Below, piece by piece: positions 1 to 64,000 of a stretch of 64,000 nucleotides of DNA. Source of the DNA: Actinomycetota bacterium (GTDB lineage: Bacteria > Actinomycetota > Acidimicrobiia > Acidimicrobiales > Aldehydirespiratoraceae); contig JAPOHW010000014.1 in the NCBI GenBank assembly GCA_029979265.1, forward strand, positions 1 through 64,000. The letters run 5' to 3'. The notes under the pieces are model-generated. The model was not told where the DNA came from. It ran no database searches and worked only from the letters and a program-made list of their open reading frames with translations. Each line of letters opens with the position of its first letter. Within the stretch, counting starts at the first letter, position 1. Both the position numbers and the translations under genes were made by a program.

Positions 1-617
1 GCCGTGTCGGCCAGATCAAGGCCGAGATCGAGAACACCGACTCCGACTGGGATCGCGAGAAGCTCCAGGAGCGTCTCGCCAAACTGGCCGGTGGCGTTGC
101 CGTCGTTCAGGTCGGCGCTGCGACCGAAGTGGAGCTCAAGGAAAAGAAGCACCGCATCGAAGACGCGCTGTCGGCGACGCGTGCGGCCATCGAGGAAGGC
201 ATCGTTGCAGGCGGCGGTACCGCGCTGCTGCGCAGCCGTACGGCCGTCAACGAGATGGTCGGCTCGCTCGAGGGCGATGAGGCAACCGGTGCTCGCATCA
301 TCGCTGCCGCCCTCGAAGCGCCGGTGAAGCTCATCGCTGCCAACGCCGGCCATGAAGGTGCGGTCATCGTGCAGACAGTCGAGGCTGCGTCCGGCCCCAA
401 CGGCTTCAATGCTGCCACGGGGGAGATGGTCGATCTGATCGACGCAGGTGTCATCGACCCGGTCAAGGTCACCCGTGCTGCGTTGCAGAACGCCGCCTCC
501 ATCGCCGGCCTGCTGCTCACCACCGAGGCACTCATCGCCGACAAGCCCGAGGAAGCCCCCGCCATGCCGATGGGTGGCGATCCGATGGGCGGCATGGGCG
601 GCATGGGCATGATGTGA
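1..617 (+). CDS. groEL: Chaperonin GroEL, C-terminal part (gene starts before the window)
   Basis: The reading frame is open from the window edge (first whole codon at position 3) to a TGA at 615-617, about 204 codons, matching the last ~40% of GroEL. It includes the [20 protein letters not shown] stretch and the AGGGTALLR region of the intermediate/equatorial return. It ends in a Gly/Met-rich tail (GGMGGMGMM) typical of housekeeping GroEL. The second GroEL at 23575 lacks this repeat, so the two copies are probably specialised. The 5' end and any groES lie outside the window. Identity is certain; role relative to the second copy is inferred. Confidence 0.97.
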
Positions 618-656
618 CGCCTCCGGCGTCGGGTCGCCCTGCCAACTGACTCGAGC

Positions 657-694
657 AATGGCCCCGGGCTCCGGCCCGGGGCCATTGACGTTTT
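657..694 (+). terminator. Rho-independent terminator after groEL
   Basis: A perfect 13-bp stem (AATGGCCCCGGGC / GCCCGGGGCCATT) with a TCCG loop spans 657-686 and is followed by GACGTTTT. It sits 40 nt after the groEL stop and ends that transcription unit. Confidence 0.9.
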
Positions 695-796
695 CGAACC
701 GTGTGGCACGGGACCAGCCGATCACGTCGCCCGGCGGCCTGCAGATTCGACCCGACAGCGACCGTCCAACGGTTCGCGTACGTGGCGGTGGCCGAC

Positions 797-802
797 TACG
801 GT
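797..802 (+). promoter_or_regulatory. -10 element (TACGGT) of hpt, leaderless type
   Basis: TACGGT lies 7 nt before the hpt ATG and no ribosome-binding site is present, so the mRNA probably begins at or next to the start codon. Confidence 0.5.
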
Positions 803-809
803 CGGCGAC

Positions 810-1340
810 ATGTCGATTCCTGACGGCTCGATCGGCCGTGTCGTGATCGCTGCTGACGATCTCGCTGCACGAGTGGCAGAGATCGGCGCACGGATCACCG
901 AGGACTACCAGGGCCGTCAACCCCTGCTCGTCGGTGTGCTGAAAGGGGCGTTCGTGTTCATGAGTGATCTCGCTCGCGCCATCGACCTGCCTGTCGAGAT
1001 CGACTTCATGGCGGTGTCGTCGTACGGATCGGGGACCTCGTCGAGCGGTGTGGTCCGCATCGTCAAGGATCTCGAAACCGACATCGAAGGTCGGGACGTC
1101 ATCCTGGTCGAGGACATCGTCGACTCGGGCCTGACCCTCAGCTACCTCACCCGGGTCCTCGGCGATCGGAGGCCGGCGAGTCTCGAGATCTGCGCCCTGC
1201 TGGTGCGCGAGGGAGCAGAGGACGGTGATGCCAAGTACTTCGGCTTTCCGATCCCACCCGACTTCGTGGTCGGGTACGGACTCGACGTTGCAGAGCACTA
1301 CCGCGAGCTCGACGCGATCCACGTGTTCGAGCCCGCCTGA
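810..1340 (+). CDS. hpt: Hypoxanthine(-guanine) phosphoribosyltransferase
   Basis: A 176-aa purine-salvage enzyme that joins hypoxanthine or guanine to PRPP to give IMP or GMP in the cytoplasm. The PRPP-binding motif VILVEDIVDSGLT is at residues 97-109 and the flexible-loop SSYGSGT at about 70-76; length is normal. It heads the folate genes, as hpt often does in actinobacteria, although the usual ftsH between hpt and folE is missing here. The start is ATG 810, supported by the -10 hexamer 7 nt upstream and the absence of a Shine-Dalgarno. Confidence 0.95.
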   Translation: MSIPDGSIGRVVIAADDLAARVAEIGARITEDYQGRQPLLVGVLKGAFVFMSDLARAIDLPVEIDFMAVSSYGSGTSSSGVVRIVKDLETDIEGRDVILVEDIVDSGLTLSYLTRVLGDRRPASLEICALLVREGAEDGDAKYFGFPIPPDFVVGYGLDVAEHYRELDAIHVFEPA

Positions 1341-1354
1341 CGGATCCGACCCAC

Positions 1355-1360
1355 TAACCT
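1355..1360 (+). promoter_or_regulatory. -10 element (TAACCT) of folE, leaderless type
   Basis: TAACCT lies 7 nt before the folE ATG in the 27-nt hpt-folE gap. It suggests that the folate genes have their own start site in addition to read-through from hpt. Confidence 0.45.
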
Positions 1361-1367
1361 CCACGCC

Positions 1368-1985
1368 ATGTCCGAGCCGGTTCCCCCCAGGCCCCTCGTC
1401 CCGGGTGTCCACGCCCCTGAGATCGATCAGGAGCGCATTGCTGTCGCAGTGCGCGAAATCCTCTTCGCCATCGGTGAAGATCCGGACCGAGACGGCCTGC
1501 TCGAAACACCATCACGGGTTGCTCGCATGTACGCCGAGATCTGCGCCGGTCTTCACGAGCTGCCGTCCGAACACCTCCTAACCCAGTTCGAGGCCGACCA
1601 CGACGAGATGGTCATGGTGCGTGATATTCCGCTCTACTCGCTGTGCGAGCATCACCTGATTCCGTTCTTGGGCGCAGCCCATGTTGCGTACATCCCCGGT
1701 GCTGACGGCTACGTCACCGGCTTGTCGAAGATCGCCCGTGTCGTCGATGGATTTGCCAAGCGTCCGCAGGTGCAAGAACGACTGACGAGCCAGATTGCCG
1801 AGGCGGTCGAGTCCACGCTCAAGCCTCGTGGTGTACTCGTGGTGATCGAGGCCGAGCACCTGTGCATGTCCATGCGCGGTGTGCGAAAGGCAGGAAGTTC
1901 GACGGTGACGTCGTCGGTCACCGGCATTTTCCGCGAGAACGTTGCGACACGGGCCGAGGCGATGCGCTTCCTCGAGGGACGCTGA
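1368..1985 (+). CDS. folE: GTP cyclohydrolase I
   Basis: First enzyme of folate (tetrahydropterin) synthesis, converting GTP to 7,8-dihydroneopterin triphosphate. The 205-aa protein has the zinc ligands of the family (C93 and H96 in SLCEHH, C166 in [10 protein letters not shown]) and the [17 protein letters not shown] segment. It is followed 5 nt later by folP, and the order folE-folP-x-folB-folK, with overlapping ends, forms one operon for dihydrofolate precursors. Zinc-dependent FolE is fully intact. Confidence 0.96.
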
Positions 1986-1990
1986 GCCGC

Positions 1991-2770
1991 ATGCGGGTGA
2001 TGGGTGTCCTCAATGTCACACCCGACTCCTTCAGCGACGGTGGTCTCCACGACACCGTCGACAATGCGATTGCACACGGGCTCACCTTGCTCGATGAGGG
2101 TGCCGACATCATCGACATCGGAGGGGAGTCGACCCGGCCGGGCGCGACCCCTGTCGACGAGGCGACCGAAATCAGGCGTGCCGTGCCGGTGATCGAGGGC
2201 CTCCTGGCCGAACGCCCAGGCACGGTGATTTCGATCGACACCAGCAAGGGAGCCGTGGCCGATGCCGCCGCAGCGGCCGGTGCCAGCATCCTCAACGACG
2301 TCACGGCGTCACTCGAACATGTCGCTGCTCGCAACGAGATGGGCTGGATCGCAATGCACAACGGCACATTGGTTCAGGACAGTCGACCTGATCCGACGTC
2401 CGGTGATGTTGTGGGAACGATCGTCGACTTCCTGGCTGGCGCGGCTGCGCGCGGTCGTGCGGCCGGTGTGCGCGAACTCTGGATCGATCCGGGATTCGGT
2501 TTCGGGAGAACGTTCGAGCACAATCTCGATCTTCTGGCCAATCTCGATGCCTTCGTCGCAGTCGCGCCAACGGTTGTGGCGGTGAGTCGGAAACGAACCC
2601 TTGGTGTGCTGCACGCCCGCAGCGACGGGTTCGATGAGCCGACGCCAGTCGATGACCGCCTCGAAGCGGCGCTTGCGATCGCAACGTGGGGAGGGCTTTT
2701 GGGCGCAGACCTCGTCCGAGTGCACGATGTGCGGGCTACCGTCCACGCCGTGGGAGTGATCGCTCGATGA
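1991..2770 (+). CDS. folP: Dihydropteroate synthase
   Basis: A 259-aa enzyme that condenses 6-hydroxymethyl-dihydropterin diphosphate with p-aminobenzoate; the target of sulfonamides. It opens with MGVLNVTPDSFSDGG (pterin site) and has GESTRPGA, the SIDTSK...ILNDVTA region, DPGFGFGR, SRKR and the final RVHDV motif. ATG 1991 is chosen over an upstream in-frame ATG at 1862 because that one lies inside folE and the DHPS fold begins at MRVMGVLN. The stop overlaps the next start (ATGA at 2767-2770), indicating translational coupling. Confidence 0.96.
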   Translation: MRVMGVLNVTPDSFSDGGLHDTVDNAIAHGLTLLDEGADIIDIGGESTRPGATPVDEATEIRRAVPVIEGLLAERPGTVISIDTSKGAVADAAAAAGASILNDVTASLEHVAARNEMGWIAMHNGTLVQDSRPDPTSGDVVGTIVDFLAGAAARGRAAGVRELWIDPGFGFGRTFEHNLDLLANLDAFVAVAPTVVAVSRKRTLGVLHARSDGFDEPTPVDDRLEAALAIATWGGLLGADLVRVHDVRATVHAVGVIAR

Positions 2771-3348
2771 GAGGCAAGTGGGCGCAGGGTATTCAGCCTC
2801 GGAACTTCACCTGGGTGCTGAAGGACCAGGTGGCGATCTGTGAACGGCCCGGTGGCTTCGGTTCGAACCATCGCAAGGTTCGGCGACAGGAAGAGATCAT
2901 CTGGATCCGTCAGAACGGCTTCGATTTCGTGCTGTCGCTGTGCGGCTCCAACGCCAACCTGCACAATTACGAGGAGATGGGCGTTCCGTTCCATCATGTG
3001 CCGTTCAGTGGACCCGCAGCGGGTCGGTTGAGCCTCACCCGGGCGATGTCGTCGATTCGTGACCATGTGAACGCCGGCGACAAGATCGTGGTCCATCGCG
3101 ATCAGCTCGGCGAACGGGTCTTGGGCCTTGTCGCCGCCTACCTGCTCTGGATGGAACTTGTCCCGACCGGTCCGCAGGCCATCAGCATCACCGAGCGACT
3201 GTTCGAGCGAGAGCTCGGTCAGATCGCGCGCGAAACCGTTGCACTCGTCGCACGGTGTGACGCCTCGGTCGATGTTCCTGTCGACGCGTTCGCTCACACA
3301 CCGCCCGAGGAGATCGACGACGGTGGTGGGGAGGATGTCGATGACTGA
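2767..3348 (+). CDS. Degenerate dual-specificity-phosphatase-like protein in the folate operon
   Basis: A 193-aa protein whose middle resembles the DSP/cyclin-like phosphatase fold: a strand-turn GFDFVLSLCGS, then YEEMGVPFHHVPFSG, then a phosphate-loop-like VHRDQLGER. The family signature is HC(x5)R; here H110 and R117 are kept at the right spacing, but the nucleophilic Cys is Arg (R111), so it should not work as a Cys phosphatase. The C-terminus is acidic. It overlaps folP by ATGA and ends next to folB, so it is made with the pterin enzymes. A phosphate-binding or regulatory role is possible; the missing dihydroneopterin triphosphate phosphatase step is a tempting but unsupported idea. The ATG 2767 start is preferred over an in-frame ATG at 2686 inside folP. 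Confidence 0.75.
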   Translation: MRGKWAQGIQPRNFTWVLKDQVAICERPGGFGSNHRKVRRQEEIIWIRQNGFDFVLSLCGSNANLHNYEEMGVPFHHVPFSGPAAGRLSLTRAMSSIRDHVNAGDKIVVHRDQLGERVLGLVAAYLLWMELVPTGPQAISITERLFERELGQIARETVALVARCDASVDVPVDAFAHTPPEEIDDGGGEDVDD

Positions 3349-3712
3349 GATGATGGGCCTGCCCGTGATCCAGCTTCGCGGTCTTCGGCTCGCCTGCATC
3401 TGCGGCGCCCTCCCCGAAGAGCAGGATCGGCGTCAGCCCTACGAGTTCGATGTCGACATCGTTGCCGATGTCGGTGCTGTCACCAGTGACAACCTCGACG
3501 ACACGATCGATTACGGCGCCGTGCTCGCTCGGATCGAAGCCGTCACCGCCGGCGAATCGTTCCAACTGTTCGAGCGGATGGCGACGAGGGTCGCAGAAGC
3601 GATCCTCGAAGACCGGCGAATCGACGCCGTCACGATCGAGGTTCGCAAGCTCCGACCGCCGGTCCCGCAGGACATTGCCTCGAGTGGGATCCGGCTCACC
3701 GTCGAAGCATGA
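3341..3712 (+). CDS. folB: Dihydroneopterin aldolase
   Basis: A 123-aa enzyme that splits dihydroneopterin into 6-hydroxymethyl-dihydropterin and glycolaldehyde. Family features are IQLRGLRLACICGALPEEQ at the N-terminus, the DTIDYGAVL segment, and the VRKLRPPVPQDI motif near the end with the conserved active-site Lys. The start ATG 3341 overlaps the preceding gene and has GGGGAGG at 3328-3334, six bases upstream; ATG 3335 would sit too close to it. The stop overlaps the folK start (ATGA at 3709-3712). Confidence 0.93.
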   Translation: MTEMMGLPVIQLRGLRLACICGALPEEQDRRQPYEFDVDIVADVGAVTSDNLDDTIDYGAVLARIEAVTAGESFQLFERMATRVAEAILEDRRIDAVTIEVRKLRPPVPQDIASSGIRLTVEA

Positions 3713-4197
3713 TCGAGCGCCCTCGGCGGCGAGCACTCCTGGCCCTCGGGTCTAATCTTGGGGATCGGGCGACGTTCCTGCGTGAAGCCGTTGCTGCGAT
3801 CCCTGATGTTGTCGACGTGTCGTTTGCGTATGAGACCGATCCCATCGGTGGACCGGAGCAGCAGCCGTTTCTGAATCTCGTTGTGATGCTCGACACCGAT
3901 CTGACGCCCTATGAGCTTCTCGAGGTGTGTCGCGCATGCGAGACAGCGGCTGCGCGGGTACGTGATGTCAGGTGGGGGCCGCGAACGCTCGACGTCGACG
4001 TGTTGTGGGTCGACGATGAGACGGTCGACGACCCACCGGAGTTGGTCGTCCCGCACGAGCGCATGTTCGAGCGGGCGTTCGTGCTGGTGCCGGTCGCCGA
4101 TGTGGCCCCTGACGTACTGCCGGACGGGTATGACGTGAGTGCGGCCGCCGAGACCGAGGGGGTCCGACGACTCGGATCGCTCGGTGAGGTGGGATGA
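3709..4197 (+). CDS. folK: 6-hydroxymethyl-7,8-dihydropterin pyrophosphokinase
   Basis: Transfers pyrophosphate from ATP to the pterin alcohol, giving the FolP substrate. The 162-aa protein shows LALGSNLGDR at the start, GPEQQPFLNLVV, and the HPPK signature RWGPRTLDVDVL that carries the Mg-binding acidic residues. It is the last gene of the folate operon, starting within the folB stop. A short 70-bp gap separates it from the thiolase, which may belong to the same transcript. Confidence 0.95.
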   Translation: MIERPRRRALLALGSNLGDRATFLREAVAAIPDVVDVSFAYETDPIGGPEQQPFLNLVVMLDTDLTPYELLEVCRACETAAARVRDVRWGPRTLDVDVLWVDDETVDDPPELVVPHERMFERAFVLVPVADVAPDVLPDGYDVSAAAETEGVRRLGSLGEVG

Positions 4198-4267
4198 CAA
4201 CCACCGGTGTCGTCGGGGCCGACTGTGTGATGGTGCCGACGCGCCGACGCTGTGCCACGCTTGGGAG

Positions 4268-5491
4268 ATGAGCGAGGCGTACATCATCGACGCGTGCCGG
4301 ACCCCTCGCGGGATCGGCAAGCAAGGAAAGGGCTCCCTGGCCCATCTCCACCCGCAGCACCTCGGTGCCACGGTGCTGAGGGCACTTCAGGAGCGCACTG
4401 GATTCGACACGGCAGACGTCGATGATGTCGTCTGGGGTACCAGCTCCCAGGTCGTCGAGCAGTCGGGTGACATTGGCCGCATGTCGGCTCTTGCGGCTGG
4501 GTACGACATCAAGGCCAGCGGCGTGACGCTCGATCGGTTCTGTGGTTCGGGCATCACGTCGGCCAACATCGCAGCTGCGTCGGTGAAGTCGGGGCTGGAA
4601 GATCTGGTGATCTCCGGCGGCACCGAGATGATGTCGCTTCCCAAGAAGGGTCTTCTTCCCATGGGTGGTGGCAACCCGGCACTCGACGAGCTTCATCCGC
4701 AAGCCCATCAGGGGGTGTGTGCCGACGCAATCGCAACGATGGAAGGTATCTCTCGTGAAGCGCTCGACTCGCTTGCCGTGCTCACGCAGCATCGCGCCGA
4801 GACCGCGATCAACGAGGGCCGCTTCGACAGGAGCCTGATTCCGGTGCTCAACCCCGATGGGTCGGTTGCGCTCGACCGAGAGGAGTTCCCCCGGCCCGGG
4901 ACCACGCTCGAAGGCCTGGCGAAGCTGCAGCCGTCGTTCGAAGCTGTGGCCGACTACCGCCACAGCGAGGATGCCAAGACCTTCCGCGAGCAGATCAACC
5001 GACGGTACCCGGACGTCGAAATCAAGCACTTCCATCATGCCGGAAACAGTTCCGGAGTCGTCGACGGCTCGGCTGCGATCCTGTGGGCAAGCGAGGACTG
5101 TGTCCGGGCCCACGGCCTCACGCCACGAGCCCGGATCGTGGCCATGGCCAACATGGGCGATGATCCGACGCTCATGCTCAACGCTCCGGTTCCGGCTGCC
5201 CGAAAGGTGCTCGAGAAGGCCGGCATGACGCTGGACGACATCGATGTGATCGAAATCAACGAAGCCTTTGCCGTCGTGTCGGAGAAGTTCCAGCGCGATC
5301 TCGACGTCGATCGCGAGAAGGTCAACATCAACGGTGGCGCGATGGCGCTCGGTCATCCGATCGGTGCGACCGGAGCGGTGCTCATCAACACCGCCCTCGA
5401 CGAACTCGAGCGTCAAGACAAACAGCTCGGTCTGATCACCATGTGTGCTGCCGGCGGCATGGCTCCGGCCATCATCATCGAGCGGGTCTGA
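4268..5491 (+). CDS. Acetyl-CoA C-acetyltransferase (thiolase)
   Basis: A 407-aa thiolase that either cleaves 3-ketoacyl-CoA or condenses two acetyl-CoA. The nucleophile is C92 in DRFCGSG, followed by NEAFAVVSEKF, the His of GGAMALGHPIGATGA, and the second catalytic Cys in ITMCAAGGMAP. Chain length is typical. Substrate chain length cannot be read from sequence. ATG 4268 has GGGAG immediately upstream and matches the family start (SEAYIIDACRTPRG). The next gene begins 1 nt after its stop. Confidence 0.94.
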   Translation: MSEAYIIDACRTPRGIGKQGKGSLAHLHPQHLGATVLRALQERTGFDTADVDDVVWGTSSQVVEQSGDIGRMSALAAGYDIKASGVTLDRFCGSGITSANIAAASVKSGLEDLVISGGTEMMSLPKKGLLPMGGGNPALDELHPQAHQGVCADAIATMEGISREALDSLAVLTQHRAETAINEGRFDRSLIPVLNPDGSVALDREEFPRPGTTLEGLAKLQPSFEAVADYRHSEDAKTFREQINRRYPDVEIKHFHHAGNSSGVVDGSAAILWASEDCVRAHGLTPRARIVAMANMGDDPTLMLNAPVPAARKVLEKAGMTLDDIDVIEINEAFAVVSEKFQRDLDVDREKVNINGGAMALGHPIGATGAVLINTALDELERQDKQLGLITMCAAGGMAPAIIIERV

Positions 5492-5492
5492 C

Positions 5493-5945
5493 ATGGGGAT
5501 CGAAGGCGACTACGAACCGAGCACCTGGGGCTGGGTCAGCGACCAGGTCGCGAAGTACGAGGCATCGGGGGGCGCCGAGGCGAACACGCTGATGGACACG
5601 GGGATCCCGATCATCGTCACCACGATGATGGGACACAAGACGGGGAAGGTGCGCAAGGTGCCACTGATGCGAGTCGAGCACGACGGCGAGTACGCGCTGA
5701 TCGCGTCCAAGGGCGGTGCACCCTCCCACCCAGGTTGGTACTTCAACCTTCTCGCAGCCGATGAAATCGAGCTGCAGGATGGTCCGGTGCCGGGTGTGTA
5801 CACCATTCGCGAGGTCGACGGCGACGAGCGGGCCGAGTGGTACGCCCGAGGTGAAGCTGTCTACCCGCCCTATACCGACTACGCGCTCAGTGCCACCGAG
5901 GCGGGGCGAACGATCCCGGTCTTCATTGCATCCCCGAAACACTGA
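5493..5945 (+). CDS. Ddn-like nitroreductase / deazaflavin (F420)-dependent family protein
   Basis: A 150-aa split-barrel protein of the actinobacterial Ddn family, which binds deazaflavin F420 and reduces quinones or nitro compounds. Diagnostic stretches are TTMMGHKTGKVRKVPLMRVEHDG, ALIASKGGAPSHPGWYFNL and the final ATEAGRTIPVF. It starts just after the thiolase stop and is likely co-transcribed. F420 use is family knowledge; the physiological substrate is unknown. Confidence 0.88.
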   Translation: MGIEGDYEPSTWGWVSDQVAKYEASGGAEANTLMDTGIPIIVTTMMGHKTGKVRKVPLMRVEHDGEYALIASKGGAPSHPGWYFNLLAADEIELQDGPVPGVYTIREVDGDERAEWYARGEAVYPPYTDYALSATEAGRTIPVFIASPKH

Positions 5946-5992
5946 TCCGACGCTGCCGGCGTCCCCCGGACCGAGCCGCTCGTTCTGCCCGG

Positions 5993-5998
5993 TAGGTT
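5993..5998 (+). promoter_or_regulatory. -10 element (TAGGTT) of coaX-lysS, leaderless type
   Basis: TAGGTT sits 6 nt before the GTG start of coaX. Its position supports GTG 6005 as the real start. Confidence 0.5.
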
Positions 5999-6004
5999 TT
6001 CCCC

Positions 6005-6796
6005 GTGCTCCTCACGATCGATGTCGGCAACACGCAGACGGTGTTGGGCCTCTACGACCCGAGTGCCGACAACGGTGAGGGGGCAGGCGTCGGGCTCGTC
6101 GACCACTGGCGTCTCTCGACCGTCCATGAACGGACGGGCGACGAGTACTCGGTGCTGGTCAGGTCGTTGCTCGACACTGCAGGCGTCGACTTCGATGTCG
6201 ATCTGACGGGTGCGGCCATCTGCTCTGGGGTACCGCGTGTCCTTGCGAGCCTTCGGCAGATGGTGATTCGCTACCTCACCTTCGAGCCGATCGTGATCGA
6301 GCCTGGTATCAAGACCGGCATGCCGATCCTCTACGACAACCCGAAAGAGGTCGGTGCCGATCGCATTGCGAATGCGGTGGGGGCCTATGACCTCTACGGC
6401 GGACCAACGGTCGTGGTCGACTTCGGTACTGGCAACAACTTCGACGTCATCAGTGAGAACGGCGAGTTCCTCGGCGGTGCGATTGCCCCGGGTATCGAGA
6501 TCAGCTTGGATGCCCTGTTCGGACGGGCCGCCGCACTTCGAGCTGTGGAACTGGTCGAACCGCGCAGCGTGATCGGCAAGTCGACGGTCGAGTCGATCCA
6601 GAGCGGCACGGTCTACGGCTTTGCCGCCATGATCGACGGCATGGTGGATCGTTTCGCGGCCGACCTCGGCGAGATCAACGTGGTGGCAACCGGTGGTTTG
6701 GCCCATCTCATCTCTCCGGTGTCCTCCACCATCGAGCACGTCGAGCCGTTCCTCACCCTCCACGGTCTGCGGATCGTCCACGACCGGAACCGCTGA
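6005..6796 (+). CDS. coaX: Type III pantothenate kinase
   Basis: First step of coenzyme A synthesis, phosphorylating pantothenate. The 263-aa ASKHA-fold protein has the phosphate loop TIDVGNTQTVLG, GADRIANAVGA, and the nucleotide motif DFGTGNNFD followed by FLGGAIAPGIEIS and GKSTVESIQSGTVYGF. Most CoaX have DFGTATTFD or DFGTSTNFD, so GNN is a mild variant. Type III kinases need a monovalent cation and are not inhibited by CoA (family knowledge). The start is GTG; the stop overlaps lysS (TGATG). Confidence 0.93.
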   Translation: MLLTIDVGNTQTVLGLYDPSADNGEGAGVGLVDHWRLSTVHERTGDEYSVLVRSLLDTAGVDFDVDLTGAAICSGVPRVLASLRQMVIRYLTFEPIVIEPGIKTGMPILYDNPKEVGADRIANAVGAYDLYGGPTVVVDFGTGNNFDVISENGEFLGGAIAPGIEISLDALFGRAAALRAVELVEPRSVIGKSTVESIQSGTVYGFAAMIDGMVDRFAADLGEINVVATGGLAHLISPVSSTIEHVEPFLTLHGLRIVHDRNR

Positions 6797-8244
6797 TGAG
6801 CGACGCCCCCTACCGCTTCGATGTGACACATCGTGTGTCCGAAATCGTCGACGCGCATACCGATCTCCAATCCGGTGCCGAGACCGACACAGTGGTGACG
6901 GTTGCCGGTCGTCTGATGTTGCGGCGTGATCAGGGAAAGCTCGCCTTCGGCTCGCTTCAGGATTCGAGTGGCCGCATCCAGCTCTTCGCCATGGCGAAGT
7001 CGACTCCCGACTTCGACGGGTTCACCTCCCTGTCGATCGGCGATTGGATCGCAGTCACGGGCATCGTGATGATGACTCGCCGTGGTGAGCTCAGTGTTCG
7101 GGTCGACGAATGGGTAGTGCTGGCGCCGGCCGGACGTCCGTTTCCCGACAAATGGCACGGCATCGCCGATCCCGACACCCGCTACCGGCAGCGGTATGTC
7201 GATCTCTGGGTCACCGAGGAAGCCCGACAGACCTTTGTTCGGCGGAGCCAGATCGTGGCCTCGATGCGTCGAATCCTGCATGCCCAGGACTTTGTCGAAG
7301 TCGAGACACCGATGCTGCACCCGATTCCCGGTGGTGCACTCGCTCGACCGTTCGTCACGCATCACAACGCACTCGACGAAGATCTCTATCTGCGCATCGC
7401 CCCCGAGCTCTACCTGAAGCGGCTCGTCGTTGGCGGTATGGAGAAGGTCTTCGAGGTCGGGCGGGTGTTTCGCAACGAGGGAATGTCGACGCGCCACAAT
7501 CCCGAATTCACCATGCTGGAGCTCTACTGGGCCTACGCCGACCATGCCGACATGATGCGCTTGACCGAGGAACTTGTCGCCGGCATTGCAACCGAGGTCC
7601 TCGGCACGACGACGATCGAGTACGACGGCCGCGAAGTCGACCTCTCGACACCATGGCGTCGCGCCACGATGGAAGAGCTGATTGCCGAGCACGCCGGAGT
7701 CGACGTCCATCTCGACACACCGATCGACGAATTGCGCACCATCTGTGAGCGGTTCGGGGTCGAGATCAAGGACCACTACGGCCCCGGCAAACTCATCCTC
7801 GAGTTGTACGAAAAGACCTGCGAAGCCGAACTCTGGGGTCCGGTGTTCGTCACCGACTATCCCGTCGAAGTCTCGCCGTTGTCGCGCGAGCACCGTGAGC
7901 GCCCGGGATACACCGAGCGTTTCGAGGCGATCGTCGCAGGTCGCGAGCTGTGCAACGGCTTCTCGGAACTGACTGATCCGCTCGTCCAACGGCAACGTTT
8001 CGAAGCGCAGGAAGTCGAGCGCGATGCGGGTGACGACGAGGCCATGGTTGTCGACGAGGACTATCTGCGAGCACTGGAGTACGGCTTGCCCGGTACCGCC
8101 GGGCTCGGTGTCGGTGTCGACCGTCTGGTCATGCTGCTCACCGGAACGACCACCATCCGCGACGTCGTCTTGTTTCCGACGCTCAAGCCGGAACAGGGTC
8201 GTAGTGCCGCCGATGATGGGGAGACGGTCGACGGTCGGGAGTAG
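6796..8244 (+). CDS. lysS: Lysyl-tRNA synthetase, class II
   Basis: A 482-aa synthetase charging tRNA-Lys. The N-terminal OB fold (about residues 25-120) binds the anticodon. The class II core has motif 2 (KVFEVGRVFRNEGMSTRHNPEFTMLE) and motif 3 (GLGVGVDRLVMLLTG), plus the typical YRQRYVDLW and ERFE..V.GRELCNGFSELTDP segments. It overlaps coaX by 1 nt, so CoA and translation genes are co-expressed, as in several actinobacteria. Confidence 0.96.
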   Translation: MSDAPYRFDVTHRVSEIVDAHTDLQSGAETDTVVTVAGRLMLRRDQGKLAFGSLQDSSGRIQLFAMAKSTPDFDGFTSLSIGDWIAVTGIVMMTRRGELSVRVDEWVVLAPAGRPFPDKWHGIADPDTRYRQRYVDLWVTEEARQTFVRRSQIVASMRRILHAQDFVEVETPMLHPIPGGALARPFVTHHNALDEDLYLRIAPELYLKRLVVGGMEKVFEVGRVFRNEGMSTRHNPEFTMLELYWAYADHADMMRLTEELVAGIATEVLGTTTIEYDGREVDLSTPWRRATMEELIAEHAGVDVHLDTPIDELRTICERFGVEIKDHYGPGKLILELYEKTCEAELWGPVFVTDYPVEVSPLSREHRERPGYTERFEAIVAGRELCNGFSELTDPLVQRQRFEAQEVERDAGDDEAMVVDEDYLRALEYGLPGTAGLGVGVDRLVMLLTGTTTIRDVVLFPTLKPEQGRSAADDGETVDGRE

Positions 8245-8299
8245 TCGCCGGGGTGGCGGTGGCCGGGCACTGTCGGGTGACTCGGTGTCATTGGACCAA

Positions 8300-8318
8300 C
8301 CTGTCAGGGGCTGACAGG
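8300..8318 (+). promoter_or_regulatory. Inverted repeat just upstream of nudC
   Basis: CCTGTCAG-GGG-CTGACAGG is a perfect 8-bp inverted repeat ending 9 nt before the nudC ATG. It could be an operator or a hairpin in the short leader; no known regulator can be assigned. Confidence 0.5.
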
Positions 8319-8327
8319 CTGGCGGCG

Positions 8328-9152
8328 ATGTTCGAGCCGCTCCATACCGGCGTCGACCGTGAGGTTGGCGAGCACCGCCACATTGTCGTGACTCGGTCTC
8401 GGATCATCGTGCGCGCCGACGGCGATATCGAATCGCAGTCGCTGCGCCGACACGAGGCCGCTGCGGTACTGGGCCGCGACCCCGGTGACCTCCTGCTCGG
8501 CCGACTCGACGACACCCACTACTGGGCCTCGCACCTCGACGACGATGCCGAGCTCGCGCTTCCCGACGACCACCATCTCTCCGATCTGAGATCGCTGCAT
8601 GGTCGACTTTCCGACGACGAGTGGAACATCGCCGGCCGGGCGACCCAGCTCGTCGACTGGGTGCGTGATCATCGCTACTGCGGCCGGTGCGGGCTCGAAA
8701 CCGAGCCTGCCTCGAACATGCGGGCGATGCGGTGCCCGGCGTGTGGACTCACGTCGTTCCCGCGCCTGTCACCGGCAGTGATCGTCTTGATCGAACGAGA
8801 CGACGGCCGGTGCCTGCTCGGTCGCAACGGCTTGTGGGACATCCCGATGTACAGCACCCTGGCCGGGTTCGTGGAACCGGGTGAGACACTGGAGGACACG
8901 GTTCATCGCGAGGTCTTCGAAGAGGTCGGCGTTCGCGTCAAGAACATCCGGTACTTCGGTTCACAGCCGTGGCCGTTCCCCAATTCGTTGATGCTCGGTT
9001 TCGTCGCCGCATACGAGGACGGCGAGATCACCGTCGACGGGGAGGAGGTGGTCGACGCCCAATGGTTTGCGCCGCACGAACTGCCGATGACGCCGCCGAC
9101 GATGTCGATCGCAGGACAGCTGATCGCCGATTGGTTGGAACGGTCCGGCTGA
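8328..9152 (+). CDS. nudC: NAD(H) pyrophosphatase / RNA deNADding Nudix enzyme
   Basis: A 274-aa enzyme that hydrolyses NADH to NMNH and AMP, and in other bacteria removes NAD caps from RNA. A zinc ribbon (YCGRCG ... RCPACG) precedes the Nudix box GFVEPGETLEDTVHREVFEE, and the family marker SQPWPFPNSLM follows. All Nudix residues (Gx5Ex7REVxEE) are present. ATG 8328 gives the normal N-terminus; an in-frame ATG at 8253 would add 25 unrelated residues. The gene is convergent with the next one (1-nt gap). Confidence 0.93.
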   Translation: MFEPLHTGVDREVGEHRHIVVTRSRIIVRADGDIESQSLRRHEAAAVLGRDPGDLLLGRLDDTHYWASHLDDDAELALPDDHHLSDLRSLHGRLSDDEWNIAGRATQLVDWVRDHRYCGRCGLETEPASNMRAMRCPACGLTSFPRLSPAVIVLIERDDGRCLLGRNGLWDIPMYSTLAGFVEPGETLEDTVHREVFEEVGVRVKNIRYFGSQPWPFPNSLMLGFVAAYEDGEITVDGEEVVDAQWFAPHELPMTPPTMSIAGQLIADWLERSG

Positions 9153-9153
9153 C

Positions 9154-10914
9154 TCAGCGGCCGTACACCGACGACAGCCGTTCGGCGCGGTAGACGACCC
9201 AGCCCGGACCACCCTGTACCTCGAGGCCCCAGACCAGTTCGCCTCCCGAGCCGCCCGCCGGGACGACTTCGACGATGCGGGCCGACAACTCGGGGAAGGG
9301 TTCGGCGCCGTTGAGTCCACCATCCACGATGAGCACGTTGCCGTTGGCGAGACGGTCGACATCACCGACGAAGCCGGCGAACAACGGGGTGCCATCTTTC
9401 TCGGCCCGGTATTCCCACACCTGGGAGATCGTCTTCGCATCGGGGTCGAGCACGTACTCGACGGCCCGTGAGAAGAAGTTCGGTGAACCGTCGGCGCCGA
9501 GGCGTCGGTTGCCGTTGTCGTAGACGAGCAACGACGATCCGGGCCCGAACTCGGGAGCATGTTGGTAGCGGTGCCAGTCACCGTCGAGGAGCTCGAGGTC
9601 GCCGAGGGGTCCGGAGTGCCAGAGCAGTTCACCGGCGGGACCGTTGGCGTCGTCCTTCCAGCGCAGCGCAATCACCGCGTCGAGGTGCCGGACCGAGACA
9701 AGGAGCGCGTTGGTCTCCGTGTTGGCCTCGATGGCGTTGGCGTGCGTCCAGTCGCGCACCAACGGGTCGATCGGTGCATAGAGCCAGTTCGGGAACACCC
9801 ATGGCAGGGGCAGACCGCACAGATTGAACGCAACAGGATCGGTGCGTGGGTCGAAGTAGTCGAACAGCGAGAACTCGTTCAGCTTCTCGCCCGAGACCGG
9901 ATCGAACAGCACCACGATGTCGGCGATCAGGTGATAGCTCCCGTCGAATCCGGTCGGGTCCTCGCCGCACACCGGCGTGTCGAATCCGTCGAGAATCCGT
10001 ACCTCGGTCGAGAGGGTGGCGTGCGAGCCGTCGGGGAGCAGTGAGTGCTCGTGGTGCATCGAATCGGTGTCGACGATGATGGGATCGTTGCCCGGCACTT
10101 GCCGTCCGTACTCGTCGATGAGGTAGCGGCTGGTGATGATCGAGCCGGCCCACTCGTCGAGGATCTCGCCCCGCAGGTTGATCCGACGGGCGAGCGTGTC
10201 GTTGTATTCGACGAGGATCGTGCCGTCCTCGAGCATTTCTGCGTCGCCCATGTTGTGGTCGGTGTGGTGGAACCACACGACCTCGCCCCAGCGGTCGACC
10301 ATCACGAGCCAACCGGTGCGTGGCGGCTGCCCTTTCCGGTCGACCTCGATCCCGAACCCTTCGCGGATGTCGAGAAGGTTGAACAGGGTGACACCGTCTT
10401 GGATCGCGGTGGGCACAGCCAGGTCTGCGACCATTGATGGCAAGCCGTCGGGCAGGCTTCCCGTCGTCATCGTGACCGGTTGGGTGCGGCCGACGAGGCA
10501 TTGGTCGTCGAGCAGCTGTACCTCGACGGTGTATGTCGTGTCGGCCCGCAAACCGGCGAGGAGTGCCTCGATGACATCACCGTCGCGAACGACCGGGGGA
10601 GGTGCGGGCTGGTGACCACCGGACTCCGACAACACGACGATCGCCTCGTACCGGGCTGGGATCTCCCCCTGCAGTTCGGCGAGGAGTGGATGGTCGGTTG
10701 GCGTGACGGTGACGGCAGGGAACGCTTCGAGCGCAGGTTCGTCCGCACAGTTCTGCTGAGCCGGTGGCGCGGTACTCGAGGTTGTTGGTGCGATGGTGGT
10801 TGGTGCGGTGGTGGACGACGACATCGCCGGCGCAGTCGTGTCGTCATTGCTGTCGCCGGCACATGCCACTGCGATCGATGCGACGACGGCGAGGATGACG
10901 ACGAGGCGAGTCAT
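9154..10914 (-). CDS. Arylsulfotransferase (ASST)-family lipoprotein
   Basis: A 586-aa exported lipoprotein: signal peptide and lipobox SIAVAC near residue 18, a Thr/Ser/Pro-rich spacer to about residue 55, then a large beta-propeller-like domain. Characteristic segments include GWLVMVDRWGEVVWFHHTDHN, MHHEHSLLPDGS, DWTHANAIE and YQHAPEFGPGS, supplying the conserved histidines of the ASST family. ASSTs transfer sulfate between phenolic compounds; many secreted actinobacterial homologues have no proven activity. It lies 60 nt downstream of the polyprenyl synthase on the same strand. Confidence 0.82.
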   Translation of the reverse strand: MTRLVVILAVVASIAVACAGDSNDDTTAPAMSSSTTAPTTIAPTTSSTAPPAQQNCADEPALEAFPAVTVTPTDHPLLAELQGEIPARYEAIVVLSESGGHQPAPPPVVRDGDVIEALLAGLRADTTYTVEVQLLDDQCLVGRTQPVTMTTGSLPDGLPSMVADLAVPTAIQDGVTLFNLLDIREGFGIEVDRKGQPPRTGWLVMVDRWGEVVWFHHTDHNMGDAEMLEDGTILVEYNDTLARRINLRGEILDEWAGSIITSRYLIDEYGRQVPGNDPIIVDTDSMHHEHSLLPDGSHATLSTEVRILDGFDTPVCGEDPTGFDGSYHLIADIVVLFDPVSGEKLNEFSLFDYFDPRTDPVAFNLCGLPLPWVFPNWLYAPIDPLVRDWTHANAIEANTETNALLVSVRHLDAVIALRWKDDANGPAGELLWHSGPLGDLELLDGDWHRYQHAPEFGPGSSLLVYDNGNRRLGADGSPNFFSRAVEYVLDPDAKTISQVWEYRAEKDGTPLFAGFVGDVDRLANGNVLIVDGGLNGAEPFPELSARIVEVVPAGGSGGELVWGLEVQGGPGWVVYRAERLSSVYGR

Positions 10915-10974
10915 CGGGTCGTCTCGCGGTGGACGCAGTGTTCGTTTCGACGTTGCGCCTTGTCGGGGGACGCG

Positions 10975-11964
10975 TCAGCTGTGCGGGGCATGGGCCCGGG
11001 CAATGAGATCATCGCTTGCCGCCCGCAGGGCTGCCGCACCGGGTGTGTCGGGAAGATCCGACAGTGCCCCGGCCGCCTTGTCGGCGAAGCTCTGCGCAAC
11101 GTCGAGGGCGATCGTGACGCCGCTGGTCTGGCGGATGAGGTCGCGGGCTCGGTTGCGTTCGTCGAGCGTGATCTGGACGGTGAGCAGCGAGCGGAGCTCG
11201 GAACCGACGACGGGATCGTCGAGTGCATGAAGCACCGGGAGCGTGTAGATGCCCTCGAGGAGATCGTTGCCGGTCGGCTTGCCGGCTGCCTCGTCGGAGG
11301 CGACGACATCGAGGATGTCGTCGACGATTTGGAAGGCCATGCCGTACGCAAGCCCGAACTCGGTGAGTGATTCGACGACCGGTCGGGGCAACCCACCGAC
11401 GATCGAACCGATGCGACATGCGGTGCCGAGGAGTGAGGCGGTCTTGCCGGTGATCGAGCGCTCGTAGGCCTCGATCGACCGGTCGGTGTCGAATTGCGCC
11501 TGAAGTTCTTGGATCTGACCGTCGCAGAGCTGCGTGATGGTGGTGGCGAGGAGGCCGGCAACCTCCGTGCCGAGCGCGGCGGCCAATTCCGAGGCTCGGC
11601 CGAGCAGATAGTCACCGGCGAGGATTGCCCGGTGGTTGCCCCACTGGGCGTTGACGCTGGCCACGCCGCGGCGGGTGGTGGCGTCATCCATGACGTCGTC
11701 GTGGTAAAGCGATCCGATGTGCACGAGCTCGACCGCACAACCGCCGTGGATGACCTCGAGGGTGGCCGGCGCGCCGGTGGGATCGAGGGCGGCAGCGGCG
11801 GCCATGGCGAATCCGGGACGCACACGCTTACCGCCCGCCTGGATCAGGTGGCTTGCAATATCGGTGAGGAAGTCACCGTCGGCGGCAACAACGCGCAAGA
11901 GCTCCTGCTCGGTCCGAGCAAGGTCCTCCATCATGGGAGGCAGGATCGCCAGCGGATGTCCCAT
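10975..11964 (-). CDS. Polyprenyl diphosphate synthase (all-trans)
   Basis: A 329-aa isoprenoid chain-elongating enzyme making a C40-C50-type diphosphate for menaquinone or a related lipid. It has GGKRVRP (residues 45-50), the first Asp-rich motif DDVMD (89-93) with DDATTRRG, and the second, FQIVDDILD (212-219). An ATG at 11964 is taken as start; MMEDL about 10 residues later is an alternative, as neither has a clear ribosome site. Product length is not predictable here. Confidence 0.92.
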   Translation of the reverse strand: MGHPLAILPPMMEDLARTEQELLRVVAADGDFLTDIASHLIQAGGKRVRPGFAMAAAAALDPTGAPATLEVIHGGCAVELVHIGSLYHDDVMDDATTRRGVASVNAQWGNHRAILAGDYLLGRASELAAALGTEVAGLLATTITQLCDGQIQELQAQFDTDRSIEAYERSITGKTASLLGTACRIGSIVGGLPRPVVESLTEFGLAYGMAFQIVDDILDVVASDEAAGKPTGNDLLEGIYTLPVLHALDDPVVGSELRSLLTVQITLDERNRARDLIRQTSGVTIALDVAQSFADKAAGALSDLPDTPGAAALRAASDDLIARAHAPHS

Positions 11965-12222
11965 CTGACTGAAAGGGTACGCCCATCGTCGACCGATCGC
12001 CCATCCTCGCCGCTGTGCCTGATGCCACGCATCCGCCCGGCCGGTCGCCAACGTTATAAAGGGGGTCGGAGTGGACCTTGCTGGTCCGCCGTTCGTCGTC
12101 GAGCAGGTGGCATCCGTGTGCAGGTGCCACTCGACAACGGCAGTCTGCGACACTCCAGTACACTTAACAAGCAGGTCGTTCCGGCCTGTGATCGAGACCC
12201 CAACCCCAGGGAGGACAACCCG

Positions 12223-14769
12223 ATGTTCGAGCGGTTCACCGACAGGGCTCGACGAGTTGTGGTGCTGGCGCAGGAAGAGGCGCGCCTGCTCAACCACAAC
12301 TACATCGGTACGGAACACATCTTGCTGGGCCTCATCCACGAGGGTGAGGGCGTTGCCGCGAAGGCGCTCGAGTCGTTGGGGATCAGCCTGGAGGCGGTGC
12401 GAAGCCAGGTGGAGGAGATCATCGGCCAAGGTGGCTCCTCTCCGAGCGGCCACATTCCCTTCACGCCGCGGGCCAAGAAGGTCCTCGAGTTGAGCCTTCG
12501 CGAGGCGCTGCAGTTGGGCCACAACTACATCGGCACCGAGCACATCTTGCTCGGTCTCATCCGCGAGGGCGAGGGCGTCGCAGCCCAGGTCTTGGTGAAG
12601 CTGGGTGCCGACCTCAGCCGGGTGCGGCAGCAGGTCATCCAACTGCTGTCCGGCTACTCCGGCTCGGGTTCGGGCGGTGATGCGGGAGCAGGGTCGGGTT
12701 CCGGCGACAAAGCCGGTGCCACGGCCGGAGGGTCCGGTGGCGGCGACGTGTCGGGCTCGGCAGTGCTCGATCAGTTCGGCCGAAACCTCACCCAGGCGGC
12801 GCGCGAGAAAGCTCTCGATCCGGTCATCGGTCGACACCGTGAGACCGAGCGGGTGATGCAGATCCTCAGCCGTCGTACCAAGAACAATCCGGTGCTCGTC
12901 GGTGAACCTGGGGTCGGCAAGACAGCGATCATCGAGGGCCTCGCCCAGGCGATCGCCGATGACACGGTGCCGGAGACGCTGCGGAACAAGCAGCTCTACA
13001 CGCTCGATCTTGGTGCGCTCGTCGCCGGATCGCGCTATCGCGGCGATTTCGAGGAACGCCTCAAGAAGGTCTTGAAAGAGATCAAGACCCGCGGCGACAT
13101 CATCTTGTTCATCGACGAGATCCATACGCTTGTCGGTGCCGGTGCGGCCGAAGGGGCCATCGATGCAGCGTCGATCCTCAAGCCGATGCTCGCCCGCGGT
13201 GAGCTCCAGACCATCGGTGCCACCACACTCGACGAGTTCCGCAAGCACCTCGAGAAGGATGCTGCCCTGGAGCGTCGCTTTCAGAAGGTCGTGGTGGACG
13301 AACCGTCGGTTGCCCACACGATCGAGATTCTCAAGGGTCTCCGTGATCGCTACGAGACGTTCCACCGTGTCACGATCACCGACCAGGCGCTTGTTGCTGC
13401 TGCCAACCTCGCTGACCGCTACATCTCCGATCGCCAGCTCCCCGACAAGGCAATCGACCTCATCGACGAGTCCGGATCTCGTCTGCGCATCAAGCGCATG
13501 GAGACCCCGCCTGAGCACAAAGAACTCGAGGCCGAGCTCGCCGACGTCGTCACCCAGAAGAAGGAAGCGGTCGAGGGTCAGCAGTTCGAAGAGGCAGGAC
13601 GCCTGCGCGACAAGGAAAAGGAGCTCCTTGCTCGTCGTGAGGCGATGGAGTCGGAGGCCAAGGCCTCCGGTCTCGACCTGTTCGACGAGGTCGACGAAGA
13701 AGCCATCGCCGAGGTCCTCTCGCTGTGGACCGGCATCCCGGTCTACAAGCTGACCGAGGAGGAGACGGCCAAACTCCTCCGCATGGAAGAGGAACTGCAT
13801 AAGCGGGTCATCGGTCAGGAAGACTCCATCAAGGCGGTCTCTCAGGCGATCCGGCGCACCCGTGCCGGCCTCAAAGACCCGAAGCGCCCGTCCGGTTCGT
13901 TCATCTTCCTCGGCCCGTCCGGCGTCGGAAAGACCGAGCTCGCCAAGACGCTCGCCGAGTTCCTCTTCGGCGACGAGTCGTCCCTCATCAGCCTCGACAT
14001 GTCGGAATATCAGGAGAAGCACACGGTCAGCCGACTCGTCGGCTCTCCCCCCGGCTATGTCGGCTACGACGAGGGTGGGCAGCTCACCGAAAAAGTGCGT
14101 CGCAAGCCGTTCTCGGTCGTGCTGTTCGACGAGGTCGAGAAGGCACATCCCGATGTCTTCAACACCTTGCTCCAGATTCTCGAGGAGGGCCGTCTCACCG
14201 ACTCTCAGGGTCGATCTGTCGACTTCCGCAACACGGTATTGATCATGACGTCGAACCTCGGCACCCAAGACCTCCGCAAGGCGAGTCTCGGTTTCAGCAA
14301 GGCTGACGAAGCGGTCAACTACGAAAAGATGAAGGAGAAGGTCAACGATGCGCTCAAGGCCCACTTCCGGCCCGAGTTCCTGAATCGCATCGACGACACC
14401 ATCGTCTTCCACGAGCTGAGCCAGCCCGAGGTCCGTCAGATCGTCGATCTGATGATCGCTCGCACCGCCACGCAGTTGGCCGGCCAGGGTATGGGTCTCG
14501 AGTTGAGCGACGCCGCCAAGGATCACCTTGCCGACAAGGGCTACGACCCCACGCTCGGTGCTCGTCCGCTGCGGCGTGCCATTCAGCACTTGGTCGAGGA
14601 CCCGCTGTCAGAACGGCTCCTGTACAAGGAGTTTCGCGCCGGCGAAATCATCATCGTCGACGTCGAACCCGATGCCGATGCGCCGGGTGAGCTGCAGATC
14701 GTCTTCCGGTCGATCGAAGGGTTCGAGCCGCCTGCTCCCGAACTCGAGGACGCACTCGAGTCGTTCTAG
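12223..14769 (+). CDS. clpC: ATP-dependent Clp protease ATPase subunit ClpC
   Basis: An 848-aa class I Hsp100 unfoldase that feeds substrates to ClpP. It has two N-domain repeats (residues 1-145), a long Gly/Ser linker (about 143-181), AAA-1 with Walker [10 protein letters not shown] at 227, a UVR/middle domain (about 447-475), and AAA-2 with Walker [10 protein letters not shown] at 564. The second D2-small domain ends with [13 protein letters not shown]. Start ATG 12223 has AGGGAGG 8 nt upstream. The Gly/Ser linker is longer than usual. No HspR or CtsR box was recognised upstream. Confidence 0.97.
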
Positions 14770-14971
14770 GGCCGTGGGGCTGACCGTTCTCGGTCGCCAC
14801 CTGTGCGCAGTCGAGACGCGAGAGCGCGGTCGAGTGTGGCGTCAGCCGCGTCGATGCGCCTGCTCGGGGCGATGCTCCTGGTGCGGCGATCGGGGATGGA
14901 GGCGGTGGCTGCATCCAGCCGAGTGCTGCGCAGGATCGGTGACGTGGACCCGCACGGTGGTACCGACCGTC

Positions 14972-14977
14972 TAGCGT
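14972..14977 (+). promoter_or_regulatory. -10 element (TAGCGT) of the lipoprotein-HAD gene
   Basis: TAGCGT lies 8 nt before the ATG at 14986 and no ribosome site is present, which supports this start. Confidence 0.45.
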
Positions 14978-14985
14978 CAAGGACC

Positions 14986-16473
14986 ATGACACGGGTGAGG
15001 ATCGTCGTTGCAGCAGTCCTGATGCTGCTCTTCGCCTCTGCCTGTCGGGTCGACACCACGGTCGACGTCGTGATCGACGATGACGGCGCCGGTCGTGTGG
15101 TCGTCACGATCGCTGCCGACTCGGCTGCTGTCTCGCTGCTGACCGATGATCCGACGAGCCTGATCTTCGACGACCTCGCCGATGCCGGCTGGGACGTCAC
15201 CGGCCCGCTGTTCGATGACGGTGGCATCACGCTCACGGCCGCCAAGCCGTTCCGCTCGCCGACCGAGCTCGACCGTGTCCTGGCGGAGATCCTGGGAGAC
15301 GGTCTGTTGTTCACCGACGTCTCGTTGGAGCAGGATCACGACTTTTCGGCCATCGGGCTGCGACCGGCCACCACCTCGTACGACTTCGTGGCCACCGTCG
15401 ACCCGGCACCCGATCTCGAACTGCTCGGCGATGATGGGTTGGCTGCAGTCCTCGGTCAGCAGCCGCTCGGACGGTCCCTGTCCCGAATCGAGACCGATGC
15501 TGGTGTCTCCTCGCTCGGCACGGCACTGCGCCTCATCCTCAACGTCACGATGCCGGCGGGGGCTGCTTCCGACACCGGTGAGGTTGTCGACGACACAGCG
15601 ACATGGGTGTTCGCCTATGGCGATCCGGTCACACAGGTCGACGCCAGTGCGTCGGTGGACGACATTCTTCCGAGAGTCTGGGCCCTCATCGCGATCATCG
15701 CTGCGCTGCTCTTCGTCTTGGTCGCACTCAGCCAGATCGCCACCTTCACCGTTGCGAAGCTTCGCACGCCGAAGGGCCGACGTCGGCGAGATCAACGGCA
15801 GCGGGCTCAGCGGGCCGCCACACGCGAAGCCGAAGCCAACCGGCCACGTCGTCGGCTGCTCCGACTGCTGATCGTCGATGTCCACGGTGTGATCGTGCGC
15901 CCGTCCGACCCGGTCGAGGGATTGTTGATCCCGCTCATCACCGCTGAACGGCCCGACGCCGACCCGGAGCGGATCCGCCGCCATCACCGCCAACTCGTCC
16001 TGGGCCGATCATCACCCGAAGAGTTCTGGAGCGAGGTCGGACTCGGCCCGATGGCCGACGAGATCGAGACCCGCTACCTGTCGTCGTTCCGGCTCGTGCC
16101 GGGCCTGCACCCATTCCTCGACCGGATGGCCACGGCCCGACTCCCCGTCGCCGCAGTCGGCAACCAACCGCGAGTGTGGGGTGACCGTCTGCGCCGGATG
16201 GCCTCACTCGAAGCTTCGGTCACGAATTGGATGGTGAGTGGCGATGTCGGCTCGGCGTTGCCCGAGCCCTCTCTGTTCGAGGCAACCCGGCGAACCATGT
16301 CGGTCGACCTCTACGACTGCTTCTATCTCTCGAACAACGTCGGGCATCTCGATGCAGCGCGCGACCTCGGAATCGCCACCGGCCTGTTCGTGACCAGCGC
16401 GGAGATGGCACCGGAGACCGATCACACGATCGTGCGCGGGTTCGATGATCTCCTCCGTAGCCGCAGCTCCTGA
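14986..16473 (+). CDS. LppM-like lipoprotein fused to a catalytically degenerate HAD domain
   Basis: A 495-aa protein with three parts. It opens with a lipoprotein signal (lipobox FASAC, Cys20) and an extracytoplasmic domain resembling the LppM type (DTTVDVVIDDDGAGRVVVTI). A single membrane helix follows at about 231-257 and then basic residues. A cytoplasmic HAD-like domain runs from 290 to the end. The HAD motifs are eroded: motif I DVHG (D298 kept, second Asp is H300), motif II Ser/Thr is G392 (AVGNQP), motif III Lys is L425 (GSALPEP), motif IV Asp-Asp is S449-N450 (YLSNN). This looks like a membrane-tethered pseudo-enzyme, perhaps a sensor. Function unknown. Confidence 0.8.
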   Translation: MTRVRIVVAAVLMLLFASACRVDTTVDVVIDDDGAGRVVVTIAADSAAVSLLTDDPTSLIFDDLADAGWDVTGPLFDDGGITLTAAKPFRSPTELDRVLAEILGDGLLFTDVSLEQDHDFSAIGLRPATTSYDFVATVDPAPDLELLGDDGLAAVLGQQPLGRSLSRIETDAGVSSLGTALRLILNVTMPAGAASDTGEVVDDTATWVFAYGDPVTQVDASASVDDILPRVWALIAIIAALLFVLVALSQIATFTVAKLRTPKGRRRRDQRQRAQRAATREAEANRPRRRLLRLLIVDVHGVIVRPSDPVEGLLIPLITAERPDADPERIRRHHRQLVLGRSSPEEFWSEVGLGPMADEIETRYLSSFRLVPGLHPFLDRMATARLPVAAVGNQPRVWGDRLRRMASLEASVTNWMVSGDVGSALPEPSLFEATRRTMSVDLYDCFYLSNNVGHLDAARDLGIATGLFVTSAEMAPETDHTIVRGFDDLLRSRSS

Positions 16474-16492
16474 TCACGTCACAACCGGCGCG

Positions 16493-16498
16493 TAGGGT
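16493..16498 (+). promoter_or_regulatory. -10 element (TAGGGT) of radA, leaderless type
   Basis: TAGGGT lies 8 nt before the radA ATG; no Shine-Dalgarno is visible. Confidence 0.5.
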
Positions 16499-16506
16499 TC
16501 GTTCCC

Positions 16507-17868
16507 ATGGCCAAGCCGAGATCCGTTCACCGCTGTGCCGCATGCGGTTGGGAGTCCGCCAAGTGGGCGGGTCGTTGCGATGGCTGTGGTGAATGGAACT
16601 CCCTTGTGGAAGAGTTCGACGTCCGCGAGCCTGTGTCGCATGTGGTCGGTCCCCCCACGTCGGACCCGACCCCCATCGGCGACGTGATCGATGCCGACAC
16701 TGCCACCCGCTCGACGGGTGTTGGGGAGTTCGATCGGGTGCTCGGCGGTGGGTTGGTCGACGGGTCGGTGACGCTGGTCGGTGGCGAGCCCGGAATCGGC
16801 AAGTCGACGTTGCTGCTCCAAGTGGTCGGGGCCACGGCCCGGTCCGGGTCGGTGAGCTTGTACGTGTCGGGCGAGGAATCAGCCGGTCAGGTCAAGACGC
16901 GGGCAGATCGACTGGGGGTGATCCACGACGACCTGTGGTTGCTCGCCGAGACAGCGTTGCCGCACGTCCTTGCCGCCCTCGAGTCGGTCAAACCTGACGT
17001 GGTGGTGATCGACTCCGTCCAAACGCTGTACGACCCGGCCCTCGCGTCGGCACCCGGGTCGGTTGCGCAGGTCCGGGAATGTGCCAGCCGGCTGGTGGCG
17101 TTTGCCAAGCGGCACGGCACGGCGGTGTTGCTCGTCGGGCACGTCACCAAAGAAGGGACACTTGCGGGCCCGCGCGTCCTCGAACACGTTGTCGACACCG
17201 TCTTGGAATTCGATGGCGATCGGCATCACGGGTTGCGTTTGCTTCGTGCGTCGAAGCACCGTTTTGGTCCCACCACCGAGGTTGGTCTGCTGCAGATGGA
17301 CGCCGATGGCCTTGCGGCGGTTGCCGATCCCAGCGGACTTTTCCTGGCTGATCGGGTCACCGGTATCAGTGGTTCGGCGGTTGTGCCGACCGTCGACGGC
17401 AACCGCCCGTTGCTCGTCGAAGTGCAGGCGTTGGTCGCCCAGTCGAGTCTTAGCAATCCGCGCCGTTCTGCCCAGGGTGTCGACTCGGGGCGACTTGCCA
17501 TGCTGCTGGCGGTGCTCGAGCGCCGCTGCGGGCTGCAGGTCGGGAGCAATGACGTCTACACCCTTGCGGTCGGCGGGGCTCGGGTCTTCGATCCCGGCGC
17601 CGACACGGCCTTGGCGCTGGCTGTGGCATCGTCGCTGTCCGGCCAACCCCTGGGTGACGATGTGGTCGCGGTTGGAGAAGTCGGTCTCGGTGGCGAACTA
17701 CGCCAGGTCAGCCATCTCGATCGACGGCTTCGGGAGGCCGCTCGAATGGGATTCCGTCGAGCGATCGTGCCTCAGGGCACCGCGGCACAGGTCGATGGCC
17801 TGGAGACGCTGCAGGCCCCCACATTGCGTGCCGCAGTCGCCCTCGCCGATGTCGGTGGTGAGGGGTGA
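16507..17868 (+). CDS. radA: DNA repair protein RadA
   Basis: A 453-aa RecA-like ATPase that drives branch migration in recombination. It has the N-terminal zinc finger (C10, C13, C24, C27), Walker A GGEPGIGKST (92-101), and a C-terminal Lon-like domain (GGARVFDPGADTALALAVA). The RadA signature KNRFG appears as KHRFG, a conservative change. In many actinobacteria disA follows radA; here a Crp-type regulator is convergent instead. Confidence 0.95.
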   Translation: MAKPRSVHRCAACGWESAKWAGRCDGCGEWNSLVEEFDVREPVSHVVGPPTSDPTPIGDVIDADTATRSTGVGEFDRVLGGGLVDGSVTLVGGEPGIGKSTLLLQVVGATARSGSVSLYVSGEESAGQVKTRADRLGVIHDDLWLLAETALPHVLAALESVKPDVVVIDSVQTLYDPALASAPGSVAQVRECASRLVAFAKRHGTAVLLVGHVTKEGTLAGPRVLEHVVDTVLEFDGDRHHGLRLLRASKHRFGPTTEVGLLQMDADGLAAVADPSGLFLADRVTGISGSAVVPTVDGNRPLLVEVQALVAQSSLSNPRRSAQGVDSGRLAMLLAVLERRCGLQVGSNDVYTLAVGGARVFDPGADTALALAVASSLSGQPLGDDVVAVGEVGLGGELRQVSHLDRRLREAARMGFRRAIVPQGTAAQVDGLETLQAPTLRAAVALADVGGEG

Positions 17869-17877
17869 TCGAGCCGG

Positions 17878-18549
17878 TCAGCGGCTGCGAATCGACAGTT
17901 GTTCGCGGTTGGTGATGAGGTAGCGCCGATCGTTCTGGGCGAGCCAACCGAGTTTGACGAACGAGGCAATCGCTTTGTTGACCCGCTCGCGGCTTGCGCC
18001 AACCATTCCAGCCAACTCTTCCTGCGTCACGGGAAGGGTGAATTCGTCGCTCTCGCCCGCAAGCTCGAGAAGCCGCTTCGCAGTGCGACCGGTGACGTCG
18101 AGGAACACCGAGTCGGCCAGTGCTGCGTCCATGGAGCGGAGGCGCGCCGCCAGCAGCTTCACGACGCTCCAGAGTTCACCGGGCCGCTCCTCGTAGAGCA
18201 ACTGGACCGGTTCGTAGGGGATCTCGATGGCATCGGAGCGCTCGAGCGCTCGGGCTTCGGCCGAGCGCCCCAACCCATCGAACAGGCCCATCTCGCCGAA
18301 GAGGTCGCCCGGCTCCATGAGGGCGACGACACTCTCACGGCCGTCGATGGAACGGTTGGCGATCGCAATACGGCCCGTCGTCACCACGAACAACGACGCT
18401 GGTACATCCCCCTCGGTGAACAGGACATCGCCGCGACGGAGGTTCCGCTGGATCGCTGCACGCATGATTCGTTCGAGCGAATCATCGTCGATCTCGGCAA
18501 AAAGCAAGGTCGATCGCAGCAACGAGGCGAGCATGGTGGTGTCAGACAT
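17878..18549 (-). CDS. Crp/Fnr-family transcription regulator
   Basis: A 223-aa regulator: cyclic-nucleotide-binding beta-roll in the first ~120 residues (EGDVPASLFVVTTGRIAI, PGDLFGEMGLFDG), dimer helix, then a winged helix-turn-helix (VTQEELAGMVGASRERVNKAIASF). The roll keeps GEMGLF, but the usual cAMP phosphate-binding R-S appears in GRSAEARAL, so nucleotide binding is plausible. ATG 18549 is preferred because the beta-roll begins there. It starts 22 bp from ispD on the other strand, so it may control that operon or itself. Confidence 0.9.
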   Translation of the reverse strand: MSDTTMLASLLRSTLLFAEIDDDSLERIMRAAIQRNLRRGDVLFTEGDVPASLFVVTTGRIAIANRSIDGRESVVALMEPGDLFGEMGLFDGLGRSAEARALERSDAIEIPYEPVQLLYEERPGELWSVVKLLAARLRSMDAALADSVFLDVTGRTAKRLLELAGESDEFTLPVTQEELAGMVGASRERVNKAIASFVKLGWLAQNDRRYLITNREQLSIRSR

Positions 18550-18571
18550 CGGCGCAGCCCAGACTAGTGAC

Positions 18572-19231
18572 ATGAGCGGTGTCGAGGATGCTTCGGTGTG
18601 GACGGTCGTGGTGGCGGCCGGGTCGGGCACCCGCTTCGGCGCACGGAAACAGTTCCTCGAACTTGGTGGCCTGCGGGTGATCGATCACTCGGTCGCCACG
18701 GCCGCGGCCCACAGCGACGGGGTCGTCGTCGTGGTGCCGACCGATGCTCTCGACGAGACGATCGGTGCCTCGAGTGCCGAGGTGGTGGTGGTGGCCGGGG
18801 GTGCGTCGCGTTCGGACTCGGTTCGAAACGGCCTCGCTGCCGTGCCTGCAGACTGCGGTGTGGTCCTCGTCCACGACGGTGCCCGTCCCTTGGCATCGGG
18901 GACGGTGTATGCGCGAGTGATCGCTGCGGTGCGGGCCGGTGCGGTCGGTGTCGTGCCGGCTGTGCCGATTGCCGATTCGGTTCGTCATCGCCGAACTGGT
19001 GCGGTCGATCGGAGCTCACTGGTCGCAGTGCAGACGCCGCAGGGATTCGACGCTGCGACGCTGCGGGCCGCTCACGCATCGGGCGCCGAGGCGTCCGATG
19101 ATGCAACGTTGGTGGAGGCTGCGGGGCACGCCGTGCTGATCGTCGAGGGAGACAGCCGCAACGTGAAGCTCACCACTCCGTTCGACCTCGAGGTCGCCCG
19201 TCTTGCCCTCATCGAGGAGGCTCCGTCATGA
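18572..19231 (+). CDS. ispD: 2-C-methyl-D-erythritol 4-phosphate cytidylyltransferase
   Basis: MEP isoprenoid pathway enzyme that couples MEP to CTP. The 219-aa protein has the nucleotide loop VAAGSGTRFGARKQFL, VVLVHDGARPL, and VQTPQGFD. ATG 18572 starts the fold; longer in-frame starts run through the divergent regulator. The stop overlaps ispF (ATGA at 19228-19231). Its product feeds the polyprenyl synthase found earlier in the window. Confidence 0.94.
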   Translation: MSGVEDASVWTVVVAAGSGTRFGARKQFLELGGLRVIDHSVATAAAHSDGVVVVVPTDALDETIGASSAEVVVVAGGASRSDSVRNGLAAVPADCGVVLVHDGARPLASGTVYARVIAAVRAGAVGVVPAVPIADSVRHRRTGAVDRSSLVAVQTPQGFDAATLRAAHASGAEASDDATLVEAAGHAVLIVEGDSRNVKLTTPFDLEVARLALIEEAPS

Positions 19232-19716
19232 CCGATGCCGAAATCCCGTTCCGGGTCGGCCAGGCATTCGACATTCACGCCCATACCGACGATCCAGCTC
19301 GTCCCCTGATCCTCGGTGGTGTCGTGTTTGCGGGCGTTCGTGGATTGGCCGGCCACAGCGATGCCGATGTGGTGGCCCACGTGTGCGCCGATGCACTTCT
19401 CGGTGCGGTCGGACTCGGCGACATCGGCCAGATGTTCCCCGACACCGATCCGGCATTCGCCGGTGCAGACAGCGTCGAGCTGTTGCGACGTGCTGCATCG
19501 AGCGTGCGAGCGGCTGGGTGGCGCCCGGGCAACATCGACTGCTCGGTTGTTCTCGACGTACCGAAGCTCGCCCCTGAGAAAGCACAGATGCAGCGCAATC
19601 TGTCCGACGCCGTGGGCGCGCCGGTGACCGTCACCGGTCGGCGTACCGAAGGTGTGGGAGCGCTGGGACGAGGCGAGGGAATCGCCGCGTGGGCCGTTGC
19701 CCTGGTTGCACGATGA
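19228..19716 (+). CDS. ispF: 2-C-methyl-D-erythritol 2,4-cyclodiphosphate synthase
   Basis: A 162-aa zinc enzyme of the MEP pathway. Metal ligands are in GQAFDIHAH (D-x-H), with GHSDADVVAHVCADALLGA, DIGQMFPDTDP and the C-terminal TGRRTEGVGALGRGEGI. It is translationally coupled to ispD in front and to rlmB behind (ATGA overlaps at both ends). Confidence 0.95.
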   Translation: MTDAEIPFRVGQAFDIHAHTDDPARPLILGGVVFAGVRGLAGHSDADVVAHVCADALLGAVGLGDIGQMFPDTDPAFAGADSVELLRRAASSVRAAGWRPGNIDCSVVLDVPKLAPEKAQMQRNLSDAVGAPVTVTGRRTEGVGALGRGEGIAAWAVALVAR

Positions 19717-20672
19717 GTGGTCGCAGCTCGAACAGAGGCTCGGGAGCCCGGGGTCCGAAGGGAGGTCGGGGTCGACCGCCGGCGAAGAAGGCCTCCCACC
19801 GCAGCGGAAAGGGCTCGGCCAACAACCGACGCAGCGCTCCTGGTCAGCGGCGCGGTGATGGCCAGCGCGGCACCACGCCGATCCGTTCTGCCGACGAGGG
19901 TCGTGGCGGCCCGCACCTCGGCGGTGATCAGGTCGAGGGGCGTCATGCCGTGCGCGAGCTCCTCATGGCAGGCACCCGACGGACCCGCGAGGTGATCCTC
20001 GCCGGAGATCTCGATCACGCTCCGATCCTGGACGACATCATCGATCTGGCCGATGAGCAGAAGGTGACGCTTCGCGAGCTTTCGCGCAGCAAATTCGAGT
20101 CGATGACCCGCACCGACGGAGCTCAGGGGGTCGTGGCGATGGCGCAACCGTTGCGCCCCACGCCGTTGGAGGATCTTCTCGAACCGGAACGCGACGGGAC
20201 ACCGCCGTTCCTGCTGTTGCTCGACGGCATCACGGACCCAGGAAACCTGGGAGCGATTCTCCGCACCGCAGAGTGTGCGGGGGTCACCGGGGTGGTGCTG
20301 CCGCGGCATCGCGCCGCGCACATCACGCCGACGGTCACCAAGACCGCAGCCGGTGCGATCGAACACCTCCGCATCGCTGTCGTCGGCGGTTTGCCGGCAG
20401 CGATGAAGACACTGGCGCAGAACGGGATCTGGACGGTCGGCCTCGATGCTGGTGGCGACCGCAGCCTCTTCGATCTGCCGGTGGCCGACGAACCGGTTGC
20501 GCTGGCCCTCGGCGCCGAAGGTCCGGGGCTTTCCCGGCTCGTACGAGAACGCTGTGACACCGTCGCGAGCATTCCGATGGCAGGGGTGCTCGACAGCCTC
20601 AATGTCAGTAATGCGGCAGCGGTTGCGGTCTACGAGATCACCCGTCGTCGAGGTGATGCGTCCGGCGAGTGA
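19713..20672 (+). CDS. rlmB: 23S rRNA (guanosine-2'-O)-methyltransferase, TrmH/SpoU family
   Basis: A 319-aa SPOUT methyltransferase modifying rRNA. The first ~75 residues are a basic, Gly/Ser/Arg-rich tail of the kind seen in actinobacterial RlmB. Then comes VEGRHAVRELL (substrate-binding domain) and the knotted domain with DGITDPGNLGAILRTAE, ALGAEGPGLSRLV and IPMAGVLDSLNVSNAAAV. The order ispD-ispF-rlmB is typical of actinobacteria, although cysS is missing between ispF and rlmB. Confidence 0.92.
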   Translation: MSGRSSNRGSGARGPKGGRGRPPAKKASHRSGKGSANNRRSAPGQRRGDGQRGTTPIRSADEGRGGPHLGGDQVEGRHAVRELLMAGTRRTREVILAGDLDHAPILDDIIDLADEQKVTLRELSRSKFESMTRTDGAQGVVAMAQPLRPTPLEDLLEPERDGTPPFLLLLDGITDPGNLGAILRTAECAGVTGVVLPRHRAAHITPTVTKTAAGAIEHLRIAVVGGLPAAMKTLAQNGIWTVGLDAGGDRSLFDLPVADEPVALALGAEGPGLSRLVRERCDTVASIPMAGVLDSLNVSNAAAVAVYEITRRRGDASGE

Positions 20673-20673
20673 C

Positions 20674-20749
20674 TGGAGCCCGCGACAGGGATCGAACCTG
20701 CGACCTGCTGTTTACAAGACAGCTGCTCTACCAACTGAGCTACACGGGC
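20674..20749 (-). tRNA. tRNA-Thr (anticodon UGU), CCA encoded
   Basis: Read on the minus strand, a 76-nt cloverleaf runs from GCCCGTG to CGCGGGC-T-CCA: 7-bp acceptor stem with one G-U pair, D-arm AGCTCAGTTGGTAGAGC, anticodon loop CTTGTAA (UGU), and T-arm GGTTCGATCCC. The 3' CCA is in the DNA. It faces rlmB, beginning 2 bp past its stop. A spurious open frame on the plus strand reads through it. Confidence 0.97.
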
Positions 20750-20876
20750 AAGGCCCCGAAAACGGAGCTGCTCGGCTCAGGCTAGAGGCCGCGGCGCCGC
20801 CCGAGCCGCCGAATCTGGCATGCTTTCGGGGGAGGACGCTGCAGAGCGGCGTCTCGACAAGGGAGTTTCAGGACCG

Positions 20877-21518
20877 ATGACCACCCACGGACGCTACGCC
20901 GCTTCGGATGGATCGTTCGCGCAATCCACGAGCAACGCAGCCACCAGAGGACTCGTCCTGATCGCTGTTGCGGTTCTGATCGGCTTTTTCCTGCTATGGC
21001 AGGGAGGCGTTGGAGGAGACAGCTCGCCGGAGATCACTGCTACCGATGACGCCTCGGCCGACGCAGACGCTGACGAGACGGCATCGGGAGGATCCGACGA
21101 TGCTCCCATCGATGACGCCTCCGGGGACGCCGATGGTGATGAACCTGCGGTCGACGACGAGACGACTGAAACCACCGACACGACGCCGGTCACGCCGACC
21201 ACTCGGCCGTTGGGTGAGGTCAAGGTTGCGGTCGCCAACGGTGTTGGCGTGTCGGGGCTCGCCGGACAGCAGTCCGAGCTGCTCAAGACGGCAGGGTTTG
21301 TGACCCTCGCCGTGAACGCGAAGCAAAACACCGAACTGTCGGCGGTCTACTACGTCGACGGCTACGCACTCGAGGCCGAAGCTGTCGCACTCGAGCTTGG
21401 CGCCACCGGTGCGGTGTTGCGGCCGGCGACGAGTCCTGACGATCTCGTGGCTGATCCCACGCAGATCGAGGGTTTCCACATCTTCGTGGTCCTCGGCTCC
21501 GATCGGGTACTCGGCTGA
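20877..21518 (+). CDS. Membrane-anchored LytR_C-domain protein
   Basis: A 213-aa protein with a short cytoplasmic N-terminus, one membrane helix (about 23-42), an acidic Asp/Ser/Thr spacer, and a C-terminal LytR_C domain (VKVAVANGVGVSGLAG ... LKTAGF) facing outside. LytR_C domains occur at the end of LCP cell-wall ligases and as stand-alone envelope proteins; the role is not established. ATG 20877 has AAGGGAG about 11 nt upstream. It is followed by a perfect hairpin. Confidence 0.85.
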   Translation: MTTHGRYAASDGSFAQSTSNAATRGLVLIAVAVLIGFFLLWQGGVGGDSSPEITATDDASADADADETASGGSDDAPIDDASGDADGDEPAVDDETTETTDTTPVTPTTRPLGEVKVAVANGVGVSGLAGQQSELLKTAGFVTLAVNAKQNTELSAVYYVDGYALEAEAVALELGATGAVLRPATSPDDLVADPTQIEGFHIFVVLGSDRVLG

Positions 21519-21519
21519 T

Positions 21520-21543
21520 CACCGTGCGCACGAGCGCACGGTG
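21520..21543 (+). terminator. Hairpin terminator without U-tract
   Basis: CACCGTGCGC-ACGA-GCGCACGGTG is a perfect 10-bp stem beginning 1 nt after the LytR_C stop. No T-run follows, as is common in high-GC actinobacteria. Confidence 0.65.
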
Positions 21544-21643
21544 GCTGCAGGTGGGTAGGTGATCGGAAGGTAGTTCGCCCGGGTGACGGGGAGAACAGCC
21601 GGTGCGATCACCTCGGCGATCGCAGGTCGGGCAGGATGTGGAG

Positions 21644-22636
21644 ATGCACCTGCTCGCCTGCGCCGACAAGTTTCGGGGCACACTCGATGCTGGCGAGTTC
21701 GCCGCTGCAGTGGCGGCGGGTGCGCTTGGCCACGAGGTGACCGCCCAGCCGATGGCCGATGGCGGCGAGGGCACGCTGCTCGCCTTCGGGGGAGCGAACC
21801 GGTCCAGCGCGGTGATCGGTCCGCTCGGGTCGACGGTCGACGCCGGCTGGCGCCTCTCACAGGGGCGCGCGGTGATCGAGATGGCCCAAGCATCGGGGTT
21901 GCTGCTCGCTGGTGGAGCCGAGGGCAACGATCCGATGGCCGCAACCACCGCCGGTACAGGCGAGTTGATCGCCAAGGCCGTCGAAGCAGGAGCAGATGAG
22001 GTCATCGTCGGCCTCGGGGGGTCTGCGACCACCGACGGTGGGCTCGGTGCGTTGCGCGCGCTGCCGGCTCCATCGCGACTCAAAGGGGTCGATCTCGTCC
22101 TGGCGTGCGACGTCGAGACCCGTTTCACCGACGCGGCCCGTGTCTTCGGGCCGCAGAAGGGTGCGTCGAGAGCGCAGATCGCACTGTTGACCGCTCGTCT
22201 CGAGCGGTTGGTCGGCGTGTATCGCGACGAGCACGGAATCGATGTGTCGGAGCTCCGTGGTGCCGGAGCGGCCGGAGGTCTCGCTGGCGGGCTGGTGGTT
22301 GCCGGGGCGCGGATCGAGTCGGGTGCGATGCTGATCGCAGAGGCAGTGGAGCTCTACGAACAGATCGAGTCCGCCGAACTCGTCATCACCGGCGAGGGTC
22401 GCGTCGATGCGACCAGTTTCGAGGGCAAGGTCGTGGGAACGGTCGTCGAACTCGCCCGAGCTGCTGGGCGGGAGCTGCTCGTGGTCGGTGGTGTGGTCGA
22501 CGACGATGCGAGGGTGCGGCTCGACGACGAAGGCGTGGGTTGGATCGATCTCTGTGACCGGTTCGGCACCGAGCGGGCACTGGCCGAGACGGCATCGTGT
22601 GTCGCTGGTTCGGTCAGCGGTTGGCTTTCGCAGTGA
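21644..22636 (+). CDS. Glycerate kinase (GckA/GlxK type)
   Basis: A 330-aa kinase that phosphorylates glycerate, linking glyoxylate or serine metabolism to glycolysis. Family landmarks: CADKFRGTLDAGEFAAAVAAG, QPMADGGEGTL, VIVGLGGSATTDGGLGAL, PQKGASRAQI, GAGAAGGLAGGLV and ITGEGRVDATSFEGKV. The family is usually ~375 aa; this copy is on the short side but all landmarks are present. ATG 21644 sits where the fold begins. Its 3' end overlaps the convergent small membrane gene by 23 bp. Confidence 0.92.
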   Translation: MHLLACADKFRGTLDAGEFAAAVAAGALGHEVTAQPMADGGEGTLLAFGGANRSSAVIGPLGSTVDAGWRLSQGRAVIEMAQASGLLLAGGAEGNDPMAATTAGTGELIAKAVEAGADEVIVGLGGSATTDGGLGALRALPAPSRLKGVDLVLACDVETRFTDAARVFGPQKGASRAQIALLTARLERLVGVYRDEHGIDVSELRGAGAAGGLAGGLVVAGARIESGAMLIAEAVELYEQIESAELVITGEGRVDATSFEGKVVGTVVELARAAGRELLVVGGVVDDDARVRLDDEGVGWIDLCDRFGTERALAETASCVAGSVSGWLSQ

Positions 22637-22811
22637 TCGCCCAGAACACGGCGGCCACGATCGCAATCACGATCAAGATGACGCGGAGCGTTCCGAGGAC
22701 TGTGAGCACGATCCATCGGAGCAACACGACGGCGATCAGCGCCACCACCGCGCCGATGCAGATCCGGGCCGCAGCCGACCGGCCGGTCGATGGGGGCTGC
22801 TCCGTCGTCAT
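22614..22811 (-). CDS. Small two-helix membrane protein, unknown
   Basis: A 65-aa protein with two hydrophobic helices (about 16-31 and 34-58) and a short basic C-terminus (AKANR). A -10-like TAGAAT (22818-22823) lies 6 nt before its ATG, which supports it as a real leaderless gene. It overlaps the end of the glycerate kinase gene. No family recognised. Confidence 0.6.
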   Translation of the reverse strand: MTTEQPPSTGRSAAARICIGAVVALIAVVLLRWIVLTVLGTLRVILIVIAIVAAVFWAITAKANR

Positions 22812-22856
22812 GGCCTGATTCTACGACGGTCGGCCAGGCAGGGACCGTCAGGGCTG

Positions 22857-23060
22857 TCAGGCTGCGAAGTCGAAGGGCCGATCCGGTTCGCGCTCGCGTA
22901 GTCGGACCAGCGCCGAGGCGACGTGTCGGAGTGCATCGGCGTCGTGGTGGGCCGCCATCGACTGCTCGACCAACCCCCGGACGTCTTGTTCGGGTGTGCC
23001 GCTGAGGCAGGCGACGAATTCGCTCAGCCGGTCATGAAGCAGGGCAAGTTCAGCAGGCAT
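22857..23060 (-). CDS. Small hypothetical protein
   Basis: A 66-aa soluble, helical, mildly acidic protein (MPAELALLHDRLSEFV...). ATG 23060 is preceded by GGAG at good spacing on the minus strand, so a start here is better than the upstream in-frame ones. It lies 45 nt before the two-helix membrane gene on the same strand. No family recognised. Confidence 0.55.
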   Translation of the reverse strand: MPAELALLHDRLSEFVACLSGTPEQDVRGLVEQSMAAHHDADALRHVASALVRLREREPDRPFDFAA

Positions 23061-23189
23061 GGAACACTCCGGTTGTGAGGGAGACCTGTTGGGATAGTTG
23101 TCGTCCCCACATGGCGTCGGCTGAACCATTTTTGCCCCACCCGGTCCGGCAGTCGGACCGGTGCCACGCTCTCGCTCAGTGTGCGTCGA

Positions 23190-23195
23190 TACCAT
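23190..23195 (+). promoter_or_regulatory. -10 element (TACCAT) of the MoaD-like gene
   Basis: TACCAT lies 8 nt before ATG 23204, which fits the leaderless pattern and fixes the start. Confidence 0.4.
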
Positions 23196-23203
23196 CGTCA
23201 CCC

Positions 23204-23476
23204 ATGGCCATGGTCAGGATCGCCAACAGTCTGCGGCCGCTCGTGGGTGGAGTGGCCGAGGTCGATGTCGAGGCCGGTGACCTGGGTGCGGTGATCGGGT
23301 CGCTCGCAGCAACGTATCCGGGGCTTGCGGAGCGGATCATCGACGAGAGCGGCCGCCTCCACGGCTTCGTCAACGTCTTCGTGGGCGAGGTCGAGTGCCG
23401 CACGCTCGACGGTTTGTCGACGCCGATCGATCCTGATGCCGTCGTTGCCGTCGTGCCCGCAGTCGCTGGCGGTTGA
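23204..23476 (+). CDS. MoaD/ThiS-family ubiquitin-like sulfur carrier
   Basis: A 90-aa beta-grasp protein ending in Gly-Gly, the residue pair that is adenylated and thiocarboxylated in sulfur carriers. The pattern RPLVGGVAEVDVEAGDLGAV, FVNVFVGEVECR and the final VVAVVPAVAGG is typical of MoaD/CysO-like proteins. The partner (molybdopterin, thiamine or cysteine synthesis) cannot be told from here; fdhD 3.3 kb downstream makes molybdenum cofactor chemistry possible. No MoaE or MoeB lies in the window. Confidence 0.85.
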   Translation: MAMVRIANSLRPLVGGVAEVDVEAGDLGAVIGSLAATYPGLAERIIDESGRLHGFVNVFVGEVECRTLDGLSTPIDPDAVVAVVPAVAGG

Positions 23477-23491
23477 TCACCGAAACCTGGG

Positions 23492-23519
23492 TTGCGATTT
23501 GGGGGCTACCGCGGTTCAC

Positions 23520-23520
<1 letters not shown>
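23492..23520 (+). promoter_or_regulatory. Candidate promoter of groEL2
   Basis: TTGCGA (23492-23497) and TTCACT (23515-23520) are 17 nt apart; the -10 is weak but directly abuts the CIRCE-like element, the usual arrangement for HrcA control. Confidence 0.35.
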
Positions 23521-25194
<1,674 letters not shown>

Positions 25195-25260
25195 CGCCAC
25201 CATGCATGCCTGAGGAGTCGGCGGGACCGTTGCGGCCCGGCTCTCCAACGAACGAACGCC

Positions 25261-25296
25261 CGGCCCCCGCTTCGTGCGGGGGCCGAGGCCGTTTTG
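25261..25296 (+). terminator. Rho-independent terminator of groEL2
   Basis: CGGCCCCCGC-TTCGT-GCGGGGGCCG is a perfect 10-bp stem followed by AGGCCGTTTT. Confidence 0.9.
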
Positions 25297-25305
25297 TCGG
25301 TCGGT

Positions 25306-25311
25306 TAGGGT
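25306..25311 (+). promoter_or_regulatory. -10 element (TAGGGT), leaderless type
   Basis: TAGGGT sits 6 nt before ATG 25318 and just after the groEL2 terminator. Confidence 0.5.
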
Positions 25312-25317
25312 TCACAC

Positions 25318-25806
25318 ATGTCGGGTCTTGTGTTGCACCCCTTGAACGCTGCGCTGATTCCGCTTCTCGGTGAGTGGCAGGGTCCTGGAGAGGGGACGTA
25401 TCCCACGATCGAGTCGTTCTCGTACGGCGAGACGTTGGTGTTCGGTCATGTGGGCAAACCGTTCGTGGCGATGAATCAGCGCACGAGTGCCCGTGGATCG
25501 GGGTTGCCCCTGCATGCAGAGGCCGGGTACTTCCGCCCCCAGGGCGATGGCACGGTCGAATTAGTGGTGAGCCAACCGTCGGGGATCGTCGAAATCCTCA
25601 CCGGATCGATCACCGAAACCGAAGCCGGAGTCGAGGTCGACATGTCGTCCGTCGGTGTGCACACCACACCTTCGGCGAAGCTCGTGCGAGAGACCCGCAG
25701 ACGCTACGTGGCCGAGGGTGACACGCTCACCTGCGATTTCTGGATGGCGGCGATGGGCGAACCGCTCACCCATCACCTCAGGAGCAGTCTGATCCGCCGG
25801 GCATAG
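25318..25806 (+). CDS. Nitrobindin-like heme beta-barrel protein (THAP4/DUF1794 family)
   Basis: A 162-aa protein of the FABP-like nitrobindin family, which binds ferric heme and can isomerise peroxynitrite. Landmarks: LLGEWQGPGEGTYPTIESF, VFGHVGKPFVAMNQRT, HAEAGYFRPQGDG and the C-terminal MGEPLTHHLRSSL, which carries the proximal heme histidine. The -10 hexamer 6 nt upstream fixes the start. Confidence 0.9.
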   Translation: MSGLVLHPLNAALIPLLGEWQGPGEGTYPTIESFSYGETLVFGHVGKPFVAMNQRTSARGSGLPLHAEAGYFRPQGDGTVELVVSQPSGIVEILTGSITETEAGVEVDMSSVGVHTTPSAKLVRETRRRYVAEGDTLTCDFWMAAMGEPLTHHLRSSLIRRA

Positions 25807-26673
25807 TCACGCCGACAGGCGGGGCCGAACGTCGGCTTGGAAACGCTCGACCTGGCCGACGGGATCGGGGCCGAACGGGATGAGAACGAGCGAGTCGAGC
25901 CCGGTCGTCATCACCGGCTGGAGCGCGGCGACCATCTCGTCGATGTTGTCGGTGACGGCGACCCAGGGTTGGGCTCCGTCCTCGGACGGTGGCGGCAGTC
26001 GGTCGAGATCGCCGAGGTAATAACCGACGAAGACGGCGAGCCGGTGGGGGTGGCGAGCGGTGCTCGACTGTCGTCCGGTGCTGATCTGATCCTGGGCCCA
26101 CTCGATGCGTGGCCCGTCGAACCCTTCGGGGAGCAAGGTGCCGTCGGCGACCATCCCACTGAGTTCGAGTGACCGTGGACCGGTGACACCCGCCAGGATG
26201 GGAGGGACGACCGACGGAGGGAACTCCAACTCCACCCCCCGGATTGTGATGTACCGACCGGTGTACTCGACGGCCTCACCCCGCAGGATCTGCTGGGTGC
26301 ATTCGATCGTCTCGCGCAACAGGGTGAGAGGGGACTCGACCTTTTCGCCGATCCACTCCATCCAGTGGGGGAGTCCGTGGCCGATGCCACAGTGGAGCCG
26401 GCCCGGATACATCCTGGCGAGGGTGGCCCACTCCATGGCCAGCGCTGCCGGGTTGCGGAACGGTGCCGGTGCGATCCCGTGGCCGAGCACCGGTCGTCCA
26501 CAGTCGTCGTTGTCGGTCGCCTCGAGGATCGTGCCGAGTTGACTGATACCGCCCGCCCAGTTGAGATCTTCGATGATCCACAGTTCGTCGACGTGTGGTG
26601 CGATCGCTGTCGCTCGTTCCACGAGCTCCTCGGGCGGGATTTCTCGCATGAGCATGGCCCCGATGTCGGTCAT
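25807..26673 (-). CDS. LLM-class (luciferase-like) flavin- or F420-dependent oxidoreductase
   Basis: A 288-aa TIM-barrel oxidoreductase. Features: HVDELWIIEDLNWAGGIS near the start, LGHGIAPAPFRNPAALAMEWATLARMYPGRLHCGIGHG (the LLM core), and PPILAGVTGPRSLELSG. Actinobacterial members often use F420. Substrate unknown. TAGCGT at 26680-26685 (minus strand) lies 6 nt before its ATG. It is divergent from fdhD across two GC hairpins. Confidence 0.88.
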   Translation of the reverse strand: MTDIGAMLMREIPPEELVERATAIAPHVDELWIIEDLNWAGGISQLGTILEATDNDDCGRPVLGHGIAPAPFRNPAALAMEWATLARMYPGRLHCGIGHGLPHWMEWIGEKVESPLTLLRETIECTQQILRGEAVEYTGRYITIRGVELEFPPSVVPPILAGVTGPRSLELSGMVADGTLLPEGFDGPRIEWAQDQISTGRQSSTARHPHRLAVFVGYYLGDLDRLPPPSEDGAQPWVAVTDNIDEMVAALQPVMTTGLDSLVLIPFGPDPVGQVERFQADVRPRLSA

Positions 26674-26722
26674 GCCCGGACGCTATCGCTCGTCGTCGGA
26701 CTGCACCGGGGACTCGATCGAG

Positions 26723-26766
26723 GCCGGGCGGCGGCGCCCGGCGTGCCCGCCGGCTCGACGGCGGGC
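26723..26766. promoter_or_regulatory. Two tandem GC hairpins between divergent promoters
   Basis: GCCGGGCG-GCGG-CGCCCGGC (26723-26742) and GCCCGCCG-GCTCGA-CGGCGGGC (26745-26766) are two perfect 8-bp stems, 2 nt apart, filling the space between the two leaderless -10 elements. The second ends 1 nt before the fdhD -10 element. Possible operator pair; no regulator known. Confidence 0.45.
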
Positions 26767-26767
26767 G

Positions 26768-26773
26768 TAGCCT
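26768..26773 (+). promoter_or_regulatory. -10 element (TAGCCT) of fdhD, leaderless type
   Basis: TAGCCT lies 6 nt before the fdhD ATG at 26780. Confidence 0.5.
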
Positions 26774-26779
26774 GACCTC

Positions 26780-27571
26780 ATGAGCCCTCGCAAGCGCAGC
26801 GAGCAGCGTCTGGTTCGGCCCTGGTCCGCCGACGACCCCACGCGCGGACGACGTCCGGTCACCCTTGCCACCGAAGAACCGATGGCGATCGAACTCGACG
26901 GCCATCGTGTTGCGACCACGATGCGAACACCGGGCAACGATTTCGAACTCGCGGTCGGGTTCTGTCACAACGAGGGCCTGCTCGCCGGACACGCGGTGCT
27001 CGAGGTGAAGTACTGCGCCAACGGGTCGGCGGCTGCGACCGCATTCAACATTGTGAGTGTCTCGACCGGCGGCAAGGCCCCTGAGCCTGCGCCCCGACTC
27101 GCCACCACCACCTCGTCATGCGGGTTCTGCGGTACCGACGAGATCGATGAGCTGGCATCGAAGCTTCCCCCGGTCGTCGGCGAGCAGATCGACTGGGGCG
27201 TGCTTGCCGACGCGCCCGACAAGCTCCGTTCGATGCAGGACCTCTTCGGCATCACCGGTGCGGTTCACGCCGCCGGCGTGGTCGATCCCGACGGTGGGGT
27301 GCAGCTCACCCGCGAAGATGTCGGTCGGCACAATGCGGTCGACAAGCTCGCCGGTCGCATGTTGCTCGACGGCGATCTACCGGCGACGGGCAGGGCGGTC
27401 GTGGTCAGTGGTCGCGCCAGCTTCGAACTGGTGCACAAGGCCTGGGCCGCAGGCTTTCGCGCGTTGGTGGCGGTCAGCGCGCCGACTGCCCTCGCAGTCG
27501 CCACGGCTGAGCGGGCCGGCCTCCAACTCGCAGGGTTCGCTCGTGACGGCTCGCTCGAGATCTACGTATGA
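26780..27571 (+). CDS. fdhD: Formate dehydrogenase accessory sulfurtransferase FdhD
   Basis: A 263-aa protein that passes sulfur from IscS-type desulfurases to the bis-MGD cofactor of formate dehydrogenases. The catalytic loop is SSCGFCGTDEI (C114, C117), with LTREDVGRHNAVDKL and VSGRASFELVHKAW following. It implies a molybdenum or tungsten formate dehydrogenase elsewhere in the genome, often a selenoprotein, which is of interest given the TGA gene at 46753. Overlaps the ureohydrolase start by ATGA. Confidence 0.95.
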   Translation: MSPRKRSEQRLVRPWSADDPTRGRRPVTLATEEPMAIELDGHRVATTMRTPGNDFELAVGFCHNEGLLAGHAVLEVKYCANGSAAATAFNIVSVSTGGKAPEPAPRLATTTSSCGFCGTDEIDELASKLPPVVGEQIDWGVLADAPDKLRSMQDLFGITGAVHAAGVVDPDGGVQLTREDVGRHNAVDKLAGRMLLDGDLPATGRAVVVSGRASFELVHKAWAAGFRALVAVSAPTALAVATAERAGLQLAGFARDGSLEIYV

Positions 27572-28371
27572 GCGTCAAGGTCCTCGGTGTGCCCTACGAC
27601 GTGCACTCGTCCTATCTGCGGGGCCCAGCTGCGGCGCCACCGGCTGTGCGCGCTGCGTTGCGCAGTGGATCGGCCAACTGGTGCACGGAGGATGGGCGCG
27701 ATCTCGCCCCCGACGTGAATGCTGACTGGGCTGATCTGGGAGACCTGATTCTCCCCGACGATGTGCACGAGGCGACGGCGCTGATCCGTGGCGCCGCATG
27801 CGACGCGATCGCAGACGGCGCGAAGCTGCTGGCACTCGGCGGTGACCATCTCGTGACCTGGCCCCTCGTGCAGGCGATGTCGGACCGCCACGACGACATC
27901 ACGATCGTGCACTTCGACGCACACCCCGATCTCTACGACGAACTCGATGGTGATCGCTATTCGCACGCGTGTCCGTTTGCCCGGATCATGGAAGAGGGCA
28001 GGGTGGCTCGCCTGGTGCAGATGGGGATTCGCACCATGACGCCGCACCAGCGCGACCAGGCCGATCGGTTCGGTGTCGACGTGCTCGAGGCCCGCAACCC
28101 CGGGGCGGTCGTTCCGGCGCTCGAGGGTCCGGTCTATGTCTCGATCGACATCGATGTGCTCGACCCCGCCTTTGCTCCCGGCATGTCGCACTTCGAACCC
28201 GGCGGCTGGTCGACTCGTCAACTGCTCGACGCGCTGGGCCAGATTGCAACCCAGGAGCTCGACGTCGTCGGTGCCGACCTGGTGGAGATCAACCCCGACC
28301 GTGACGTGCACGGACTCACGGCGATGGTGGGAGCCAAGATCGTTCGTGAACTGCTCGGTTTGATGCTCTAA
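27568..28371 (+). CDS. Ureohydrolase (agmatinase/arginase family)
   Basis: A 267-aa Mn-dependent enzyme that removes urea from a guanidino compound. Metal motifs: GGDHLVTWP (91-94), FDAHPDLYD (116-122) and SIDIDVLDPAFAPG. The short form and PGGWSTRQLL region are nearer to agmatinase, but arginine, guanidinobutyrate or another substrate is possible. It is coupled to fdhD and lies upstream of an amino-acid importer and DDAH, suggesting guanidino-compound use. Confidence 0.9.
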   Translation: MSVKVLGVPYDVHSSYLRGPAAAPPAVRAALRSGSANWCTEDGRDLAPDVNADWADLGDLILPDDVHEATALIRGAACDAIADGAKLLALGGDHLVTWPLVQAMSDRHDDITIVHFDAHPDLYDELDGDRYSHACPFARIMEEGRVARLVQMGIRTMTPHQRDQADRFGVDVLEARNPGAVVPALEGPVYVSIDIDVLDPAFAPGMSHFEPGGWSTRQLLDALGQIATQELDVVGADLVEINPDRDVHGLTAMVGAKIVRELLGLML

Positions 28372-28406
28372 GTGGCCGCTCGGCGCCGCTCTCGACGCGA
28401 ACTGGG

Positions 28407-28412
28407 TAGCCT
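28407..28412 (+). promoter_or_regulatory. -10 element (TAGCCT) of the amino-acid importer
   Basis: TAGCCT would place the transcript start near 28419, right at an inverted repeat. Confidence 0.4.
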
Positions 28413-28417
28413 TTTGA

Positions 28418-28439
28418 CGTTCTCGGAATGTCGAGAACG
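28418..28439 (+). promoter_or_regulatory. Inverted repeat at the transcript start of the amino-acid importer
   Basis: CGTTCTCG-N6-CGAGAACG is a perfect 8-bp inverted repeat lying between the candidate -10 and the ribosome site (CTGGAGGA) of the binding-protein gene. It fits an operator covering +1, or a leader hairpin. Confidence 0.55.
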
Positions 28440-28457
28440 AAACCCTCTGGAGGATTC

Positions 28458-29237
28458 ATGTCCAAGCGACTGCTGCAGCTTCTTGCCCTGCTGCTCACCC
28501 TCGGTCTGTTCGCCGCTGCATGTGGCGACGACGACGGCGGTGAGCTCGGCCTTGTCACCTCGGGCACGCTCACCGTGTGCACCGATGTTCCCTACCCGCC
28601 GATGGAGTTCGAGGACCCGAGCGCCGAAGGTGGTTTCACCGGGTTCGACATCGAACTAATGCGCGCCATCGCCGACGATCTCGGTCTCGGCCTTGCGGTT
28701 GCGACTCCGGGCTGGGACGCCATCACCAGCGGCCTCGCCACCGAGGCCGGCGACTGCGACATCTCGGCCGCCTCGATCACGATCACCGAGGAGCGCGAGG
28801 AGAACATCGACTTCTCCGAGCCGTACTTCGAAGGCAAGCAGTCGCTGCTGGTCTCCGACGACAGCTCCGCCGGTACCCTCGCCGATCTCGGTGCAGTGGC
28901 CGTCCAGTCGGGAACCACCGGCGAGATCTGGCTGCAGGACAACACCCCGGCCGGGGTGGAGGTCGTCGCATTCGACGACATCGGTGCGCTGTACCTGGCC
29001 CTCGAAGCCGGCGACGTCGACGGCGTCATCACCGACCTCGTCGGAAACCAGGGCTACGCGGACGACACCGGTGGCGCCATGGTCATCGAGTCGTACGAGA
29101 CCGGTGAGTTCTACGGCTTCGCTGTCCAGGAAGAGGGCGCCGAGGAACTCCTCGCTGCCGTCAACGAGTCCTTGGCCAAGCTGCAGGGCAACGGCACGTA
29201 CGACGACATCTACGCCGAATGGTTCCCGGGCGCCTGA
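28458..29237 (+). CDS. Polar amino-acid ABC importer, substrate-binding lipoprotein
   Basis: A 259-aa SBP_bac_3 lipoprotein: signal with lipobox FAAAC, then SGTLTVCTDVPYPPMEFEDP, GFDIELMRAIADDLGL, and EREENIDFSEPYFEGKQSLL, the standard pattern of the family. The acidic linker after Cys is typical. The cluster context (ureohydrolase before, DDAH after) suggests arginine or a methylated arginine as ligand. A strong hairpin separates it from its permease, which should keep it more abundant. Confidence 0.93.
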   Translation: MSKRLLQLLALLLTLGLFAAACGDDDGGELGLVTSGTLTVCTDVPYPPMEFEDPSAEGGFTGFDIELMRAIADDLGLGLAVATPGWDAITSGLATEAGDCDISAASITITEEREENIDFSEPYFEGKQSLLVSDDSSAGTLADLGAVAVQSGTTGEIWLQDNTPAGVEVVAFDDIGALYLALEAGDVDGVITDLVGNQGYADDTGGAMVIESYETGEFYGFAVQEEGAEELLAAVNESLAKLQGNGTYDDIYAEWFPGA

Positions 29238-29263
29238 GCCTGAACCACGACGGTTGATCTGAC

Positions 29264-29302
29264 GAGGGGTCGGGCCGTATGGTCCGGCCCCTCGCACGTT
29301 TT
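29264..29302 (+). terminator. Intercistronic terminator/attenuator between binding protein and permease
   Basis: GAGGGGTCGGGCC-GTAT-GGTCCGGCCCCTC forms a 13-bp stem with two G-U pairs, followed by GCACGTTTT. It lies just 7 nt before the permease ATG. Confidence 0.85.
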
Positions 29303-29308
29303 CGCACC

Positions 29309-30106
29309 ATGACCTCACTCACTCCCCGCCAACGGGCCCGCTACTACCAGATTGCGATGTATTCGGCCGCGGCTGTCATCACGGTGGTGGTCGTGTTCGC
29401 AGCGGACTGGTCGAAGATCCAGAAGAACTTCTTCAACCCCGAGATCGCAGCTGAGATGTTCCCCGAGGTCATCACCTCGGCGGTGAAGAACACAGCGCTC
29501 TACACGCTGCTGTCGTTCGTGCTCGGCATGGTCCTTGCCCTCGGGTTGGCGCTGATGCGCCTGTCGAGCCTCAAGGCGTTCCGAGCATTCGCGATTGGAT
29601 ACATCGAACTCTTCCGGGGTCTGCCCGCGTTGATCACCCTGTTGTTCGTGGGCTTCGGTCTGCCGATTGCGTTCAGTGGATTCCGGATTCCGGGCGGGGT
29701 GCTCGGCCGCGGTTCTGTCGGCTTGGCGCTCGTTGCCGGTGCGTACATGGCCGAGACGATCCGGGCCGGGATCGAGGCTGTCCCCAAAGGTCAGACCGAG
29801 GCAGCGCGGTCGCTCGGCATGTCGCAGACGCGCACGATGTTCACGATCATCCTGCCGCAGGCGTTCCGCATCATCATTCCGCCCCTCACCAACGAACTCG
29901 TGCTGTTGATCAAGGACACGTCGCTGTTCTTCATTCTCGGGTCGACCCCCGGGACCAAGGAACTCACGAAGTTCGCTCGTGACTTCATGAACGCCGAACG
30001 CAACGCCACACCGCTCACCGTTGTCGCTGCGCTTTACCTTCTCATCACCCTGCCGCTCACGTTCCTCGTACGGCGGCTCGAACGATCGGCAGCGAAAGCC
30101 CGATGA
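29309..30106 (+). CDS. Polar amino-acid ABC importer, permease
   Basis: A 265-aa membrane protein of the HisM/GlnP family with about five helices. It has the EAA loop segment (AAGTVPKG-like) seen here as [19 protein letters not shown], and [32 protein letters not shown] 29309 follows the terminator T-run by 6 nt and has no ribosome site, so initiation may depend on the folding of this region. The stop overlaps the ATPase start (ATGA). Confidence 0.92.
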
Positions 30107-30840
30107 CACACGCCATCGACGTCCGACAACTCCACAAGTCCTTCGGTGATCTCGAGGTTCTGAAGGGAATCGACTTCACCGTCAATGCCGGTGAGGTGGT
30201 TTGCGTACTCGGCCCCTCCGGCTCGGGAAAGTCGACGTTGCTTCGATGCCTGAACCGACTCGAAGAGTCGAATTCGGGAACGATCCTCATCGATGGTGAG
30301 GACATCACCGACATCGATGCCGATGTCGACCAGCTGCGCAGCAATATCGGCATGGTCTTCCAGCAGTTCAACCTCTTCCCGCACCTCACGGTGCTGAAGA
30401 ACCTCACCGTGGCGCAGACCGGCGTGCTCAAGCGACCCAAGGACGAAGCGATCGGTATCGCCCGCGAGATGCTCGACCGGGTCGGCCTGTCCGACAAGAT
30501 TCACGAGTATCCGGCTCACCTGTCGGGCGGTCAGGCACAGCGGGTCGCCATCGCCCGCGCCCTCAGCATGAAGCCGAAGATGATGCTGTTCGACGAGCCC
30601 ACATCTGCGCTCGATCCCGAACTCGTGGGCGAGGTGCTCGATGTCATGCGCACGCTCGCCGGTGAGGGCATGACGATGATGGTCGTCACCCATGAGATCG
30701 GCTTCGCTCAGGAAGTGGCCGACCGTGTCGTCTTCATGGATGACGGGGTTGTGGTCGAGGAGGGCAGCCCGGAAGCGGTGCTGCGCAACCCGAACGAGGA
30801 ACGCACGAAACAGTTCCTTCGCATGGTGCTCGAGACCTGA
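30103..30840 (+). CDS. Polar amino-acid ABC importer, ATPase
   Basis: A 245-aa GlnQ/HisP-type ATPase: Walker [16 protein letters not shown] (about 38-52), Q-loop [12 protein letters not shown], signature [15 protein letters not shown], Walker [15 protein letters not shown] and H-loop VVTHEIGFA. It completes the three-part importer. Confidence 0.96.
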
Positions 30841-30843
30841 TCG

Positions 30844-31626
30844 ATGCCGAGCCCGATCCGATTCCGCCAGGCCCTCGTGCGGCCTCCCACGCCGAGCGTC
30901 GTCGACGGGTTGCGCGCGGTTGACGGGCCCGACCCCGACTATGCGCGTTTCGTCGACGAGCACGCGTCGTACGTCGCTGTGCTCCAAGCCGCCGGTGTGG
31001 TCGTGGAGGCCATGGCCGAGTTGCCCGGGCACCCCGACGCAGTGTTCGTCGAGGATGCGGCGCTGTGTATCGGTCCTCTCGCCGTCGTGCTGCGGCCTGG
31101 CGCTCCGAGCCGAGCGGGAGAGGCCGACGCGATCGTTGGCGACCTCGAGGCCCGCTTCCCTACGGTCGGCCGAGTCTCGGAGGGCTTCGTCGATGGAGGC
31201 GACGTCCTCGTCACCGCCACCGAGGTGTTGATCGGTCTGTCGGCCCGTACCGACCGAACCGGTGCCGAGGCACTGCTGGCGGCGCTGGCGCCGACCGGAC
31301 TTGCGGTCCGGATCGTCGAGACGCCGAGTGACGTCCTGCACTTCAAAACCGACTGTGCGATCGTCGACGAGCACACGATCTTCTCGACCGGTCGACTCGC
31401 CGCCAGTGGCTGTTTCGACGGCTACGACGTCATCGTCTGTCCCTCCGGCGAGGAAGCAGCCGCCAACCTGGTACGAGTGAACGATGTCGTGATGATGCGA
31501 ACCGGATTCCCCGCCACCGAGGGGATCCTCACGAAGGCGGGGTATGACGTCGTGACCGTCGAGGCCGACGAAGCCGCCCGTGTCGATGGGGGGCTCTCGT
31601 GCATGTCCCTCCGATGCAACTGGTAG
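30844..31626 (+). CDS. Dimethylarginine dimethylaminohydrolase (DDAH)-like enzyme
   Basis: A 260-aa enzyme of the pentein/guanidino-group-modifying superfamily, which turns methylarginine into citrulline plus methylamine. Evidence: PDAVFVEDAALC, GFVDGGDVLV, the catalytic His in VLHFKTDC, and the nucleophile Cys near the C-terminus in VDGGLSCMSLR. It starts 3 nt after the ATPase stop. DDAH next to a transporter suggests uptake and use of free methylarginines released from proteins; simple arginine deiminase activity is the alternative. Confidence 0.88.
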   Translation: MPSPIRFRQALVRPPTPSVVDGLRAVDGPDPDYARFVDEHASYVAVLQAAGVVVEAMAELPGHPDAVFVEDAALCIGPLAVVLRPGAPSRAGEADAIVGDLEARFPTVGRVSEGFVDGGDVLVTATEVLIGLSARTDRTGAEALLAALAPTGLAVRIVETPSDVLHFKTDCAIVDEHTIFSTGRLAASGCFDGYDVIVCPSGEEAAANLVRVNDVVMMRTGFPATEGILTKAGYDVVTVEADEAARVDGGLSCMSLRCNW

Positions 31627-31627
31627 C

Positions 31628-32335
31628 TCAGACGGCGTAGCGGAGAAGTCGCTCGTACAGCGGTAGCGCTGTCTCGAGGATTGGACCGAGACGATCGGGC
31701 ACCGGATGGTCGGACGGCGGACGCGAGGCGAAGCCGGTGGTCTGGTGAACGCTGTGGTACCAGTGTTTGGCCCACACCCCATCCTCTGGTTTGGGACCGG
31801 CGGGCCAGGACAGCACGGTCGGGTCGAAGGTGAGGCCGAGTTCGGCACACACGGTGCCGAGCACACCGGCGGGGTCGGCCAAGAGCCGTTGGGAGTCGAT
31901 CACGATCGGTGTGCCCCCCTCGGCCAGGACGGCATCGAGCAACTCGACGCTTTCGGTCAGGCCGGTGTCGGCAAGCGTGCAACCGGGAAGCTGGATCGAC
32001 AGCGACGCCAACATCTGCACCGGGTCTCGCGTGAGCAGCAGGTTTTCGCACCGGGCGAGGTGGGAGCGATCGACCCCCTTGAGGTGATGCGCCATCTGCT
32101 TGACGTAGACGTGGGGCGTCGGGTGATCGCCGAAGATCACGTTTTCGATCACATCGTTCGGATCGGTCGACTGGCTGGCGATGACCTCGTCGGTGCCGGG
32201 GTGCCCACGGGTGTCGAGTGTCATGTTGAAGGCGTAGAACGGCTCGTCGAGCACGGTGAAATCGGATCGCTCCCGCCACGAATACATCAGGGCGGTCGAG
32301 ATGTTGCGCGGTCCTGACCAGCACTGGATGATCAT
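31628..32335 (-). CDS. Sulfotransferase-family protein
   Basis: A 235-aa protein with the PAPS-dependent sulfotransferase-like start (IQCWSGPRNISTALMYSW; phosphosulfate loop GPRNIST) and a second PAPS-type segment LLLTRDPVQMLASL. Substrate unknown. It lies 1 nt from DDAH (convergent) and has its own leaderless -10 element (ACCGTA on the plus strand at 32344-32349, 8 nt from the ATG). Confidence 0.8.
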   Translation of the reverse strand: MIIQCWSGPRNISTALMYSWRERSDFTVLDEPFYAFNMTLDTRGHPGTDEVIASQSTDPNDVIENVIFGDHPTPHVYVKQMAHHLKGVDRSHLARCENLLLTRDPVQMLASLSIQLPGCTLADTGLTESVELLDAVLAEGGTPIVIDSQRLLADPAGVLGTVCAELGLTFDPTVLSWPAGPKPEDGVWAKHWYHSVHQTTGFASRPPSDHPVPDRLGPILETALPLYERLLRYAV

Positions 32336-32375
32336 TGCCGAGCACCGTACGGGCCGACAGCAGCAGCTCCCGGGG

Positions 32376-33296
32376 TCATGAGCGATCGCTCACGTCGGCT
32401 TCGATCTCGGCTTCGTAGAGTTCGCGAAGCCGGACCGTCAGTGGGCCCTGTTCGCCGGTGCCGATCGTGCGGCCGTCGACGGTGTGCACCGGGGTGAGCC
32501 CTCCGAACGTGCCGGTCACGAATGCCTCGTCGGCCGCGTACACGTCGGTCAACGAGAACGGTGCCCGATGCACCGGGATGCCAGCAGCCTCGGCCACCTC
32601 ACACACCAGCGCCGAGGTGATGCCGTTGAGGTTGTATTGGCCCGTCGCCGTCCAGACCTCACCCGATCGGATCACGAAGAAGTTGGTGGCGTTGCACGTC
32701 GCAACCGCACCGGTCGGGTCGAGCATCAGGGCCTCGTCGGCGCCGGCGTGGGTCGCCTGGATCAAGGCGATGACCTCGTGGAGCTTGCTGTGGCAGTTGA
32801 GCTTCTGATCGAGCGTGTCGGGTGGCGGTCGACGCACGGTGGCGGTGAAGAGGGAGATGCCGCGGTCGCGCACATCGGGATCGGCGGCCTTGTGTTCGGC
32901 GATGATCACCATGTTCGGGCCGCCGATGTTGTTCGACGGATGTTGACTCGGTGTTTTCTTGTCACCGCGGGTCACCATCAGGCGGACGTGCACCAGGTCG
33001 TCCATGCCGTTGCGGTCGACCGTTGCCCGCAACGCCGCCTCGACCCCTGCCCGGTCCATCCCGATGTCGAGATCGATGGCGGCGGCGCCGGCGAAGAGCC
33101 GATCGAGATGACGGTCGAGATGGGCGAAGCGGCCGTGGTGCAGCCGGATGCCTTCCCACACCCCGTCACCGACGAGGAAACCGGAATCGAAGACCGAGAT
33201 CTTTGCCTCATGGCGGGGGAAGAACTCCCCGTTGATGTAGATCTCGATCGTCTCGTTGCGCTCGTCGGCGAGCGCCTGATGTGTGCTGCGGGCCAT
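32376..33296 (-). CDS. Class IV (branched-chain / D-amino-acid type) aminotransferase
   Basis: A 306-aa PLP enzyme. Features: INGEFFPRHEAKISVFDSGFLVGDGVWEGIR (class IV start), the lysine-bearing LDQKLNCHSKLHEVI, GADEALMLDPTGAVATCNATNFFVI and FVTGTFGGLTPV. Branched-chain, D-alanine or 4-amino-4-deoxychorismate substrates cannot be told apart with confidence; folate genes elsewhere make ADC lyase a possibility. Start ATG 33296 is backed by TAACGT 7 nt upstream (minus strand). Confidence 0.86.
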   Translation of the reverse strand: MARSTHQALADERNETIEIYINGEFFPRHEAKISVFDSGFLVGDGVWEGIRLHHGRFAHLDRHLDRLFAGAAAIDLDIGMDRAGVEAALRATVDRNGMDDLVHVRLMVTRGDKKTPSQHPSNNIGGPNMVIIAEHKAADPDVRDRGISLFTATVRRPPPDTLDQKLNCHSKLHEVIALIQATHAGADEALMLDPTGAVATCNATNFFVIRSGEVWTATGQYNLNGITSALVCEVAEAAGIPVHRAPFSLTDVYAADEAFVTGTFGGLTPVHTVDGRTIGTGEQGPLTVRLRELYEAEIEADVSDRS

Positions 33297-33306
33297 GGCC
33301 GCCACG

Positions 33307-36300
33307 TTACGCCGAGGCGGTGGCGGCGCGGTGAGCCGGTGGCAGGTTGCCGAACCGATGCAGTGTGGTGCTGACCGCTTGCTCCCGGACGAAATGCAGG
33401 AGTTCGATTCGACCGACGGTGTTGACCCGGGCATCGGCGAGATGCAGGTTTGCTTCGAGTGCGGCGGCGCGAAGCGCTGGTCCGATCGGTGTGCCAACGA
33501 CTCGAATCCTTCCGACATCGAGCGAGTCGAGGCGTTGGGCGAGTGTCTCCTCGGGCTCGGATGCGGCGTCGCTCTCCACGAGTTCCACACCGGCTGTCGT
33601 GGCAGCGTGGCGAACCAGGTGCAGGTCGCGAGCATCGGCGTCCGGGCCGTGGCGCAGGAGGACGCGTCGGAGTCTGCGGTAACGGAACACGTTGCGTTCG
33701 CACAAGAGGGAGGTCGGGTCGTGTTCGGGCACGAAATGCTCTCCCCAGACCTGTTCGAAGTCATCAGCCTCGAGGTCGGTCGGCGACCAGGTTCCGAGCT
33801 GGGCGATGTAGTTCGGCCCACCCGCCTTCGCTCCCGGTCCGACCGTCGATCGTTTCCATCCGCCGAAGGGCTGACGCTGGACGATTGCGCCGGTGATGGG
33901 ACGGTTCACATAGGCGTTGCCGACCTCGACCGTCTCGGTCCACCGCTCGATCTCGGTCGGGTCGAGGGAGTGCAGGCCGCCGGTCAGGCCGAAGGCGGTG
34001 TCGTTCTGGAGCCGGATGGCGTGCTCGAGATCGGTGGCCTGCATGAGGCCGAGCACCGGCCCGAAGCACTCCGTTCGGTGAAACCATGAACCTGGCTCGA
34101 CGCCGACTCGAATACCCGGAGACCAGAGATTCGTTTTGTGATCGACGAGAGTCGGTTCGACCAGCCAGGTCTCACCTGGCTGGAGTTGGTCGAACGCACG
34201 TTGCAGCCGCTCGTTCGGCGCCCCGATCAGGGGGCCAAGAACGGTGCCGGGTTCATCGGCACTCCCGACTCGCAATGACCTGACGGCGTCGGACAGTTGC
34301 CGACGAAATCGCGGAGAGGTGAAGACCGAACCCACGAGGATCGCCAGACTCGCAGCCGAGCACTTCTGCCCGGCATGCCCGAAGGCGGAGCGAACCAGGT
34401 CGGCCACAGCGAGATCGATGTCGGCATTCGGGGTGATGACGAGTGCGTTCTTGCCCGAGGTCTCGGCGAACAGGCGCATCGCCGGATCCCAGCTCCTGAA
34501 GAGGTCGGCGGTCTCCGTCGACCCGGTGAGGATCACTGCGTCGGCTGTCTCGACCACTCGACGACCGGCTTCGTCGTCGGCGGTTCGCACAAAGGCGCAC
34601 AGATCCGGTGGGACACCGGCCGCGATGATGGCGTCGTGCACGATCGATGCACAGCGGACGGTTTCCGGTGCCGGTTTGAACAGCACTGCGTTGCCCGCCG
34701 CCAATGCGGCGAGCACGCCTCCGGCGGGTATCGCCACGGGAAAGTTCCACGGGGGCACCACCGCCACGAGACCGTGGGGAGTGAACCGTGCTCGTGGGTG
34801 GTCGAGCTCGTCGATTCGCTCTGCGTAGTAGCGAGCGAAGTCGATGGCCTCACAGATTTCGACGTCGGCTTCGGCGAAGGTCTTTCCGGCTTCGTCGGCC
34901 ATCGTTCGCAGGAGGAGATCGCGCCGGGTGTCCAGTTCGTCACCGATGCGATGGAGCACCCGTGTTCGATCACGGGCCGGGACGTCACGCCACCGCAGCT
35001 GGGCCTGCCGAGCGCACTTCGCCGCTGCGTCGATCTCGCGCGGGTCGGTGATAGAGGGGCTTTTGATCCGGGCAGGCTCGAGGGCGCGGACGGTTCGCAA
35101 CCACTCCCGGTTCGACGGCAGACTCGGATCGGTTTCTGCATCGTTTCGGAACGGCTGGCCGGGCTCGAAGGCCCTGGTCGAGCCTCGGGCTCGAGTCTGC
35201 TCGCGTCGTGGGCCCACCGAGGGTGCCGTCCGATGTGTGACCGATGCTCGGAATCGCGCCGCTTCGCTCTCGAAGACGGCGGACCCACGCTGCAGATCGA
35301 AGAGCGCCCGAAGAAAGTTGTCCGGTGCTGCATTCTCGTCGAGGCGTCGGAAGAGGTACCCGACTGCGACGTCGAAGTCGGCCGGGCCGACCGCCGGCGT
35401 GTAGAGGAGCGGCCGAAGGTCGTCGGGGAGCGTCGCCTTGACCGCTGCGGCTTGGCCCTCTGCCATTCCCTGCAGCATCTCGACCTGAACCCGGTCGCCG
35501 ACCCCCCGATCCTGGGCGAGAAGCAGCGTCCAGGCGACATGGAAGAGATTGTGGCTTGCGAGCCCGATGCGAAGGCCGCGCAGTCGTGCGGGGTCGAGCA
35601 CCCAGTCGAGGCAGCGGACGTAGTTGGCGTCGGTGTCGGCCTTCGTCGTGTAGGGCGCTTGTTCCCACCCGTGGATGGCCGCATCGACCTGTTCCATTGC
35701 AAGATTCGCACCCTTCACCAACCGCACCTTGATGGGCGCGCCGCCAGCGCCGACTCGGTCGGCAGCCCAGCTGCTCAGGCGTTGCAGGGCCCCGAGCGCG
35801 TCGGGGAGATAGGCCTGGAGGACGATTCCGGCCTCGACGTCGCGCCGAGCCGGGTGGCCAAGCACCTGCTCGAAGGCTTCGAGCGTCAGTTCGAGGTCGT
35901 GGTATTCCTCCATGTCGACGTTGACGAACGTCGGCGGGTCGGCCATTCGCGCGTGGTCGACCAACTCGGCCAATCGCTCGCAGACTCGGTGCAGGCTTTC
36001 CTCCCATGCCCAGGGGTTGAGCTGGGCGACGACGCTCGAGAGCTTCACCGACACGTAGTCCACGTCGGGCAAGGTGAGGAGATCGATCAGAGCGGCGTGG
36101 CGGCGGGAAGCCTCGTCGTCGCCGAGGACCGCCTCGCCGAGCAGGTTGACGTTCGATGCCCACCCTTCGGTGCGCTGTTCGTTCAGGTGTTTGCTGAGCT
36201 CGTCTGCATCGGCGGGGGCGATGAGGTGTCCCACAAGGGAGCGCATGCGGCGACGGGCGAGGGGAATGACGAGCCATGGGACGACGATCCCGAGGCGGGA

Positions 36301-36600
36301 GCCGGCTCGAAGCAGCAGCCGATCGAACGACGTAAGGAAACGGGGGAGGGGACCGTTGTCGACGACGGCTCGGAGCTGTCGAGCGGCCACACGGCTGTCG
36401 TCGGGTCGTGCGACCCGATCGATGAAGTCCATGACGAAGCCGAGGCCGATGGGATCGGTGACCACGCCCTCGAGTCGCGACATCGTTGCGCGGGACCGAT
36501 GGGTCTCTCGGGTAGTGGCATCGTCGAGCCAGCGTCCGACGAGCGCAATCGCCGGTTCGATCGCAGCGACTGCGTCGTCCTCGGCATCACCAATTGGCAT
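33307..36600 (-). CDS. putA: Bifunctional proline dehydrogenase / glutamate-semialdehyde dehydrogenase
   Basis: A 1097-aa enzyme that oxidises proline to glutamate. The N-terminal PRODH half (to about 470) has VDMEEYHDLELTLEAF, VLQAYLPDAL and KVRLVKGANLAMEQ, binding FAD. The aldehyde dehydrogenase half has VAVVPPWNFPVAIPAGG, LFAETSGKNALV (Glu) and GHAGQKCSAAS (catalytic Cys). No N-terminal DNA-binding RHH domain is present, so control should come from the divergent AraC-type gene. ATG 36600 has AAGGTGAT upstream. Confidence 0.96.
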   Translation of the reverse strand: MPIGDAEDDAVAAIEPAIALVGRWLDDATTRETHRSRATMSRLEGVVTDPIGLGFVMDFIDRVARPDDSRVAARQLRAVVDNGPLPRFLTSFDRLLLRAGSRLGIVVPWLVIPLARRRMRSLVGHLIAPADADELSKHLNEQRTEGWASNVNLLGEAVLGDDEASRRHAALIDLLTLPDVDYVSVKLSSVVAQLNPWAWEESLHRVCERLAELVDHARMADPPTFVNVDMEEYHDLELTLEAFEQVLGHPARRDVEAGIVLQAYLPDALGALQRLSSWAADRVGAGGAPIKVRLVKGANLAMEQVDAAIHGWEQAPYTTKADTDANYVRCLDWVLDPARLRGLRIGLASHNLFHVAWTLLLAQDRGVGDRVQVEMLQGMAEGQAAAVKATLPDDLRPLLYTPAVGPADFDVAVGYLFRRLDENAAPDNFLRALFDLQRGSAVFESEAARFRASVTHRTAPSVGPRREQTRARGSTRAFEPGQPFRNDAETDPSLPSNREWLRTVRALEPARIKSPSITDPREIDAAAKCARQAQLRWRDVPARDRTRVLHRIGDELDTRRDLLLRTMADEAGKTFAEADVEICEAIDFARYYAERIDELDHPRARFTPHGLVAVVPPWNFPVAIPAGGVLAALAAGNAVLFKPAPETVRCASIVHDAIIAAGVPPDLCAFVRTADDEAGRRVVETADAVILTGSTETADLFRSWDPAMRLFAETSGKNALVITPNADIDLAVADLVRSAFGHAGQKCSAASLAILVGSVFTSPRFRRQLSDAVRSLRVGSADEPGTVLGPLIGAPNERLQRAFDQLQPGETWLVEPTLVDHKTNLWSPGIRVGVEPGSWFHRTECFGPVLGLMQATDLEHAIRLQNDTAFGLTGGLHSLDPTEIERWTETVEVGNAYVNRPITGAIVQRQPFGGWKRSTVGPGAKAGGPNYIAQLGTWSPTDLEADDFEQVWGEHFVPEHDPTSLLCERNVFRYRRLRRVLLRHGPDADARDLHLVRHAATTAGVELVESDAASEPEETLAQRLDSLDVGRIRVVGTPIGPALRAAALEANLHLADARVNTVGRIELLHFVREQAVSTTLHRFGNLPPAHRAATASA

Positions 36601-36636
36601 AACATCACCTTGCCTGGGCTGCCCGGCAGGTTCTTG

Positions 36637-36718
36637 TACGATCCGCCCACCGAAGGTGGACGTTTCGCACAATCGTGTGCTTATACGATCCGCCCATCGA
36701 AGGTGGACGTTTCGCACA
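36637..36718 (+). repeat. Two 35-bp direct repeats in the putA-araC divergent promoter region
   Basis: Copies at 36637-36671 and 36684-36718 differ at one base and start 47 bp apart. Each begins TACGATCCGCCCA, has the small palindrome CCACC-GAA-GGTGG (CCATC in copy 2), and ends GTTTCGCACA. AraC-family proteins bind tandem direct repeats, so these are probable operators. TACGAT in each copy also fits the -10 consensus. Confidence 0.9.
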
Positions 36719-36724
36719 GTGTTG

Positions 36725-37483
36725 ATGAAGCCGAATGCCGACGACGGCATGTTCGCATGCCAGCCCGAACTGCTCGGGTTGCTCGAGACGCTGGTCAACG
36801 TCATCTTCTGCGCCAAAGACCGCAATGGGATCTACGTCGAGGTGAATTCGGCGTTCGTCCGCCGAACCGGCAAGTCGTCGAAGGCTGCGGTGATCGGCAC
36901 GAATGCATCGGATCACTTCGCCCCCGAGTTGGTGGAGCGCTACGAGGAGCAGGATGCGCAGGTCTTCGGCAGCGGTGAGCCGCTCTACGACGAACTGGAG
37001 CTGATCCGACGACCCGACGGTCGCCTGGGTTGGTATCTCACCACCAAGCTTCCCGTTCGGGGCCCGGGTGACCAGGGGGAGGAGATCGTCGGGCTCGTGT
37101 CGGTCAGCCGTGATCTCGTTGCCCCACCCGACGACCGGATCGGACTCGATCAACTGCGCGATGTGGTGCGTCACATCCAGGAGCGCTTCGCCGAACCGAT
37201 CCGGCTCGCCGATCTCGCGGTACTCGCCGACTGTTCCGAAGCACAGCTCGAGCGACGGATGAAGCGTGTGTTCGGTGTCACGGCGACCCAACACATCCTC
37301 CGTGTGCGTGTCGAGGCCGCCACCCGGCTCCTCACCGACACCGACCAGCCGATCGCGCAGATCGCCACGAACTGCGGCTTCTACGACCAGCCGGACTTCA
37401 CCCGCCGCTTCGCTCGGTTGACCGGAACGACCCCGGCACAGTTTCGAGCTCACGCTTCGGTTGTCGAGACCGACCCCTCATAG
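36725..37483 (+). CDS. AraC-family regulator with PAS domain
   Basis: A 252-aa regulator with an N-terminal PAS sensor (about 15-130; VNVIFCAKDRNGIYVEVNSAFVRR, ELELIRRPDGRLGWY) and two AraC-type helix-turn-helix units (about 150-245; FAEPIRLADLAVLADCSEAQLERRMKRVFG, IATNCGFYDQPDFTRRFARLTGTTP). It is divergent from putA and begins 6 nt after the second repeat, so it likely controls putA and itself in response to a small molecule or redox. ATG 36750 is an alternative start. Confidence 0.9.
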   Translation: MKPNADDGMFACQPELLGLLETLVNVIFCAKDRNGIYVEVNSAFVRRTGKSSKAAVIGTNASDHFAPELVERYEEQDAQVFGSGEPLYDELELIRRPDGRLGWYLTTKLPVRGPGDQGEEIVGLVSVSRDLVAPPDDRIGLDQLRDVVRHIQERFAEPIRLADLAVLADCSEAQLERRMKRVFGVTATQHILRVRVEAATRLLTDTDQPIAQIATNCGFYDQPDFTRRFARLTGTTPAQFRAHASVVETDPS

Positions 37484-37486
37484 ACT
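37481..37486 (+). promoter_or_regulatory. -10 element (TAGACT) of hemQ, leaderless type
   Basis: TAGACT overlaps the regulator's TAG stop and lies 6 nt before the hemQ ATG. Confidence 0.45.
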
Positions 37487-37492
37487 CGGCCC

Positions 37493-38170
37493 ATGCTCGA
37501 ACCCGTGATGACCTCCGAGGGTGTCGCTGTCGTTCATCTTTTCTGCACCCGAACGGCCGACACCGACGACGAGCGCGTCATCGCTGCAGTCGAGGCTGCG
37601 GAGGCTGCAGAGGTACAGGTCGTCACCGTTGCGATTCTCGGTCACAAGGCGGAGCTGTGTTTCATGGCTCTGCACGCCGATTCCTGGAAACTCCGTGACC
37701 TCCAGACCGGGCTGACCAATGCGGGCCTCATCGTGGTCGACAGCTTCGTGTCGATCACCGAACTCTCCGAGTACGCGCAGGGGATTCCGGAGGAGATGCG
37801 GAACATGCGGCTCTATCCGGACCTGCCGCCGGACGGGAAGAACGCATGGTGCTTCTACCCGATGACCAAACGTCGACAGGCCGAACAGAACTGGTACCGG
37901 CTTCCCTATGACGAACGCAAGGCACTGATGTACGAGCATGGTGCGTCGGGCCGAAAGTTTGCCGGGCGGATCGTGCAGCTGATCACGGCCTCCACCGGTC
38001 TCGACGACTGGGAGTGGGGTGTGACGCTGTTCGGCGTCAAGCTCGATGACCTCAAAGACACCGTCTATACGATGCGCTACGACACCGCATCGGCGCTGTA
38101 CGCAGACTTCGGGCCCTTCTACACGGGTATGACCGGGCCCGTCGCAGATGTGCTCGCTCGTACCCGCTGA
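37493..38170 (+). CDS. hemQ: Coproheme decarboxylase HemQ (chlorite-dismutase family)
   Basis: A 225-aa enzyme for the last step of the coproporphyrin-dependent heme pathway of monoderms: oxidative decarboxylation of coproheme to heme b with peroxide. Landmarks: NAWCFYPMTKRR (Tyr122), NWYRLPYDERKALMYEHGASGR (proximal His149) and GLDDWEWGVTLFG. The distal Arg of true chlorite dismutases is not seen at the expected place, favouring HemQ. No other heme genes are near. Confidence 0.92.
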   Translation: MLEPVMTSEGVAVVHLFCTRTADTDDERVIAAVEAAEAAEVQVVTVAILGHKAELCFMALHADSWKLRDLQTGLTNAGLIVVDSFVSITELSEYAQGIPEEMRNMRLYPDLPPDGKNAWCFYPMTKRRQAEQNWYRLPYDERKALMYEHGASGRKFAGRIVQLITASTGLDDWEWGVTLFGVKLDDLKDTVYTMRYDTASALYADFGPFYTGMTGPVADVLARTR

Positions 38171-38205
38171 GCAGTCGACTGTGGCTCACCGCCGCCTCAG
38201 CGGGC

Positions 38206-38211
38206 TATAGT
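38206..38211 (+). promoter_or_regulatory. -10 element (TATAGT) of the branched-chain importer
   Basis: TATAGT lies 71 nt before the binding-protein ATG, leaving a leader with a GGAGGGG ribosome site. No clear -35 is visible. Confidence 0.4.
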
Positions 38212-38281
38212 AGGGGACTTGACGGCTCTGCGGTGCCGTTCCATACACCGCGCAATGTTCCCAATGGAGGGGATTGAACCT

Positions 38282-39598
38282 ATGAAGCTTTCACGCAAGC
38301 TGATGATGCTGCTTGCCGTACTGCTCTCCTTCTCGATGGTTGCCGCTGCGTGCGGCGACGACGAGGACAGCAGTGCGGACGGTGGCGATGACATGGCCGA
38401 TGACAGCGCCGATTACCTCGGCGATGGGTCCCTCGGAACTGTCATCGTCGAACCAGGTGCTGCCATCCAAGTCCGTTCGTTGAACGCGATCTCGGGTGAC
38501 GTGGCCTTCCTCGGAATTCCGAACGAGCGTGGCGTCGCTGCTGCGATCGCCGACTACGGTCAGATCAAGGGCTTCGACGTCGATCTCGGCGCCGGTCTCG
38601 ACGACCTGTGCTCCGCCGACGGTGGCCAGGCCGCTGCTCAGCAGATCGTTGCCGACGAGCAGGTTGTCGGTGTTCTGGGTACCTCATGCTCGGGTGCTGC
38701 TACCGCTGCTGCTCCGCTGATCAGCGAGGCTGGCCTCGTCATGATCTCCGGCTCGAACACCTCGCCGGCGCTTACCTCGGACCTTGCTGGCACCGCTGGC
38801 GAGAACTACAGCGTGGGCTACTACCGCACCGCCCACAACGACCTGTACCAGGGCGCCGCAATGGCGAAGTTCGTGTACGAGGAACTCGGCATGACCACCG
38901 CAGCAGCCATCCACGATGGCGACCCCTACACCCAGGGTCTTGCCCAGGCCTTCTCCGACGCCTTCGAGGCGCTCGGCGGCACGATGACCGGCTTCACCGG
39001 TGTGAACAAGGAAGACACCGACATGGTGCCGGTCCTCACCGAGATCGCTGCTGGCTCACCCGAGGCACTGTTCTTCCCGATCTTCCAGCCGGCCGGTGAC
39101 TTCGTCGCCGATCAGGCGCCTGGCGTCGCTGGTCTCGAGAACACCCAGCTCCTTGCCGCCGACGGCCTGTTGGTCACCGGCTTCTTCGAGCTCGAGCAGT
39201 CCGAGGGCATGTACTTCTCGGGTCCCGACGTCCGCTTCGGCGACAACCTGAACGAGAGCACCGGCAAGACCGCTGCTCAGGTTCTGGCCGACTACGAGGC
39301 CGCTCACGGTGAGGCTCCGTCCGCTCCGTTCTGGGGTCACAGCTACGACTCGGCTGCGATGCTGCTCGATGCCATCGATGCGGCCAGCTACGTGGATGGT
39401 GACGGCAACCTCGTCATCGACCGCGCCGGCGTCCGCATGTACCTCGACAGCATCTCGGGCTACAGCGGTGTCATCGGCACCATCAGCTGTGACGACTTTG
39501 GTGACTGCGGTTCGCAGAAGATCACGGTTGTCCTGCACACCGATTCCGGTGATGTGGACATGGGCATGTCGAACGTCGTGTTCGACTACGCCCCGTAA
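38282..39598 (+). CDS. Branched-chain amino-acid-type ABC importer, binding lipoprotein
   Basis: A 438-aa periplasmic-binding-protein-fold lipoprotein of the LivJ type: lipobox VAAAC, an acidic Asp/Ser linker, LNAISGDVAFLGIPNERGVAAA, GVLGTSCSGAATAAAPLISEAGLVMIS, and HDGDPYTQGLAQAF. ATG 38282 has GGAGGGG 9 nt upstream. LivJ-like proteins bind Leu/Ile/Val but also amides, urea and other compounds, so the ligand is open. A strong hairpin follows before the permease. Confidence 0.93.
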   Translation: MKLSRKLMMLLAVLLSFSMVAAACGDDEDSSADGGDDMADDSADYLGDGSLGTVIVEPGAAIQVRSLNAISGDVAFLGIPNERGVAAAIADYGQIKGFDVDLGAGLDDLCSADGGQAAAQQIVADEQVVGVLGTSCSGAATAAAPLISEAGLVMISGSNTSPALTSDLAGTAGENYSVGYYRTAHNDLYQGAAMAKFVYEELGMTTAAAIHDGDPYTQGLAQAFSDAFEALGGTMTGFTGVNKEDTDMVPVLTEIAAGSPEALFFPIFQPAGDFVADQAPGVAGLENTQLLAADGLLVTGFFELEQSEGMYFSGPDVRFGDNLNESTGKTAAQVLADYEAAHGEAPSAPFWGHSYDSAAMLLDAIDAASYVDGDGNLVIDRAGVRMYLDSISGYSGVIGTISCDDFGDCGSQKITVVLHTDSGDVDMGMSNVVFDYAP

Positions 39599-39611
39599 GG
39601 CTTGATCCGCC

Positions 39612-39629
39612 GCTGATCACCTGATCAGC
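39612..39629 (+). repeat. Inverted repeat between binding protein and permease
   Basis: GCTGATCA-CC-TGATCAGC is a perfect 8-bp inverted repeat 14 nt after the stop, just before the longer terminator hairpin. It may form a second hairpin. Confidence 0.6.
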
Positions 39630-39642
39630 ACTCGAATTCCGG

Positions 39643-39680
39643 AAACGGCCCTCGCTCCATGTGAGCGGGGGCCGTTTCGC
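39643..39680 (+). terminator. Intercistronic terminator between binding protein and livH
   Basis: A 15-bp stem (AAACGGCCCTCGCTC / GAGCGGGGGCCGTTT, one G-U pair) with loop CATGT ends in TTTCGCGTT. Read-through would supply the permeases; TACGAT at 39683-39688 could be an extra promoter. Confidence 0.85.
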
Positions 39681-39723
39681 GTTACGATGTCGCCGCCACA
39701 CGGCTGGGTTGGAGGGGAAGCAA

Positions 39724-40848
39724 GTGACAGCAGCTGTTCGATCCAAGGCGGCGCCGCGCACCGGCGTCGACTGGTTCCTTACCTTCATGCGGGTGGGGCT
39801 GAGCTTTTTCTTCATCTCGGGCGTCATCATGTTCGTTCTGCAACAGATCGATCCGCAGAACCCGATCGCCCAGGTGTTCAACCCAGACGCCACCGGCCTG
39901 ACCGCTGACCAGTTCGAGGGTTTGATCATCTCCGGTCTTTCGCAGGGTGCCATGTACGGCCTGATCGCCCTCGGATACTCGATGGTCTACGGCGTGCTCG
40001 GGTTCATCAACTTCGCCCATGGTGAGGTGTTCATGGTCGGCGCAATGACCGGCATGATCACGTCGAACAAGCTCGAGGAGGCCGGTCTGTGGGAAGACGC
40101 CTTCTTCGTGTCGCTGGTGTTCATCATCCTCGTTGCCATCGTCTGCTCGACGGCCACTGCCGTGATCATGGAGCGGGTCGCGTATCGACCGCTGCGAGGG
40201 TCCCCACGGTTGATCCCGCTCATCACCTCGATCGGTGTGTCGTTCCTTATTCAGAACATCTCGATCGTCTTGCTCGGGCCGGGGGCCAAGGCCTATCCCT
40301 CCCTGCCGGACTGGCTGTCGCAGAAGCGAACGGTCCTCTTCCTCGAGGTCGAGGGCACCAAGCTGATGGTGATTCTCGTCGCAGCCATCTCTATGGCTGG
40401 CCTGTGGTACCTCGTCGAGCGCACCAAGACGGGACGAGCGATGCGAGCCGTGGCCGAGGACAAGGAAATCGCTTCGCTGATGGGCATCGACGTCAACCGC
40501 ACGATCGTCACGACCTTCGCAGTGGGCGGTGCAATGGCTGGGGTGGCCGGCATTCTGTGGGGCATCCTCTTCCGGTCGGTGATCCACACCACCGGGTTCC
40601 TGCCGGGCATCAAGGCGTTCAGCGCTGCGGTGGTTGGTGGTATCGGCAACCTGGGTGGCGCGATGGCCGGCGGCCTCACGCTCGGTTCGGCCGAATCGCT
40701 CGCACCGCTGATGGTGCTCGAACCGTGGGGCATCAACGGGGTGTCGCAGCTGCGGGACGCCGTCGCCTTCCTGGTGTTGATCTTTGTTCTGTTGGTGAGG
40801 CCCACCGGCTTGTTCGGTGAGCGTCTGTCTGCGGAGGACCGGGCATGA
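39724..40848 (+). CDS. livH: Branched-chain-type ABC importer, permease LivH
   Basis: A 374-aa membrane protein with the LivH core LIISGLSQGAMYGLIALGYSMVYGVLGFINFAHGEVFMVGA and RAMRAVAEDKEIASLMGIDVNR. GTG 39724 is the start: GGAGGGG ends 6 nt before it. The N-terminus has one more helix than most LivH. Its stop overlaps the livM start. Confidence 0.94.
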   Translation: MTAAVRSKAAPRTGVDWFLTFMRVGLSFFFISGVIMFVLQQIDPQNPIAQVFNPDATGLTADQFEGLIISGLSQGAMYGLIALGYSMVYGVLGFINFAHGEVFMVGAMTGMITSNKLEEAGLWEDAFFVSLVFIILVAIVCSTATAVIMERVAYRPLRGSPRLIPLITSIGVSFLIQNISIVLLGPGAKAYPSLPDWLSQKRTVLFLEVEGTKLMVILVAAISMAGLWYLVERTKTGRAMRAVAEDKEIASLMGIDVNRTIVTTFAVGGAMAGVAGILWGILFRSVIHTTGFLPGIKAFSAAVVGGIGNLGGAMAGGLTLGSAESLAPLMVLEPWGINGVSQLRDAVAFLVLIFVLLVRPTGLFGERLSAEDRA

Positions 40849-42689
40849 GTGCACCCATGGCAACCAACGAGACCCTTCCGGCCCGCGCCGCGCTCGACCA
40901 GGAGTGGCGCAAGGTCGTCAACCACGGCTTGCTCCTGGCACTGGTGCTGGTCTTCGTGTCGCTGGCGAACATGCCGGTCAGTCTCGATTCCCGCATGATC
41001 ATCGAGCCCATGCTGAGCATGGGCTACCTCTCGTTGCTCTGGATCCCCGTCGTGATGGGATTCATTGTTTCGTCGGAGAAGGTGCTGGAGGGCATCGCGT
41101 ACCACGCCAAGGGGGCCCGTGAGGTCCTCGCCGGAGGGCTCGTCGGTCTGATCGGCGGGCTCGGGTTGTCGTTGCTGGTCGTCCTGATCGACAACTTCGA
41201 TCTCCGAGACCCACTCGTCAACTGGAGTCCCGCACTGCTCGACCTGCTGCAGTTCGGCAACGGCATCGGGTTCGGGGTGATCATCTGGCCCGTCCTCGGC
41301 TTCGGACTCGGCGTGTTCGGCGGCGCCTTGCACATCTTCACGGCAATGACCCGCACGATCGTCGGCTGGGTCCTCGGAGCCGTTCTCGGCATTGCGGTTT
41401 TCGAGACCGTGATCATCGACCTGCTCACCGAACGGCTTCCCTTCGAGTTCATCACCGACTGGTTCTATTTCATCCGAGGGGGCCTCTCGCAACAGGGCGC
41501 GGTCACCGCAGCACTCATCGGTGGCGGTCTCGGGTACCTCCGAGTCCTCGCCCAGCGGGGGGTGGTGCCGACCCCAGTGCAGGACTACAAGCAGCTGGTC
41601 GGTCCGGAGCGCACCCGGGCCAACACGATCATCATCATCACCTGTGGCGTAGCCACGGCGATCCTGCCCCTGTTGCTCGGCCGGATCACCAACGAACTTC
41701 TTGCCAACGTGGGGCTGTTCGTGCTGTTGGCGCTCGGCCTGAACATCGTGGTGGGCCTCGCCGGCATTCTCGATCTCGGGTACGTGGCCTTCTTCGCTGT
41801 CGGCGGCTACGCCACTGCGATCCTCACCTCGCCCAATCGCGGTGACTCGTGGCCCGACTGGGTACCACAGAGTCATTGGTTCGCCGCCCTGATCGTGGTG
41901 ATCCTGTTGGCCATTTTGACCGGCTTGTTCATCGGGGCCCCCGTCATCCGTATGCGTGGTGACTATCTGGCGATCGTGACCCTCGGCTTCGGTGAGATCA
42001 TTCGTCTGCTGTTCCTGTCGGATTGGCTCGGGGGGTACACCGGCGGTGCGCAGGGTGTCACGAACATCCCCGGGGTCGATCTCGGCTTCGTCGAGATCAA
42101 GGGCACTGACCCGCGGGCGATCTTCTACCTCGTGGCCGTGTTCTGCGCGATTGCGATCTATGTCTCGTGGCGGCTCGAAAAGTCACGGCTCGGCCGAGCC
42201 TGGATGGCGATTCGCGAAGACGAGTCGGTTGCCGAAGCGATGGGCATCAACACGGTGAACGTGAAGCTGATGGCGTTCGTGGTCGGTGCGGTGCTGGCGT
42301 CGTTCTCTGGTGCCATCTTTGCGGCCAAGGTCGGTTCGATCTTCCCGACGTCGTTCATCATCTTGGTATCGATCGTGATCCTCGTGGTCGTCATCGTGGG
42401 CGGTATGGGCAACATCGTTGGTGTGATCGCCGGCGCCGCCGTGCTGATCGGCGTGCTCGGGGGTCCGAAACAACCCGGGCTGCTTGCGGAGTTCTCCGAG
42501 TTCAAGCTTCTGATCTACGGCGCGTTGCTGATCTTCATGATGCTCAAGCGGCCCGAAGGCCTCGTTCCGAACGTTCGCCGAACCCGAGAACTCCACCAGG
42601 AGGAGTTCTTGCAGGACGCGTGGCTTCGAAGTCAGGTCGATGCCGATGAACAAGACGGAGCTCCGAGCGGGGAGGTGGCGCCCGCATGA
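40845..42689 (+). CDS. livM: Branched-chain-type ABC importer, permease LivM with long N-terminal membrane extension
   Basis: A 614-aa protein; LivM is usually 300-420 aa. The family core starts near residue 260 (TIIIITCGVATAILPLLLG, LGLNIVVGLAGILDLGYVAFFAVGGYA, IRMRGDYLAIVTLGFGEIIRL). The first ~260 residues are an additional hydrophobic region with about five helices (for example ANMPVSLDSR..., EVLAGGLVGLIGGLGLSLLVVL). The overlap with livH and livG supports this frame and length. The extension's function is unknown. Confidence 0.93.
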   Translation: MSAPMATNETLPARAALDQEWRKVVNHGLLLALVLVFVSLANMPVSLDSRMIIEPMLSMGYLSLLWIPVVMGFIVSSEKVLEGIAYHAKGAREVLAGGLVGLIGGLGLSLLVVLIDNFDLRDPLVNWSPALLDLLQFGNGIGFGVIIWPVLGFGLGVFGGALHIFTAMTRTIVGWVLGAVLGIAVFETVIIDLLTERLPFEFITDWFYFIRGGLSQQGAVTAALIGGGLGYLRVLAQRGVVPTPVQDYKQLVGPERTRANTIIIITCGVATAILPLLLGRITNELLANVGLFVLLALGLNIVVGLAGILDLGYVAFFAVGGYATAILTSPNRGDSWPDWVPQSHWFAALIVVILLAILTGLFIGAPVIRMRGDYLAIVTLGFGEIIRLLFLSDWLGGYTGGAQGVTNIPGVDLGFVEIKGTDPRAIFYLVAVFCAIAIYVSWRLEKSRLGRAWMAIREDESVAEAMGINTVNVKLMAFVVGAVLASFSGAIFAAKVGSIFPTSFIILVSIVILVVVIVGGMGNIVGVIAGAAVLIGVLGGPKQPGLLAEFSEFKLLIYGALLIFMMLKRPEGLVPNVRRTRELHQEEFLQDAWLRSQVDADEQDGAPSGEVAPA

Positions 42690-43477
42690 GCGAACGGCTG
42701 CTCACCATCGACAATCTGAGCGTCACCTTCGGTGGCCTTCACGCCCTGAAGAACCTCGACTTTCATGTCGACAAGGGCGAGATCGTCTCGGTCATCGGGC
42801 CCAACGGCGCAGGCAAGACGACGTTCTTCAACATGATCTCCGGCATGGTCGAGCCGACCGAAGGTGACATCGTCTTCAAAGGCGAGTCGCTGATCGGACT
42901 CGACCCCAACCAGGTCACGGCTCGAGGGATCGCCCGGACCTTCCAGAACGTCCGGCTGTTCGCCAACATGACGATCCTCGAGAACGTCATGGTGGCGCAG
43001 CACTGTCGGACCAAGCAGGGCGTGTTCGGCGCCCTGTTCAACACCAGTGGATTCAAGCAGGAAGAGGCCGAGATCCGCGAGTGGGGCGAAAAGGTGCTCG
43101 GCTTCTTCGGATCTCGACTCGTGGGGTACCGGCTCGACCAGCCTGCGTCGGTTCTCTCCTACGCCAATCGCCGCCGCCTCGAGGTTGCCCGAGCGATGGC
43201 CACCAAACCGGAGGTCATCCTGCTCGACGAGCCCGTTGCGGGCATGAACCCCAGGGAATCCGAGGAGCTCACCGGCTTGATCGGCCAGCTCCGTGACGAG
43301 TGGGGTTTCACGATCGTGATGATCGAACACGACATGGGCGTCGTGCGCGACGTCTCCGATCGTGTTGTCGTGCTCGACCACGGCGAGACGATTGCCCAGG
43401 GGAGCTACGAGGACGTCTCGACCAACCCTGACGTGATCGAGGCCTACCTCGGTCGTCCTGCGGAGGAAGCATCATGA
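42686..43477 (+). CDS. livG: Branched-chain-type ABC importer, ATPase LivG
   Basis: A 263-aa ATPase: Walker A GPNGAGKTTFFNMISG, Q-loop FQNVRLFANMT, an LSYANRRRLEVARAMA signature (the LivG version of LSGGQ), Walker B VILLDEPVAGMNP and HDMGVVRDVSDRVVVLDHG. Overlaps livM and livF by 4 bp. Confidence 0.95.
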   Translation: MSERLLTIDNLSVTFGGLHALKNLDFHVDKGEIVSVIGPNGAGKTTFFNMISGMVEPTEGDIVFKGESLIGLDPNQVTARGIARTFQNVRLFANMTILENVMVAQHCRTKQGVFGALFNTSGFKQEEAEIREWGEKVLGFFGSRLVGYRLDQPASVLSYANRRRLEVARAMATKPEVILLDEPVAGMNPRESEELTGLIGQLRDEWGFTIVMIEHDMGVVRDVSDRVVVLDHGETIAQGSYEDVSTNPDVIEAYLGRPAEEAS

Positions 43478-44217
43478 GCGACGTGACCGACACCTCGACC
43501 CCGCTGCTCGAGTTCCGGGGGGTCAACACCCACTACGGCGCAGTCCACATCCTGAAAGATGTGGATCTCGCCATCTACCCCGGTGAGCTCGTGTGTCTGC
43601 TCGGCGGCAACGCCTCGGGAAAGTCGACCACCCTCAAGACACTGCTCGGGATGGTCACTCCCACCACCGGCGAGGTCGTGCTCGACGGCGAGGTCGTCAA
43701 CAACAAGCCGACGTCCTATCTCGTCGAACGAGGGGTCACCATGGTCCCCGAGAACCGTCGGCTCTTCAAACGGCTGTCGGTGAAGGAGAATCTCGAACTC
43801 GGCGCCTACCTCCGGACCGACAAGGACGGGATCGAGGAAGACCTCGAGCGGATCTACGAGATGTTCCCCAGAGTCAAGGAGCGTCTGAACCAGAAGTCCG
43901 GAACCCTTTCGGGGGGTGAGCAGCAGATGGTCGCCATGGGCCGTGCCCTGATGGCCCGACCTCGTGTCCTGCTGATGGACGAGCCGTCCATGGGACTGGC
44001 TCCGGCGCTGGTGCAGACCAACTTCGAGTTGATCCAGCAGATCCACGAAGCAGGTGTGGCGATTTTCATGGTCGAGCAGAACGCCAACATGGCGCTCTCG
44101 ATCGCGGACCGCGGGTGGGTGCTGCAGACGGGTCGGGTTGTGCTCGACGACACGGCGCCCAATCTGCTCGCCAACCCGGACCTTCGGGCCAGCTACCTCG
44201 GCGAGGGTGACCGCTAG
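43474..44217 (+). CDS. livF: Branched-chain-type ABC importer, ATPase LivF
   Basis: A 247-aa ATPase: Walker A GGNASGKSTTLKTLLG (Asn-Ala-Ser, typical of LivF), MVPENRRLFKRLSVKENLELGAY, signature LSGGEQQMVAMGRAL, Walker B VLLMDEPSMGLAP and VEQNANMALSIADRG. Last gene of the operon; convergent with the next gene. Confidence 0.95.
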   Translation: MSDVTDTSTPLLEFRGVNTHYGAVHILKDVDLAIYPGELVCLLGGNASGKSTTLKTLLGMVTPTTGEVVLDGEVVNNKPTSYLVERGVTMVPENRRLFKRLSVKENLELGAYLRTDKDGIEEDLERIYEMFPRVKERLNQKSGTLSGGEQQMVAMGRALMARPRVLLMDEPSMGLAPALVQTNFELIQQIHEAGVAIFMVEQNANMALSIADRGWVLQTGRVVLDDTAPNLLANPDLRASYLGEGDR

Positions 44218-44251
44218 CTCTGGTGACGAGCTGCCGCCAGTCGGGAGGCGC

Positions 44252-45901
44252 TCAGGCTCGCAGATCGTCGACGGACGCCCACGGCGTCAGGCGGTCCGGT
44301 GGCATGACCAGATGGAGCAGCGCACCTGTCGGTGACGCCATCGCTCGCTGCATTGCCGGACCGAACTGCTCGGTGCGATCGACTCGTTCGGCGTGCATGC
44401 CGTAGGCGGCGGCAATTGCGACGAAGTCCGGGTTGACGATCGGCGTCCCACTGATGCGCTCGGGGTATGAGCGTTCCTGGTGGGCTCGGATCGTGCCGTA
44501 CATGGCGTTGTCGAACACGAGCACGATGGGCTCGAGTCCGGCCTGTCGAGCCGTGCCCAGCTCCTGCATCGTCATCTGGAAGTCACCATCACCGGCGAAA
44601 CAGACGACCGTGCGGTCGGGGTGAGCGGCCTTGGCTGCGATCGCAGCGGGCAGGCCGTAGCCCATGGTTCCGTTCTGAGGAGCGAGGAGCCGGGCTCGGC
44701 TTCCGTACCGGAAGAGCTTCCCGTTCCAGATCGAGAAGTTCCCGGCCCCGTTGGTGATGATCACATCGTCAGGCAGGTTGGCCTCGAGCCAGCGCATGCC
44801 CTCGGCCATGTCGAGATCACCGGGCTGGGGTGGTGCGCCGAATCCGTCGAGGAAGGCTGCTCGACGGGTGGCCCGCCATTCGGCTCGCTGCGCAGCTTTC
44901 GCCACGGTGCGGTTGCGAAGCAGACCGATGGTGACCGACGGATCGCCGCAGACGCCCACGGTGGTCGGGTAGATCCGGCCGATCTGGGTTCGCTCGGGGT
45001 GAATGTGGACGATCCGCTGCGTCGGTTCGTCGAGATCGATCAGGGTCCAGGCTGCCGTCGTCATCTCGCCGAATCGGATACCGAGTCCAACGATGACATC
45101 GGCGTCCACGATCGTGTCGCGCACCGCTGGCACCATGGCAATGCCCGCTTCACCGACGTAGTGGTCGCTGTGGTTGTCCATCAGGTCGTGGAACCGCCAC
45201 GCAGCGACGACCGGGATGTCGTTGGCCTCGGCGAACGCAGCCAGATCGTCGCGCGCCTCGAGCGTCCAGCGACCTCCACCGGCAATGATGACCGGACGTT
45301 CGGCCGCTTCCAGTTCGGCGATGATGGCATCGATCTCGGCATCGGTCGGGGTGGCACGCTCCACCTCGAGCGGTGTCACGTCGGTCGCTGCGGTGGAGGC
45401 TCGCAGCATGTCCTCGGGCAGGGCGATGGCCACCGGTCCGGGCCGGCCCGACACGGCGATCTTGAATGCGTGTTGCATGGTTTCGGCGAGATCGTCGACA
45501 CGGTCGACCTGGTGGACCCACTTGGTGAGCGAGCCGAGCACGCGTTGGTAGTCGAGTTCCTGGAAGGCTTCGCGCCCGATCTCATGGGTGCTGACCTGTC
45601 CGATCAGCACCACCATCGGTTGGGAGTTTTCGCGTGCTGCGTGGATCCCGACCGAGGCGTTGGTCGCTCCGGGCCCGCGGGTGACCATGCAGATACCGGG
45701 CGTGCCGGTGAGTCGACCCCAGGCTTCGGCCATATAGGCAGCCCCGCCTTCCTGGCGGCAGATGACGAAGTCGATGTCGGTGTCGTGGAGTGCGTCGAGC
45801 ACGGCAAGGTAGCTCTCGCCGGGAACACCGAAGGCGTGGGTGACGCTGTGGGCGACGAGGGCGTCGACGACGACCTGGCCACCGGTGCGGATCTCGCCCA
45901 C
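44252..45901 (-). CDS. Thiamine-diphosphate-dependent enzyme (acetolactate-synthase-like)
   Basis: A 549-aa TPP enzyme with the three standard domains. Cofactor activation Glu51 is in CRQEGGAAYMAEAWGR; the TPP/Mg motif is GDGDFQMTMQELGTA...VFDN. Sequence is ALS-like, but no regulatory subunit or partner is adjacent; related enzymes act on oxalyl-CoA, sulfoacetaldehyde or benzoylformate. It starts at GTG 45901, 3 nt after the SDR stop, so they form a pair. Confidence 0.86.
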   Translation of the reverse strand: MGEIRTGGQVVVDALVAHSVTHAFGVPGESYLAVLDALHDTDIDFVICRQEGGAAYMAEAWGRLTGTPGICMVTRGPGATNASVGIHAARENSQPMVVLIGQVSTHEIGREAFQELDYQRVLGSLTKWVHQVDRVDDLAETMQHAFKIAVSGRPGPVAIALPEDMLRASTAATDVTPLEVERATPTDAEIDAIIAELEAAERPVIIAGGGRWTLEARDDLAAFAEANDIPVVAAWRFHDLMDNHSDHYVGEAGIAMVPAVRDTIVDADVIVGLGIRFGEMTTAAWTLIDLDEPTQRIVHIHPERTQIGRIYPTTVGVCGDPSVTIGLLRNRTVAKAAQRAEWRATRRAAFLDGFGAPPQPGDLDMAEGMRWLEANLPDDVIITNGAGNFSIWNGKLFRYGSRARLLAPQNGTMGYGLPAAIAAKAAHPDRTVVCFAGDGDFQMTMQELGTARQAGLEPIVLVFDNAMYGTIRAHQERSYPERISGTPIVNPDFVAIAAAYGMHAERVDRTEQFGPAMQRAMASPTGALLHLVMPPDRLTPWASVDDLRA

Positions 45902-45904
45902 GGG

Positions 45905-46711
45905 CTAGAGGTCTTCGATCGGGGGAAACGTGTCGGGGTGGACGATGTCGACGGTTGCCGACCGCTGCTGGGCAAGCATGCCGCCGTCGACCTTGATGAC
46001 GTCACCGGTGACGTAGGCCGCGTCGTCGCTGGCGAGGAACAGCGCTGGTCCGGTCATGTCGTACGGGTCGCCGATTCGTCCTGCGGGGATGTTGACGCCG
46101 CGGTAGGCCCGAGCCTCCTCGTCCATCCCGGCGGTGTCGATCGAGCCGGGCATCAACGCGTTGACCCGAACGTTGTAGGGGCCGAGGTCGAGGGCCATGG
46201 CCCGCGTGAGGGCCTCGATCCCACCCTTGCTCGCGTCGTAGGCGGTGAAGCTCCGATGGGCACGAGTGGCGCCTCCAGAGCTCATGTTGATGATCGAACC
46301 GCCCCCCTTCTTGGCCATGATGCGGGCGGCGACATGGCAGCACAGGAAATGCCCGGTGAGGTTCACGTCGATGATTCGTCGCCACCACGCTTCGTCGGCG
46401 TCGAAGAAGTGCAACATCGGGCTGACGAGACCGGCGTTGTTGACCAGCACGTCGACGGTGCCAAAGGTGTCGATCGTCTGGTCGAACATGCTCTTGACCT
46501 GCGTACTGTCGGACACGTCGGCGGGGGCGGCGATCGCCGTCCCGCCGGCATCGTTGATCCCGGCGGCCACCCCTTCCGCCGCCGTTTCGTCGATGTCGTT
46601 GACGACGACCGACGAGCCGACCGAACCGAAGCGTTCGGCGATCGCCTGGCCGATTCCCTTGCCGGCGCCGGTGACGACGACGACCTTCCCTGCGAGGTCC
46701 GGGTGAGTCAT
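45905..46711 (-). CDS. Short-chain dehydrogenase/reductase
   Basis: A 268-aa NAD(P)-binding Rossmann enzyme: TGAGKGIGQAI (14-24), LVNNAG (89-94), catalytic Ser145, Tyr158 and Lys162 (YDASK). D39/D41 after the second strand suggest NAD rather than NADP. A leaderless -10 (TAGCGT, plus-strand ACGCTA 46719-46724) lies 7 nt before the ATG. Substrate unknown; it is paired with the TPP enzyme. Confidence 0.88.
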   Translation of the reverse strand: MTHPDLAGKVVVVTGAGKGIGQAIAERFGSVGSSVVVNDIDETAAEGVAAGINDAGGTAIAAPADVSDSTQVKSMFDQTIDTFGTVDVLVNNAGLVSPMLHFFDADEAWWRRIIDVNLTGHFLCCHVAARIMAKKGGGSIINMSSGGATRAHRSFTAYDASKGGIEALTRAMALDLGPYNVRVNALMPGSIDTAGMDEEARAYRGVNIPAGRIGDPYDMTGPALFLASDDAAYVTGDVIKVDGGMLAQQRSATVDIVHPDTFPPIEDL

Positions 46712-46718
46712 GCGCCGT

Positions 46719-46728
46719 ACGCTAGCGT
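46719..46728. promoter_or_regulatory. Palindromic -10 element serving both directions
   Basis: ACGCTAGCGT is a perfect 10-bp palindrome containing TAGCGT on each strand. It would act as the -10 of the SDR (7 nt from its ATG) and of the AhpD-like gene, which has a Shine-Dalgarno 12 nt further on. Confidence 0.5.
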
Positions 46729-46752
46729 CCGCGTTCTGCAGGAGGAGCGGTC

Positions 46753-47334
46753 ATGGCGTGGATCGAACGGATTCCGGACGACGAATGGATCGGCGAGCTC
46801 GAGCCGCTCCGCGAACGGGTCGTGGATCGTGACGCGAACCGGATCGACAACATCATGAGTGTCCACTCACTCAACCCTGCGAGCGTCGCCGCCCACGATG
46901 CGGTGTACCGATCGGCGATGGCGGGTACCAAGACGTTGCGCAAGGTGGAACGAGAGTTGATCGCTTACGTCGTCTCCGACATCAACGGCTGTCACTATTG
47001 ACTCACGCATCACCGGCGCGGTCTGCGCCGACTGCTCAAGGACGATGCACTGCTCGCTCGCATCGATGAAAGCTGGGAAACGGCCGGACTCGGCCCGAAG
47101 CGGACGGCGATGCTCACCTACGCCGTCAAACTCACACGGACACCGGGCGAGATGGTCGAGGCCGACGTCGATGCGCTGCGAGCGGTCGACTTCACCGACC
47201 GCGATGTCCTCGACATCTGCGACGTGACGGCCTACTACGCGTACGCCAATCGGATCGCCGACGGCCTCGGGATCGAGGTGGAAGACTGGTACCCACCGGA
47301 GCCACCGATGGGTCATTGGGGGGACGACAGGTGA
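46753..47334 (+). CDS. AhpD-like peroxidase-related protein, probable selenoprotein (CxxU)
   Basis: The frame from ATG 46753 to TGA 47332-47334 (194 codons) is open except for one TGA at 46999-47001, codon 83. The two halves match one continuous peroxidase-related AhpD/carboxymuconolactone-decarboxylase-family protein. The expected motif is NGCHYC-LTHH; here it reads NGCHY-TGA-LTHH, so the TGA replaces the resolving Cys (C80-x-x-U83). A stem-loop with a GGUCU loop lies 18 nt downstream. AGGAGG at 46740-46745 is a strong ribosome site. The stop overlaps the next gene's GTG, implying that ribosomes reach it. AhpD-type proteins use CxxC as peroxidase/reductant; Sec would raise reactivity. Alternative: a TGC-to-TGA mutation or sequence error. 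Confidence 0.85.
46999..47030 (+). promoter_or_regulatory. Bacterial SECIS-like element
   Basis: After the in-frame TGA (46999-47001) come 12 nt, then the stem CGGCGC (47014-47019), loop GGTCT (47020-47024), and GCGCCG (47025-47030), all six pairs G-C. The loop begins 18 nt after the TGA. The E. coli fdhF element also has GGUCU in its loop at 18 nt after its UGA (from memory). The SelB-binding G-U of the loop is present. The lower stem is poorly paired, as is common outside enterobacteria. Confidence 0.75.
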
Positions 47335-48260
47335 GGTTCTTCACCGATGCCGACATCGGCGCAGCGCTGCCGTGGCCTGCGTTGATCGAATCGATCGAAC
47401 AGATCATGATCGAGCCCGACGCCACTGCGCCGGCTCGGACGCTCCACACGGTGCCCGACGGCAACGGCAACGATGCCTCGTTCCTGTTGAAGCCTGGGTG
47501 GGTCGCTGGGGAGTTGATCGGAGTGAAGGCGGTGACCGTCTTTCCCGACAACGGCGCGCAGGAGCTTCCGATGGTGCAAGCCGGTGTCCTGCTGTTCGAC
47601 GGCACAACGGGATCGCTCGTCGGAGCCTGCGAGGCAAACGTGCTGACCACGCGCCGCACCGCGGCAGCGTCTGCAGTGGCGGCAAAGCGACTCGCCCGAG
47701 CCGATGCCCGAACGCTGCTGGTGGTCGGATCTGGTGCGCTGGCACCGATGGCCGTGCAGGCCCATGCGGCGGTTCGGGACTTCGACGTCATTCGGGTGTG
47801 GGGGCGAGATCGAGCAAAGGCCGCCGCAGTCGTCGATGCAGTTGCTTCAGAGGGCCTGTCGGCCGAGGTGGCCGTCGATCTCGATGCCGCTGTGGCCGAC
47901 GCGGACGTCATCTCCTGCGTCACCGGCGCAACCCAGCCGATCATTCGTGGTGCGTTGCTGCGACCGGGCTCGCACGTCGATCTGATCGGTGGCTTCAATC
48001 ACGCCATGCGAGAAGCCGACGATGACGTCATTCGCCGTGCGTCGGTGTTCGTCGACACCTATGACGATGCGGTGATCGCGGGCGATATCGCGCAGCCCCT
48101 CGAGTCTGGCGTCCTCACCCGAGATGATCTGGCCGCCGACTTGGCCGAGCTCGTCGCCGGTGCCCATCCGGGTCGCAGCCGAGACGACGAGATCACGATG
48201 TTCAAGTCGGCGGGAACGGCACTCGAGGATCTGGCGGCTGCTCGCCTCGCATTCGGCTGA
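47331..48260 (+). CDS. Ornithine cyclodeaminase/mu-crystallin family; likely delta1-pyrroline-2-carboxylate reductase
   Basis: A 309-aa NAD(P)-binding protein of the OCD family: RFFTDADIGAALPW start, GVKAVTVFPDN, ANVLTTRRTAAASAVAAKRLA, the VVGSGALAPMAVQAH nucleotide loop and LIGGFNHAMREADDDVI. GTG 47331 overlaps the preceding stop (GTGA) and GGGGGGAC precedes it. Members reduce delta1-pyrroline-2-carboxylate to proline, or act on ornithine or alanine. Nearby AcnX favours the first. Confidence 0.88.
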   Translation: MRFFTDADIGAALPWPALIESIEQIMIEPDATAPARTLHTVPDGNGNDASFLLKPGWVAGELIGVKAVTVFPDNGAQELPMVQAGVLLFDGTTGSLVGACEANVLTTRRTAAASAVAAKRLARADARTLLVVGSGALAPMAVQAHAAVRDFDVIRVWGRDRAKAAAVVDAVASEGLSAEVAVDLDAAVADADVISCVTGATQPIIRGALLRPGSHVDLIGGFNHAMREADDDVIRRASVFVDTYDDAVIAGDIAQPLESGVLTRDDLAADLAELVAGAHPGRSRDDEITMFKSAGTALEDLAAARLAFG

Positions 48261-48335
48261 ACATCGACCTGGATGGTCGAACCGATCGTGCGGCTCGACG
48301 AAGCCGACCCGGCCGATCCTGAACGCTTCGCTGCG

Positions 48336-48746
48336 TCAGCCGGTGGTGATCGTGCCGTCGGGTGCCATCACGACAGCGTCGGCCCTGGCAAGGTCCCGGT
48401 AGGTCGCATCATCGACGGTGAAGATCGGCACGGTGATGTCGTAGAGCTCTTCGGCGACGAGCGCACCGATCACGAGAATCTCGTCGGCGTGCTGCATCAC
48501 GATCCCCGCTGGACCGATCCCGGCTCGGAGGACCTCGGTCAGCACCGACGACCCGCTGCTCGAGCCTCGTCCTGCGGGAAGGAGGAGGATGCGGCCGACG
48601 ATGGACTCCCCGACCTGGGGGTGGGCCTGGTCGATGATGATGCCGGTCCACGGGTCGAGGCCGCCCCAGAAGCTGATCGGTTCTTCGAGATGAAGCATCG
48701 GACCGCGGGCCTCGCCGGCCATCAACACCCGCTCGGCTTCAGGCAT
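48336..48746 (-). CDS. Aconitase X, small (swivel) subunit (DUF126)
   Basis: A 136-aa protein of the AcnX small-subunit family: ISFWGGLDPWTGIIIDQAHPQVGESIVGRILLL then the Ser-rich loop GRGSSSGSSVLTE, which supplies the catalytic Ser. ATG 48746 overlaps the large-subunit stop by 8 bp, as expected for a two-subunit enzyme. In archaea the pair makes a mevalonate-pathway dehydratase; in bacteria most are cis-3-hydroxy-L-proline dehydratases. Confidence 0.88.
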   Translation of the reverse strand: MPEAERVLMAGEARGPMLHLEEPISFWGGLDPWTGIIIDQAHPQVGESIVGRILLLPAGRGSSSGSSVLTEVLRAGIGPAGIVMQHADEILVIGALVAEELYDITVPIFTVDDATYRDLARADAVVMAPDGTITTG

Positions 48747-50007
48747 CGACCCACACACCGTCGTCGCGGACGATCTCGCCGCGTACCGCTGACTCAATGC
48801 ACTCCTCGACCGACCCGAACGCCACGTCGAGGCCCAGATTGCCAGGCGCGTAGTAGGCCCATTTCGCCGAGTCGGTCATGGCAACGCCCTCGACATCCTC
48901 CATGATCGGCGTGATGTAGGTGCAGGTGTCGGTGACGATCTGCACCCCGCTGGCCTCCAAGCGAGCGACCCATCCCCGCAGTGCGATCTCGTTGGCAACA
49001 CTGCGACCGGTGTTGATGTAAAGACGAACATGCGGGTGGACCTGCCGGTCGTCGAGGACATCGACCACCCGCCCGAACTCGGCCACCGAATAATGCGGTG
49101 TCCCCAGACTCACGACCCCGAGCCGGGACGAGGTCGAGGTCGTCAGTTGATCGCGGGCCAGCCGAAGATCGGCGGCCGTCACGACGTGGGTCTCGGCTGC
49201 AGGAGCGCCGCCGAGGGCTGCCTCGAGGGTCGGAGCCTCCGGGGTCGAGCCGACGAAGTGGAACATGGCGAGCGCGCCGGCGGCTGCGCCGGCTGCGCCG
49301 AGGGCCTTGAGGAGATGTTCGGGAACCTGGTCGGGGCCGCCGACCACCACTGGCACCGACCGGCCGACCCGCTTGCCGATGTGATGGCCGAGCAGCGGGT
49401 AGAAGGCGTCGAGGGTGATCAGGCGTTCGGGCACGGCACCCACATCGAATACGACCGTTGCGCGGCGATGTTCGTCGAGATGCAGACCGGCGAGCGGAGC
49501 GCGTCCCGTGATCGCAGCAGAGATGTCGAGGAAATCGCCGTAGCGGTGCGTGCGCGCACCGAGGACCGAGTTGGCGAAGACGATGGCGTTGGACTCGGCC
49601 CAGGCCACGTGCTCGCCCGGGTTCGGGCGGTTGTCGTGTTGGTACGGAGCGCACGTGAAGGTCGGTCGGCAGCCCATGCCTTCGTACAACTCCATCAACA
49701 ATCGTCCCTGTGACGCGGTGTGGGCATCGCCCCGAAAGAGTTCGGGGTGGATCAGGTCGAGCGAGCTGACGTTGAGAGTGGAAGGCACCACCACCTGTGC
49801 ACCGCCCTCGGCGAGACGCCGGGGGAAGTCGACACTCGCCTGCCCGTTGTAGAGGCACGAGTCGATGTGGGCACCGGTGATGTCGACCAACCGCTCGGCC
49901 CGCATCACCTCTGCGGTCCGGCTGACGACGCGCATTGCGAGGGCGGCGGCCGGACCGCCGTCGCCGTTGAGGAGCGCTTGGTCGCGATCGTCGAGGGTGA
50001 GGGGCAT
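48739..50007 (-). CDS. Aconitase X, catalytic subunit (DUF521); likely cis-3-hydroxy-L-proline dehydratase
   Basis: A 422-aa iron-sulfur dehydratase. Landmarks: LTLDDRDQALLNGDGGPA, DITGAHIDSCLYNGQASVDF, TFTCAPYQHDNRPNPGEHVAWAESNAIVFANSVLGARTHRYGD (split signature), PYGH-like region, and VTDTCTYITPIM with a cluster Cys. The pathway is cis-3-Hyp to delta1-pyrroline-2-carboxylate, then the convergent OCD-family gene to proline. TACGGT (plus 50015-50020) lies 7 nt from its ATG. Confidence 0.9.
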   Translation of the reverse strand: MPLTLDDRDQALLNGDGGPAAALAMRVVSRTAEVMRAERLVDITGAHIDSCLYNGQASVDFPRRLAEGGAQVVVPSTLNVSSLDLIHPELFRGDAHTASQGRLLMELYEGMGCRPTFTCAPYQHDNRPNPGEHVAWAESNAIVFANSVLGARTHRYGDFLDISAAITGRAPLAGLHLDEHRRATVVFDVGAVPERLITLDAFYPLLGHHIGKRVGRSVPVVVGGPDQVPEHLLKALGAAGAAAGALAMFHFVGSTPEAPTLEAALGGAPAAETHVVTAADLRLARDQLTTSTSSRLGVVSLGTPHYSVAEFGRVVDVLDDRQVHPHVRLYINTGRSVANEIALRGWVARLEASGVQIVTDTCTYITPIMEDVEGVAMTDSAKWAYYAPGNLGLDVAFGSVEECIESAVRGEIVRDDGVWVDA

Positions 50008-50014
50008 TGGCGTC

Positions 50015-50024
50015 ACCGTAGTCT
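50015..50024. promoter_or_regulatory. Overlapping divergent -10 elements
   Basis: ACCGTAGTCT: the minus strand reads TACGGT (50015-50020), 7 nt before the AcnX start; the plus strand reads TAGTCT (50019-50024), 6 nt before ATG 50031. The two hexamers share two bases, so polymerases must exclude each other. Confidence 0.5.
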
Positions 50025-50030
50025 GACCGC

Positions 50031-50510
50031 ATGGACGCGCAGCCCGAAGCGACGCTTGCAGACGACGAGGCCCAGCTGGCTGCGTTTGCGCTCGACCTCG
50101 GTGATCGCATCGAGGCTGCGATCCCGGACTGGGTCGAGCGTTCACTTCGAGCACGAGGGGGTGCGGCATTCGATGCGGTGGCGGCTGCCGGTGTGGCAGC
50201 TGCGACCGCAGAGGAGGTCATGTCACCGCTTCGCATGGTCCTCGCAGCTGATGTCGATCGTGCTGCGGGCTCCCCGCTGGCGGCGCTGAGAACGGGTGTC
50301 GGCCCGATGACCAGATGTCTGGACGCCTGGGGTGTGCCACGTCCGATGAGGGACGAGTTCCAGCAGCGTCGGTTTCCGAATGATCCGTTCGAACTCGGCC
50401 CGGCGGCCTTCAGCGAGGTCGACCCGTCGCTGCATGAACCGGGACTCGTGTGGGGGGCGGCCCGGGCCCATGTTCACCTTCGACGTCGTCGGGAGGCCGG
50501 CGGTGGCTGA
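50031..50510 (+). CDS. Hypothetical protein (159 aa)
   Basis: A soluble, mostly helical 159-aa protein (MDAQPEATLADDEAQLAAFALDLG...) with a Arg-rich end (RRRREAGGG). Its start is backed by the -10 hexamer 6 nt upstream, and its stop overlaps a short downstream gene. I recognise no family. Possibly specific to this lineage. Confidence 0.65.
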   Translation: MDAQPEATLADDEAQLAAFALDLGDRIEAAIPDWVERSLRARGGAAFDAVAAAGVAAATAEEVMSPLRMVLAADVDRAAGSPLAALRTGVGPMTRCLDAWGVPRPMRDEFQQRRFPNDPFELGPAAFSEVDPSLHEPGLVWGAARAHVHLRRRREAGGG

Positions 50511-50802
50511 GCGGGTGGTGATCACCCGAGACCTGATGGATGCCAGCCGTTTTCGATCGGCTGCGCCCGGCGTTGCCATCGTGCGTTCGGCGACCGACGA
50601 TGCACTCTGCGATGCCGCCGTGGTGCTGGTCGACCTCACACTCGGCATCGATCTGGCGTCGATCGTGGCCGAGGGACGGACGGTCATCGCCTATGGCCCA
50701 CACGTCGACGACGACGCCCTCGTTGCGGCCAAGGAGGCGGGTTGTGACGACGCACTGGCGCGGTCGGTCGTCTTTCGCCGCGCCGCCGAGCTGCTCCGCT
50801 GA
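50503..50802 (+). CDS. Small receiver-like hypothetical protein
   Basis: A 99-aa protein starting at GTG 50503 (GGGAGG 50491-50496, 6-nt spacer), overlapping the previous stop. The pattern VVLVDLTLGIDLASIVAEGRTVIAYGPHVDDDALVAAKEAGCDDALARSVVFRRAAELL resembles a shortened response-regulator fold (strand-Asp-helix), without the full set of phosphorylation residues. It may partner with the upstream protein. Confidence 0.6.
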   Translation: MAERVVITRDLMDASRFRSAAPGVAIVRSATDDALCDAAVVLVDLTLGIDLASIVAEGRTVIAYGPHVDDDALVAAKEAGCDDALARSVVFRRAAELLR

Positions 50803-50817
50803 GCGGGTGTCGGTCCG

Positions 50818-50855
50818 GTAACAGACGCATCAGCCTCCGGAAACACTCTGGAAAT
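50818..50855 (+). promoter_or_regulatory. GlnR-like nitrogen box upstream of amt
   Basis: GTAAC-N6-ATCAG-N6-GAAAC-N6-GAAAT follows the actinobacterial GlnR pattern gTnAC-N6-GaAAC repeated with exact 6-nt spacers; a1 and the last two boxes are good, the second is poor. A -10 (TACCGT, 50866-50871) is 10 nt downstream, placing the box where an activator binds. Confidence 0.6.
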
Positions 50856-50865
50856 CTTCGCTCTT

Positions 50866-50871
50866 TACCGT
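50866..50871 (+). promoter_or_regulatory. -10 element (TACCGT) of amt
   Basis: TACCGT lies 48 nt before the amt ATG, leaving a leader with a GGAGGAAG ribosome site; the GlnR-like box precedes it. Confidence 0.4.
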
Positions 50872-50919
50872 TCGGTCAGGCCCTGGGGGAGCCGCGGGGC
50901 GAAGGACTGGAGGAAGTCG

Positions 50920-52116
50920 ATGGAAGGCAACACCGCATGGATGTTGATGAGCACGGCGCTCGTGTTGTTCATGGTGCCGGGTCTGGCCCTGTTCTACGGG
51001 GGCATGGTCCGTTCGAAGAACGTGCTGAACATGCTGAACATGAACACCTACTGTCTCGGCATCGTGCCGCTGCTGTGGGTGCTGCTCACGTTTTCGTTGG
51101 GCAACAGTGGCGACGGTGAAGGGTTGGAGGCCTTCATCGGCAACCTCGACGCGCTCGGTCTCGCCGACGTCAAGGGCACCGATGCGCTGATTGCCGTTGC
51201 CTTCTCGATGACGTTTGCAGCGATCACGCCGGCGCTGATCGCGGGCGCCGTCGCCGATCGAATGAAGTTCGCGGCATGGGCGGTCTTCGTACCCCTCTGG
51301 AGCCTCCTCGTCTACACGCCGGTGTTCTACTGGGTCTACGTCGGCTGGCATCACAGCAAGCTCGACCCGGCCGCCATCGATTTTGCAGGCGGCACCGCGA
51401 TCCACATCAATGCCGGTGTTGCGTCACTGGCGCTGGTGATGGTGCTCGGCAAGCGGGCTGGGTGGCCGAGCACGGCCATGCCGCCTCACAACCTGCCGTT
51501 CGTGATGCTGGGTGCAGGCATCCTGTGGTTCGGGTGGTTCGGCTTCAACGGTGGATCGGCCTTTGCCGCTGACGGGGTGGCGGCCCAGGCTGTCCTCAAC
51601 ACCTTCGTGGCCGGCGCTGCGGGCATGATCGTCTGGCTGTTGATCGAGCGCATTCGCGACGGTCACGCCACGACCCTGGGCGGCGCCTCAGGCGTGGTTG
51701 CCGGCCTCGTTGCCATCACCCCGGCTGCGGGCTTCGTCGGTGGGCTCTCGCCCATCGTCTTCGGTGGCCTTGCGTCGGTCTGCTGCTACTACGCCATCCA
51801 GCTGAAGACGCGATTCGGCTATGACGACAGCCTCGACGTTGTCGGTATCCACATGGTCGGCGGCATCGTCGGTGGTGTCCTGCTCGGGTTCTTCGCCGAT
51901 GCGAGCATCGGCGGTGTCGATGGGTTGTTCTTCGGTGACGGCGCCCTCGTGGTCAGCCAGGTCATCGCCATCGTCTCGGTCATCGCCTTCTCGTTCGTAG
52001 TCACCTTCGTCATCGCCAAGGTGCTCGACAACGTGATGGGGATTCGGGTCAGCGCCGACGACGAGGTGGCCGGTCTCGACCAGACCCAGCACGCCGAGAC
52101 GGCCTACGTCGACTGA
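50920..52116 (+). CDS. amt: Ammonium transporter
   Basis: A 398-aa Amt/MEP/Rh channel with 11 predicted helices. Conserved parts are LALFYGGMVRSKNVLNMLNM, DFAGGTAIHINAGVASLALV (twin-His region), LLWFGWFGFNGGSA and VVGIHMVGGIVGGVLLG. It sits before glnD, but no PII gene (glnK) is between them, unlike the usual amt-glnK-glnD order. The GlnR-like box suggests induction under nitrogen limitation. Confidence 0.95.
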   Translation: MEGNTAWMLMSTALVLFMVPGLALFYGGMVRSKNVLNMLNMNTYCLGIVPLLWVLLTFSLGNSGDGEGLEAFIGNLDALGLADVKGTDALIAVAFSMTFAAITPALIAGAVADRMKFAAWAVFVPLWSLLVYTPVFYWVYVGWHHSKLDPAAIDFAGGTAIHINAGVASLALVMVLGKRAGWPSTAMPPHNLPFVMLGAGILWFGWFGFNGGSAFAADGVAAQAVLNTFVAGAAGMIVWLLIERIRDGHATTLGGASGVVAGLVAITPAAGFVGGLSPIVFGGLASVCCYYAIQLKTRFGYDDSLDVVGIHMVGGIVGGVLLGFFADASIGGVDGLFFGDGALVVSQVIAIVSVIAFSFVVTFVIAKVLDNVMGIRVSADDEVAGLDQTQHAETAYVD

Positions 52117-52127
52117 TCGGCAACCGG

Positions 52128-52164
52128 TACCCTCGGCGGTGTGTGCTGTCGGCGGTTCCGTTGA
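52128..52164 (+). promoter_or_regulatory. Candidate leaderless short ORF (MCCRRFR) before glnD
   Basis: TACCCT (52128-52133) lies 7 nt before GTG 52141, which opens an 8-codon frame GTG-TGC-TGT-CGG-CGG-TTC-CGT-TGA ending 3 nt before the glnD ATG. It has two adjacent Cys codons. Cys-rich leaderless short ORFs act as cysteine-sensing attenuators in mycobacteria; here the role is a guess. Confidence 0.3.
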
Positions 52165-52167
52165 ACG

Positions 52168-54456
52168 ATGAAGACCATCCCCGCAACCGCCGCCGTCGTC
52201 GCCGACCGTTCTCTGGTCGGAACGGCGCTGGCGGCGGCGTACACCGCTGAAGTCGACAGCTGGTTGCGCTCGGTGATCGACGAAGTCGGTGATCTTCCCG
52301 GCTTCGCCCTCGCCGCAGTCGGAGGCTATGGCCGCGGTGACCTCAGCCCTGGCTCCGATCTCGACCTTCTGCTCGTGTGTCAATTCGAGGGTTCGGCCGC
52401 AGGGGTTGCCGAGCGCATCTGGTACCCGATCTGGGATTCGGGCATGAAGCTCGGCCATGCCGTTCGCACGGTCGACGAGGCCCTCGATCTCGCGGCGAAG
52501 GATCTCGACACGGCGACATCGCTTCTCGAGATTCGCTGCCTCGGTGGCAGCGAGACGCTCGTCGACGACCTGCGGCGACGTGCCCTCACGCAGTGGCGAG
52601 ACAACCGCGACGGCATGCTCGATCAACTGACCGTGCGTTGCCGTGAACGGCATGCGTCGTCCGGTGAGCTCGCCTTCCTCCTCGAACCCGACCTCAAGCT
52701 CTCCCAGGGGGGACTGCGCGACCTCCACACGCTTCGGTGGATCGACCTCGCCGACCCTGAACTTCTCGAGGACAGCGAACGTCAGGCGCTCGACTGGCCC
52801 CACCATGTCTTGCTGTCGGCCCGCATCGAGCTCCATCGTTCGACGGGTCGAGCCAACAACCAACTCCTGCTGCAGGAGCAGGACGAAATCGCCGAACGCC
52901 TCGGCTACGGCGACGCCGACGACCTGATGGCCGATGTGACCACCGCGGGCCGGACCGTGCAGGGCATCCAGGATGCGGTGTTGCATCGCATCCATCTTCG
53001 GGGCCAGCGTCGTCGCCGACTGCGCAAGACCCGAGAGCTGGGACATGGCATCGAGCTTGCCGACGACGCAGTGCGACTCGCCTCCGATGCCGATGCCAGC
53101 GACCCGATCATGCCGCTTCGCATCGCGCTCCACGCAGCACGCCACGACGCGTTCATCGAGCGTGATGTGCTCGATCGCATCGCCGAGGAAGGCACTGCGC
53201 TGCCCGACCCGTGGCCCGACGAGGCTCGCGATCTTTTCGTCGATCTGCTGCTCACCGGCCACGACATGATTCGAGTGATGGAGGCGCTCGACCAGGTCGA
53301 CCTCCTCACACGGCTCATCCCCGAGTGGGCGCCCAATCGCCACCGACCGCAGCGCAACGCCTATCACCGCTTCACGGTCGATCGTCATCTGCTCGAGGCC
53401 GCCGCAGAGGCAGCCGAACTCGTCGACCGGGTCGAGCGGCCCGACCTGCTGGTGCTCGGTGGCCTCTTTCACGACATCGGGAAGGGCTATCCGGGCGATC
53501 ACAGCGAGGTTGGCGTCGGGCTGGTCAACACGATCGCCCTACGCATGGGGTATCCGCCCGAGGACGTCGAGATCCTGGAGGCGTTGGTGCGTCACCATCT
53601 GCTGTTGCCCGATCTTGCCGCCCGCCGTGATCTTGAGGACATCGGCACGATCATCGCGGTGGCCGATGCGGTCGGTTCGGTCGGTACCACCGAATTGCTT
53701 GCTGCGTTGACCGAGGCCGACTCGATCGCCACCAGCAAGTCGGCGTGGGGTGGGTGGAAAGCCGAACTCGTCAACGACCTTGCCACCCGAGTCGTCGCCT
53801 ATCTGCGCGGAGAGCACGAGGAACATGCGGAGTCGGTCTTCCCGTCCGACGTTCTGCTCGAGCGAGCATCATCGGGCCAACAGCTGGTAGAGATCGAGGG
53901 CAACCTCATCACGATCGTCACGCCAGATCGCCCGGGTGTGTTCAGCCGGGTGGCGGGCGCGTTGGCGTTGCACGGCATCGACATTCTCGATGCCAACCTC
54001 ACCACCGCAGGTCACATGGCGATCGACGAGATTCGCGTCGAGGGGGGCGTCGCCCTCCATGAACGGCCCGAGGCTGTCACCCGCGACATCGACCGTGCCC
54101 TTCGCCGCGAACTCGCGATCACCGCTCGGCTGCTGCGGCGGGCCAAGTCGTATCGCTTCCAGCGGGTGACGACGGCGCGTCCGGCGGACCCCAGAGTGAT
54201 CGTCGACAACGACATCTCTGCCATCGCAACGGTCCTCGAGGTGCGAGGACCTGACTCGATCGGCTTTTTGTACCGAGTGACCCGGGCATTCGTGGAGCTC
54301 GACCTCGACATCACTCGGGCGAAGGTCCAGACACTCGGTGCCGACGTGGTCGACACCTTCTATGTGCGAGGCCCGAGCGGCACGAAGGTCACCGATCCCG
54401 ACTACCTTGCAGAAATCGAACTCGCTGTGCTGTCGGCCATCGGCGCCGACGCCTGA
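52168..54456 (+). CDS. glnD: [Protein-PII] uridylyltransferase/uridylyl-removing enzyme
   Basis: A 762-aa bifunctional nitrogen sensor (E. coli is 890 aa). The nucleotidyltransferase domain has VGGYGRGDLSPGSDLDLLL, the HD domain has GGLFHDIGKGYPGDHSEVG, and two ACT domains end it (TPDRPGVFSRVAGALALHGI, GPDSIGFLYRVTRAFVELDLDI). In actinobacteria GlnD often adenylylates PII. The PII gene must lie elsewhere. Confidence 0.94.
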   Translation: MKTIPATAAVVADRSLVGTALAAAYTAEVDSWLRSVIDEVGDLPGFALAAVGGYGRGDLSPGSDLDLLLVCQFEGSAAGVAERIWYPIWDSGMKLGHAVRTVDEALDLAAKDLDTATSLLEIRCLGGSETLVDDLRRRALTQWRDNRDGMLDQLTVRCRERHASSGELAFLLEPDLKLSQGGLRDLHTLRWIDLADPELLEDSERQALDWPHHVLLSARIELHRSTGRANNQLLLQEQDEIAERLGYGDADDLMADVTTAGRTVQGIQDAVLHRIHLRGQRRRRLRKTRELGHGIELADDAVRLASDADASDPIMPLRIALHAARHDAFIERDVLDRIAEEGTALPDPWPDEARDLFVDLLLTGHDMIRVMEALDQVDLLTRLIPEWAPNRHRPQRNAYHRFTVDRHLLEAAAEAAELVDRVERPDLLVLGGLFHDIGKGYPGDHSEVGVGLVNTIALRMGYPPEDVEILEALVRHHLLLPDLAARRDLEDIGTIIAVADAVGSVGTTELLAALTEADSIATSKSAWGGWKAELVNDLATRVVAYLRGEHEEHAESVFPSDVLLERASSGQQLVEIEGNLITIVTPDRPGVFSRVAGALALHGIDILDANLTTAGHMAIDEIRVEGGVALHERPEAVTRDIDRALRRELAITARLLRRAKSYRFQRVTTARPADPRVIVDNDISAIATVLEVRGPDSIGFLYRVTRAFVELDLDITRAKVQTLGADVVDTFYVRGPSGTKVTDPDYLAEIELAVLSAIGADA

Positions 54457-54474
54457 TGTGCTGCCACGATCTCC

Positions 54475-55170
54475 ATGAACGACCGCCCTGCCACCGAACG
54501 AGAACTGCTGCGGTGGGCGGAGGCGTTGTCGGCCACTGCGATCACGGGGCTCGGTTTCACCGACAATCTGTACGAACGGGAGCGTTTCGAGCAGGTACTC
54601 GAGATCGCGGCCGACATTCGTGCCCACGTGTCGGGTGGACTCGATCCGAGTCGTCAGGTGCAGGAGTGGCTTGACCGCATCGGGAGTGGGGTCGCGGGCT
54701 ATCAGACACCGAAGATCACCGTTGGCGCCGTTGTGGGCAACGACGACGGCGAACTGCTCATGGTGAAGCGAGCCGATTCCGGTGTCTGGCTGTACCCGAC
54801 CGGGTGGGCCGACATCGGATACTCACCAGCCGAAGTCGTGATGAAGGAGGTGAAGGAGGAGACCGGCATCGAGTGTGATGTTGTGCGGCCGATTGCCGTC
54901 CTCGACGGTCAACGTCGCGGGTTCACCCGCATCCCGCTCGTCTCCCTCGTCTTTCACTGTCGAGCCACGGGTGGCGTGCTCGAACCTCACCCGCTCGAGT
55001 GTGCCGATGTCGGCTTCTTCGCCGAACATTCGCTTCCGGAGCCGACGGTCGGTGTCGACCTGTGGGCCGAACATGCATTCCGAGCGATCCGGGGCGAAGA
55101 TGTGCCCGTCTTGTTCGATTCGCCCCGCGATCCTGTCTGGAGGGGTGACCCCATGTTGGAGATCGAGTGA
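54475..55170 (+). CDS. Nudix hydrolase with N-terminal NUDIX_N domain (ADP-ribose pyrophosphatase-like)
   Basis: A 231-aa hydrolase. The first ~60 residues are a helical NUDIX_N domain (LLRWAEALSATAITGLGFTDNLYERERF). The Nudix box is GWADIGYSPAEVVMKEVKEETGI; the usual first Glu is Tyr, as in several members of this subfamily. Substrate likely ADP-ribose. It overlaps the lipase gene by GTGA. Confidence 0.88.
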   Translation: MNDRPATERELLRWAEALSATAITGLGFTDNLYERERFEQVLEIAADIRAHVSGGLDPSRQVQEWLDRIGSGVAGYQTPKITVGAVVGNDDGELLMVKRADSGVWLYPTGWADIGYSPAEVVMKEVKEETGIECDVVRPIAVLDGQRRGFTRIPLVSLVFHCRATGGVLEPHPLECADVGFFAEHSLPEPTVGVDLWAEHAFRAIRGEDVPVLFDSPRDPVWRGDPMLEIE

Positions 55171-56000
55171 CCGTTACGGCAACCATCGACCACGGAACGA
55201 CGCGCGACGGACTGATCCAGCTCCGACGCCGCTGGAGCCCGTCCGGTCCAGCCACGGCGACGGCGCTGCTGGTTCACGGGATGGGTGAGCACAGTGGCCG
55301 TTACGAGCATGTCGGAACTCGACTCGCCGAGCGCGGGATCGACACGGTTGCGATCGACAACCGGGGTTACGGCCAATCGGGGGGGAAGCGGGCCTTCGTC
55401 GCCGATTGGGAGCACTTTCACAACGACATCGAGGACCAACTGGCCGAGATCCGCTCGCTCGGGCTGCCGACGGTGCTGATCGGTCACTCGCTCGGTGGTC
55501 TGATGGCCGTCGGGTACTGCGGCTCCAGCCGTCCACAGCCCGACGCACTGATCGTGTCGGGTCCTGCGCTCGCGGCAGAGCTTGACGGTCGGGCGAAGAC
55601 GCTTGTCACCCTCGGCCCGGCCATCCGTCGCTTCGCGCCTGGATATGAACATCGCGATGCGTGGGACGCGACCGTCTACGCCGAGGATGTCTCGGTCGGG
55701 GAGCGGTTCATGGAAGATCCGCTGCGCGTCGACTTTGTGACGATCTCCTTGGCCCTCGAGTCGATCGATGCGATCCGTCGGGCCCGGGCCTCGGTCGGAG
55801 ACATCGACATCCCGGTCCTGTGCGTCCACGGGGCCAAGGACAAGCTGGTTCCGGTCCGGGCGTCGGAGATTCTGTCGACGGTGCCGGGCGCGAGGCGCAT
55901 CGTGTACGACCACCTCGGCCATGAGGTCTTCAACGAGCCGGAAGGGCTCGACATCGTCGACATCTGCGCCGAGTGGGCGGTCGACGTGCTTGGCGTCTGA
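55167..56000 (+). CDS. Alpha/beta hydrolase (monoacylglycerol lipase/lysophospholipase type)
   Basis: A 277-aa hydrolase: oxyanion HGMGEHSGRYEHV, nucleophile elbow GHSLGG, acid in HGAKDKLVP, and His in YDHLGHEVFNE. The pattern is that of monoglyceride lipases. GTG 55167 overlaps the Nudix stop. Cytoplasmic (no signal). Confidence 0.9.
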   Translation: MTVTATIDHGTTRDGLIQLRRRWSPSGPATATALLVHGMGEHSGRYEHVGTRLAERGIDTVAIDNRGYGQSGGKRAFVADWEHFHNDIEDQLAEIRSLGLPTVLIGHSLGGLMAVGYCGSSRPQPDALIVSGPALAAELDGRAKTLVTLGPAIRRFAPGYEHRDAWDATVYAEDVSVGERFMEDPLRVDFVTISLALESIDAIRRARASVGDIDIPVLCVHGAKDKLVPVRASEILSTVPGARRIVYDHLGHEVFNEPEGLDIVDICAEWAVDVLGV

Positions 56001-56003
56001 CGC

Positions 56004-56873
56004 TCAGTCGACGTCGCGAAGGAACTCCTCGACCTCGGCGACCAGAAGTTCTGGGTCGTCGTCGAGGTTGTCGGCGTCGTCGAGGTCCCACGCCTCCTCG
56101 AGGTCGCGAACGTACTCGAGGGTGTCGTCGTCTTCGGTGACGAGTTCGTCCACCTGGCGCTCATAGGCGGCAGCGGCGATCTCGAGGTCGGTGACGAAGA
56201 CGCTGGTACCGAGGAGTTCGCAGACCTTGTGCACCAGGGCCAGGCCCGCTTTCGGGGATGGGGCGCCCGGAACGTATGACGGGACAGCGGCCCAGAACGA
56301 CGCAGTGGGGAAGCCGGCTGCGGCGGCTTCGGTGGAGAGGACACCGACGATGCCGGTCGGTCCTTCGTAGCTCGACGGTGCGAGGTCGAGTTGGCTCATC
56401 AGTACCGGGTCGTCGGTGGCCCCGTAGATCTCCACGGGCCGAGTGTGCGGCACGTCGGCCAGGAGTGCCCCGAGGGTGACGATTCGGCTGGCTCCGATCT
56501 GGCGAGCGGCAGCGACGACCTGTTCGCAGAACGTGCGCCACCGCAGTTGCGGTTCGAGGCCGAGCAGTACCGCGATGTCGTGGCCGCTCGACGGTGCCCG
56601 CCCGACGAGGAGTTCGTTCTCGGGCCAGGTGATCGAGCGGTTGCGGTCTTCGTCGAGGTGAACGAGCGGCCGGGTGGTACTGAAGTCGTAATAGCGTTCG
56701 GGGTCGATCAGTGCGAGCGGGGTGGCGTCGAACCGTTCGGCGAGGTGGCGTGCTGCGATCGTTGCGGCGTCGCCGGCGTCATTCCAGCCCTCGAACGCAA
56801 CGACGAGAACAGGGTCACGAAGATCGGGTGTGGGGCGGAGCCACTTCAGATCGTCGGCAGAGTTCTCGGCCAC
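56004..56873 (-). CDS. PAC2-family protein
   Basis: A 289-aa member of the PAC2 family (proteasome-assembly-chaperone-like), common in actinobacteria: VLVVAFEGWNDAGDAATIAARHLAERF, LIDPERYYDFSTTRP, GLEPQLRWRTFCEQV, LTDLEIAAAAYERQVDELV. The C-terminus is strongly acidic. The start is GTG 56873, with TAGCTT (minus; plus 56880-56885) 6 nt upstream. A link to the proteasome is family-level inference only. Confidence 0.88.
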   Translation of the reverse strand: MAENSADDLKWLRPTPDLRDPVLVVAFEGWNDAGDAATIAARHLAERFDATPLALIDPERYYDFSTTRPLVHLDEDRNRSITWPENELLVGRAPSSGHDIAVLLGLEPQLRWRTFCEQVVAAARQIGASRIVTLGALLADVPHTRPVEIYGATDDPVLMSQLDLAPSSYEGPTGIVGVLSTEAAAAGFPTASFWAAVPSYVPGAPSPKAGLALVHKVCELLGTSVFVTDLEIAAAAYERQVDELVTEDDDTLEYVRDLEEAWDLDDADNLDDDPELLVAEVEEFLRDVD

Positions 56874-56928
56874 CGAATCAAGCTATCGGCGTGTCGATCG
56901 AACCAATCGGCGGATCGGTTCGGCGGGG

Positions 56929-57378
56929 TCAGGATCCGGTGGACAGGTCGGGCTTGTGGTACCGGTAGACGTTGGTGTCTCGTGCCTCGAACCCGATGCG
57001 CTGATAGAGGCGATTCGCCGCCTCACGCGATGGACGAGAGGTCAGATCGACGGTGATCGCCCCCTGGCCGAAGGCATGTTCGATGGCTGCTTCGTTGAGG
57101 AGCCGACCGACGCCCTTTCCGCGTGCTGCGTCGTCGACGATGACGTCTTCGATCCATGCCCGAATACCGGTCGGGATGGGGAACACGACGAGGGTCAGGA
57201 CGCCAACGATGCCGGTCTCGTCGGAGGCGACGAAGAACGAGTTCGCCTCATGGCGGCACACACGGTCGAGTTCGTCGAACGACGGTGGCGGATTCGACGA
57301 CGACAGTTGCGGCACCAGACGCTGCATTGCGGCATGGAGATCGTCGGATGCTCCGGTTGCGATGGTGACGTCGACCAT
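56929..57378 (-). CDS. GNAT-family N-acetyltransferase
   Basis: A 149-aa acyltransferase with the acetyl-CoA motif VIVDDAARGKGVGRLL and the following NRLYQRIGFEARDTNVYRY. Substrate unknown. A leaderless -10 (TACCGT; plus 57385-57390) is 6 nt from the ATG. Confidence 0.9.
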   Translation of the reverse strand: MVDVTIATGASDDLHAAMQRLVPQLSSSNPPPSFDELDRVCRHEANSFFVASDETGIVGVLTLVVFPIPTGIRAWIEDVIVDDAARGKGVGRLLNEAAIEHAFGQGAITVDLTSRPSREAANRLYQRIGFEARDTNVYRYHKPDLSTGS

Positions 57379-57439
57379 GCCGCCACGGTATTACGCCGGG
57401 AGGGGCGTCGGTCGTTCCTCGCAGGAACAAACCGACGGA

Positions 57440-58741
57440 TCATGCCGGCACGAGCCGGACGACAGCCCCAGACAGCGACAGCGCGACCAACTCGCCGTTC
57501 GGATCGACACTGAAGTCGACGAGCTTCCCACCCGGCATGGAGATGTCGAGGTCGACGAAGACGACCTCGCCGGAGGCGACCGAGATGGCCCACAGGTCCG
57601 AGGTGCAGTAGTCGCCGAAGACGTACGCACCGACGAGGCCGGGAATTGCATCGCCGCGATACACCTCGCCGCCGGTGATGCTGCAGCCACCGACCTCGCC
57701 GGTGTGGCTGTAGACGAACACCGGGTCGACGTTGCCCTCGGGGCGTTCACCCCGAAATGCTTCGGTGCCCTCCCGGAGATTCCAGCCGAGGTTTGTGCCG
57801 AGCCCCCACCCGTTTGCACCGAGGAGGAGGGTGACCTCTTCCCAGTGGTCCTGCCCGACGTCGGCGATCCAGAAGTCGCCGGTTGCACTGTCGAACGACA
57901 TCCGCCATGGGTTCCGGACGCCGATCAGAAAGGTCTCGGGAATACCACCCTCGCCAGCAAACGGGTTGTCCGTCGGGATCGCATAGGGCCCGCTGGGCGC
58001 GGCAGGTGTCGGGTCGATCCGGAGAATCGTTCCGAGCGCGGTTCCGGGATCTTGGCCGGCTCCAAGGGGATCGCCCGAGCCGCCTCCGTCCCCCACCCCG
58101 ACGTACAAGTGTCCGTCGGGTCCGATCGCAAGGGCCCCGCCGTTGTGGTTGCCGAAGGGCTGCTCGAGGGTCAGCAGCACCACGCGCTGGCCGGGTCGGC
58201 CGGTTTCGTCGAGCAGGAACGCCTCGATGCGGGTGTCACCACGCCGGTCGGTGTAGTTGACGTAGAGCGCGTCGTCGTCGATTGCGAGGCCGAGGAGTCC
58301 CCGCTCGCCGCCGCTGCTGGTCTCGTCGTCGAGATCGAGCACGGTATCGCCGACCGTGCCGCTGTCGGGATCGACGACGATGACCCGGCCGGCCCGTTCG
58401 GCGATCCACCACTCGCCGTTGGGTGCGACCACGGCGTCGATCGGCGACTCGAGTTCGACGACCCGTTCGATCGTGAGATCGACACTGCGGAATGCGGCGG
58501 TGTCGGCTGCGTCTGAGCGGGCGGCGGTCGCTGCTGCTGCATCTGCGGGCTCGTCGATCGACGGCTCGGCGTCGCCCGTGTCGGCGCGGTCGCCGCTGAG
58601 TCCCTCGGCCCCGTCGGCCGCCACGGTGACCTGAGGCACGGTGGTGTTGACGGTGAGGGAAGCGAAGCCTGGCTCGTCGTCGGCGCCGCAGGCGATGGCG
58701 AGCACCATGGTCGCAGCGAGGACAGCAGCGAGGCGCCTCAC
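57440..58741 (-). CDS. PQQ-type sugar (glucose/sorbosone) dehydrogenase-like lipoprotein
   Basis: A 433-aa six-bladed-propeller lipoprotein: lipobox LAIAC, an Ala/Asp-rich spacer to about residue 90, then SPIDAVVAPNGEWWIAERAGRV, GERGLLGLAIDDDALYVNYTD, FGNHNGGALAIGPDGHLYVG (catalytic His), GVRNPWRMSFD and VYSHTGEVGGCSITGGEVYRG. GTG 58741 overlaps tesB by GTGA. Needs PQQ and calcium by family; substrate unproven. Confidence 0.88.
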   Translation of the reverse strand: MRRLAAVLAATMVLAIACGADDEPGFASLTVNTTVPQVTVAADGAEGLSGDRADTGDAEPSIDEPADAAAATAARSDAADTAAFRSVDLTIERVVELESPIDAVVAPNGEWWIAERAGRVIVVDPDSGTVGDTVLDLDDETSSGGERGLLGLAIDDDALYVNYTDRRGDTRIEAFLLDETGRPGQRVVLLTLEQPFGNHNGGALAIGPDGHLYVGVGDGGGSGDPLGAGQDPGTALGTILRIDPTPAAPSGPYAIPTDNPFAGEGGIPETFLIGVRNPWRMSFDSATGDFWIADVGQDHWEEVTLLLGANGWGLGTNLGWNLREGTEAFRGERPEGNVDPVFVYSHTGEVGGCSITGGEVYRGDAIPGLVGAYVFGDYCTSDLWAISVASGEVVFVDLDISMPGGKLVDFSVDPNGELVALSLSGAVVRLVPA

Positions 58742-59583
58742 GACGGACCGATACGCCGGATGAGCCCTTCCTGCACGACGTTGGCGATCAATCGTCCGTC
58801 GCGCGTGAACACTCGACCGGTGGCGAGGCCGCGCCCGCCGCTGGCCGACGGCGTGTGCTGGTCGTAGAGCAACCATTCGTCGGCACGAAACGGCCCGTGG
58901 AACCACATCGCGTGGTCGAGGCTCGCCATCATCAGCTCCCCTTCGGGTGGGCGCCCATGGGGGAGAAGCGAGCTGTCGAGCAGGGTCATGTCGGATGCGT
59001 ACGTGAGCAGGCAGGTGTGCAGCACGGGCCCGTCGGGAAGCTCACCGTTGGTTCGGAGCCACACCTGCTGGGTGGGTGGTTCCGGACCGGTCCGCTGGAG
59101 GGGGTCGGTGGTGACGTAGCGCATGTCGATCGCACTCGGCCCCCAGCGGTCGTCAAGACCTGCGGCTGCGAACCGTTGCTCACGGGTCGGGAGCTCCTCG
59201 GGGCCGACCACAACGGGCATCGGGTCGCTGTGGGAATAGCCAGGTTCGTTCACGTGGAACGAGGCCGACATGTGAAAGATGGCCCGGCCGTGTTGGATGG
59301 CTACGACGCGCCGGGTCGTGAACGACCGACCGTCCCGTATGCGGTCGACCTCGTACAACACCGGAACACTGGGGTCACCAGGGCGCAAGAAGTAGGCGTG
59401 GAGGGAGTGGACGGGACGGTCGTCGTCGACGGTTCGCGCTGCCGCGACCAGCGCCTGCCCGGCCACCTGACCGCCGAAGATTCGCTGGCGATCCTCGTCG
59501 GGATTGACGCCGCGGAAGATGTTGACCTCGATCGACTCCAGGTCCAACAGATCGACGAGAGCGTCGACGAGGGCTTGCTGCAT
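58738..59583 (-). CDS. tesB: Acyl-CoA thioesterase II
   Basis: A 281-aa double hot-dog thioesterase. RIFGGQVAGQALVAAARTV, HSLHAYFLRPGD, FTTRRVVAIQHGRAIFHMSASFH and MASLDHAMWFHGPFRADEWLLYD (Asp of the second domain) match TesB. ATG 59583 is the first start that fits. Hydrolyses medium/long acyl-CoA. Confidence 0.93.
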   Translation of the reverse strand: MQQALVDALVDLLDLESIEVNIFRGVNPDEDRQRIFGGQVAGQALVAAARTVDDDRPVHSLHAYFLRPGDPSVPVLYEVDRIRDGRSFTTRRVVAIQHGRAIFHMSASFHVNEPGYSHSDPMPVVVGPEELPTREQRFAAAGLDDRWGPSAIDMRYVTTDPLQRTGPEPPTQQVWLRTNGELPDGPVLHTCLLTYASDMTLLDSSLLPHGRPPEGELMMASLDHAMWFHGPFRADEWLLYDQHTPSASGGRGLATGRVFTRDGRLIANVVQEGLIRRIGPS

Positions 59584-59649
59584 AACGTCAGTCTGCCCGC
59601 TCTGGGCGGTGAGTCGGAGTCGACCGGGCCGACGCGATGGTGGTGACAG

Positions 59650-59655
59650 TAACCT
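59650..59655 (+). promoter_or_regulatory. -10 element (TAACCT) of the GtrA-family gene
   Basis: TAACCT lies 8 nt before GTG 59664, which selects that codon over the upstream ATG 59637 as the start. Confidence 0.45.
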
Positions 59656-59663
59656 GCACGCTC

Positions 59664-60116
59664 GTGGCACCGACGATCGCACCGAGCAGGAACTTCATCG
59701 CCGAGCACGGCGAGAAGCTGTTGCGGTACTGCGGTGTGTCGCTCGTCAACGTGGTCTTCGGACAGGGACTCCTTGCGCTGTGTCTCGCCGTGCTCGGGTT
59801 GGGCGGGGTGGTGTCGCAGGTGATCGCGGCAAGTGTGTCGGCGATACCTGCCTACCTCCTCAGCCGCCGGTGGGTATGGAAGCAGCGTGGCCCCGATTCC
59901 CTGCGCGCCGAGGTGCTGCCGTTCTGGGTCATGGCGCTCGTCGGCCTGGCGTTCGCCGTGTCGGCCATCGCCGTGATGGAGCGGTTCACCGAGTCGACGC
60001 TCGTACTGATGGCCACCAGCCTGGCTGCCTATGGGGTGGTGTGGGTCGCCAAGTACGTGGTGCTCGACAAGATCATGTGGCACACGCCGTCCAGTGCCGA
60101 TACCTCCTCGGCCTGA
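59664..60116 (+). CDS. GtrA-family membrane protein
   Basis: A 150-aa four-helix membrane protein (LLRYCGVSLVNVVFGQGLLAL, VVSQVIAASVSAIPAYLLSRRWVW, VLPFWVMALVGLAFAVSAIAV, LAAYGVVWVAKYVVLDKIMW), the GtrA pattern; such proteins move polyprenyl-linked sugars across the membrane. Fits the glycosyltransferase cluster nearby. Confidence 0.85.
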   Translation: MAPTIAPSRNFIAEHGEKLLRYCGVSLVNVVFGQGLLALCLAVLGLGGVVSQVIAASVSAIPAYLLSRRWVWKQRGPDSLRAEVLPFWVMALVGLAFAVSAIAVMERFTESTLVLMATSLAAYGVVWVAKYVVLDKIMWHTPSSADTSSA

Positions 60117-60123
60117 CGTGGTG

Positions 60124-60753
60124 ATGCACGCAACGCTGCTCGCCCATGCCGAGGCCGCCCGAGGCTTCATGCCGCCCGACGAGGGGTTGGCGTTGTTCGA
60201 AGCAGCAGAAGCGGTGGACGTGGGGGGCCCGTTTCTCGAGGTCGGCAGCTACTGCGGCAAGTCCGCGGTGTACCTCGGTGCGGCTGCGCAGGCGGCTGGT
60301 CGTGTGTTGTTCGCGTTGGACCATCACCGAGGGAGCGAGGAGAACCAGGCCGGGTGGGAGCACCACGAACCCGATCTTGTCGATCCTTCGATCGACAAGA
60401 TGGACACCTTGCCGATCTTTCGTCGCACGATCCACGATGCGGGACTCGAAGGCACCGTCGTCGCACTCGTTGGTGATTCGCCGACCGTTGGCTCGATTTG
60501 GCAGATCCCGTTGGCCCTACTTTTCATCGATGGCGGCCATGGCAGCGAACCCGCCCATCGTGACTACGAGACATGGGTACCTCACGTGGCACTGGGCGGC
60601 ACGCTGCTGATCCACGACGTGTTCCCCGACCCGGCTGACGGCGGCCGGCCACCGTTCGAGATCTACTGCCGCGCCATGGAGTCCGGGGCGTTTCGCGAGG
60701 TCGCCGTCACCGGCTCGCTGCGCCGACTCGAGCGGATCGCCGGCGGGATCTGA
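60124..60753 (+). CDS. Class I SAM-dependent methyltransferase
   Basis: A 209-aa protein with the SAM loop LEVGSYCGKSAVYLGAAA, ALDHHRGSEENQ and LALLFIDGGHGSEPAHRDYETWVPHVALGG, the Methyltransf_24 / CmcI-like pattern. Substrate unknown. It follows GtrA by 7 nt and is convergent with the toroid protein. Confidence 0.85.
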   Translation: MHATLLAHAEAARGFMPPDEGLALFEAAEAVDVGGPFLEVGSYCGKSAVYLGAAAQAAGRVLFALDHHRGSEENQAGWEHHEPDLVDPSIDKMDTLPIFRRTIHDAGLEGTVVALVGDSPTVGSIWQIPLALLFIDGGHGSEPAHRDYETWVPHVALGGTLLIHDVFPDPADGGRPPFEIYCRAMESGAFREVAVTGSLRRLERIAGGI

Positions 60754-60821
60754 TCACGTCCTCGGAGACCGGAACGCGCTGCGACGCGTTTCGCCTTGTT
60801 GGATCCGTCGAATGCCGTTGG

Positions 60822-61895
60822 TCAGTCGAGGACGGACACGTCGGTGTCGACCGGGTCGATGTCGATGATCGGGGGGAGGAAGGAGTGGTCCGCGAACAGG
60901 CGGGCCGCCGGACTCGTGCCCTCGATCGCCTCGGCGCAGAGCACGACGGCGGCGGCGCTGTAGGTCGATCGCTCGTCGGTGGGGAAGAGAATGCGCTCGG
61001 GGTGGACGATGCCGGTGATGTACTTGCCGTCGTGTTCCCGGGTTGCCTGGGCGGCTCGGAACAACTCGATGGCGATCTCGCGCTCACCGACGCCCAGGTG
61101 GGCCAGCGCACACTCACAGGTCTCGGCGGTGGTGATCCAGGGTCGATCGCTGACACAGCGGATGCCCTTGTCCTCGAGGTTGAAGGTGTCGAAGCGTGCG
61201 GCAAGGTGCGCTCGCCCCGCCTCGCCGGAGATCACGCCGGAGAGGACCGGGTAGTACCAGTCCATCGCCCAACGATGCTTCGGTGAGAATGCGTCGGCTC
61301 GCTCGTGTCGGATGGCGTGGGCGAGTTGGCCGAGGGAGAGTTCCCAGTCGGGTCGCTCCTGCCCGAGTTCCTGGGCGATGGCGATGCCGCAGCGCAGTGA
61401 ATGGGCGATCGATGATGATCCGGTGAGCAGGGCGAACGACCACGGTGTGCCGTCGGGGTGACGGGCCCACAGGATCTCACCGCGTGGTTGTTGCAGGTCG
61501 AGGACGAACTCGATGGCGCTGTCCACCACCGGCCACATCGACTCGATGAACCCCTGATCGCGGTAGAGCAGGAAGTGATGCCAGGCACCCGCAGCGATGT
61601 AGGCGATGACGTTGGCATCGAGCTTGTCCTGCTCGACCTCGTGTTCGAGGTAGTACTGGTGCCAGGATCCGTCGGGACGTTGGATGTCGACGAGCCACTG
61701 GTAGGCCGACTCGGCTTCGTCGCGATGCTCGCCGATCGCAAGCGCCATTGCGGCCTCGACGTGATTCCACGGGTCGGCGTGGCCGCCGGGGAACCACGGG
61801 ATCATGCCCGACGGCAGCTGCCAGTCGGCGATGTGGGCCGCAGTGTCGCGGATCTGGGCGGCGGTGATCAGGCCGGGGAGGTCAGGAGCCGGCAT
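60822..61895 (-). CDS. Prenyltransferase/squalene-cyclase-like toroid protein
   Basis: A 357-aa alpha/alpha-toroid protein: GMIPWFPGGHADPWNHVEAAMAL, WLVDIQRPDGSWHQYYL, NVIAYIAAGAWHHFLL, TTAETCECALAHLGVG. No DxDD or catalytic Asp cluster of real cyclases is seen, so it may bind a glycan or lipid instead. It overlaps the methyltransferase gene by 14 bp; the trio with GT4 forms one operon. Confidence 0.75.
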   Translation of the reverse strand: MPAPDLPGLITAAQIRDTAAHIADWQLPSGMIPWFPGGHADPWNHVEAAMALAIGEHRDEAESAYQWLVDIQRPDGSWHQYYLEHEVEQDKLDANVIAYIAAGAWHHFLLYRDQGFIESMWPVVDSAIEFVLDLQQPRGEILWARHPDGTPWSFALLTGSSSIAHSLRCGIAIAQELGQERPDWELSLGQLAHAIRHERADAFSPKHRWAMDWYYPVLSGVISGEAGRAHLAARFDTFNLEDKGIRCVSDRPWITTAETCECALAHLGVGEREIAIELFRAAQATREHDGKYITGIVHPERILFPTDERSTYSAAAVVLCAEAIEGTSPAARLFADHSFLPPIIDIDPVDTDVSVLD

Positions 61896-62658
61896 TGGCA
61901 GCCTCTCGGATCTCGGTCAGCCGCTCGGTACGCAGCGGCGACTTCGTCGCTTGGACGATCAAGCTCTTGCCCAGCACCGGGTTGAGCAGCTTCTCGGCCG
62001 TGCGGGTCAGCCACGGCTGTTTCACGATGTCCCATTCGAGGAGCTTGTGGTAAGAGCGAACCGACCAGTTGTCGTCGATCTCGTTGTTGACGCCGACCGC
62101 ACAGCGGATCCACCAGTACGGCGAATGCAGTGCGTGCGCCTTGTAGGAGACGGTGGGATCGAGCCCGGCCCCCGACAGCTTCTCGCGCACCTCCGACTCG
62201 GTGTAGATCCGAACGTGACCACCGACTGCCTTGGGGGCGTGGTACTCGTCGCTGATCTTCCAGCACAGCCGCTCGGGGAGGGTCGCCGGGATGGTTGCGG
62301 CGATCGTGCCTCCGGGCTTCAGAATGCGGAAGAACTCGTCGTACGCCGCAATGTCGTCGGGAATGTGCTCGAGGACTTCACTGGCGATGATCTTGTCGAA
62401 CGTGTTGTCGGGGAACGGCAGGGACGTTCCGTCGCCCTGCACCTGCACGTGCAGCAGTTGTTCGTCGAACAGACCGTCGTCGATCAGCATCGGCGCCGTG
62501 TTCCGGATCGCCTCGAGTTCCGGCAGCGCCATGTCGCAACTCACAACATGGGCACCCCGCACCAGCGCCTCGTAGGTGTGGCGACCGAACCCGCACCCGA
62601 GGTCGAGCAGGAGGTCGCCGGCCCGCACGTCGAACTTCGTGTAGTCGACGGTCAACAT
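61882..62658 (-). CDS. Class I SAM-dependent methyltransferase
   Basis: A 258-aa protein with SAM motif LLDLGCGFGRHTYEALVRG, DGTSLPFPDNTFDKIIASEVLEHIPDD and the ILKPGGTIAATIPA loop. Its start overlaps the glycosyltransferase stop (ATGA) and its end overlaps the toroid gene, a tight operon seen in mycobacteria and other actinobacteria. Substrate not known; a glycan or lipid is likely. Confidence 0.9.
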   Translation of the reverse strand: MLTVDYTKFDVRAGDLLLDLGCGFGRHTYEALVRGAHVVSCDMALPELEAIRNTAPMLIDDGLFDEQLLHVQVQGDGTSLPFPDNTFDKIIASEVLEHIPDDIAAYDEFFRILKPGGTIAATIPATLPERLCWKISDEYHAPKAVGGHVRIYTESEVREKLSGAGLDPTVSYKAHALHSPYWWIRCAVGVNNEIDDNWSVRSYHKLLEWDIVKQPWLTRTAEKLLNPVLGKSLIVQATKSPLRTERLTEIREAANAGS

Positions 62659-63941
62659 CAGCTGTTGATCCGCTCTGCATGCTCGGTCAGTACCGCTCGG
62701 TACTGATCGACGGTCTTGATGGCGGTGTGGCGCCACGACCATTGGTGTTTCACCCGGTCGCGACCGGCCGAACCGACCTTGGCCCGAAGCTCTGGATCGT
62801 CGAGGGCATCACGAATCGTTGCGGCCAGTGCATCGCTGTTGCCGGGTTCGGTCTGGAAGCAGGTCTCGCCGTGGTTGCCGGTGACCTCGGGAAGGGCTCC
62901 ACCGGTTGTGGCCACCAGGGGCACGCCACACGACATTGCCTCGATCGCCGGCAACGAGAAGCCTTCGTAGAGCGACGGCACGCAGGCCAACTCGGCTTCG
63001 CTGTAGAGCTCGACGATGCGTTCGTCGGGTACCCCGCTGACGAAGTTGACACAGTCGTCGAGCCCGAGGGCGGTCATGGTCTGTGACGCATGGGAGTCGG
63101 GCCGGCGCTTCCCGATGATGGTGAGCTCCATGTGGCGTTCGGTCCGGAGTTTGGCGACGGCCTCGAGCAAGAACTTGAGGCCTTTCATGGCGACATCGGC
63201 CGAGGCTGTGGTGACGATGTGGCCGGGTCGCCGTTCGACGCCGGGTACCGGCAGGAACAGGTCGGGATCGACACCGACGGGAACAACATGGATCTTGTCG
63301 AGGTCGACTCCCTTGTCCGCTGCGATGTCCTGTTTGGAATTCTCCGACACCGAGAGGATGCGGGGCATGCGCCGCGCGACCTGGGTTTGCATTTTGGTGA
63401 AGGCGTACCAGCGGCGTTTGCCGAACGCCTCCCACGGGGTCCGGGCGTGTTCGAGTTCGAGCTTGCGGTCAACGGTGATCGGGTGGTGGATCGTCTCGAG
63501 GATCGGCCAGCCCTCTCGGTGGAGCCGCAGGATGCCCCAGCCGAGGGTCTGGTTGTCTTGGATCAGGTCGAAATCGTTGCGGCGCGTGCGCAGTTCTCGC
63601 CAGGCCCGCCAGCTGAACGCCATCGGCTCGGAGAAGTTGCCGGTTGCGAACGACAGGTGCTCGAGTGCGTCGGTCCAGTCCTTCCACTCCCACAACCGCG
63701 GCTTGCGCATCGGGTGTGGATCGGCCCAGATGTCGAGGCTGGGAAGCGGGTGAAACGGGATGCGGTCGTCGATGATGGGGTAGGGCGGCCCGCCGTACAC
63801 CTCGACGTGGTGGCCGAGATCGACGAGCGCCTTGGTGAGGTGACGGCTGTAGACGCCCTGGCCGCCAACGTGCGGTTTGCCCCGGTAGGTCAGGTACGCG
63901 ATCCGAAGCGGCGCGTCGGGATCGGGGGGCGTCCACGGCAT
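62658..63941 (-). CDS. GT4-family glycosyltransferase
   Basis: A 427-aa retaining GT-B enzyme: IAYLTYRGKPHVGGQGVYSRHL (acceptor side), RRPGHIVTTASADVAMKGLKFLLEAV (donor domain), PSLYEGFSLPAIEAMSCGVPLV (E-x7-E motif) and the PEVTGNHGET loop. First gene of the operon; its -10 (TAGCCT; plus 63951-63956) is 9 nt from the ATG. Probably builds an envelope glycan. Confidence 0.92.
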   Translation of the reverse strand: MPWTPPDPDAPLRIAYLTYRGKPHVGGQGVYSRHLTKALVDLGHHVEVYGGPPYPIIDDRIPFHPLPSLDIWADPHPMRKPRLWEWKDWTDALEHLSFATGNFSEPMAFSWRAWRELRTRRNDFDLIQDNQTLGWGILRLHREGWPILETIHHPITVDRKLELEHARTPWEAFGKRRWYAFTKMQTQVARRMPRILSVSENSKQDIAADKGVDLDKIHVVPVGVDPDLFLPVPGVERRPGHIVTTASADVAMKGLKFLLEAVAKLRTERHMELTIIGKRRPDSHASQTMTALGLDDCVNFVSGVPDERIVELYSEAELACVPSLYEGFSLPAIEAMSCGVPLVATTGGALPEVTGNHGETCFQTEPGNSDALAATIRDALDDPELRAKVGSAGRDRVKHQWSWRHTAIKTVDQYRAVLTEHAERINS

Positions 63942-63970
63942 AGGGCGTCAAGGCTAGGACTACCGGGGGG

Positions 63971-63976
63971 TAGGTT
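63971..63976 (+). promoter_or_regulatory. -10 element (TAGGTT) at the right edge
   Basis: TAGGTT lies 7 nt before GTG 63984, in the divergent space with the GT4 gene. Confidence 0.35.
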
Positions 63977-63983
63977 GCGACCC

Positions 63984-64000
63984 GTGAGAGCGTTGGTCCA
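63984..64000 (+). CDS. Possible start of a divergent gene (cut off)
   Basis: GTG-AGA-GCG-TTG-GTC opens a plus-strand frame that leaves the window. Only the matching -10 spacing supports it; nothing can be said of the product. Confidence 0.25.

Follow-up and report, generated by a model that had tools for sequence, protein, structure and literature searches.

This locus raises the question of whether a TGA codon located within an otherwise intact gene is decoded as selenocysteine (Sec), or whether it reflects an error or decay, a codon reassigned throughout the genome, or a genuine stop between two functional products. In the window, by which we refer to the entire stretch of 64,000 nucleotides that was analysed, the frame extending from 46753 to 47334 on the plus strand is interrupted only by the TGA at 46999-47001, and a reading of this frame shows that its other 192 codons are all sense codons. 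Beginning with ATG, the frame is comprised of 82 codons, the internal TGA, 110 further codons and a terminal TGA. The internal TGA is codon 83 and it is present within the sequence NGCHY-TGA-LTHH, at the position of the second Cys of the AhpD CxxC motif. The 194-codon frame, open but for one TGA at a motif Cys, which had been described in the first-pass annotation of this DNA, was thus reproduced. That annotation had also pointed to a ribosome site and to an overlap of the stop codon with the start of the next gene, both of which are observed here. A ribosome-binding site, AGGAGGAG, is present at 46740-46747 (plus strand), 5 bases upstream of the ATG, and the GTGA at 47331-47334 contains both the terminal TGA and, overlapping it, the GTG start codon of the following gene (47331-48260, plus strand), which was delineated by profile searches. 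Simple promoter and terminator scans detected neither.

A screen of the window for coding frames interrupted by TGA yielded 384 candidates, among which the codon 83 TGA ranked fourth. By eye, the three candidates that ranked above it had the appearance of gene ends or of an antisense frame.

Family assignment and predicted active site

When read through the TGA, the encoded protein matched the model TIGR01926 ("peroxidase-related enzyme") with a score of 133.5 bits (cut-off 81.8) over residues 31-176, a region that spans the TGA, and it also matched PF02627 (41.8 bits, cut-off 23). Based upon this profile match, its homologues and the conservation of the TGA codon, the region 46753-47334 is described as an AhpD-like gene encoding a predicted 193-residue selenoprotein. 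The score for AhpD proper (TIGR00777) was 25.9 bits, which is under the cut-off of 191.95. The earlier statement that both halves of the frame match this family is borne out by the joined match to TIGR01926 and by the 50 of 107 database homologues (see below) that start right after codon 83, but no Pfam family was found in either the N half or the C half when these were searched separately. The solved structures of two peroxidase-related proteins, 3c1l and 2pfx, align with the window protein over residues 29-180 (E 7.2e-31) and 28-172 (E 6.1e-27), respectively; both alignments cross the break, and both of these proteins have Cys at position 83 whereas the window gene has a predicted Sec. We infer a peroxidase activity for the window protein from its family membership.

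The match to TIGR00777 places residues 38-93 of the window protein upon positions 88-143 of the model with a constant offset of 50, by which Glu68, Cys80, Tyr82, codon 83 and His87 correspond to residues 118, 130, 132, 133 and 137 of AhpD. In PMC3141380, the AhpD proton relay is described as consisting of Glu118, Cys130, His132, Cys133 and His137, with PA0269 having Tyr in place of His132. The window protein therefore resembles the AhpD of M. tuberculosis and PA0269 at all five of these positions, including the Tyr found in PA0269, but it differs from them in having a TGA (predicted Sec) where they have the second Cys. Within the motif of the window protein, CHYU, Cys80 (46990-46992) is the predicted resolving thiol and the equivalent of Cys130; the TGA at 46999-47001 is equivalent to Cys133 and is predicted to encode Sec from the frame and its conservation across loci; and Glu68 (46954-46956) and His87 (47011-47013), all on the plus strand, align with the proton-relay Glu118 and His137 (PMC3141380). 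In an alignment of 17 proteins none of the five active-site positions varies, position 83 being counted as either TGA (12 proteins) or Cys (5 proteins). By alignment to AhpD, residues Glu68, Cys80, Tyr82, Sec83 and His87 would form a proton-relay active site, in which, judging from AhpD chemistry, Sec83 would attack the hydroperoxide first, Cys80 would resolve the oxidised Sec83 to a selenenylsulfide, which would then be reduced by a thiol partner.

Conservation of the TGA codon

The distribution of this gene was examined in a set of 395 genomes from one class, taken from record titles (see below) to be Acidimicrobiia, 153 of which contained a homologue at E <= 1e-10. A close homologue (E <= 4.3e-58) containing the TGA was present in 77 of these genomes and one lacking it in a single genome (G306); hence, roughly one class genome in five contains the close form, which almost always carries the TGA. 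The DNA was read for 50 loci from this class, comprising 44 of the 77 genomes with the close TGA gene (including the window's own), G306, and five from a more distant group. In 49 of these 50 loci a TGA is located at Cys+3, the exception being G306 with TTA, and a TGA at codon 83 was also observed in 29 of 30 class loci, a set which overlaps with both these 50 loci and the 80 described next. From named genome records, the best 80 of 204 relatives (out of at least 593 pattern matches) were retained. Within these best 80, which show 60-92% protein identity to the window protein, codon 83 is TGA in 79 and TTA in one, and Cys was not found at this position in any. Since the class loci and the named records overlap, the 124 pooled rows correspond to 107 distinct sequences. 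Counting by eye from their titles, 62 of the best 80 relatives are from Acidimicrobiia, Acidimicrobiales or Acidimicrobiaceae and 13 are from other actinobacteria (Microthrix, Aldehydirespirator, "Actinomycetes", "Actinomycetota"), with the remainder labelled "bacterium" (4) or Planctomycetaceae (one); the nearest two, showing 92% and 89% identity, are from Acidimicrobiales. These names agree with the actinobacterial host that had been proposed from the sequence.

These results bear upon the possibility that the TGA is a mutated or misread Cys codon in a decaying gene or one affected by a sequencing or assembly error. A TGA is only one base removed from TGC or TGT, and one relative has TTA. 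However, either decay or an error would leave scattered stops, whereas here the same TGA recurs in 79 of the best 80 relatives despite the above divergence in protein sequence, the frame downstream of it is maintained, with at least 96 codons from the TGA to the next stop in close relatives, and the silent sites that follow it are frozen (see next section). The scattered stops in close relatives that would point to decay are thus not observed; the retention of the TGA and of the downstream codons argues against decay, and we regard error or decay as very improbable. The sequence with TTA (Leu), from locus L131 of G306 (G306:C116, JAJRYI010000263.1), has an intact hairpin, and a tRNA-Sec is present in this genome. 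The G306 assembly is 79% complete and consists of about 500 contigs, and a search of it for SelA found none; the TTA may be either a real change or an error of this fragmented assembly.

A search of 5.8 billion proteins gave 633 candidates, of which 107 were homologues at E <= 1e-10. The first-pass annotation had raised the question of whether homologues have Cys at codon 83, and this residue is found in 31 of these 107 proteins, most of which are more distant from the window protein. In terms of its sequence, the window gene is thus a case of an in-frame UGA at a position where homologues have Cys. Other residues at this site were Trp (6), Ser (2), Leu (1) and His (1), and the remaining entries were incomplete: 50 consist of a C half that starts right after codon 83, 5 of an N half and 11 of other parts. 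It had been anticipated that automated annotation would split this gene, and the C and N halves, together with the six proteins bearing Trp, indicate that annotation pipelines do split or mistranslate it.

The same partial entries could be taken to mean that translation really ends at the TGA, either always or by way of a selenium-dependent switch, and that the 82-residue N half and the C half are functional products in their own right; a UGA would, in general, stop translation when selenium is lacking. Contrary to this reading, the first in-frame ATG, GTG or TTG after the TGA occurs only at residue 120 (47110), which leaves the C half without a usual start of its own. Further, the invariant CxYU..HH motif straddles the break and the full-length Cys homologues are single proteins. 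Two separate polypeptides are in our view very improbable.

Beyond the class, 33 of 396 genomes sampled across the phylum were matched at E <= 1e-30; the five best of these all have TGA, and the weaker matches have TGA or, where read, Cys. Placing the Sec label on a phylogenetic tree of 89 of the 129 rows, which omitted half of the 80 close loci, required 5 changes, of which one concerns the Leu row and at least 4 are forced by branches with good support; for the Cys label, 4 changes were required, at least 3 of them similarly forced. These changes indicate that Sec and Cys have been interchanged more than once.

A conserved predicted hairpin following the TGA

A predicted bacterial SECIS hairpin, consisting of a 6-bp stem and a GGUCU loop (47020-47024), is present at 47014-47030 (plus strand), beginning 12 nt after the TGA. 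In the E. coli fdhF SECIS the loop is likewise GGUCU. In 44 sequences that were compared, there is very little variation at the silent sites of the codons located +5 to +9 from the TGA (consensus CGG CGC GGT CTG CGC); the silent-entropy deficit averages 1.47 bits there versus 0.13 bits at 78 other conserved codons. These codons, together with codon +10, form the stem, and 99.2% of the cells for this pairing are paired in the 44 sequences, a value that was reached by none of 500 shuffles. The third-base pair 18-30 is always formed in these sequences, although by different bases (GC 31, CG 8, AU 2, GU 2, UA 1).

The peptide encoded here, Arg-Arg-Gly-Leu-Arg-Arg, dictates four of the six pairs, and hence only the two third-base pairs provide independent evidence. 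Both of them are formed in 106 of the 107 distinct sequences, versus 14.5% expected for random synonymous codons, and the complete six-pair stem is found in 94 of 107 (the TTA row included), versus 9.1% under random synonymous codons, the related sequences in these counts not being independent of each other. The other 13 sequences lack one or more of the six pairs, and the GGTCT loop is present in 106 of the 107. Some other measures gave no signal: the stability of the 62-nt stretch starting from the window TGA is no higher than that of shuffles (z -0.06), changes on both sides are seen in one of the six pairs only, a number no higher than shuffles give (450 of 500), and the Rfam hits near the gene, all to unrelated families, stayed under threshold, with none lying over the hairpin. 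A conserved hairpin sequence is thus found immediately 3' of the UGA, as for a SECIS stem-loop, and its binding by SelB is predicted.

The terminal codon of the same 107 genes is TGA in 82 cases, and therefore UGA would have two different readings within one gene. The hairpin appears to be the visible difference between the internal and the terminal UGA: SelB carrying Sec-tRNA would bind the GGUCU-loop hairpin 12 nt after the internal UGA and insert Sec at codon 83, and the UGA at the end of the gene would terminate translation.

Selenocysteine decoding machinery

The first-pass annotation had named selA, selB, selD and the gene for tRNA-Sec as those to be sought, and all four are present in the same draft genome (3.31 Mb in 105 contigs, 93.7% complete). 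The tRNA-Sec scored 64 bits and has the anticodon TCA (UCA); selA matched TIGR00474 with 383 bits (cut-off 267.9); and the adjacent selB matched TIGR00475 with 302.6 bits (cut-off 242.25) and contains the SelB wing domain PF09107. The selD gene (364.6 bits; C14:6213-7139, minus strand) has its own in-frame TGA, in GAGUGCKL, and a hairpin with a GGUCG loop is predicted about 30 nt beyond it.

These observations also bear upon the possibility that TGA has become a sense codon throughout the genome, as it has in codes 4 and 25. The Trp found at the site in six of the 107 database homologues could suggest this, as if a pipeline had applied another code. On the other hand, TGA terminates most of the AhpD-like genes, as noted above, the host selA also stops at a TGA, which shares one base with the start of selB, and the host tRNA-Sec has a UCA anticodon. 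Such a reassignment is therefore extremely improbable. Accordingly, the recurrence of the TGA, the retained frame and the genes that terminate with TGA led us to reject decay, misassembly and a changed genetic code alike.

Across the class, tRNA-Sec (E <= 1e-8) was detected in 64 of the 77 genomes that carry the close TGA gene, and SelA in 9 of the remaining 13; in the other four, which are 56-75% complete, no SelA was found and the best tRNA match scored 47.4 bits. Matches of 31-48 bits, which are probably other long-arm tRNAs, were not counted as tRNA-Sec, and five of the 13 genomes are narrowly over the family cut-off of 47 (47.2-47.7). The TGA gene and tRNA-Sec are modestly associated (odds ratio 3.1, p 2.7e-4), because tRNA-Sec is common in this class (260 of 395 genomes).

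One family of the class (f34) has genomes of about 1 Mb, with a GC content of 0.29-0.30 in the stretches that were fetched (L074-L078). In the 32 matched genomes of this family, the AhpD-like gene contains one TGA each, and all five fetched loci have a CEYU motif and a GGUC-loop hairpin. A tRNA-Sec is present in all 32 of these genomes and in 9 further genomes of the family for which no AhpD match was listed. From these sequences, this family appears to be a small-genome lineage that has kept Sec decoding.

Decoding of codon 83 and relationship to known selenoproteins

The conservation of the TGA, the frozen and covarying hairpin, the presence of the Sec machinery and the Cys residue in distant homologues together make it very likely that the TGA at codon 83 is decoded as Sec, which would give rise to a CxxU (Cys-His-Tyr-Sec) selenol/thiol peroxidase. 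Proteins of this kind have been reported previously, as the first-pass annotation had stated with reference to selenoproteome surveys. Among the survey reports, 27 AhpD-like CXXU sequences (COG2128) and 4 CMD-domain CXXU sequences are listed from the Sargasso Sea in 2005 (PMC1088965), and the groups AhpD-like 1 (299 sequences) and AhpD-like 2 (70 sequences), both CxxU, in the GOS survey of 2008 (PMC2398784). A 2026 review (PMC13188914) includes an AhpD-like TIGR01926 CxxU family exemplified by MCB9421940.1, and a 2022 review (PMC9312934) places the same protein under COG2128. As AhpD-like CxxU proteins have been catalogued since 2005, the kind is already known; of the earlier description "probable new selenoprotein", the Sec reading is supported but the novelty of the family is not.

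The window gene shares with these AhpD-like COG2128/TIGR01926 selenoproteins the TIGR01926 model, the CxxU motif, the existence of Cys homologues and a stem-loop after the UGA. It differs in that the survey entries are environmental sequences, whereas the window gene is located in a genome possessing the decoding set, conservation at silent sites and covariation support its hairpin, and the close copies found in Acidimicrobiia are nearly all of the Sec form. Neither this near-constant Sec state in Acidimicrobiia nor, judging by titles or the beginnings of abstracts, a selenoprotein study of this class was found in the largely open-access literature searched. A corrected annotation would add a predicted active-site Sec to a group of environmental actinobacteria, and the AhpD-like gene supplies a predicted bacterial SECIS hairpin in which covariation is seen.

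Other AhpD-type genes with TGA in the host genome

PF02627 is found at five places in the host genome, three of which contain a TGA: the window gene, a CPTU gene on contig C15 and a CFYUT gene on contig C20. The first of the other two (L002; C15:29246-29467, minus strand) is an AhpD-core sequence matching TIGR00778 with 42.1 bits (cut-off 27.8), with its TGA at Cys+3. By eye, the TGA is followed by a small GGC-loop hairpin, and its score is under the cut-off of every selenoprotein model. The second (L005; C20:18408-18524, minus strand) is a member of the NCBI selenoprotein model NF041238 (AhpD_rel_CFYUT; 242.1 bits, cut-off 175), and the loop of its hairpin, as seen by eye, is CGUGC. Hence, by this inspection, the GGUCU loop is absent from the hairpins of both these genes. 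The window protein and AhpD_rel_CFYUT both have an AhpD core with CxxU; however, the read-through window protein scored 43.8 bits against NF041238, far below its cut-off, which indicates that it belongs to a distinct subfamily.

Genomic neighbourhood and a possible link to hydroxyproline catabolism

The neighbouring genes were called by codon scores, as greedy longest-ORF calling mostly returned antisense frames given the high GC content. A two-subunit aconitase X (AcnX) is encoded on the minus strand at 48336-50169, consisting of a small (swivel) subunit at 48336-48797 (PF01989, 97.1 bits) and a large subunit at 48739-50169 (PF04412, 441.4 bits), and it adjoins a probable pyrroline-2-carboxylate reductase. 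AcnX is treated as an enzyme class in PMC5144071, and PMC8184944 reports the characterisation of Type-IIa AcnX proteins from several bacteria as cis-3-hydroxy-L-proline dehydratases. Judging from these assignments, AcnX and the probable reductase likely constitute a cis-3-hydroxy-L-proline pathway.

In flanks of up to 4 kb around the best 80 of 204 relatives, the large subunit of AcnX was found 18 times, the small subunit 17 times and the reductase 14 times. It is conceivable, but rather unlikely, that the CxxU protein of Acidimicrobiia is a selenoenzyme dedicated to cis-3-hydroxy-L-proline catabolism, which would serve or protect the iron-sulfur enzyme AcnX and retain Sec83 where the two genes co-occur. 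A connection of an AhpD-like selenoprotein with hydroxyproline or AcnX was not found in the largely open-access literature searched. As AcnX was not detected in 33 of the 77 genomes that carry the close TGA gene, service to this enzyme cannot be the only role of the protein. With these observations, a link between selenium and hydroxyproline breakdown becomes testable. Across the 395 class genomes, AcnX (E <= 1e-30) is present in 44 of the 77 with the close TGA gene versus 28 of the 318 others, corresponding to an odds ratio of 13.8 when kinship is ignored. In at least 13 genomes, belonging to three families, AcnX is located within 1.5 kb of the TGA gene, with a spacing that varies.
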